Of a DNA stretch of 42,359 nucleotides, positions 1-42,359 are shown one piece after another. How positions within the stretch are numbered: the stretch's first letter is position 1; each line of letters begins with the position of its first letter. The position numbers were made by a program, and so were the translations under genes. Origin of the DNA: Bacteroidales bacterium (lineage in GTDB: Bacteria; Bacteroidota; Bacteroidia; Bacteroidales; UBA932). A model generated the notes under the pieces. It searched no databases. It was not told where the DNA came from and was given only the letters and a program-made list of their open reading frames with translations. Location of the stretch: positions 1 through 42,359 of the forward strand of contig JABUTN010000007.1 in NCBI GenBank assembly GCA_021443665.1. Reading direction: 5' to 3'.

Positions 1-2660
1 CGCAGATTCATGATGCCGTTGAGGGTGGATATATTGGTGTAGTCGCTGTAATAGTCCTTGCCGAAGGAATCCCACTTATATACATTCATCACCTTGTCAT
101 ACATCTGCTCGGGCACTATCTGGCCTATGCTGGTCTGAGTAGTCTTGCTCTTGATGGGAACAAGCTTGTAGATGAATCCGTCGAACTGGAGCCAGCTCTG
201 CAGGCCGAAATCCAGGTCTCCGCCCTGGGTCACGAAGTAAATGGGTCTGTCCCACTGGTAGGTGGAGAGATAGTCCAGAATCATCAGTTCCGTCTTGTCT
301 ATGTTTCTCTTGGAGCCAAGGTCGAAGACCACTGTGTCCACCACCTTGTGCATATCCTTTTCAGTGATGATTCCGGCCTTGAGGGCGTTCTCCTTGTTGA
401 CAGGCAGCAACAACTTGTTGGCGCAGATATAGTCTTCCTTCTCGCCCGTGCCGTAGAAGTCCCTCCTGTAACGGGGGTCGTTGAAGATTCTGAAAGCCTC
501 ACTCAGCAGCACGCCCTTCCCGTTGGTCACATCATAGACGTGCGGGAAATCGTTGGTGCCGTAAAGGTACTGCTCCCTCTTGGTGGTGAAACGTATGGGC
601 TCGGCCTCATACTGCTTACACTGCATCTGGTCGATGTACCAGTCTATGCCAAGCAGGGAAGTGTTCATAATGCGCACGTCGTGGCGTTCCCCCTCCACTT
701 CCTGGCTGTACCAGAGAGGGAAGGTGTCATTGTCGCCGTGGGTCACTATTATGGCATTGGCGTCTGCGGAATTAAGGTAGTTGTAGGCGAGGTCGCGGCA
801 GGTGTAGCGGTTGGACCTGTCGTGGTCATCCCAGCTCTGCGACACCATCTGAAGGGGGACACACAGAAGCAAAAGGCTTGTGACAAGCGAAGAGGCGAGG
901 CGGAATTTCCCCTTGAACAGGACGTTCAGCCATTTTCCGACCGCCATCACGGCAAGTCCTATCCAGATGCAGAACATATAGAAGGAACCGGCGTATGCGT
1001 AATCCCTTTCGCGCACCTGGTAAGGCGACTGGTTGAGATAGACTATAATCGCCACTCCCGTGAGCAGGAAGAGCAGCATCACCACCCACCAGTTCTGCCT
1101 GTCGCGGTTGAGCTGGAAGAACAGGCCTATCAGACCCAGCAGCAGAGGCAACATATAGTAGTGGTTCTTCGCCTTGTTGTGAACAAAGATGTCGGGGCCG
1201 ACGCTCTGGTCGCCCAGACGCATACGGTCTATAAAGTCTATTCCACATTCCCAGTTGCCCTGCACCACATCTGCGGGGGTCTGGCCGTGGAGATCGTTCT
1301 GACGGCCGGCAAAGTTCCACATAAAGTAGCGCAGATACATATAGCCGAGCTGGTAATCGAAAAAGAATGCGAGGTTCTCGGCCATCGTGGGTATCTTATA
1401 ATCGGTGCCGGGGACCTTCCTGCCACCGCGTCCGTTGTGCATATACTGCTGGTAGAGGGCTATATGGCCTGACTGGCGCGAGTGCATGCGGGGGAACAGC
1501 ATTTTCCCCTCTGAAGGCCATTCGTACTCCAGCGGACCGTTGACATACTCATACTTGTCACCCATCTTGGTCCAGTACTTGGGGGTATTATAGGCCACCG
1601 GCTTGGTGGCGAAGGTCTCGCCGTAGATGATGGGCACGCTGCCATACTGCTCGCGTCCGAGATATTTGACCAGGGCAAAGGGGTTGTCGGGACCGCCTTC
1701 ATTGGTAGGCGTATTCACTACAGAACGGATGACCACCACCGCAAAGACGGAATAGCCTATCACTATCATAGTATAGCACAGAAGCACCAGGTCAAGTATG
1801 GGCTTTTCATATTTTCTGGCAAGCCATATTCCCACAAAGCAAAGAGCCATCAGCAGTATCACGAACAGTGCTGCACCGACATTGAAGGGAGCGCCGAGCA
1901 CGTTCACGAAGAAGAGGTCGAAATAGCAGGCAATCTTGGGCAGGACGGGTATTATGCCCCAAAGCACGAAGCCGAGCACCACCCCTGACAGGCAGAGCAC
2001 TCCGAAGCCTTTCCAGAAAGAGAACTTCTTGGCCTTTTTATAATATATGATGAAGGCGATGCCGGGAATGACCAAAAGGTTCAGAAGGTGTACACCTATG
2101 GAAAGTCCCATCAGCAGGCTGATGAGTACTATCCATCTGTTGGCATATTCGGTATCGGCCTCTTCCTCCCATTTGAGAATGGCCCAGAACACAACCGCCG
2201 TGAAAAGCGAGGACATCGCATATACTTCTCCCTCCACTGCGGAGAACCAGAAGGTGTCGCTCCAGCAATATGCGAGGGAACCGACCACTCCCGCACCATA
2301 AATGAGTATTGCCGTGGAAAGTGAAGGTTCATTGTCCCTTCCCGCAATGCAGCGGCCGAGATGCACTATGGTAAGGTATAGGAAGAATATCGTAAAGGCC
2401 GAGCAGAGGGCGCTCATCACATTGATGGCCGCCGCCACATTCTCCGCCGCCACAAACATCGAGAAGAACCTGCCGATAAGCTGGAACACGGGGTTGCCGG
2501 GGGCGTGACCCACCTCAAGTTTATAAGACGAGGCTATGAACTCGCCGCAGTCCCAGAAACTGACTGTGGGCTCTATGGTGAGCAAGTAAGTGAGTGAGGC
2601 TATCGCCAAAACCACAAAGCCGGTGATGCGGTTCCAAAGTATAAATTGCTTTTGATTCAT
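1..2660 (-). CDS. DUF2723 family multi-pass membrane protein (TMEM260-like), C-terminus cut by the window edge
   Basis: Reverse-strand reading from ATG at 2660 is open to base 1 (MNQKQFILWNRITGFVVLAIASLTYLLTIEPTVSFWDCGEFIASSYKLEVGHAPGNPVFQL...; later THGDNDTFPLWYSQEVEG). FWDCGEFI and HGDNDTFPLWY are typical of Bacteroidota DUF2723. Missing from the ORF track because it is partial. Confidence 0.9.
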   Translation of the reverse strand, partial: MNQKQFILWNRITGFVVLAIASLTYLLTIEPTVSFWDCGEFIASSYKLEVGHAPGNPVFQLIGRFFSMFVAAENVAAAINVMSALCSAFTIFFLYLTIVHLGRCIAGRDNEPSLSTAILIYGAGVVGSLAYCWSDTFWFSAVEGEVYAMSSLFTAVVFWAILKWEEEADTEYANRWIVLISLLMGLSIGVHLLNLLVIPGIAFIIYYKKAKKFSFWKGFGVLCLSGVVLGFVLWGIIPVLPKIACYFDLFFVNVLGAPFNVGAALFVILLMALCFVGIWLARKYEKPILDLVLLCYTMIVIGYSVFAVVVIRSVVNTPTNEGGPDNPFALVKYLGREQYGSVPIIYGETFATKPVAYNTPKYWTKMGDKYEYVNGPLEYEWPSEGKMLFPRMHSRQSGHIALYQQYMHNGRGGRKVPGTDYKIPTMAENLAFFFDYQLGYMYLRYFMWNFAGRQNDLHGQTPADVVQGNWECGIDFIDRMRLGDQSVGPDIFVHNKAKNHYYMLPLLLGLIGLFFQLNRDRQNWWVVMLLFLLTGVAIIVYLNQSPYQVRERDYAYAGSFYMFCIWIGLAVMAVGKWLNVLFKGKFRLASSLVTSLLLLCVPLQMVSQSWDDHDRSNRYTCRDLAYNYLNSADANAIIVTHGDNDTFPLWYSQEVEGERHDVRIMNTSLLGIDWYIDQMQCKQYEAEPIRFTTKREQYLYGTNDFPHVYDVTNGKGVLLSEAFRIFNDPRYRRDFYGTGEKEDYICANKLLLPVNKENALKAGIITEKDMHKVVDTVVFDLGSKRNIDKTELMILDYLSTYQWDRPIYFVTQGGDLDFGLQSWLQFDGFIYKLVPIKSKTTQTSIGQIVPEQMYDKVMNVYKWDSFGKDYYSDYTNISTLNGIMNL

Positions 2661-2682
2661 ATCTTTTTCATTACACAAACCG

Positions 2683-2690
2683 CAAAGATA
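2683..2690 (-). promoter_or_regulatory. Bacteroidota -7 box (TATCTTTG) for the DUF2723 gene
   Basis: CAAAGATA on the + strand, 23 bp upstream of the start codon; matches TAnnTTTG. Confidence 0.6.
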
Positions 2691-2710
2691 CGATTTTAGG
2701 CTTTTATACC

Positions 2711-2718
2711 TAACTTTG
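2711..2718 (+). promoter_or_regulatory. Bacteroidota -7 box (TAACTTTG) for the SUI1-like gene
   Basis: TAACTTTG 18 nt upstream of ATG 2737; shows the ORF-track TTG start at 2716 is probably promoter DNA. Confidence 0.6.
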
Positions 2719-2736
2719 TGCCCAAATTTTACTCCT

Positions 2737-3054
2737 ATGGGACTCGTATATTCAACAAACCCCAATGTCAAAATCGGGGAGGACATTCCGGAGGTGGAAA
2801 CCCTTGCTCCGGGCTCCCAGAAACTCATCGTGGCTATCGACCGCTCCGGCCGTGCCGGCAAACAGGTGACCCTGGTCAAAGGATTTGTGGGCAGGGACAG
2901 TGACCTGAGCGAACTCGGCAAGCGGCTCAAGACGCGCCTCGGCGTGGGTGGCAGCGCAAAGGACGGCCTCATAATCATCCAGGGCGACTGGCGCGACAAG
3001 ACCGTCGCATTTCTCAAGGAACTCGGCTACACGCTTGCGAAACGCGGAAATTAA
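2737..3054 (+). CDS. SUI1/eIF1-family translation initiation factor (YciH-like)
   Basis: MGLVYSTNPNVKIGEDIPEVETLAPGSQKLIVAIDRSGRAGKQVTLVKGF...LGVGGSAKDGLIIIQGDWRDKTVAFLKELGY: basic SUI1 core and GVGGS(A)K motif. ATG at 2737 preferred over the TTG at 2716. Confidence 0.88.
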   Translation: MGLVYSTNPNVKIGEDIPEVETLAPGSQKLIVAIDRSGRAGKQVTLVKGFVGRDSDLSELGKRLKTRLGVGGSAKDGLIIIQGDWRDKTVAFLKELGYTLAKRGN

Positions 3055-3090
3055 AAAAAGCCCCACGGAAAACCCGCGGGGCCTTTTTTG
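3053..3090. terminator. Bidirectional rho-independent terminator between the SUI1-like gene and secDF
   Basis: A-run, GCCCCaCGG-AAAAC-CCGcGGGGC hairpin, T-run; sits between convergent genes. Confidence 0.8.
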
Positions 3091-3105
3091 CACTTCGTGG
3101 CGCCC

Positions 3106-6100
3106 TTATTTCTGAAGTTTCTTCCTGTTGAGGGTGTACATCAGAGGTGAGCTTACGAAGATTGATGAGAAGGTACCTGCGATGATACCTACTACCAATG
3201 CCACTGCGAGACCGCGGATGACCTCACCGCCGAAGATTGCGATGGCGAGCATCACCACGAGGGTGGACATTGATGAGTTGAATGAACGGGCAAGGGTGCT
3301 GTTGATTGCATCGTTGATGTTTTCAGTGAGCTCGCGCTTGGGATACAGGCCGATGTTTTCACGCAGACGGTCAAAGATGACCACGGTATTGTTGATTGAA
3401 TAACCGATGATGGTCAGCACTGCCGCGATGAAGGTCTGATCGACATCGAGGGTGAAAGGCAGGATGCCCGTGAAGAGTGAGAAAAATCCGATGGTAATCA
3501 AGGCATCGTGGGTAAGGCCGAGCACGCCGCCAAGACCCCAGGTCCAGCCTTTGAAACGGACTGCGATGTAGGCGAAGATTACGAAGAGGGCCACAATCAC
3601 GGCGATGATGGCATCACGGCGTATGTCGTTCGCGATAGTGGGACCTACCTTGTCGGATGATATGATACCGTTGGGATTTTCAAGGGTGGAAGTGAACTCG
3701 TCGAAGCTCAGAGGGGTGGCGAAGAAGTCTTTGAGGGCGTTGTAAAGTTTGCCGTCCACCTCGGCGTCAACGCTTGTTGACTGATCCTCGATCTTGTAGG
3801 AAGTGGTCACCTTCATCTGGCTGTTTCCACCGAACTCCTTGACCTCGGCAGAACCATCAAACTCATCGAGAACGGCTGCACGCACATCCTCGGCAGTGAC
3901 TTCCTTGTCGAAGCGTACCACGTATGTACGGCCGCCGGTGAAGTCAACACCATAGGTGAAGCCCTTGATTCCGATGGAGAGCACGCAAATCACTACGGCC
4001 ACGATGGCGATGCTGAAACCAATCTTGCGTTTGCCGACGAAGTCGAACTTGGTGTTCTTGAGGAAGTTTTCTGAGAACTTGTTGGAGAAGCTGATGTTCT
4101 TGCCACGGGCGATACGGCCTTCAAATACAAGGCGGGTAACGAAGATGGATGTGAACATTGAGGTGATGATACCTACAACGAGGGTGGTGGCGAAGCCCTG
4201 GATGGGGCCTGAACCGAAGACGAAGAGAACGATACCGGTGAGGATGGTGGTAAGGTTACCGTCGATGATGGCTGAGTAGGCGTTCTTGTAACCGTCAGTC
4301 ACGGCAAGACGCAGGGACTTGCCGGCTTTGAGCTCCTCTTTGATACGCTCGTAGATAATCACGTTGGAGTCAACCGCCATACCGAGGGTCAAGACCAGAC
4401 CGGCGATACCGGGGAGGGTCAGAACCGCGCCGAAGCTGGCAAGCGAGCCGAAGAGGAAGAGCACATTGCACAGGAGGGCGATGTTGGCGGCCACACCTGC
4501 ACCGGCGTAGAAGAACAGCATATACAGCAGCACGAGCACGAAGGCGATCACGAACGAAATGAAACCGGCCTTGATGGACTCGCTACCCAGTGAAGGACCT
4601 ACCACCTGCTCCTGAACGATGGAGGCGGGGGCGGGAAGTTTACCGGACTTGAGCACGTTGGCAAGGTCTTCAGCCTCTTCGATGGTGAAGTTGCCGGTGA
4701 TGTTCGAACGGCCGCCGGTAATCTCAGTATTCACTCTCGGGTATGAATAAACCATATCGTCGAGCACGATGGCAATGCACTTGCCGATGTTGTCGGCTGT
4801 CAGGCGGGCCCATATACGGGCACCCTCTGCGTTCATCGCCATATCCACCTCGGGAGCGCCGCCGGTGTTGGCGTATGAAAGGCGTGCGTCGGTCACGACT
4901 CCGCCGTCAAGGGGAGCCTTGCCGTCACGGGTGTCTGCCTTGATGGCTATCAACTCGAAGAAGGTGTCGCCCTTATACATCTCTGAAGGCTTCACTGTCC
5001 ACATCAGACGGAGGTCCATAGGGAAGAGGGAAGCCACCTGGGCGTCCTTGAGGTATGAGTTGATCTTGGCGGTATCCTTGTAGTGGGCGATACCTACGCA
5101 AGGGCCGGGAGTGGGCTGTCCATTATATAAAGAGGGACTCAGGAGAGCGAAGAGGGGATTGGTCTTGGCGTAGTCGGCAAGAGCGGCATCCTCATCCTCT
5201 GCGGCCTGGAGGTCGGCCTCTATGCCTTCAGCCTTGGGTTTTTCCTCATTCTCTGATTCATCGCTTGCGTTTATCTGGGCGAGCAGGTTGTCTGCCTCCA
5301 CCAGGTACTGGAATACATCGGTATTCTCATAGGTTGTCCAGAACTCGAGGGATGCTGTACCCTGGAGGAGTTTGCGGACACGCTCGGGCTCCTTCACGCC
5401 GGGTAGCTCCACGAGGATGCGGCCGGTGTTGCCGATGCGCTGGATATTGGGGGAAGCGACTCCGAAACGGTCAATACGGTTGCGCAGCACGTTGAAGGAA
5501 TTGGCTATTGCGCTCTCTGCCTCCGAACGGATGACGCTGATGACTTGGGCGTTGGTGCTCTCGGGCTGAATCTTCTCGCGCATCTCATATGTGCCGAAAA
5601 TCTGGGAGAGACGCTCGCCAGGAGCCACTTCGTTCCAAGCCTCCTCAAAGAGGGTGATGAAGTCCTTGCGCTCCACGAGTTCCTTCTGTTTGGCAAGTTC
5701 GAGAGCCTTCTGGAAGTTTTCGGAGCTGTTCTGGTCTGAAAGGGCCTTCACGAGATCGACTAGCTCGACCTGAAGCATCACGTTCATACCTCCCTTGAGG
5801 TCGAGACCGAGGTTGATTTCTTTCTCCTTCACCTCTTTGAAGGTATAGCCGAGATAAACCTTCTCTGAAGAAATGGAATCAAGATAATATCTGTTTTTTT
5901 CTTTGGAAAGGGAATCAAGGTAGAACGCCTTGTCCAAATCCGATACCTGCGCGAAGGCAGGAGTTTGCTGCACCGCCTCAACTGCAGCCTGAGCATACTG
6001 CTCAGCTTTGTTTTCCTGAATCTTGGTCACAAGAGTGAACAGCAGCTGATACAGGCAGGCGATTCCGATTAAAATTGCCACTAATCTGATGGCACCTTTG

Positions 6101-6108
6101 CTTTGCAT
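3106..6108 (-). CDS. secDF: Protein translocase subunit SecDF (fused SecD-SecF)
   Basis: 1000 aa; N-half NLGLDLKGGMNVMLQVEL, ...NRIDRFGVASPNIQRIG, LVLTLGMAVDSNVIIYERIKEELKAGKS; C-half FTYGVDFTGGRTYVVRF and LTIIGYSINNTVVIFDRLREN. Confidence 0.97.
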   Translation of the reverse strand: MQSKGAIRLVAILIGIACLYQLLFTLVTKIQENKAEQYAQAAVEAVQQTPAFAQVSDLDKAFYLDSLSKEKNRYYLDSISSEKVYLGYTFKEVKEKEINLGLDLKGGMNVMLQVELVDLVKALSDQNSSENFQKALELAKQKELVERKDFITLFEEAWNEVAPGERLSQIFGTYEMREKIQPESTNAQVISVIRSEAESAIANSFNVLRNRIDRFGVASPNIQRIGNTGRILVELPGVKEPERVRKLLQGTASLEFWTTYENTDVFQYLVEADNLLAQINASDESENEEKPKAEGIEADLQAAEDEDAALADYAKTNPLFALLSPSLYNGQPTPGPCVGIAHYKDTAKINSYLKDAQVASLFPMDLRLMWTVKPSEMYKGDTFFELIAIKADTRDGKAPLDGGVVTDARLSYANTGGAPEVDMAMNAEGARIWARLTADNIGKCIAIVLDDMVYSYPRVNTEITGGRSNITGNFTIEEAEDLANVLKSGKLPAPASIVQEQVVGPSLGSESIKAGFISFVIAFVLVLLYMLFFYAGAGVAANIALLCNVLFLFGSLASFGAVLTLPGIAGLVLTLGMAVDSNVIIYERIKEELKAGKSLRLAVTDGYKNAYSAIIDGNLTTILTGIVLFVFGSGPIQGFATTLVVGIITSMFTSIFVTRLVFEGRIARGKNISFSNKFSENFLKNTKFDFVGKRKIGFSIAIVAVVICVLSIGIKGFTYGVDFTGGRTYVVRFDKEVTAEDVRAAVLDEFDGSAEVKEFGGNSQMKVTTSYKIEDQSTSVDAEVDGKLYNALKDFFATPLSFDEFTSTLENPNGIISSDKVGPTIANDIRRDAIIAVIVALFVIFAYIAVRFKGWTWGLGGVLGLTHDALITIGFFSLFTGILPFTLDVDQTFIAAVLTIIGYSINNTVVIFDRLRENIGLYPKRELTENINDAINSTLARSFNSSMSTLVVMLAIAIFGGEVIRGLAVALVVGIIAGTFSSIFVSSPLMYTLNRKKLQK

Positions 6109-6148
6109 ACTATTTGGTTTAAAAATTAAATTTCAAAATTTGGGGCTA

Positions 6149-6156
6149 CAAAAGTA
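6149..6156 (-). promoter_or_regulatory. Bacteroidota -7 box (TACTTTTG) for secDF
   Basis: CAAAAGTA on + strand, 40 bp upstream of the secDF ATG. Confidence 0.55.
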
Positions 6157-6186
6157 CTATTTTTTTCCGATATATAAAGTATTTAG

Positions 6187-6194
6187 TACTTTTG
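6187..6194 (+). promoter_or_regulatory. Bacteroidota -7 box (TACTTTTG) 4 nt before ATG 6199
   Basis: TACTTTTG-TTGC-ATG; spacing predicts transcription start at or next to the start codon. Confidence 0.6.
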
Positions 6195-6198
6195 TTGC

Positions 6199-8040
6199 AT
6201 GAAACGTTGCCTTTTTGCGCTGATTCTACCGCTTTTCAGCATATTTACGGCCCAATCCCAGAGCCTGTCCCAGTACGACAAGGCCTGTGAACTGTACCGC
6301 CAGTACAATTTCGCGGGCGCACTGGAGAAATTCAGGGCCATCACGGACACGGATTCCGCAATCGTAGCCAAGACCCAGGAAATGATTTCCACCTGTGAAA
6401 ACGGCATCAATATGCTCAAATTCGCCCTGGAGCCCAAGGTCCTGAATTCAAGATTCTTCCCCATAGACCGCTTCGTGCTGAGCATGCCCGAATTCGAAAC
6501 CGGCAGTTGGATTCCCTTCCCCAACTCTTTCTGTCAGAACACGGAACACAGGTTTATGAAAGCCACCCTGGTGACGAAGGATTCCACCCTCGTCTTTTCG
6601 GCCCCCGACGAGAATGGCAGCTGGAACCTTTACTCCTGCAAACACGTCAGCGACACCCTCTGGACCGAAGTGATGCCTCTTGAAGGCCCCCTGCGCTCCG
6701 AAGGTGACGAAATACTGCCCCACCTCTCCCCTGACGGCAGGAAACTCTACTTTGCATCCAACGGAATGGCGGGTATGGGCGGATATGACCTTTATGTCAG
6801 CACCTGGGATAGCGCCAATAACTGCTGGGGGGCCCCCGAAAATCTCGGCTTCCCTTATTCCAGCGTTGACAACGACCTTTTCTACATCGAGAACCCCGAC
6901 GGCAGGCACACCACCCTGTATTCCGACAGGAACTCCCAGAGGGGAACTGTGCAGGCATTCGTGCTTGAAACCATTTCCACTCCCATAAAGACTTCCATAA
7001 ACAGCGTCACCAAGGCCGCCAGGATAGCCTCCCTCGCCATCACTGACTCTAAAATCTCCGGGAACGGACAGGAGGAGACAGAACTTGTTTCCGGCACCTT
7101 CAACGAATACTATTCCCTGATAAAGCAGGCAAGGGCGGCCAAACAGGAATATGACCGCAAGAACAGCGAGGTGGAGGAGGCCCGCCTGAAATACTCCACA
7201 GCATCAGAAGAGGAGCGTTCCGCTCTCAAAGAAAAGATTGAGACAGACGAAATTGCCTGCCTTGCTCTGCGCAGCAAATATGAAAGCGCAAAGGCCGCCG
7301 TCCACAAGGCGGAAAGTGATTTCCTGAGTAAGGGCATAATCCCTGAAAGGGAGCCCGAGGAGGAAGATGCCCCGCAGGAGGGTGCTGCCGGGGTCGATGA
7401 CTACAGTTTCGCTGTGGCAAACATCTATGGCACCGACATCAAGGCCTCCTTCCATCAGAGCGCCGCCGCGTTCAACTACAGTTTCCGCGTGGAAAAGGAG
7501 TCGCTTCTGGCACCCGACCAGAGCCTTCCCTCCGGGCTGTGCTACCAGATTCAGCTCATAGTGGCCTCCAAGCAGCTGCCTATGAGCACCTTCAAGGGCC
7601 TTACCCCCATCTACGAAACGGCTATGACAAAACAGAAGGGGAAATGGCTGTATGCGGTGGGAATATTCAAGGAACACGCGGAAGCCCTCAAGGCCCTCAA
7701 GACCGTCCGCAGCAGGAAAGGCTATGAGAAAGCCTATATAATAGCATGGAACAACAGGAAAAGCATCTCCGTGAAGGACGCCGTGCCGCTCGAGAAGAAA
7801 CTCAAGGCCCAGGCCACGTATCAAGTCTGCCTGAGCGGTTACGGGGATTCGCTGCCTTCAAGCGTGATGACTGCCATAAAGGGGGCAAGTTCCAAGGATC
7901 TGGCGAAAGTCTCAATGAACGGAAGCACGGTCTTCGTAATCGGACCTTTCTCAAAAAAGGCGGATGCGGACAAACTGGCATCAGTTTTGAGCAGTCTCGA
8001 CATAACGGGCGTAAGCGTTGAAAAAATAGACAAAAAATAA
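6199..8040 (+). CDS. Secreted PD40 (WD40-like propeller) protein with N-terminal TPR-like helices and SPOR-like C-terminal repeats
   Basis: Signal peptide MKRCLFALILPLFSIFTAQSQ; YDKACELYRQYNFAGALEKFRAI helix pair; HLSPDGRKLYFASNGMAGMGGYDLYVSTWD PD40 blade; coiled coil; two SPOR-like stretches (YQIQLIVASKQLP...GKWLYAVGIFKEHAEALKALKTVRSRKGYEKAYIIAW; YQVCLSGYGD...VFVIGPFSKKADADKLASVLSSL). Confidence 0.75.
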   Translation: MKRCLFALILPLFSIFTAQSQSLSQYDKACELYRQYNFAGALEKFRAITDTDSAIVAKTQEMISTCENGINMLKFALEPKVLNSRFFPIDRFVLSMPEFETGSWIPFPNSFCQNTEHRFMKATLVTKDSTLVFSAPDENGSWNLYSCKHVSDTLWTEVMPLEGPLRSEGDEILPHLSPDGRKLYFASNGMAGMGGYDLYVSTWDSANNCWGAPENLGFPYSSVDNDLFYIENPDGRHTTLYSDRNSQRGTVQAFVLETISTPIKTSINSVTKAARIASLAITDSKISGNGQEETELVSGTFNEYYSLIKQARAAKQEYDRKNSEVEEARLKYSTASEEERSALKEKIETDEIACLALRSKYESAKAAVHKAESDFLSKGIIPEREPEEEDAPQEGAAGVDDYSFAVANIYGTDIKASFHQSAAAFNYSFRVEKESLLAPDQSLPSGLCYQIQLIVASKQLPMSTFKGLTPIYETAMTKQKGKWLYAVGIFKEHAEALKALKTVRSRKGYEKAYIIAWNNRKSISVKDAVPLEKKLKAQATYQVCLSGYGDSLPSSVMTAIKGASSKDLAKVSMNGSTVFVIGPFSKKADADKLASVLSSLDITGVSVEKIDKK

Positions 8041-8041
8041 T

Positions 8042-8506
8042 ATGGGACTCATTCTTATTCTATCTGTTGTCGGCATTCTGCTGATTCTGGCTGAAATTCT
8101 CATCACTCCCGGCACCTTCTTTTCAGGTGTATGCGGGCTTGCGTGCCTGGCCACAGCCTGCTACTTCTCCTACACGGAATTCGGGGTTGTCGGACTTGTG
8201 GTGTCCGTAATCATAACCGTGGCCCTGATGGTGACTCTTGTGGTGCTTTCCCTGAGGGCAAACACCTGGAAGAAACTGGCCCTCAACGACAATATAGATT
8301 CGAAGGCCGATTCCGATCCGAGCGCCAAAGGCATTTCCGTCGGAATGGAAGGAGTCTCCAAAACCCGCCTTGCACCTATGGGCAATGTGATAATCAACGG
8401 CATCACCGTAGAGGCCACCTCCGACAAGGGCCAGATGATTGATGCCGCAAGCCCCGTCAGGGTCACAATGGTGGAGGACAACAAAATATACGTCACATCT
8501 ATCTAA
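8042..8506 (+). CDS. NfeD-like membrane protein
   Basis: Transmembrane helices then small OB-fold (SVGMEGVSKTRLAPMGNVIINGITVEATSDKGQMIDAASPVRVTMVEDNKIYV); immediately upstream of floA. Confidence 0.88.
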   Translation: MGLILILSVVGILLILAEILITPGTFFSGVCGLACLATACYFSYTEFGVVGLVVSVIITVALMVTLVVLSLRANTWKKLALNDNIDSKADSDPSAKGISVGMEGVSKTRLAPMGNVIINGITVEATSDKGQMIDAASPVRVTMVEDNKIYVTSI

Positions 8507-8515
8507 TCCATAATC

Positions 8516-9526
8516 ATGAACTTCTTTTCCCTACTTTCCATTCTGCCCCTGCAGTTTGATATGGCAGACTCTTCCCCCGTTTCCTTTATCCTCTGGATAG
8601 CCATCGGTTTCGTAGGACTTGTGGTCTTGCTGTGGTTCTTCCCCGTCACCCTTTGGTTCCAGGCCCTGATTTCAGGCGTGCACATCTCCCTGCTCCAGCT
8701 GGTGCTGATGCGCTGGAGGAAGGTTCCGCCCACCACCATAGTGATGGCGATGGTCACAGGCACAAAGGCCGGACTCAAACTTGACCCCAACGCCCTTGAG
8801 GCCCATTATCTTGCGAGAGGAAATGTGTCAAGGGTTGTGATGGCCCTCATTTCCGCCGACAAGGCGAACATCCCCCTCGATTTCAAGATGGCCGCCGCCA
8901 TCGACCTCGCGGGCCGCGATGTGTTTGAGGCCGTGCAGATGTCCGTCAACCCCAAGGTCATCAACACCCCTCCAGTGACGGCTGTGGCCAAAGACGGTAT
9001 CCAGCTTATTGCCAAGGCCCGTGTGACTGTGAGAGCCAACATCAAGCAGCTGGTCGGAGGAGCGGGAGAGGAGACCGTTCTCGCCCGCGTGGGTGAAGGC
9101 ATTGTGTCCAGCATCGGTTCCGCCGAATCCCACAAGTCAGTGCTCGAGAATCCTGATTCCATTTCCAAGGTGGTGCTTGTGAAAGGCCTTGACGCCGGCA
9201 CCGCGTTCGAAATTCTCTCCATCGACATCGCGGACATAGACATAGGCAAGAATATCGGAGCCGTGCTGCAGATTGACCAGGCCAATGCCGACAAGAGCAT
9301 AGCCCAGGCCCGCGCTGAAGAGAAGAGGGCAATGGCCGTCGCCCTCGAGCAGGAGATGAAGGCCCGCGCCCAGGAAGCCCGCGCCAAAGTGATAGAGGCC
9401 GAAAAGGAGGTTCCCCTCGCTATGGCGGACGCTTTCCGCAAAGGAAATCTCGGCATTATGGACTACTATCGCATGAACAATATGAAGGCCGATACACAAA
9501 TGCGGGAAAGTATCGCAGAAAAATAG
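8516..9526 (+). CDS. floA: Flotillin-like protein FloA
   Basis: [102 protein letters not shown] is typical FloA (UPF0365). Confidence 0.96.
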
Positions 9527-9556
9527 TATTTTTGCGCCCCGTAAAAATTTACTGAA

Positions 9557-11098
9557 ATGACACAAGAGGAAGTTTTCAAAAACCTTACCGCCCACTGCAA
9601 GGAGTACGGTTTCATTTTCCAGTCCAGCGAGATTTATGATGGACTCAGCGCCGTGTATGACTATGGTCAGCTCGGTTCGGAACTCAAGAACAACATCAAG
9701 AAATACTGGTGGGAGGCTATGGTCCGCCTCCACGAGAACATCGTGGGCATCGACGCGGCCATCTTTATGCACCCCCGCACTTGGGAGGCTTCGGGCCATG
9801 TGGGAGCCTTCAACGACCCCCTGATTGACAACAAAGATTCCAAGAAAAGGTATCGCGCCGATGTCCTGCTTGAGGAATATATCGCCAAACTCGAGGAGAA
9901 GAACAACAAGGAGGTGGAGAAAGGCAGGCGCAAATGGGGCGAGAGTTTCAACGAGGAGCAGTTCCGCGCCACCAATCCCAATGTCCTGCGCAATCAGGCC
10001 AAGATTGAGGATGTGAAGGCCAAGATGGTGGCCGCCCTCAACGCCAACGACCTCAAAGCGCTCCGCGACCTCATCATCGAGTGCGAGATTGTGTGCCCCA
10101 TTTCAGGCACCAAGAACTGGACCGATGTCCGCCAGTTCAACCTGATGTTCAGCACCCAGCTCGGCAACATCTCCGGAGAGGACGGCACCATTTACCTGCG
10201 TCCCGAGACCGCCCAGGGCATTTTCGTGAACTTCCTCAATGTACAGAAGACCGGCCGTATGAAGATTCCCTTCGGCATCGCACAGATAGGCAAGGCCTTC
10301 CGCAACGAGATTGTGGCCCGTCAGTTCATCTTCCGTATGAGGGAGTTTGAGCAGATGGAGATGCAGTTTTTCGTGAAGCCCGGCACCGAACTCGAGTGGT
10401 TCAAGGCCTGGAAACAGACCCGTCTCGCCTGGCACAAGGCTCTTGGACTCGGCGACCAGAAATACCGTTTCCACGACCACGACAAGCTCGCCCACTACGC
10501 AAACGCCGCCACGGACATAGAGTTCGAGTTCCCCTTCGGATTTAAAGAGCTTGAGGGCATACACTCACGCACCAACTACGACCTCTCACGCCATCAGGAA
10601 TACTCCGGCCGCAAGATTCAGTATTTCGACCCCGAGACCAACGAAAGTTATGTGCCTTACGTAATCGAGACCTCAATCGGTCTGGACCGTATGTTCCTCG
10701 CCATTATGAGCTCGGCATACAAGGAGGAGACCCTCGAAAACGGTGAGACCCGTGTGGTTCTGGGCATCCCCGCCCCCCTTGCCCCTGTCAAGCTCGCAGT
10801 GCTTCCCCTCATCAAGAAGGACGGTCTGCCCGAACTCGCCCATAAAATCATGAACGAACTCAAGCTGGAATTCAACTGCCAGTACGACGAGAAGGACTCC
10901 ATAGGCAAACGCTACCGCCGTCAGGATGCCATCGGCACTCCCTTCTGCATCACCGTTGACCACCAGAGTCTCCAGGACAACACCGTAACCATACGCTACC
11001 GCGACACAATGACCCAGGAGCGCATCAGCATAGACAGTCTCCACGACCTGATTTCAAGTAAGGTGGACTACAAAAATTTGTTTGCAAAGATTATTTAA
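9557..11098 (+). CDS. glyS: Glycyl-tRNA synthetase (alpha2 type)
   Basis: SGHVGAFNDPLIDNKDSKKRYRAD, YLRPETAQGIFVNF, FRNEIVARQFIFRMREFEQMEMQFF, YVIETSIGLDRMFLAIM; 513 aa. Confidence 0.97.
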   Translation: MTQEEVFKNLTAHCKEYGFIFQSSEIYDGLSAVYDYGQLGSELKNNIKKYWWEAMVRLHENIVGIDAAIFMHPRTWEASGHVGAFNDPLIDNKDSKKRYRADVLLEEYIAKLEEKNNKEVEKGRRKWGESFNEEQFRATNPNVLRNQAKIEDVKAKMVAALNANDLKALRDLIIECEIVCPISGTKNWTDVRQFNLMFSTQLGNISGEDGTIYLRPETAQGIFVNFLNVQKTGRMKIPFGIAQIGKAFRNEIVARQFIFRMREFEQMEMQFFVKPGTELEWFKAWKQTRLAWHKALGLGDQKYRFHDHDKLAHYANAATDIEFEFPFGFKELEGIHSRTNYDLSRHQEYSGRKIQYFDPETNESYVPYVIETSIGLDRMFLAIMSSAYKEETLENGETRVVLGIPAPLAPVKLAVLPLIKKDGLPELAHKIMNELKLEFNCQYDEKDSIGKRYRRQDAIGTPFCITVDHQSLQDNTVTIRYRDTMTQERISIDSLHDLISSKVDYKNLFAKII

Positions 11099-11119
11099 CT
11101 ACCTTTGCACTCCCGCAAC

Positions 11120-11209
11120 GGTGAGGTGGGTGAGTGGCTTAAACCACCAGTTTGCTAAACTGACGTACGGGTAACCGTACCGGGGGTTCGAATCCCCCCC
11201 TCACCGCCA
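11120..11209 (+). tRNA. tRNA-Ser(GCT), CCA encoded
   Basis: Acceptor GGTGAGG/CCTCACC, anticodon arm CAGTTTGCTAAACTG, long variable arm, T arm GGGGGTTCGAATCCCCC, GCCA 3' end; preceded by TACCTTTG at 11100-11107. Confidence 0.96.
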
Positions 11210-11222
11210 ATGGAAAACTAAA

Positions 11223-11259
11223 AACAGGGAAAGAACTTGCTCTTTCCTTGTTTTTTTTG
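11223..11259 (+). terminator. Rho-independent terminator after tRNA-Ser
   Basis: AACAGGGAAAGA-acttgc-TCTTTCCTTGTT (12-bp stem, one G-T pair) followed by a T run. Confidence 0.85.
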
Positions 11260-11275
11260 TTTTCCAATTGGCACA

Positions 11276-11322
11276 CCTCCGCCACAGGCGGAGGGGGATC
11301 GCTCGCGAATGCGAGCAATCCC
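11276..11322. repeat. Two adjacent near-perfect hairpins (REP-like palindromic element)
   Basis: CCTCCGCC-aca-GGCGGAGG (11276-11294) followed directly by GGGAT.GCTCGC-gaat-GCGAGC.ATCCC (11295-11322, one internal mismatch). Confidence 0.6.
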
Positions 11323-11382
11323 ATGAGGGGGGGGAGAAAAATTTTCTTACCTTTGTCCCTATCAACCATCTAACTACTATTT

Positions 11383-11835
11383 ATGAAAAAGTTCCTTACC
11401 CTCCTCGCTATGTCTCTCATAGCCCTCTCCTCTCTTGTTTCCTGCATCAAGGTCACTCCCCAATCCGCAGCCGGAACCTACAACTACTACAGCTTCGATG
11501 TTGAATTCAGCCCTAACACCATTGAACTTGAAGCTTGTGCAAGTGAATTGAAATCTGCTGCAAAAGAAGCTTTCACGGGTTCGTCCTTTGTCCTTAATGC
11601 AGACAATACATGCACTATGGTATTGGACGGGTTCTCTGTCCCCGGCACCTATATCCTCACAGAATCAGGCGAGATTTCTTTTCTCCTGAGTGACGACAAC
11701 CCTATCATCGGCGGAAAAATCAACAACGACACCCTGACTTTAAGCGTCGATCTTCTGCAGATAGATACTTTCAAGGATACACTCAAGGCCTTTGGCGCGG
11801 AAACCTTCAATATGAAGGTGACTTTCAAGAAATAA
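11383..11835 (+). CDS. Small lipoprotein, possibly lipocalin-like
   Basis: Lipobox ALSSLVSC; ~130 aa with alternating beta pattern (FVLNADNTCTMVLDGFSVPGTYILTESGEISFLLSD). TACCTTTG box at 11348-11355. Confidence 0.65.
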   Translation: MKKFLTLLAMSLIALSSLVSCIKVTPQSAAGTYNYYSFDVEFSPNTIELEACASELKSAAKEAFTGSSFVLNADNTCTMVLDGFSVPGTYILTESGEISFLLSDDNPIIGGKINNDTLTLSVDLLQIDTFKDTLKAFGAETFNMKVTFKK

Positions 11836-16658
<4,823 letters not shown>

Positions 16659-16669
16659 TTCCTCATCCT

Positions 16670-18199
16670 ATGAAAAAAACTTTTCTTGGAGTCCTTGCAA
16701 TGGCGCTTATTGTACTCGCCGCCTGCAGCAAGGAAAAACCCGGCGCCGGTGAATCCGAAAGGCAGGAGCCTACGGAAATAGTCACTCTGACCGCCTCCCT
16801 GCCCGACGAGGAGGCCACAAAGACAGCATACGAATACGATTCAGCAAGCAAGAAACTGAAGGTCACCTGGGCTGAAGGGGATCAGATTGCCCTCTATGCC
16901 ACAAACGGCTCAGGCACGGAAGCCGATGTGATTCTGGCTCTTTCCCAAGGTGCAGGCACCAAGACTGCCACCTTCACTGTCACCCGGGGAGAAATTGAGA
17001 GCAATCTCAACTATACTGCAGTATATCCTTACAACGCCGGCAAGGATGCCGCAGCCTGGAACAGTTTCATTGCCACAGCCCAGACCCAGGATATGACTGA
17101 AGGCAGGCAGACCGACCACATCGGGAATAATGCCGTTATGAGTGCCGACCTGGCTGCAGGAGAGACAACTATGGATTTCGGATACCGCTTTGCCGTTTTC
17201 AAGGTCAGCTATGACTTCGCAAATCAGAAAAACGGGAATCTTTTCATCTATGATGGAAATGCCCCCACCTCTGTAAGTGTAGCCGGCGCCTGGGGAGACC
17301 GGGCTTATACTGTCCTGCTCACGAATGTCCCGAAAATCGGGCAGGGCCGGCGAAAAATCACCGCCTTCATTGTCACCCCCCTTGCAGAAGAAGCGAGCAT
17401 AGGCCTTTCTGCGGGCTTCAATTTCCATACAGATTCCCTCGCCGCCTTCAAGTTTGCAAAAAAGAGCAGGAACATCGAGGCGAAACTCTACAATGCCGAT
17501 TTCAGCACCGGCGCCACTCAGATTGCCGGCGTTTCCGTCTCTGAGGGCAGCGCCCACTGCTGGGTACAGCTTTGGACAGACGGTCCCAAATGGGCAAGCA
17601 CCAACGTAGGAGCCACATCCCCGAGCGACACCGGTTACTATTTCCGTTGGGGTGAACAAATGGGATGGAGAGTGAAAGACAACAGCACGGCTCTCAGTAG
17701 CACCAACTGCATCCAATACGACAAGACCGGAATACAAACAGGGTCTGTCTGGAAAGATACTACTTTTACAGATAAAAGTTGGCCGCTTTATGGAAAAGAC
17801 ATTGCCGATTTTGGCGGAACAATAAACAATACATACGGCAATATCACTTATGGGGATGCCGCCACCTACAACTGGGGTGCAGGCTGGCGTATGCCCAATT
17901 CTTCAGAAGCCGGAAAATTGGAAAGCAGCTGTGATTGGAGAAGGGAAGGAGAAATAGCCGTATTTACGGGGCGTATCTCCCACTCCGTCTGCAGCATCAG
18001 AATCCGGAGCAACGGCTACTGCGAATCCACAAGCCGCAATGAAGCCGATAAGTGTTACTACTGGACCTCTTCTCCTTATTATGATGAGGAGAAGAAAAAT
18101 ATATATGCCAAATACCTTTGGATAACCAATGGGACACGTACTGTTTACTACGATGGACTGAAGTACGCAGGCCACGGCATACGCCCTGTCATGAAATAA
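16670..18199 (+). CDS. Paralogous lipoprotein with fimbrillin-like N-terminus and FISUMP-like C-terminal domain
   Basis: Lipobox LAAC; TASLPDEEATKTAYEYDSASKKLKVTWAEGDQIALYA aligns by eye with TVSLPDDAGTRTSYDYDEVNKLLKVTWVSGDKIGVYS of the previous gene; C-terminus WASTNVGATSPSDTGYYFRWGE ... WGAGWRMPNSSEAGKL ... YYWTSSPY ... GIRPVMK. Confidence 0.8.
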   Translation: MKKTFLGVLAMALIVLAACSKEKPGAGESERQEPTEIVTLTASLPDEEATKTAYEYDSASKKLKVTWAEGDQIALYATNGSGTEADVILALSQGAGTKTATFTVTRGEIESNLNYTAVYPYNAGKDAAAWNSFIATAQTQDMTEGRQTDHIGNNAVMSADLAAGETTMDFGYRFAVFKVSYDFANQKNGNLFIYDGNAPTSVSVAGAWGDRAYTVLLTNVPKIGQGRRKITAFIVTPLAEEASIGLSAGFNFHTDSLAAFKFAKKSRNIEAKLYNADFSTGATQIAGVSVSEGSAHCWVQLWTDGPKWASTNVGATSPSDTGYYFRWGEQMGWRVKDNSTALSSTNCIQYDKTGIQTGSVWKDTTFTDKSWPLYGKDIADFGGTINNTYGNITYGDAATYNWGAGWRMPNSSEAGKLESSCDWRREGEIAVFTGRISHSVCSIRIRSNGYCESTSRNEADKCYYWTSSPYYDEEKKNIYAKYLWITNGTRTVYYDGLKYAGHGIRPVMK

Positions 18200-19997
18200 T
18201 AGGAAGCTCTTGATGAAAATGCTCCCACAGCAGCTTTGCTGCCCGGGTGCCGAGCAGCTGCTTCAACTCCTCGTAAGGGGCTTTCCTGATTTTTGAGATG
18301 GTGGCATAGGCCCCGTTGAGTTTTTCAACTGACACCTTTCCGAGTCCCGGTATGCCATCAAGTTCGCTGACAAGGGCGGCGGCACTGCGTCTGTTGCGGT
18401 GATGGGTGATGCCGAAACGGTGGGCCTCGTCACGCAGCTGCATTATGAGACGCAGGGAGGTGGAGTTCTTGTCGAGGAACAGGGGATAGGGGTCGCCCGG
18501 GACTATCAGTTCCTCCATCCTTTTAGCTATGCCTATCAGTTTTATCCTCTCCAGCAGACCAAGTTCGCCGAGGGCTTCCCAGGCCGCGTGGACCTGTCCC
18601 TTTCCGCCATCGACCACCACCAGCTGCGGCAAGGGTTCCCCCTGGGCCAGAAGCCGTGAATAGCGGCGGTTCACAACCTCCTTCATCGAGGCGAAATCGT
18701 CCGGCCCGACCACCGTCCTGATATTGAAATGGCGGTAGTCCTTTTTGCTCGGGGCGGCGTCCCTGAACACCACGCAGGAGGCCACGGGATTCGTGCCCTG
18801 CGTGTTGGAGTTGTCGAAACATTCTATATGCTCGGGCAACTCGGACATACCCAGATCGCGACGCAGGTTTTCGAGGATTTTCCGGCTGTGTTCCACAGGT
18901 GAGGTAAAAGCCTCCTGTTTCAACGACTCACTCTTGAGGGCGGCAGCATTCTTGCGGCTGAGTTCGAGCAGGGACAGCCTGTCGCCCTTCTGCGGAACGA
19001 CAAGGCCGGGATAGTCGCTCTCGGGCATAAAGGGAACTATGATCACGCTTGAGGGACTTCCACCTATACGCTCGTAAATCCCCCTCATCAGCGCATCCAG
19101 CACCACGGGCGGCTCCTCGTCCACCCTGCACTGCAGGGAAAGGTTTAGAGACTGCACTATGCAACCCTGGCGTAGCCGCAGGTAGTTGCCGTAGGCATCG
19201 CTTCCGTCTGAGACGAGGTTGAACACATCCGCATCGAGACGGCTTGTGCCCGCCACAAGGGATTTGGAATAATGCTCCTCCAAGAGGGTCTTGCGCTGTT
19301 TCCAGACCTGGGCCGACTCGAAATCGAGCCTTGCCGCCGCTTCCGCCATATTCTTTTCGAAACGGGCGATGACACCGGCCGAGTTGCCCTTCAGAATCTG
19401 TATGATCTGCTCTATCTGCTGTTCGTAGTCGGAGGCGGAAATGTCCCCCGTGCAGGGGGCGAGGCATTTCCCGAGATGGAAGTTGAGACAACGGCGAAAC
19501 TTCCCCTCGGCTATCGCCTTCTCGTTGAGGGAGAACTTGCAGGTCCTGAGGCTGAACATCGCCTCAAAGAGGTCAACGAGCGACTTGGCGTGGCAGGCGC
19601 TGCTGTAGGGCCCGAAATAGAGCGAGCCATCCCGCACGAAACGCCTTGTCGTGAACACGCGGGGAAAGGGCTCCCTGCGGACGCACACCCAGGGATAGGT
19701 CTTGCCGTCCTTGAGCAGAATGTTGTATTTGGGCTGAAACTCCTTGATGAGGTTGTTCTCGAGCAGGAAGGCATCGTGTTCGCTGTCAACCACGGCGGTG
19801 ATTATGTCGTCAATCTTGGCCACCAGCGCCGCCGTCTTGCGGCCGAGGGTGTGAGGGGGCCTGAAGTATGAACTCACCCTTTTCTTGAGGTCCTTCGCCT
19901 TGCCCACATAGATTACCTTTCCCTCCTTGTCGAGGAAACGATAGACTCCCGGACTGTGGGGCAGTAATTTGAGTTTGTCTGTAATGTCATTGGACAT
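18189..19997 (-). CDS. uvrC: Excinuclease ABC subunit C
   Basis: LPHSPGVYRFLDKEGKVIYVGKAKDLKKRVSSYF GIY-YIG domain; UVR motif; IECFDNSNTQGTNPVASCVVF; C-terminal HhH. Confidence 0.97.
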   Translation of the reverse strand: MSNDITDKLKLLPHSPGVYRFLDKEGKVIYVGKAKDLKKRVSSYFRPPHTLGRKTAALVAKIDDIITAVVDSEHDAFLLENNLIKEFQPKYNILLKDGKTYPWVCVRREPFPRVFTTRRFVRDGSLYFGPYSSACHAKSLVDLFEAMFSLRTCKFSLNEKAIAEGKFRRCLNFHLGKCLAPCTGDISASDYEQQIEQIIQILKGNSAGVIARFEKNMAEAAARLDFESAQVWKQRKTLLEEHYSKSLVAGTSRLDADVFNLVSDGSDAYGNYLRLRQGCIVQSLNLSLQCRVDEEPPVVLDALMRGIYERIGGSPSSVIIVPFMPESDYPGLVVPQKGDRLSLLELSRKNAAALKSESLKQEAFTSPVEHSRKILENLRRDLGMSELPEHIECFDNSNTQGTNPVASCVVFRDAAPSKKDYRHFNIRTVVGPDDFASMKEVVNRRYSRLLAQGEPLPQLVVVDGGKGQVHAAWEALGELGLLERIKLIGIAKRMEELIVPGDPYPLFLDKNSTSLRLIMQLRDEAHRFGITHHRNRRSAAALVSELDGIPGLGKVSVEKLNGAYATISKIRKAPYEELKQLLGTRAAKLLWEHFHQELPIIS

Positions 19998-20004
19998 ATT
20001 TGAC

Positions 20005-20012
20005 TATATTTG
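20005..20012 (+). promoter_or_regulatory. Bacteroidota -7 box (TATATTTG) for the fused acyltransferase
   Basis: TATATTTG-CGTTCGCT-ATG; overlaps the upstream part of the ORF-track call (MTIFAFA...), so the true start is ATG 20021. Confidence 0.6.
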
Positions 20013-20020
20013 CGTTCGCT

Positions 20021-21829
20021 ATGGAAAATTCAGAACCCAAGGCAAATTTAATCAAACTTTCCGACATAAAAAAAGCGCTCGGAATCAAGGGTTTCTTAGG
20101 TGATGCCCTCGGCTCCTGCGCCATGTCTGCCTTAGGTCTCAACAGCATCAACAAAATTTACCCGACTTTCAGTATGTACGAGGGCACGGAATTCACCCAC
20201 GAAGTGCTGAAAACATACAGAATCGGGACTGACATTGTTGAAAAAGAGCTTGCCAACATCCCCAAGAGCGGCCCCTTCGTTGTCGTCTCAAATCATCCTT
20301 TCGGAGGCTGGGACGGCATTGTGCTCTTCGACACCATTTCAAGCCTGAGGCCCGATTTCAAGATTCTGACCAACTATATCCTTTCCCTGATACCCAATCT
20401 CAAGGACTACTTCCTGGCCGTCAACCCCTTTTCAGACAAAAAGGAACTGCACAGCAGCACGGCAAGCCTCAAGGCAGCGATGCAGTTTGTGAAGGATGGG
20501 GGAGGTTTGGGCATTTTCCCCGCAGGGGAAGTCTCCACACGCCGCAAGGGCGAGAAATATGTCAGCGACTGCGAGTGGAACAAGAATATGATCAGGCTCA
20601 TACGCAGCCTCGGTTGTACCGTGGTTCCCGTCTATTTTGACGGGCAGAACAGCCTGAAATTCCACCTGCTCGGCCGCATCCACCCTATGCTCCGCACCAT
20701 AAATCTCCCCAACGAGCTTATCAGGCGCAGCGGATCGACCGTCACTATGCGCATAGGCAAGCCAATACTTCCCGCGGAAATCACCTCATACGGGGACAAC
20801 AGGAGCCTCGGCTTGTACCTGCGGCAGCGTTGTTACGCACTTGAAGCCAATATGCCCCGCAACGACTCTCCCGAAGAGCCTCTCGCCGGGGGGAAGGAAC
20901 TGGCGGCGCCTCAGGACAGGGCCGCGCTCGAAGCCGAGATTTCCTCCCTTGAAAGGGACTGCAAACTCTATGAACTGGCTTCCTACAAATGTTTCCTGAC
21001 CGACTCATACCGCATCCCCCATCTCCTTCAGGAACTCGGCCGGAAAAGGGAGGAGGCCTTCCGCGAAGTGGGCGAGGGCACGGGCAAAAGTTCGGACATA
21101 GACCGCTATGACGAGTATTATCGTCATCTCATATTGTGGGATGAGGGCAAGAAGGCCATAGTGGGAGCCTACAGGCTGGGCATAGGCAGCGAAATATATC
21201 CCAGAATGGGATTGAAGGGCTTCTACACCGGCACTCTCTTCGAATTCTCGCCCGAATTCGCCGAACAGATGGGCAAGTGCATAGAGCTCGGACGCTCCTT
21301 CGTCAGCACGGAATACCAGAAGGAGGCCCTGCCGCTTATGCTTCTTTTCAAGGGCCTGATGTATTCCGTGATGAAATTCCCTGAATGTGACCATATGATA
21401 GGCCCAGCGAGCATCAGCAGCTGGTATCCTCCCTTCTACCGCAGCCTGATGAGATATTATATGGCCTCGCGCTGCTGCCTGAAGTCCTATTCGAACTATG
21501 TGAAAGGCAAATGCCCCCCGAAGGATGATTTCCTGAGAGTGGACCCTTCAGCCCTGCTTGACAACAGCGTCTTGAGCGTGGAACAGTTTGACAGGATGCT
21601 GCTGAAACTTTCAAACGGCAAATACCGTCTCCCGACCCTTGTCAAGAAATACATCAAACTCGGGGCTGATATCCTCTCCTTCAATGTGGACCACGACTTC
21701 AACGACGATATGGATGCCTTCATCTATATGAACCTGAGGAAAGTCCCCCGTGAAGAACTCCTTATGCTGGTCAAGGGAGACCCTGAGCCGGACAAGGTTC
21801 TCGACTACTTCCTGAATAACAATCATTAG
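20021..21829 (+). CDS. Fused lysophospholipid O-acyltransferase (PlsC-like) / GNAT N-acyltransferase, OlsF-like aminolipid synthase
   Basis: N-terminal VVVSNHPFGGWDGIVL and LGIFPAGEVS acyltransferase motifs; C-terminal OlsB-like domain (YRHLILWDEGKKAIVGAYRLGIG ... CIELGRSFVSTEYQKEALPLMLLFKGL ... MIGPASISSWYPPFYRSLMRYY). Confidence 0.85.
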   Translation: MENSEPKANLIKLSDIKKALGIKGFLGDALGSCAMSALGLNSINKIYPTFSMYEGTEFTHEVLKTYRIGTDIVEKELANIPKSGPFVVVSNHPFGGWDGIVLFDTISSLRPDFKILTNYILSLIPNLKDYFLAVNPFSDKKELHSSTASLKAAMQFVKDGGGLGIFPAGEVSTRRKGEKYVSDCEWNKNMIRLIRSLGCTVVPVYFDGQNSLKFHLLGRIHPMLRTINLPNELIRRSGSTVTMRIGKPILPAEITSYGDNRSLGLYLRQRCYALEANMPRNDSPEEPLAGGKELAAPQDRAALEAEISSLERDCKLYELASYKCFLTDSYRIPHLLQELGRKREEAFREVGEGTGKSSDIDRYDEYYRHLILWDEGKKAIVGAYRLGIGSEIYPRMGLKGFYTGTLFEFSPEFAEQMGKCIELGRSFVSTEYQKEALPLMLLFKGLMYSVMKFPECDHMIGPASISSWYPPFYRSLMRYYMASRCCLKSYSNYVKGKCPPKDDFLRVDPSALLDNSVLSVEQFDRMLLKLSNGKYRLPTLVKKYIKLGADILSFNVDHDFNDDMDAFIYMNLRKVPREELLMLVKGDPEPDKVLDYFLNNNH

Positions 21830-21832
21830 ATT

Positions 21833-23101
21833 ATGCATATAGACACCACTTGCGTCCAGGCCGGCTATACCCCTGGAAATGGTGAACCGAGACAGGTTCC
21901 CATCATTCAGTCCACCACCTTCAAGTATGACACTTCGGAGGATATGGGCAAACTTTTTGACCTTGAAGCCCCCGGCTATTTCTATACACGCCTACAGAAT
22001 CCCACCAACGATTTCGTGGCGGCAAAGATTGCCGCGATGGAGGGTGGCACGGCCGCAATGCTGACCAGCAGCGGACAGGCCGCAAGTTTCTTCTCCCTGT
22101 TCAATCTCTGCGAGAACGGAGGCCATATCGTATCCTCAAGCAGCATTTACGGCGGCACCTTCAACCTGATAGCCGTGACTATGGCGAAGATGGGCATCAG
22201 CGTGACTTTCGTCCCCCCCACAGCCACTGAGGAGGAACTCCACGCCGCCTTCAGGCCCAACACTCGTGTCGTTTTCGGAGAGACCATCGCCAATCCCGCA
22301 CTCACGGTGCTTGACATCGAAATGTACGCAAGGGTCGCCCACGAGCACGGAGTGCCTCTGGTTGTGGACAACACTTTTCCCACTCCCGTCAACTGCAGAC
22401 CCTTCGAATGGGGCGCCGATATCGTGACCCACGCCACCACGAAATATATGGACGGCCACGGTTCCGCCGTGGGCGGGGCCATTGTGGACTCGGGCAAATT
22501 CGACTGGAGGGCCCACGCCGACAAGTTCCCCGGACTCTGCACCCCCGATGAAAGCTACCACGGCATCACCTATGTGGACAGGTTCGGCCTGGAAGGCGCC
22601 TTCATCACAAAATGCACCGCCCAGCTGATGAGAGACCTTGGCAGCATACAGTCGCCCCAGCACGCATTCCTGCTCAATCTCGGACTCGAATCCCTGCATG
22701 TGCGTATGCCCAAGCACGTGGAAAACGGGCAGGCAGTGGCTGAATTCCTTGAGCAGCACCCCAAGGTTGAGAGCGTGAGATACTCCGGACTTCCTTCAGA
22801 CCCCTATTACAAGCTGGCTCAGAAATACCTGCCGAACGGAGGCTGCGGTGTTGTCAGCTTCGTGATAAAGGGCAAGCGCCAGGATGCTCTGGACTTTATG
22901 AGAAGACTTAAGCTGATTGCCATAGAAACCCACGTGGCAGACGCCCGTTCCTGCTGCCTGAACCCTGCTACGGCCACACACCGCCAGTTGAGCGATGCCC
23001 AACTTGAAGCCGCAGGCATTCCTGTAGGACTCGTGCGCCTCAGCTGCGGTCTCGAAAACAAGGCCGACCTGATAGCTGACCTCGCCCAGGCCCTGGGTTA
23101 A
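21833..23101 (+). CDS. metY: O-acetylhomoserine aminocarboxypropyltransferase / sulfhydrylase
   Basis: TTCVQAGYTPGNGEPRQVPIIQSTTFKYDT, YTRLQNPTN, MLTSSGQAASFFSLFNL, ADIVTHATTKYMDGHGSAVGGAIVD (PLP lysine), HVADARSCCLNPATATHRQL. Confidence 0.95.
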   Translation: MHIDTTCVQAGYTPGNGEPRQVPIIQSTTFKYDTSEDMGKLFDLEAPGYFYTRLQNPTNDFVAAKIAAMEGGTAAMLTSSGQAASFFSLFNLCENGGHIVSSSSIYGGTFNLIAVTMAKMGISVTFVPPTATEEELHAAFRPNTRVVFGETIANPALTVLDIEMYARVAHEHGVPLVVDNTFPTPVNCRPFEWGADIVTHATTKYMDGHGSAVGGAIVDSGKFDWRAHADKFPGLCTPDESYHGITYVDRFGLEGAFITKCTAQLMRDLGSIQSPQHAFLLNLGLESLHVRMPKHVENGQAVAEFLEQHPKVESVRYSGLPSDPYYKLAQKYLPNGGCGVVSFVIKGKRQDALDFMRRLKLIAIETHVADARSCCLNPATATHRQLSDAQLEAAGIPVGLVRLSCGLENKADLIADLAQALG

Positions 23102-23113
23102 TTTATCCGGATA

Positions 23114-23347
23114 TTACGGAACAGGATCGTAGCCGCTGCCTCCCCAGGGATGGCAGCGCAGGATGCGTTTGGCACTCAGATAAAAGCCTTTGAACACTCC
23201 GTGCTTGCGGAAGGCCTCCAAGGCATACTGGGAGCAGGTGGGGGTGAACCTGCAGGCGGGGGGCGTAAAGGGTGAGATGCACTTCCGATAGAAGAGAATC
23301 AGAAATACAAAGGGGAAAATGAATATTTTCCTCAGGACTTCTTTCAT
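23114..23347 (-). CDS. yidD: Membrane protein insertion efficiency factor YidD
   Basis: [60 protein letters not shown]. Confidence 0.96.
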
Positions 23348-23649
23348 AACTTGCCGAGGGCTTCCTTGAGAGAGTTGTCTATCTGATGGAAATCACAAAG
23401 TTTTGTGCTGATATAGATTATCAGAAGGTGCCTGTGCTCCAAAACGGGGAATTCTCCCTTTGAAAGGCGCAGCGACTCTCGGATGCGGCGGCGGATATAA
23501 TTGCGCTTCACCGCCCTCTTGAACATTTTCTTGGGCACGGAGATGATGACCCGCGGCTCTTCCCCCTCAGCTGCATCCGCAGACAAAATCTTGTAGGGGA
23601 AACTCACGAGCGAAACACCGCTCTTGTATAGTTTTTCGGCAAATTTCAT
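23344..23649 (-). CDS. rnpA: Ribonuclease P protein component
   Basis: [34 protein letters not shown] motif; ATGA overlap with yidD. Confidence 0.94.
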
Positions 23650-23655
23650 AGGGGA

Positions 23656-24456
23656 CTACATACTTGACGCCACATATGAAAGAATGTACTCGTGTCCCCT
23701 GCTGTAGAGAATCATTTTCGAGATTTTGGGACAGGCATAGTCTATGCGGAAATGGACGCCCTGGGTCCTGCCCGCCTCTCCGAAAACCGCATTGTCCGCA
23801 AGGTTCATAACCATAAAGCCCCCATAGAGATAATATTTGTCGGTGGTGGACATCGGAATCCACTCATTTTCCGCCACTTCCTCATATATTATCACCGTTC
23901 CGCTGCTGTTGAAGCTGAAGCGGTAGTTTTCATCCATCTCCTCCAGGTCCCTGAAATTGAGCTGCCAGACACCGAGTATGGAATCCGTCTTGGAGTAGGT
24001 GGAGGGGAGCCTGCGCTGGCTGCGGAGTTTGAACACATCCTCAACCTCTATCTCGTTGATGAGGTATTTCTTGGTCCTGAGCACCACGAGGGAGTCCTGG
24101 CTGGTGGCAAAATCATATTCCTGCTCCGTGTAAACCTGGCTGACTATGCCGTCGACGCCGCTTACGGTGCCGTTGATCTTCACGTCACAACAGTAGATTT
24201 CGTAATAGACCTTGTTGCTGCCCCACACTTCATCCCCGTTTTCCCTGCTCAGAAGGCTCCACATCTCAAGGCCGTTGGAATTGTCGTAGGTATGCACTTC
24301 CCATTCTTCCATCGGAAGCTCCTCGTCATCATATTTGTCAACCACCCATGTTCCCTTCATGTTTTCCCTGTTGTAGGAGGGACCGTGTTCGTTGCAGGAC
24401 ACGGCAATGGCTGCTGAAAGGCCTAAGAGGATGAGTATGCGTGAGCCCCTGCCCAT
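23656..24456 (-). CDS. Hypothetical lipoprotein, two lipocalin-like halves
   Basis: Lipobox AIAVSC; MKGTWVVDKYDDEELP... and later ILGVWQLNFRDLEEMDENYRFSFNSSGTVIIYE look like two copies of a lipocalin-like start. Confidence 0.6.
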   Translation of the reverse strand: MGRGSRILILLGLSAAIAVSCNEHGPSYNRENMKGTWVVDKYDDEELPMEEWEVHTYDNSNGLEMWSLLSRENGDEVWGSNKVYYEIYCCDVKINGTVSGVDGIVSQVYTEQEYDFATSQDSLVVLRTKKYLINEIEVEDVFKLRSQRRLPSTYSKTDSILGVWQLNFRDLEEMDENYRFSFNSSGTVIIYEEVAENEWIPMSTTDKYYLYGGFMVMNLADNAVFGEAGRTQGVHFRIDYACPKISKMILYSRGHEYILSYVASSM

Positions 24457-24460
24457 CAGA

Positions 24461-25207
24461 CTATTTGCCTGCTGATGATTCGAGATACTGCGCGAGAGCC
24501 TGAGACATGGAGGGTGCCGCTGCAGTGGGAGCCTCGATCTCTATGTTGAGCTTGGCGGCCTTTACCGCCTTTGCGGTAAGGGGGCCGAAAGTGGAAATGA
24601 GAAGTTTGCCCTGGGAAAAGTCGGGCTTGCTCTCCTTGAGGGAATTGAGGTCCTGGGGACTGAAGCATACAAGCATATCATACTGCTCCAGATTCAGGTC
24701 CTTCAGGTCGCTGTAAACGGTCTTGCTGAAAACCACATTTATGAATTCAAGCTTGGACTTCTTGAAAAGGTTCACCATCTCGGGCTTGGCGTTGTCAGTT
24801 GTCGCAAGGAGGAATTTCTCGGATGAATGCTTGCTGCCTATCATTGAAATCACAGAAGCGAGGGAACCGTCACCGGCGTGTATCTTGCGCTTGCGATAGA
24901 CAATGTATTTCTGCAGATAGTTGGCAACAGCCTGGGAAGTGCAGAAATAGCGCATATCGTCCGGAATGGTGACGCGGACCTGCTCACAAATGCGGAAGAA
25001 TGAGTCTATTATGCTTCGGGAGGTGAAAACTATAGCCGTATAATCCAGGATATTCACTTTTTGGAGGCGGAACTCCTTAACGGATACCGGCTCCACCTTG
25101 AAAAAGGTCTTGAAGGTGAACTCAACGCCATATTTCTTTGCAATTTCGTCATAGGGCGAACCGGCAGAAGGAGCCGGCTGACAAACAAGAATCTTCTTAA
25201 CGCTCAT
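24461..25207 (-). CDS. hemD: Uroporphyrinogen-III synthase
   Basis: KKILVCQPAPSAGSPYDEIAKKYGVEFTFKTFFKVEPV ... YTAIVFTSRSIIDSFF ... MLVCFSPQDLNSLKE ... ISTFGPLTAKAVKAAKLNIEIEAPTAAAPSMSQALAQYLE. ATG 25207 chosen; TATCTTTG box at 25231-25238. Confidence 0.9.
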   Translation of the reverse strand: MSVKKILVCQPAPSAGSPYDEIAKKYGVEFTFKTFFKVEPVSVKEFRLQKVNILDYTAIVFTSRSIIDSFFRICEQVRVTIPDDMRYFCTSQAVANYLQKYIVYRKRKIHAGDGSLASVISMIGSKHSSEKFLLATTDNAKPEMVNLFKKSKLEFINVVFSKTVYSDLKDLNLEQYDMLVCFSPQDLNSLKESKPDFSQGKLLISTFGPLTAKAVKAAKLNIEIEAPTAAAPSMSQALAQYLESSAGK

Positions 25208-25244
25208 TTTTACCAAAATTGTTCGGGGCGCAAAGATAGGTCTT

Positions 25245-25290
25245 TTTTTATTAAAAAGAAAATGCGCTTCGGGATTGAACCGGAGCGCAT
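25245..25290 (-). terminator. Rho-independent terminator downstream of groL
   Basis: ATGCGCTTCGG-gattgaa-CCGGAGCGCAT, 11-bp stem (one G-T), followed on the minus strand by TTTTCTTTTTAAT. Confidence 0.85.
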
Positions 25291-25318
25291 CTTCATCACA
25301 AACTTTGTCTGCGGCCTG

Positions 25319-26959
<1,641 letters not shown>

Positions 26960-26967
26960 TTAAATGA

Positions 26968-27237
26968 TTAGAGGGTTGCAAGCACGTCACTCTGACGCAT
27001 CATAAGATATTTGACACCGTCAAGTTCTATCTCTGTGCCTGAATATTTGCCGTAAAGCACTGTGTCGCCCACTTTGAGTTCCATAGGCTCGTCTTTCTTG
27101 CCGTTTCCAACGGCGACGATTTTGCCCTGCTGGGGTTTTTCTTTTGCTGTGTCGGGAATGAAAAGTCCCGCTGCTGTCTTGGTCTCAGCCTCTTTGGGCT
27201 CAACCAGTACTCTGTCTGCTAAAGGTTTGATCTTCAT
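26968..27237 (-). CDS. groS: Co-chaperonin GroES
   Basis: [46 protein letters not shown]. Confidence 0.98.
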
Positions 27238-27320
27238 ACTTTATATTTTTTGTTGTTTTGTTTTTCTGTGTCGCCGAGGATAGCGCAAAGGCTGTGCCAT
27301 TGATGTATTGTGACATTTTG

Positions 27321-30260
27321 TCACGGCAAGGATATGCTGAAGACAAAATCCACCCAGTTCACCTTGTCAGTATGAGGCTGGAGACCGGTGCGGCTGTAGC
27401 GGATTCCGGCCGTAATGGGGATTACGTATCTGAACAGGTTGAAGTCTATGGAAAATTCAAATCCGTATGACAGCATATCCACAGTCTTGTACATATAGTT
27501 TCGGGCATAGTCCACAAAAGGTATCAGACGCGCTCTCTTCAAGTATAGGAAATAGGGAATCGCCACGTCTCCAAGCCAGATGGGTATGGCATAATCGGCC
27601 GAAACTTTGAAATACTGGAAGCCCGGCCTTTGCTGCGGAAGCATCACATAGCCTCTGGGCAGGGAGGCCGCTGAACTCAGGAAATAGGAATCAGACCATT
27701 CCCTCTGGTACTGGGCCCTGAGCAGCAAGCCCTGACGGCGCAGGATTCCGGGCAGATAGCCGTAAACCTGGGCGAACACCTGGCTTCCGAAGAGCCTTCC
27801 CGGGGCGTATGCCCCCCTTACTGCCATACCAAGACCCCAGCGCGGGAAAAGCTGCCCCTTTGCAACGGGACGCCCCATATAGTATTGCAGGGAAGCCACC
27901 ATTTCGTGGCGCTGTATGAACTCGCCGGCTACCGGATCGAAATAGCGGTCGTTGCTGAAATGGTAGCCGAAGGCCGGAGTGAGCGTTTTGCTTGTGCCTC
28001 CACGGTAAAAGGAGATGGGCCGCGAGAGCGTGAGCGTAAGGTCCGAATTCACCACACCCTTGGTGACTGACCCGTATGGGAGTTCCCTGCGGTCGTCGCT
28101 GAGCCTGAAATAATCATACGAACTTTTCGCATTCAGGTCGTAGGCGGCGTGCAGGTCCACGCCCAGGACATTCCAGTTGAGGTCGAAATGCCCCGCGTGA
28201 TAGCCTCCGGGGTGGCCCGATTCCCAACTCTTGTGCCAGGCATATCCTGCCATAAAGGAAACCGTTTCCATTGTGTTCTGCGAATACACGACCACGCCGG
28301 GAGCGGCTATGGACTCGATTGAGGAGAAGTTCCCGTTCATCACCTCCGCCACATTGAAATAAACCGGCGCCCAGGTGTGGATATTGAAGGCCCCGAGAAA
28401 CTTGCTGTACCTGCCGCTCCTGTACGAAGACACATCCACCGTGTCATTTTGCGACAATTCCGGCAGTTTTGAGGAAAATCTGCGCTGGCTGTCCAACATT
28501 TCCATCACGGGCCACTTGTAGGGCTTGTCAAAGTGTGCTGGCATCCAGCGAAGGGATTCCACCGCGGATTTTGCCACCCGGAAGCCCATTTTGTCATACT
28601 CGCAGTAATACAGCGTGCCGTTTTCGTCAAAAGAGGGGTCCGTCACCCCAAAGGCGGAGTTTGTCATAGAGAGCAGCACATTGGTTTCGGGATAGTAGCG
28701 GTAAATGTTCTCCACCCCGTCAAGGTCGCTCACGAAGTAAAGGCTCTCCTCGTCCGCGTCAAAGTTTTCTATGCTCTGGTGCTGCGGGGCCACCACCGGC
28801 TCCCATTTCGGGCCGGAGGCATCAAGTCTGTAGATGCCCAGACCTTCCGGATTCACGATTGTATTGTAAATTTCTCCCTTATAGTATGCCGTCTGGACTA
28901 TCTGCCAGCCCTTGGGGGCCTCAATGCGGGAAACCGGCTTGCCTTTTTTGCCGTCCAGGAATACCAGGAAAGTGTTGCCGTCAATGGAGTATTCGGCCAC
29001 GGCTATGGTGTCGGCCGTGGGGGAAAAGGTAGGATTGAAATAGCGCGTGTTCCCGCCGAAACTGCGGATGCGGCCCGTTTTCAAGTCCATTTTCCTGACA
29101 ATGGAACGGTCCCTCTGGATTTTCTGGTATCCGTCCAATTCAGACCACACAATCTGTCCGCTCTCCTGATGGTAGGACAGGCTGCTGGTGACAGAGCCGA
29201 AGAAATGCACGAATCTTTCCCTTGACAGGCTGTCTATGGCCACCATATCGTAAGCGTGCTGGATGCCCGATTTAATGGCCAATACCTTGCCGTGGTATTT
29301 CGAGTCCGGGTTGTTGATGTAAATGGGATTATGATATTCCGTATAGAGATTCTCCTTGCGGGACAAAACGGTGTCGGGCTTGAGCGGCTCCCCTCTTTCC
29401 TCAAGGTCCTTCTTCCAGACCTCTGTCCACATCTGATTGGCGTAGTCAAGCATTCTCGACCTTGAAGGGGTGCCTGTCAGTTCCTTTTTCTTTCCTATGG
29501 TCACGGGACAATACACCTGGGTTCCAGACCATTTGAAGGTCTTGCCCGTATGAAAATAGTCCATCGACATTTTGCGGTTGGCTGACATCATGAAATAGCC
29601 GAATTCGTATGCGTTGGGGGCCTTGCGGTAGAAGGACCCCTGACGCATCCTCTCCCAAATGGGATATTCCCCCGTCAGAAACAGGGAGCGGGTATAGCGC
29701 ATCAGCGCGGCGCTGCGGCCGCGTCCTCCAAGCGTGAGTTCGCTTTCGGCAAACACGGCATCCCCCTCCATAATGAAATCCGCCCCGAAAATTCCCATAA
29801 TGAGTCCGGGTGCGGCCTGTCCGATGATATATGATGCGACCCCGGGAAATCCCTTGGTGAAATGCTCGCACTGTCCCACGTGGCGGCTCTCGTGTATGGC
29901 CAGATCCCAGGCCCAGGGCACTGAATTGGAGCCGTAAGCGTCCGGAGTGGGATAAAGCACCATCCTTTTGGGAGCCCACACCACCATACCGTTGCTGACG
30001 GTTTCGTAGGGCTGGAGTATGACATCTATCCTTTTGGGGTCTATCTTCAAGGCTTCCATCACCCAGGGACGCACTGTCTCAAGATTGCGCAGATATACCC
30101 TCGCCAAAGAATCTGTCTCTGTGGGATAAATGAGGTTATAGTGGTCTGTCTTTATGTGGCTCCATTTCTTCAGGCTTGGAGACGTGCCAGCCGAATAAAA
30201 CTGCGCCGAAATTCCGAGAGCCGGCAGTAAGCAGATGAATATCAACGCAATTCTTCTCAT
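27321..30260 (-). CDS. Putative outer-membrane protein: HExxH metallopeptidase-like domain, beta-propeller, C-terminal beta-barrel
   Basis: Signal peptide MRRIALIFICLLPALGISAQ; AWDLAIHESRHVGQ (HExxH) then FIMEGDAVFAESE; propeller-like repeats (TRYFNPTFSPTADTIAVAEYSIDGNTFLVFLDG; NFDADEESLYFVSDLDGVENIYRYYPETN); C-terminus rich in amphipathic strands ending VNWVDFVFSISLP. Confidence 0.72.
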   Translation of the reverse strand: MRRIALIFICLLPALGISAQFYSAGTSPSLKKWSHIKTDHYNLIYPTETDSLARVYLRNLETVRPWVMEALKIDPKRIDVILQPYETVSNGMVVWAPKRMVLYPTPDAYGSNSVPWAWDLAIHESRHVGQCEHFTKGFPGVASYIIGQAAPGLIMGIFGADFIMEGDAVFAESELTLGGRGRSAALMRYTRSLFLTGEYPIWERMRQGSFYRKAPNAYEFGYFMMSANRKMSMDYFHTGKTFKWSGTQVYCPVTIGKKKELTGTPSRSRMLDYANQMWTEVWKKDLEERGEPLKPDTVLSRKENLYTEYHNPIYINNPDSKYHGKVLAIKSGIQHAYDMVAIDSLSRERFVHFFGSVTSSLSYHQESGQIVWSELDGYQKIQRDRSIVRKMDLKTGRIRSFGGNTRYFNPTFSPTADTIAVAEYSIDGNTFLVFLDGKKGKPVSRIEAPKGWQIVQTAYYKGEIYNTIVNPEGLGIYRLDASGPKWEPVVAPQHQSIENFDADEESLYFVSDLDGVENIYRYYPETNVLLSMTNSAFGVTDPSFDENGTLYYCEYDKMGFRVAKSAVESLRWMPAHFDKPYKWPVMEMLDSQRRFSSKLPELSQNDTVDVSSYRSGRYSKFLGAFNIHTWAPVYFNVAEVMNGNFSSIESIAAPGVVVYSQNTMETVSFMAGYAWHKSWESGHPGGYHAGHFDLNWNVLGVDLHAAYDLNAKSSYDYFRLSDDRRELPYGSVTKGVVNSDLTLTLSRPISFYRGGTSKTLTPAFGYHFSNDRYFDPVAGEFIQRHEMVASLQYYMGRPVAKGQLFPRWGLGMAVRGAYAPGRLFGSQVFAQVYGYLPGILRRQGLLLRAQYQREWSDSYFLSSAASLPRGYVMLPQQRPGFQYFKVSADYAIPIWLGDVAIPYFLYLKRARLIPFVDYARNYMYKTVDMLSYGFEFSIDFNLFRYVIPITAGIRYSRTGLQPHTDKVNWVDFVFSISLP

Positions 30261-30276
30261 TTTTTAAAAATCTTGG

Positions 30277-30284
30277 CAAAGATA
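30277..30284 (-). promoter_or_regulatory. Bacteroidota -7 box (TATCTTTG) for the HExxH/propeller gene
   Basis: CAAAGATA on + strand, 16 bp upstream of the ATG at 30260. Confidence 0.6.
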
Positions 30285-30296
30285 TAATAAAAATAG

Positions 30297-30304
30297 TACC
30301 TTTG
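30297..30304 (+). promoter_or_regulatory. Bacteroidota -7 box (TACCTTTG) for tRNA-Gln
   Basis: TACCTTTG 10 nt upstream of the mature tRNA 5' end. Confidence 0.65.
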
Positions 30305-30314
30305 CGCCCGGAAT

Positions 30315-30385
30315 TGACCAATGGTGTAATGGCAGCACTAGAGATTTTGGTTCTCTCAGTCCAGGTTCGAATCCTGGTTGGTCAA
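30315..30385 (+). tRNA. tRNA-Gln(TTG), CCA not encoded
   Basis: Acceptor TGACCAA/TTGGTCA, anticodon arm AGAGA-TTTTGGT-TCTCT, T arm CCAGGTTCGAATCCTGG. Confidence 0.95.
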
Positions 30386-30389
30386 CAAA

Positions 30390-31361
30390 ATGGAAAGGCA
30401 TATCGAAAAAGCGGTAATTTGCACTCTGCTCTGCGGGTGCATTTTTAGTTTTATCAGTTGTGGATCCCGCAGCAGACAGACAAAATCTGCAGCGCAGGAT
30501 TTCCCTTTCATCAAGGTACCTGCGATGATGACGGAGCCGGGGCAGATTGCCGAGTATATGGCCGGAAGATTTTGGGCCCCATACTGCGACTCAGCGGCCG
30601 TATGGACCAGGGACACCCTCTATGTGGGCGGTATCTGGAGGGATGATTTTGTGGCGGCCTACCGGCAGTGGGCGACTTTGCTCTGGATGCTGAACCCTCT
30701 GATTGCCCAAAAATCCGTGGAACAGAATCTCAGGTATTTTCAGGCACTGCACGACTCTATTCCCGATACCGGAGCCTATCCCCTGTTCCTTGATTTGTGT
30801 GAAGAATACTTCTACGGTGTCAATTCCACTTTCCGCAACGAGCAGCTGTATCTTCCCGTGGTGAGGCTGAGAGTGAAGGAAATGCGCAAGGATTCCGTCC
30901 TGCACGACAAGTACGCCAAACAGCTCGAGTGCTGCTCCCTCAACCAGATCGGAACCGTGGCTTCTGATTTCGATTTCACGGACAAAAGGGGCAGGAGAGG
31001 CAGTCTGCACAAAATCCGGGCTCCTTACACCCTTCTGTTCTTCTCCAATCCCGGTTGCAATGCCTGCAAACAGATTATAGACAAACTGAACGCCAGCCAG
31101 AAAGTGGCCGAGCTGACCGGCAAGGGCCGGCTTGCCGTGCTCAATGTGTATATAGACGAGAATCCGGATGAATGGTACAAATATATGCCCATTTACCCGG
31201 ATTCGTGGACCAACGCCTATGACGAGGACCTGGAAATCAGAACCAACACTCTCTACGATGTGCGTGCCATTCCCTCCCTCTATCTTCTGGATGCCGACAA
31301 GAAGGTCATTTTCAAGGACCTTCCGGACAACAGACTCATAGATCTGCTGGAAATGCTCTGA
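30390..31361 (+). CDS. Thioredoxin-fold lipoprotein with DUF5106-like N-terminal domain
   Basis: Lipobox SFISC; FFSNPGCNACKQIID (CxxC) and VRAIPSLYLLDADKKVIFKD cis-Pro loop. ORF-track start at 30378 lies inside the tRNA; ATG 30390 preferred. Confidence 0.82.
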   Translation: MERHIEKAVICTLLCGCIFSFISCGSRSRQTKSAAQDFPFIKVPAMMTEPGQIAEYMAGRFWAPYCDSAAVWTRDTLYVGGIWRDDFVAAYRQWATLLWMLNPLIAQKSVEQNLRYFQALHDSIPDTGAYPLFLDLCEEYFYGVNSTFRNEQLYLPVVRLRVKEMRKDSVLHDKYAKQLECCSLNQIGTVASDFDFTDKRGRRGSLHKIRAPYTLLFFSNPGCNACKQIIDKLNASQKVAELTGKGRLAVLNVYIDENPDEWYKYMPIYPDSWTNAYDEDLEIRTNTLYDVRAIPSLYLLDADKKVIFKDLPDNRLIDLLEML

Positions 31362-31739
31362 TTACTTGCAGATGGCCTGATATGCGGCGGAGTCAAGAAG
31401 GGTGTCGATTTCGGAAGCGTCAGAATACTTCACTTTGATCATCCAGCCTTCTCCGTAAGGATCCTTGTTGACAAGTTCGGGAGCGCCTTCGAGAGCGGCA
31501 TTGAGCTCCACAACCTCTCCGCTGAGGGGCATATAGGCTTCGGCCACGGTCTTGACGGCCTCGATGTCGCCGAATTTCTCCTCTTTGGCAAGGTTTTCCC
31601 CTTCTGTGGGGATGTCAACGAATACGATGTCTCCGAGCTCGCTCTGTGCGAAATCAGTGATACCAACTACGGCGAGTTCGCCCTCGATGCGGACCCATTC
31701 GTGGTCCTTGGTGTACTTGAGATTGTCAGGTGTGTTCAT
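31362..31739 (-). CDS. gcvH: Glycine cleavage system H protein
   Basis: [36 protein letters not shown] ... [25 protein letters not shown] lipoyl-lysine site. Confidence 0.97.
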
Positions 31740-31740
31740 T

Positions 31741-32325
31741 TTATAGAAGTTTTAGTGATTTTTTAATAATGTCTTCGATTTCAAGGGCGGGATCTGCCTT
31801 GAGTACCTGATCCACAGCCTTTTCCGATGCGGCCTTGGCAAAGCCGAGCATCACCAGCGCGGTCACCGCACTGCCGCGAGATGCGTTTGAGGCGCTGCCC
31901 GCCAGACTGATTTCCGCACCCTTCTCCTTCGATACCTTGTCCTTCAGTTCGATGATGATTTTCTGGGCGGTCTTGAGTCCTATGCCTTTCACGGCCTTGA
32001 TTTTCGCCACATCCCCGGCCACAATGGCGGCCGTGAACTCCTCGCTTGAAAGGGCGGACAGAACCAGGCGGGCAGTCCCTGCGCCCACTCCGGACACGCC
32101 TATCAGCAGTTCGAACAGCCTTCTCTCCTCCCTGTCATAAAAACCGTAAAGGGCCTCGTCATCCTCACGCAGATGGTGGTAGGCATATACCTTCACCTCT
32201 TTCATGGAACGCAGCTTGTCATAGGTCTGCAGGCTTATCAGCAGCCTCCAGCCTATGCCGGCAGCCTCCACGATTGCTTCGGTGGGAGTGATTTCCACAA
32301 GGCTTCCTTTGATATATTCGTACAT
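31741..32325 (-). CDS. ruvA: Holliday junction branch migration protein RuvA
   Basis: [30 protein letters not shown] ... [32 protein letters not shown] ... [19 protein letters not shown]. Start trimmed to ATG 32325. Confidence 0.95.
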
Positions 32326-32381
32326 CGTGTGCAGTATTTGGTGCAAAATTAACTATTTTTGCAGACCCTTTCCAAATAGAA

Positions 32382-33611
32382 ATGACATATTTCGAAAATA
32401 TTCGCTCACAGGTCCCCGCACTTAGCGCAAAAGTGAAGGGCAAGGACCTTGTCTATTTGGACAATGCCGCCACTGCACAGCGCCCGGAGTCCGTCATCAG
32501 ACTCTTTGACCGCTGCTGCTTGGAAGCAAACGCGAATATCCACAGGGCTGTCCATACACTGAGCGCGGAGGCCACCCGGCTGTACGAGGAAGGCCGACGG
32601 GCCGTGGCTGAATTCATCAACGCGCCCTGCCGCGAATGCGTGGTCTTCACATCCGGCACAACAGCCTCCGTCAACCTCGTCGCAAACTCAATGGCCCGCG
32701 GCGGGATGCTCGGCAAAGGGGATGTTGTTCTGCTCAGCGAGGCGGAACACCACTCAAACCTTGTTCCCTGGCAGATGGCAGCCCAGTTTACCGGCGCCCG
32801 CATAGAATATGTCCCGGTGGATGATTCCGGCCGGCTTCGGATGGATGTCCTGGACGCACTTTTGGCCAAGGGCGGAGTGAAACTGCTTGCCCTTGCCCAT
32901 ATCAGCAATGTTCTCGGCATAGTCAACCCAATCGCGGAAGTGACGGCAAAGGCCCATAAGGTCGGGGCACTGGTGCTTATAGACGGAGCTCAGGGCATAG
33001 TCCACGAGAAGGTGGACGTGCAGGAAATCGACTGCGATTTTTACGTCTTTTCCGGCCATAAGGTCTATACCGTTCCAGGCACGGGAATACTGTACGGCAA
33101 GCCTGAGATTCTTGAAGCCCTGCCGCCCTTTATGGGTGGAGGCGATATGGTCGAAACGGTGAGTTACGGCGGTTTTTCGGCCACGGCCCTGCCCCTGAAG
33201 TTTGAGGCCGGCACCCCAAATTTCGCAGCCGTGGCCACATACGTCCCCGCCCTGGAGTTTGCCCGCAGCCTTGAAGGGAATCAAGTGAAGACCTATATGA
33301 AGGGAATGACGGATTACCTCTTTGACGAACTTGGAAAACTTGGAGGTTGCAGGATTTACGGCAGCAACGGGGAGGACAAGGCCCCCCTCATTTCATTTGT
33401 GACTGAAGGAGCCCACCACGCCGATATAGCCCAGCTTCTGGATGCCCAGGGAGTAGCCGTAAGATCGGGGCTGATGTGTGCCGAGCCCCTGATTACAGAG
33501 CGTTTCGGACAAAGCGGCATGCTCCGTGTGTCACTTGCTCCCTACAACAATCCGGAGGAATGTCAGAAATTCATCAAGGCGCTGGAAAAGGCCCTTGCAA
33601 TGCTGAGATAA
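32382..33611 (+). CDS. sufS: Cysteine desulfurase SufS
   Basis: YLDNAATAQRP, NIHRAVHTLSAEATRLYE, FTSGTTASVNLVANS, DFYVFSGHKVYTVPGTGILYGK, AVRSGLMCAEPL. Confidence 0.97.
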   Translation: MTYFENIRSQVPALSAKVKGKDLVYLDNAATAQRPESVIRLFDRCCLEANANIHRAVHTLSAEATRLYEEGRRAVAEFINAPCRECVVFTSGTTASVNLVANSMARGGMLGKGDVVLLSEAEHHSNLVPWQMAAQFTGARIEYVPVDDSGRLRMDVLDALLAKGGVKLLALAHISNVLGIVNPIAEVTAKAHKVGALVLIDGAQGIVHEKVDVQEIDCDFYVFSGHKVYTVPGTGILYGKPEILEALPPFMGGGDMVETVSYGGFSATALPLKFEAGTPNFAAVATYVPALEFARSLEGNQVKTYMKGMTDYLFDELGKLGGCRIYGSNGEDKAPLISFVTEGAHHADIAQLLDAQGVAVRSGLMCAEPLITERFGQSGMLRVSLAPYNNPEECQKFIKALEKALAMLR

Positions 33612-33614
33612 AAA

Positions 33615-34028
33615 ATGACAATAGAGGAAACAGAAAAAAAGATTGTGGATGAGTTCTCCGCCTTTGAGGACTGGATGGACAAATACGAATATCTGATTGA
33701 GTTAGGCTCCGAACTGGAAATCATCGCCCCGGAACTCAAAACCCCCGAACGCCTGATCAAGGGCTGCCAATCCCGTGTATGGCTTGGCGCGGAGAACAGG
33801 AACGGTGCCATACACCTGAGCGCAGACAGTGACGCAATCATCACAAAAGGCATTATCTCACTCCTAATCAGAGTGTTCCAAGACAGGACTCCGGAAGAGA
33901 TCCTGTCGGCAAAACTCGATTTCATCGACCAAATTGGACTGAGGCAGAACCTTTCCCCCACCCGGGCAAACGGACTTGTCTCCATGATAGAACAAATCAG
34001 GGCCTATGCCTTGTCCTGGGCAAAATAA
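33615..34028 (+). CDS. sufE: SufE-family sulfur acceptor
   Basis: KYEYLIELGSELEIIAPELKTPERLIKGCQSRVWL; follows sufS. Confidence 0.95.
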   Translation: MTIEETEKKIVDEFSAFEDWMDKYEYLIELGSELEIIAPELKTPERLIKGCQSRVWLGAENRNGAIHLSADSDAIITKGIISLLIRVFQDRTPEEILSAKLDFIDQIGLRQNLSPTRANGLVSMIEQIRAYALSWAK

Positions 34029-34032
34029 AGAT

Positions 34033-34347
34033 ATGGCAGAAAAAAGTGCAATAGAAAGGGATGTGGTAAGGGCCTTGCGACAGGTCTATGATCCCGAAAT
34101 ACCCGTGAACATCTATGATTTGGGACTGATTTACGCCATTGACATAGATGAAGACTTCAAGGCATCCATCACTATGACAATGACCGCCCCAAACTGCCCT
34201 ATGGCGGACCAGCTCGTGGAAATGGTCAATGACGCCGTGATTGACGTGCCGGGCATCACCGGATGCTCCATCAATCTTGTCTTCGAGCCCGAATGGACCA
34301 AAGACCGTATGAGCGAGGAGGCTATGCTGGAACTCGGACTGCTGTAA
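34033..34347 (+). CDS. DUF59/MIP18-family Fe-S assembly protein (SufT-like)
   Basis: VVRALRQVYDPEIPVNIYDLGLIYAIDIDEDFKASITMTMTAPNCPMADQLVEMV; follows sufSE. Confidence 0.92.
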   Translation: MAEKSAIERDVVRALRQVYDPEIPVNIYDLGLIYAIDIDEDFKASITMTMTAPNCPMADQLVEMVNDAVIDVPGITGCSINLVFEPEWTKDRMSEEAMLELGLL

Positions 34348-34793
34348 TGGACGATATTCGGACAGTCAGACTTCTGCTGGGCTCGAACCTTGGAAACAGG
34401 GAACGCGCCCTGTCCGCTGCCATCTCGCTTCTGGTAACGGAACTGGCCCCCTATCTTTGCTCCGACATCAGGGAAAGTTCCGTAATGCACACAAAAGCCG
34501 TGGGTTTCGAAAGCGAAAACGAGTTCCTGAACCAGGCTATCGCCTTCGAGTTGAGGGGAGTATCCCCAGAGCAGTTGCTCTCCGTCTGCAAATACGTGGA
34601 ACAGAAATTGGGCCGTCCGGTCCACAATGCGGAATATGATGCCGCCGGCAGACGCATCTACAGGGACCGTGTCATAGACATCGACATCCTGACCTTCGGG
34701 GACCTCACACTCGACATCCCGGAACTGACCATACCCCACAAGGGACTTGCGGACAGGGATTTCGAAAGGGTGTTGCTTGAGGAACTATCCTAA
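34347..34793 (+). CDS. folK: 2-amino-4-hydroxy-6-hydroxymethyldihydropteridine diphosphokinase
   Basis: [23 protein letters not shown] ... [10 protein letters not shown] ... [38 protein letters not shown]; taATG overlap with the upstream stop. Confidence 0.93.
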
Positions 34794-35783
34794 GAGATAT
34801 TCAGCTATCTGGACGGCATTCAGGGCCGCCCCTTTTTTTATCTGGTCGCCGGAGAGCCACAGGGTGATGCCGTTCTCATTAGCAAGGTCCTTGCGCACAC
34901 GACCGACATAGATGTCGTCTTTTCCTCCTGTATAAAGGGGCATAGGATAAGTTTTTGTGGCGGGGTCGTCCTGGAGTGTCACGCCGGGCGCAGCCGCAAG
35001 TGCCTCCTGCACCTGTTTCACGGAAAGAGGCTTTTCCGTTTCCACCCACACAGCCTCGCTGTGCGAGCGAAGGGCTGAAATGCGCACGCACATTGCCGAG
35101 CAGCGCACATCCGAATGCATAATCTTGCGTGTCTCGTTGAACATCTTCATTTCCTCCTTGGTGTAGCCGTTGTCCACGAACACATCTATCTGAGGGATGA
35201 CATTGTAGGCAAGCTGGTAAGCGAATTTCTCCACCGTGGGCTCCTTCCCCTCCACAAGTTCCTTATATTGGTTCTTAAGCTCGGCCATTGCCTGCGCCCC
35301 TGCCCCTGACGCGCTCTGGTAGCTCGCCACGTGGATGCTCCTGATATGGGACAACTTCTCTATGGGCATAAGAGCCACAACCATCATAATCGTGGTGCAG
35401 TTGGGGTTGGCTATGATGCCGCGGGGATGCACGAGGGCATCCGCCGCATTGCACTCGGGCACGACCAGGGGCACGTCCTCATCCATCCTGAAGGCGCTGG
35501 AATTGTCTATCATAAGCGCCCCGTATTTGGTGATGGTCTCCGCAAACTCCCTTGAGGTGCCGGCACCCGCGGAAACGAAGGCTATGTCTATATCCTTGAA
35601 ATCGTCATTGTGCTGAAGGAGTTTTACCTCGTACTCTTTCCCCTTGAAGGAATATTTCCTGCCCGCACTCCTTTGGGAGCCGAAAAGATGAAGATTTTCT
35701 ACAGGAAAATCCCTTTCCTCGAGAACGCGGAGAAACTCCTGCCCCACTGCGCCGCTGGCGCCCACTATTGCAACATTTGCCAT
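34785..35783 (-). CDS. asd: Aspartate-semialdehyde dehydrogenase
   Basis: [43 protein letters not shown] ... [17 protein letters not shown] ... [16 protein letters not shown]. Confidence 0.97.
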
Positions 35784-38216
35784 TTATACTGTCTTTAAGA
35801 TGTCTGAAAATATGCCTGATGCCGTCACATCGGCCCCGGCACCGTAGCCGCGGATTATCAGCGGATAGGGACTGTAGCGCGCACTTGTTATCATCGCTAT
35901 GTTGTTCGAGCCTTCAAGGCTGTGGAAAGGATGGTCGGGACTTATGCTCTGCAGCGACAGGTCGAGCCGGCCCTCATCCATCGTGGCGATGAAGCGCCAG
36001 CGTTTGTTTTCCCTTTCAAGGGCTTGTCTCTGCCGCTCGAACTGCTCATCGAGGGAAGGCAGAAGCGCCCAGAACTCCTCTATGCTGCAGGTAAAGAAGT
36101 TTTCGGGAAGAAACAGCTGTGTCCTGACATCATTCATACTGCTTGTATAGCCCGCCTCACGGGAAAGGATGACTATTTTGCGCATAACATCCTTGCCGCT
36201 GAGGTCTATGCGCGGGTCAGGCTCCGTATATCCCTGCTCCTGCGCCATCCTGACCGCTTTGCTGAAAGGAATTTGGGCGGACATTGTGTTGAGAATGAAG
36301 TTAATGCTGCCGCTCAGCACCGCCTCTATCTTCAGGATGCGGTCACCGCTGTCGCGCATATCGTTGATGGTGCCTATGAGAGGAAGCGCAGCCCCCACAT
36401 TGGTCTCATACCTGAACGAAACGCCGTGTTTCTGGGCAATGGCCTTCAGATGATTGTAATTCCCGTATTCGGAGGATGCCGCCACCTTATTGGCGGCCAC
36501 CACGCTGATTCCTTTCTTGAACAACTCTCCGTAAATCGCCGCCACATCTTCGCTTGCCGTGCAGTCCACAAAGACGGTGTTGAAAAGGTTCATATTCAGT
36601 ATCTGCTCCTTGAGGCTTTCCAGGCTTGTGGGAGCGGCCCCGTCAAGCTGTTCCCTATAATTGTCGGAATCTATGCCGGAAGGATTGAAGAGGGCACGGG
36701 TGCTGCGTGCTATTCCGACCACGTTTATTTTGAGATTCTTGCTCTTGAGCAGGTATTCCCGCTGGGCGGCAATCTGTTCCATAAGTTTGGAACCCACTGT
36801 TCCCACACCGCAGACCACGAGATTGATTTCCCTGTGCTCCGAGAGGAAGAAGCCGTCGTGGATTATTGTCAGGGCCTTTCTCAAGTGTGCCCTGTCCACC
36901 ACGAAGGAAATGTTCGACTCGAACGCACCCTGGGCGAGGGAAACCACACTGATGCCGTTGCGACCGAGCAGTGAGAACAATTTTCCCGCAACACCCTCGT
37001 GGCCCTTCATATTCTCACCCACCACGGTTATCGCGGCAAGGTTGCTCTTCACGAAGATGGGAAAGTTTATGCCGGAGGCAATTTCGTGCTGGAATTCGTC
37101 ATTTAGGGCCTCCGCCGCAAGTTCGGAGTCACGGCGGCTCACACCGATGGTAATGCTCGTCTCCGAGGCGGACTGGGTGACAAGGAAGGCGCTGATGTTT
37201 TCTTTGGCCAGACGGGAAAAAATGCGGCCGTCCACTCCGACCACTCCGACCATCGAGGTTCCTGAAAGCGTGATGAGGCTTATGTCGTCTATGGAAGAGA
37301 TTCCCTTGATGAGCTGGGGGCCTTCCTGGGCCTTCTCACAGATGAGCGTACCGGGAGCTGAAGGGTTGAAGGTATTCTTTATCAGGATGGGAATGCCTTT
37401 CTGGCAGACAGGGTAGAGTGTGGGGGAATACACCACCTTGGCTCCGAAGGTGCACAGTTCCATAGCCTCCTGATAACTCATCTGGTCTATCAGGCAGGAG
37501 GTCTTTATGATTCTGGGGTCTGCGGTCATGAAACCATCCACATCCGTCCAGATTTCGAGCATTTCGGCATCCAGCGCAGCCGCTATGAGGCTGGCCGTGT
37601 AGTCCGAGCCGCCACGCCCGAGGTTGCTGATGTCGCCGCTACGGGAATCTGTGGAGATGAAGCCAGGCACTATTGCTATCGCTTCCCCTAAATTATTGCT
37701 GTCCAATGCCTTGCGTATAAGTTCAAAGGTTTTGGGCTTATCCGCGACCACCCTGCCCTCGTGGACTTTGGTCTTTATGAATTCAAGGGAATCACAGACT
37801 TTCGAGCCCGGTATGGCGGCAGACACTATGCGTGAGGACATCCTCTCGCCGAAACTGACGATTTCGTCCTGGATTCGGGAAGGAAGGACCTTGAGCAGGA
37901 ACACGCCTTCGCAAATGCTCTCAAGACGGTCCAGAATGACGGATATCTCCTCCTTGAGTGCCTCAGCCACCTGCTCAGTGACCCCGACATTGTCTATGAC
38001 ATCATAGTGCCTGTTCCTGATCTGTGTAAGGATTTCACGGAAAGAGACATCCCCGGCCGCAGCAAGGGAGGCTGTCCTGATAAGCTGGTCCGTAATTCCG
38101 CCAAGGGCTGAAACCACTACAATGCAAGGCCTTTCCTGGGTGGAAACAATGCTTTTTACCGCTTTTATGCTTTCCGGCGTGCCCACTGATGTGCCGCCAA
38201 ACTTTAAAACTTTCAT
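35784..38216 (-). CDS. thrA: Bifunctional aspartokinase / homoserine dehydrogenase
   Basis: MKVLKFGGTSVGTPESIKAV; LGRGGSDYTASLIAAAL; ACT region; C-terminal VCGVGTVGSKLMEQI ... VAANKVAASSEYGNY ... YETNVGAALPLIGTINDMRDSGDRILKIEAVLSGSINFI. Start trimmed to 38216; stop abuts the asd ATG. Confidence 0.97.
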   Translation of the reverse strand: MKVLKFGGTSVGTPESIKAVKSIVSTQERPCIVVVSALGGITDQLIRTASLAAAGDVSFREILTQIRNRHYDVIDNVGVTEQVAEALKEEISVILDRLESICEGVFLLKVLPSRIQDEIVSFGERMSSRIVSAAIPGSKVCDSLEFIKTKVHEGRVVADKPKTFELIRKALDSNNLGEAIAIVPGFISTDSRSGDISNLGRGGSDYTASLIAAALDAEMLEIWTDVDGFMTADPRIIKTSCLIDQMSYQEAMELCTFGAKVVYSPTLYPVCQKGIPILIKNTFNPSAPGTLICEKAQEGPQLIKGISSIDDISLITLSGTSMVGVVGVDGRIFSRLAKENISAFLVTQSASETSITIGVSRRDSELAAEALNDEFQHEIASGINFPIFVKSNLAAITVVGENMKGHEGVAGKLFSLLGRNGISVVSLAQGAFESNISFVVDRAHLRKALTIIHDGFFLSEHREINLVVCGVGTVGSKLMEQIAAQREYLLKSKNLKINVVGIARSTRALFNPSGIDSDNYREQLDGAAPTSLESLKEQILNMNLFNTVFVDCTASEDVAAIYGELFKKGISVVAANKVAASSEYGNYNHLKAIAQKHGVSFRYETNVGAALPLIGTINDMRDSGDRILKIEAVLSGSINFILNTMSAQIPFSKAVRMAQEQGYTEPDPRIDLSGKDVMRKIVILSREAGYTSSMNDVRTQLFLPENFFTCSIEEFWALLPSLDEQFERQRQALERENKRWRFIATMDEGRLDLSLQSISPDHPFHSLEGSNNIAMITSARYSPYPLIIRGYGAGADVTASGIFSDILKTV

Positions 38217-38221
38217 ATGCC

Positions 38222-38229
38222 CAAAGGTA
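38222..38229 (-). promoter_or_regulatory. Bacteroidota -7 box (TACCTTTG) 5 nt before the thrA ATG
   Basis: CAAAGGTA on + strand; reverse reading TACCTTTG-GGCAT-ATG. Confidence 0.6.
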
Positions 38230-38261
38230 TCCATTTTGACCCAATTCAGAAAAAATAATGG

Positions 38262-38269
38262 TACATTTG
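38262..38269 (+). promoter_or_regulatory. Bacteroidota -7 box (TACATTTG) 8 nt before the metX ATG
   Basis: TTTTGAC at 38234-38240 as possible -33 element, TACATTTG at 38262-38269, ATG 38278. Confidence 0.65.
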
Positions 38270-38277
38270 CCGCCAAT

Positions 38278-39312
38278 ATGCAGCGACACAAGATAATAAT
38301 CAAGGACAGATTCTGTTTTGAGGCCGGCGGTCACCTCGATGAGTTGGAACTGGTATATCACACTTCACCACGCCCATACCGCCCCGGAGACAAGGTCGTG
38401 TGGATCTGCCACGCATTTACGGGCAATTCCGACCCCGAGGACTGGTGGGCTCAGCTCGTGGGCAAAGGGCAGCTCATAGACCCCGAAAAATACTTCGTGG
38501 TCTGCCACAATATCCTGTGTTCCCCCTACGGCTCCTCCTGTCCCGTTTCCATCAATCAGGCCACCGGACAGCCCTTCTATTTTGATTTTCCGGACACCAC
38601 GATAAGGGACATCGTGAATGCCGGAATCCTTGTGCGCAAACATCTCGGCATAGAGAAAATCGACCTGATGTTAGGCCCTTCCGTGGGCGGATTCCAGGTG
38701 TTCGAATGGTGTCTTGCCGAACCTGATGTAATCAGCAATGCAGTATTTTTGGCCACAGATGCGCGGGTTACGCCCTATCTGAATGCCTTCAACGAATGTC
38801 AGTTGATGGCCCTGGAGGCTGACGCATCCTTTAGGGAAGCGGCCTCCGCGTCCGGCGGTGAGGCCGGTCTGCGTTGTGCCCGCACCATAGGGGTAATCTC
38901 ATACAGAAGCTTCGACGCTTTCTGCATCACCCAGAAAGAGGCGGATTCCGACTGTCTCTTCTCAGACCACGCGGCTGCCTACCAGCGCCACCAGGGGGAG
39001 AAATTCATACGCAGAAACTTTGACGCCTACAGCTACTGGTATCTTATCCGTTCCATAAACAGCCACAATCTGGGCAGGGGACGCGGAGGCGTCCAGGCGG
39101 CTCTCGGACAAATAAAGTCACGCTGTCTTATGGTGAATATGAGCAATGACGGCTATTTTCCTCCCAAATCGGGGGCTGAAATAGTTTCCGCCATCCCCGA
39201 TGCCCGGCAAGTTGTGGTGGAGACCGTCTATGGACACGACGGCTTTCTGATAGAGAACGACAAACTGGTGGCCGTCCTCAAGCCCTTTTTATCGGAAAAC
39301 GGACTTTTATAG
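38278..39312 (+). CDS. metX: Homoserine O-acetyltransferase
   Basis: LELVYHTSPRPYRPGDKVVWICHAFTGNSDPEDWW ... CHNILCSPYGSSCP ... LMLGPSVGGFQVFEW ... VYGHDGFLIE. Start trimmed to ATG 38278. Confidence 0.92.
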   Translation: MQRHKIIIKDRFCFEAGGHLDELELVYHTSPRPYRPGDKVVWICHAFTGNSDPEDWWAQLVGKGQLIDPEKYFVVCHNILCSPYGSSCPVSINQATGQPFYFDFPDTTIRDIVNAGILVRKHLGIEKIDLMLGPSVGGFQVFEWCLAEPDVISNAVFLATDARVTPYLNAFNECQLMALEADASFREAASASGGEAGLRCARTIGVISYRSFDAFCITQKEADSDCLFSDHAAAYQRHQGEKFIRRNFDAYSYWYLIRSINSHNLGRGRGGVQAALGQIKSRCLMVNMSNDGYFPPKSGAEIVSAIPDARQVVVETVYGHDGFLIENDKLVAVLKPFLSENGLL

Positions 39313-39386
39313 TCGGGATGAAGTGACTCGAACACTCGACCCCCTGGTCCCAAACCAGGTGCGCTAGCCAACTGCGCCACATCCCG
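39313..39386 (-). tRNA. tRNA-Pro(TGG), CCA not encoded
   Basis: Reverse: CGGGATG...CCTGG-TTTGGGA-CCAGG...GTGTTCGAGTC...CATCCCG A. Confidence 0.93.
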
Positions 39387-39407
39387 TTTTGGAGAAAGCC
39401 TGAGGGC

Positions 39408-41183
39408 TTATTCTCCCTTGTAGATTTCGCCTATGATGTCCTTGTACTTGGCGTGCAGTTTTGCCCTTTTGAGCTTGAGCGTCATAGACATAAGACCGTT
39501 GGTGGGCGACCATTCGTCAAGCACGTAATGGGGCCTCTTCACATTCTCGTGGGGGGCAAGCCTCTTGTTGACCGTCTCTATCTCGCTGTGCAGCAATTCC
39601 GTCACCTTGGGGTTTGCCAATATATCCTTCGCATCGATTTCCACCTTGTTGTCGGATGCCCATTCCTTGATTTTGTCAACATTGGGAACCACAATCGCTG
39701 AGGCGAATTTGTGGTTTTCCCCGATAACCATACAGTTCTCAATGTAGGGAGATTCGCGGAGAAGCGTCTCTATGACCTGAGGTGCCACATATTTGCCTGC
39801 GGAGAGCTTGAAAATCTCCTTCTTGCGGTCGGTGATTTTGAGGTATTTGCCGTCCACGAGACAGCCTATGTCTCCGGTGTGCAGCCAGCCGTCCTTGTCT
39901 ATGATCATCGCGGTCTGCTCGGGATCCTTGTAGTAACCCTTCATTACGTGCGGGCCTCTGGTCAGAATCTCTCCGTCCTCGGCAAACGAAAGTTCCGTGC
40001 CACTCAGGGCGGGACCCACCGTGCCGGCAACATTGATGCCCTGAACGGGGCTGTTGACGGCTATTACGGGTGATGTTTCCGTCATTCCGTAACCCTCGTA
40101 AATCTCCATCCTTGCCGCATTGAAGGTGCGGACAATCTTGGCATTGATGGAAGAACCGCCCGAAACCACAATCATATTGTGTCCTCCGAGGGCATCCCTC
40201 CACTTCTTGTAAATTAGCTTGTCAAAGATATTCCTTTTAAGCTTGTACCAGGGACTGTGGTTATAGTAGTCGTAATTGTTGGCAAAATCCCAGGCCTCAG
40301 AATAGAGCTTTTTCTTGAAGCCGGTCAAGGTCCTGCCAGCAGCCTCAAACTTGTTGTAGGTCATCTCTATCACGCGGGGAACAGCACAGAAACCGTCCGG
40401 ATGGCAGCTGAGCATATCGCGAGCGATTGTGCCTATGCTTTCGGCGTAATAGATAGAGATGCCGATGTACTGGTACTCATAGTTCATGCTGCGCTCATAA
40501 ATATGGCAGAGAGGCAGGAAGGAGAGCATTTTCTGCTTGCAGGTGACAGCCTGCTCCTTTACGTGTCCATAGGCATTGAACATCAGGTTGCCGTGGGAAA
40601 GCATAACGCCCTTGGGAGTGCCTGTGGTGCCGGAAGTATAGACTATCGTGGTGATATCATCCCTTGTGATGCTGTTCTTTATGGTTTCTATGGCATCCTT
40701 CACCTCCGCTTCGTGCTGACGTCCAATTTCAAACAGATTTTTGAGACAATCCATCTCCGGATCATCATCCATCAGATACACCTTTATAGGACGCTCAAGG
40801 GCCTCAATGGCAGGTAACACTTTGTTATACAGGGCCTTACCTCCCAAAAAGATTATCTTGGCGTCACTATGGTTGAAAATGTACTTGTACTCGTCAGTGC
40901 TGAGGGTCGGATATACGGGAACGTGAACCATTCCGTTAAGCGCAAGTCCCATATCGATAAAGTTCCATTCGGGACGGTTGCTGCAGATGGTAATGGCCTT
41001 GTCTCCTTTGCCATATCCTTGATAATTAAAGGCGTATGCCAATAAATAGGAATTCTCGCGATACTGCTTGACGCTGTATTTTGTCCACTTGCCGCCTATG
41101 CTGTGGGCAAGAATGTCTTCCTTGTCGCCGTGCTCCCTTTCAAGGGAATCCAACAAATCAAAAATCCTGGGTAGTTCCTGCAT
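39408..41183 (-). CDS. Long-chain acyl-CoA synthetase (AMP-binding)
   Basis: IVYTSGTTGTPKGVMLSHGNLMFN, IYEGYGMTETSPVIAVN, GWLHTGDIGCLVDGKYLKITDRKKEIFKLSAGKYVAPQVIE. Start trimmed to ATG 41183 because the CAAATATA (-7 box) at 41208-41215 overlaps the ORF-track N-terminus. Confidence 0.93.
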   Translation of the reverse strand: MQELPRIFDLLDSLEREHGDKEDILAHSIGGKWTKYSVKQYRENSYLLAYAFNYQGYGKGDKAITICSNRPEWNFIDMGLALNGMVHVPVYPTLSTDEYKYIFNHSDAKIIFLGGKALYNKVLPAIEALERPIKVYLMDDDPEMDCLKNLFEIGRQHEAEVKDAIETIKNSITRDDITTIVYTSGTTGTPKGVMLSHGNLMFNAYGHVKEQAVTCKQKMLSFLPLCHIYERSMNYEYQYIGISIYYAESIGTIARDMLSCHPDGFCAVPRVIEMTYNKFEAAGRTLTGFKKKLYSEAWDFANNYDYYNHSPWYKLKRNIFDKLIYKKWRDALGGHNMIVVSGGSSINAKIVRTFNAARMEIYEGYGMTETSPVIAVNSPVQGINVAGTVGPALSGTELSFAEDGEILTRGPHVMKGYYKDPEQTAMIIDKDGWLHTGDIGCLVDGKYLKITDRKKEIFKLSAGKYVAPQVIETLLRESPYIENCMVIGENHKFASAIVVPNVDKIKEWASDNKVEIDAKDILANPKVTELLHSEIETVNKRLAPHENVKRPHYVLDEWSPTNGLMSMTLKLKRAKLHAKYKDIIGEIYKGE

Positions 41184-41257
41184 ATTAAGTATGTTTTTTA
41201 GCGAACGCAAATATAGTCTAATTTTTCAATATATTTGCGAAAATCAAATAATTGGAA

Positions 41258-41692
41258 ATGACACACGAAGATTATATGAGGGAGGCTTTGAAACAGGCCC
41301 GGCAGAGTGCTGAAAGGGGTGAAATCCCCATCGGCGCCGTCATCGTATGCAAGGGGCGCATCATAGCCAGAGCGCACAATCTCAACGAAACTCTCCACGA
41401 TCCGACAGCCCACGCGGAGATGCAGGCAATCACTATGGCCACCGAAAGCCTCGGCGGAAAATACCTTGAAGACTGCACAATATATGTGACGGTGGAGCCC
41501 TGCCCTATGTGTGCCGCCGCCCTAAACTGGGCACAAGTTGACACGATAGTCTATGGGGCGGCAGATCCGAAAAGGGGATACAGCCTATTCCAACCTTCGC
41601 TTCTGCATCCGAAAACAAAGGTTGTTCCGGGTATTCTCGAATCGGAATGTTCAGAGTTGATGACAGAGTTTTTCAAGTCTATCAGAAGATAG
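41258..41692 (+). CDS. tadA: tRNA-adenosine deaminase / nucleoside deaminase
   Basis: MREALKQARQSAERGEIPIGAVIV, HAEMQAI and PCPMCAAAL zinc motifs; TATATTTG box at 41230-41237. Confidence 0.92.
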   Translation: MTHEDYMREALKQARQSAERGEIPIGAVIVCKGRIIARAHNLNETLHDPTAHAEMQAITMATESLGGKYLEDCTIYVTVEPCPMCAAALNWAQVDTIVYGAADPKRGYSLFQPSLLHPKTKVVPGILESECSELMTEFFKSIRR

Positions 41693-41693
41693 A

Positions 41694-42359
41694 TTATCTC
41701 CCGAAATACACCAAAAGGACTGAAACATCCGCAGGGGAAACTCCGGGAATTCTTGATGCCTGGGCAATGGTGCGCGGACGATGTTTGTTGAGTTTCATCC
41801 GGGATTCTATGGAGAGGGATTTTACTTTTGAATAGTCGAAATCCTCGGGAATTGACAGCATTTCAAGATGTTTTATCTTGTCCGCCATAGCCCTTTCCCT
41901 TTCTATATAGCCGGCATATTTGATCTTTATCTGTGTCGATTCGACTATTTCTTCGTATAAAGAAGTCTTGCCGAGTTCCTTGATTTTCCTGAAAGGAAGA
42001 CCTTCATAAATAGCCATAGCATCATCCTTCTTGTGTTTTTTATGGCCATTTGCCCGTCTTTTCAGCGATGAAACTGTTCCACGTGGAACAAATTTGAGAA
42101 GCTCAGAAAGCTCAACATCGGGTCTGCTCAGCAAATTGGAAACAGACTTTCGTGAGTCAAGAGCTGCTGAATTAATAGAAGAAAGATAAATATTCACAGC
42201 CTCAGGCTCAAGTTTTGTTTCATCGGAAAAGGCTGCAAGATCCTTGCAAAGAGAGTGCTTTTTCTCCCACAACCTGTATCTGTATTCATCACAAAGACCG
42301 AGTTTGTAAGACAAAGGTGTGAGCCTGTCATCGGCATTGTCCTGGCGGAGGAGAATGCG
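41694..42359 (-). CDS. mnmG: tRNA uridine-5-carboxymethylaminomethyl modification enzyme MnmG, C-terminal part (N-terminus outside window)
   Basis: Frame is open to the right edge (ILLRQDNADDRLTPLSYKLGLCDEYRY...); IKIKYAGYIERERAMADKIKHLEMLSIPEDFDYSKVKSLSIESRMKLNKHRPRTIAQASRIPGVSPADVSVLLVY is diagnostic. Confidence 0.95.
   Translation of the reverse strand, partial: RILLRQDNADDRLTPLSYKLGLCDEYRYRLWEKKHSLCKDLAAFSDETKLEPEAVNIYLSSINSAALDSRKSVSNLLSRPDVELSELLKFVPRGTVSSLKRRANGHKKHKKDDAMAIYEGLPFRKIKELGKTSLYEEIVESTQIKIKYAGYIERERAMADKIKHLEMLSIPEDFDYSKVKSLSIESRMKLNKHRPRTIAQASRIPGVSPADVSVLLVYFGR
42075..42090. promoter_or_regulatory. parS-like centromere site (ParB-binding palindrome)
   Basis: TGTTCCACGTGGAACA, a perfect 16-bp palindrome matching the known bacterial parS form, inside mnmG (codons F-V-P-R-G-T). 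Confidence 0.85.

Follow-up and report, generated by a model that had tools for sequence, protein, structure and literature searches.

The 16-bp palindrome in the mnmG gene of a Bacteroidales bacterium is, very probably, a chromosomal parS site, that is, a centromere located within protein-coding sequence that would be bound by ParB and moved by ParA and that would be frozen at the DNA level by selection for ParB binding. The identification of the palindrome as parS is strongly supported by sequence comparison. Single cases of parS inside genes are already known elsewhere (PMC9040568); what is new is the retention of a centromere within a gene throughout most of a family of gut-type Bacteroidales, at a predicted surface loop of MnmG that is able to expand.

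Location of the palindrome

The window, that is, the whole stretch of 42,359 nucleotides analyzed here, is contig C42 of a draft genome (44 contigs, 1.79 Mb, 96% complete). The key features of its right end are listed below.

42075..42090, no strand: parS-type perfect palindrome TGTTCCACGTGGAACA, the sole exact copy in the genome, with a homologous site in relatives
42075..42089, minus strand: codons GTT CCA CGT GGA ACA (VPRGT; V91-T95 of fragment P0001), with the palindrome in frame and synonymous sites frozen in relatives
41961..42074, minus strand: lineage-specific MnmG loop that follows VPRGT immediately (P0001 residues 96-133), delineated by alignment and loop lengths, shortened or missing in relatives that do not belong to the clade
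41694..42359, minus strand: C-terminal 221 codons of mnmG (tRNA U34 modification enzyme; TIGR00136), truncated at the contig end
41252..41692, plus strand: tadA, convergent to mnmG, with 1 bp between the two stops

The sequence-only reading had identified a perfect 16-bp palindrome of the parS type at 42075-42090, and the exact TGTTCCACGTGGAACA is indeed present at these positions. The chromosomal parS consensus is TGTTTCACGTGAAACA (Livny et al. 2007, as cited in the accessible text of PMC10197239), and the 16-bp inverted repeat TGTTNCACGTGNAACA of chromosomal parS is matched exactly by this site and by no other in the 1.79-Mb draft genome; looser parS matches in this genome do not exceed the number obtained with a reversed-pattern control. 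Chance occurrence of the palindrome would agree with a single copy in the window and nothing more, but the exact palindrome appears in 0 of 100 dinucleotide shuffles of the window, and the same place and frame of the palindrome recur in about 85 related genomes, a conservation that refutes this explanation, so that its probability is practically nil. None of the other CACGTG hexamers in the window (22715, 22931, 25504, 29877 and 35328) extends to the full palindrome, as had been claimed, or even to a parS with up to 3 mismatches. The earlier list of these hexamers was faulty, having overlooked 25504 and misplaced 22715.

The palindrome lies on the minus strand in the mnmG reading frame, which encodes FVPRGT as originally read, with the first T of the palindrome serving as the third base of the F codon in F-VPRGT, that is, (TT)T followed by the five codons listed above. 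The mnmG fragment in the window matches TIGR00136 with an E-value of 3e-39, and the missing N-terminal 426 residues are found at the end of contig C33; the ends of C33 and C42 apparently join into one mnmG, a junction that we only infer because the contigs do not overlap. With the tadA stop located 1 bp from the mnmG stop, the usual place of parS, just 3' of mnmG, is occupied by tadA in this genome.

The enzyme core of MnmG is unaltered and its fold family is plain: the solved structure 3CP8 and E. coli MnmG align across nearly the whole length of the protein. Within the clade, the loop that bears VPRGT reaches as many as 185 residues, compared with about 38 for its counterpart in other lineages; these lengths were obtained with simple pattern anchors and are rough as single values. 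In many carriers from many genera, 60-185 unalignable residues separate RP from KYxGY, and an expanded loop is also present in some genomes in which the site has since been lost. In the AlphaFold model of a carrier MnmG (L314; mean pLDDT of 90), VPRGT comprises residues 528-532, directly before the stretch of lowest confidence (57-78 at about 531-580). The low model confidence together with the length variation suggests that the loop containing VPRGT is solvent-exposed.

Selection on the DNA beyond the peptide

The 16 bp are kept across genera far beyond the needs of VPRGT, which answers the question of nucleotide-level conservation raised by the sequence-only reading. Each of the 93 in-gene sites that deviate from parS by no more than 1 mismatch is in the VPRGT frame. 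Although VPRGT has 1536 possible codings, a single 15-base codon string accounts for 60% of the 75 genomes with this peptide, compared to a maximum of 14% and a median of 4% for the top string of control pentapeptides from the same genes (n=61; common to at least 60 of the genomes, with a degeneracy of at least 256). Among the 75 genomes, the third base is 100% fixed in both the V and the G codon, and 4-fold synonymous sites at fixed parS positions are unchanged in the in-gene copies. The amino acid changes that do occur fall on degenerate parS positions (P to S at position 5 and G to E at position 12) or reflect one altered base in the core (R to C or H). Coding copies vary in the same way as non-coding ones, at bases 7, 10 and 16 (counted with a limit of 2 mismatches, which was not applied in the codon test), and the core base pair 7/10 is the pair with which ParB of the G201 type makes no specific contact (PMC7383237).

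These observations bear on the possibility that MnmG needs VPRGT as a peptide motif, for instance to contact MnmE or tRNA, and that the palindrome is a by-product. As would be expected of such a motif, VPRGT is the most common peptide at this place (81 of 100 sites) and has been retained in a dozen genera. However, apart from the dominance of one codon string, the protein accepts VPCGT, VPHGT, VSRGT and VPRET in its place, with DNA that is still 0-2 bases from parS; VPRGT is absent from MnmG outside the clade and disappears upon the loss of ParB (see below); and the loop that it opens has the lowest confidence in the predicted MnmG structure. A motif function is therefore very unlikely to account for the palindrome.

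Distribution across Bacteroidota

The sequence TGTTNCACGTGNAACA is present in 227 of 297 genomes of the phylum, compared to 3 for the reversed control, usually in 1-5 copies per genome that in many cases are no more than about 2 kb apart. In the named genomes of Bacteroidales and Flavobacteriales, which were identified by a contig search using the g162 alignment, the sites are mostly found just past the mnmG stop or near its start; a search with the window's own fragment had yielded no named relative. Within the set built around the family of the window's genome, we compared 143 mnmG loci, 13 of which are order outgroups; the loci were located with a composite bait that combined the C-terminal part from G314 with a typical MnmG N-terminal part and served no other use. 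In most genera of this family, the site lies inside mnmG, at about codon 530. In a FastTree phylogeny of mnmG that was built with the loop excluded, the in-gene carriers form one clade (94 rows, support 99) with few later losses. The well-assembled g162 genomes contain no parS other than the in-gene copy, and a perfect in-gene site is also present in an isolate, Muribaculum sp. An289 (L292). The median gap to the next gene is 155 nt in the genomes with only an in-gene site versus 95 nt, a rough ORF-based estimate; these gaps are not smaller, and shortage of intergenic space is not supported as the cause of the entry into mnmG.

The in-gene copy alone was lost in g150, g159, G357 and G462, all of which keep ParB and mostly have an exact or weaker site after mnmG. 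Altogether, 9 of 66 ParB-bearing genomes have no site at mnmG with at most 1 mismatch, which is partly due to contig ends or to weaker or displaced sites. A second clade (g154 and g182) contains in-frame parS near mnmG codon 230 and again near the C-terminus. In Cryomorphaceae, the mnmG gene of L361 carries the in-frame TGTTTCACGTGGAACA (VSRGT) at a different codon again; this case from Flavobacteriales seems to be independent.

The repeated in-frame occurrence calls to mind the Rickettsia palindromic elements (RPE), which are in-frame palindromic DNA inside genes and occur as dispersed repeats in many genes. An insertion of a mobile palindromic element of this type would be compatible with a palindrome in frame surrounded by lineage-specific extra residues and with several insertion places in mnmG, namely near residue 230 (g154/g182), near residue 530 (most carriers) and a third one in g182. 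Unlike such elements, however, we find what is predicted to be one binding site at one locus. An RPE or MITE would be expected as dispersed copies of a longer repeat in many genes, but these genomes have 1-2 full-length sites each, nearly all of them at mnmG, and the same 16 bp occur as non-coding sequence all over the phylum. We consider a mobile origin extremely unlikely.

Association with ParB and ParA

The check for parAB suggested by the sequence-only reading gave a positive result: the window's genome encodes, on contig C7, one ParB_N protein that also contains HTH_ParB, and an AAA_31 ATPase of the ParA type is encoded directly upstream of parB on the same contig. The nearest solved relatives of this ParB are chromosomal ParB/Spo0J proteins. 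R173 and G201, which are invariant in parS-binding ParB (PMC7383237), are present in 39 of the 39 ParBs examined from the family and the order, with the numbering mapped via conserved spacing; thus, this protein combines ParB_N and HTH_ParB with the R173/G201 signature of a cognate ParB. A Noc binding site (NBS), with A1 and C6 in the half sites and a Noc protein with Q173/R201 (PMC7383237), was ruled out because the site has G1 and A6 and all 39 ParBs have R173/G201.

Genus g155 links the site to ParB. Seven g155 genomes (G363, G346, G403, G414, G425, G436 and G465; completeness 82-99%) have neither a ParB_N match nor parS, and the site and the peptide were both lost, so that the former place of VPRGT reads LPEGD, APEGT and similar. 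The four ParB-bearing g155 members for which mnmG was read, a count that leaves out G378 (ParB present, mnmG not recovered), keep VPRGT and a site at most 1 base off. The joint loss of ParB and the site maps to one event on the tree, and hence this evidence is strong but single. Taken with the codon data, the sequence is kept by selection at the DNA level and is tied to the presence of ParB.

An operator or RNA hairpin that controls the expression of mnmG or tadA, with no centromere involved, could likewise involve a palindrome, which can fold in the transcript, or a bound protein, which could act on transcription. Nevertheless, the site is far inside the mnmG reading frame, an identical sequence is non-coding around mnmG in other classes, the palindrome is lost along with ParB, and the pattern of substitutions follows the base reading by ParB (PMC7383237), all of which makes a purely regulatory role hardly credible.

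No SMC_prok_B match above the family cut-off was detected in 19 genomes of the family, including G000, and two Bacteroidetes gut strains are reported to have no known condensins (PMC10197239). Judging by these genome sequences, ParB-parS probably acts here without a classical condensin and, with no SMC above the cut-off, the mnmG site would most likely serve ParA-driven partition.

Position relative to the replication origin

When GC skew is sampled over stretches of 20 kb in three near-closed relatives (G301, G308 and G389), it turns from negative to positive at mnmG, from -0.008 to +0.117 within 30 kb in G301 and from -0.029 to +0.064 in G389, whereas the change in G308 is more gradual. Further local sign changes are present in G301 and G389, and therefore the arms are uneven. 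The anticipated clustering of parS around the skew switch is borne out by these relatives, in which the sites group at mnmG and this gene sits at the sign change. The proposal that the right end of the window is close to oriC holds for the relatives; in the window's own draft genome, the C33/C42 junction shows only a weak shift in skew, so that the origin proximity of the window rests on the relatives. In contrast, dnaA is far from mnmG and from the skew-defined origin in G301 and G308 (1632 kb vs 0.7 kb in G308). In G308, dnaA is located near the terminus. In gut bacteria, the origin is likewise reported to be away from dnaA (PMC10197239). In practical terms, the skew-defined origin of these Bacteroidota can be recognized by parS at mnmG, and not by dnaA.

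Proposed function, evolution and known counterparts

By analogy with the known ParABS mechanism, we infer that ParB, made elsewhere in the chromosome beside ParA, would bind the mnmG palindrome as a dimer, load as a CTP clamp and spread over the origin region, and that ParA would move the ParB complex such that newly copied origins separate. Bacteroidota have a small number of parS sites, which they keep in the vicinity of mnmG, usually just past the stop or ahead of the start. Under the most plausible evolutionary scenario, the site of the family to which the window's genome belongs would have arrived inside an exposed loop near the MnmG C-terminus, in the VPRGT frame. Thereafter, selection by ParB would have frozen the DNA, while the surrounding protein was free to change and the loop was free to grow. 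A tentative and rather unlikely extension is that ParB clamps loaded at the in-gene site feed back on mnmG expression, or that transcription tunes the spreading of the clamps, coupling translation fidelity to segregation; if so, selection for this coupling would be the reason why parS entered MnmG loops repeatedly, in separate lineages and in the same frame.

The mnmG site resembles the parS of chromosomal ParABS systems in being a 16-bp palindrome, in its R173/G201 ParB with a ParA neighbor and in its position at the skew-defined origin, but differs from these in lying in frame within a tRNA-modification gene, in being kept across one family clade and in often being the sole site, with parAB elsewhere in the chromosome. 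In Bacillus subtilis, chromosomal parS sites are also found inside genes such as spo0J, but unlike the case described here, the in-gene parS is one of about 10 sites rather than the sole one, and we know of no accompanying loop expansion.

In the repABC replicons of Rhodobacterales, parS sites lie within ORFs, including cas genes, and have been proposed to be positively selected (PMC9040568); these sites are inside coding sequence, like the mnmG site, but belong to secondary replicons, are few and scattered and involve another type of ParB and parS, and neither retention across a family nor a codon test is reported in the accessible part of that article. Bacteroides caecimuris and Muribaculum intestinale have ori-proximal parS clusters, an origin that is not at dnaA and no recognizable condensin (PMC10197239); the accessible text does not name the gene at these clusters. 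In the genomes analyzed here, Bacteroidota parS sites of the same sequence are ori-proximal and occupy the same locus, around mnmG, where they are intergenic, past the stop or near the start, as opposed to the coding site.

A review has asked what determines, over evolution, how many parS sites there are and how they cluster (PMC7333895). In these bacteria, many genomes manage with one parS, at one gene across the phylum, and the entry into the gene can be placed on the tree. One stretch of DNA would be under two codes, for a protein and for a centromere, across much of a bacterial family, and the ParB-less subclade is a natural knock-out that separates the two constraints.

Variants of the palindrome core

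The core variants match between in-gene and downstream copies (raw Fisher p 0.001), but this co-variation vanishes after pairing on the tree and, because it is not significant under that pairing, we use it only as an indication of shared relaxation. The possibility that the variants (CACGAG, CACGGG and complements) are due to residues of the ParB recognition helix was rejected, as no diagnostic residue separates the groups; position 184 of ParB is mostly K or R in both. In g144, g151, g152 and g153 (G301, G308, G389, G344 and others), the core is no longer CACGTG but the asymmetric CACGAG or CACGGG or their complements, a drift that affects coding and non-coding copies alike.
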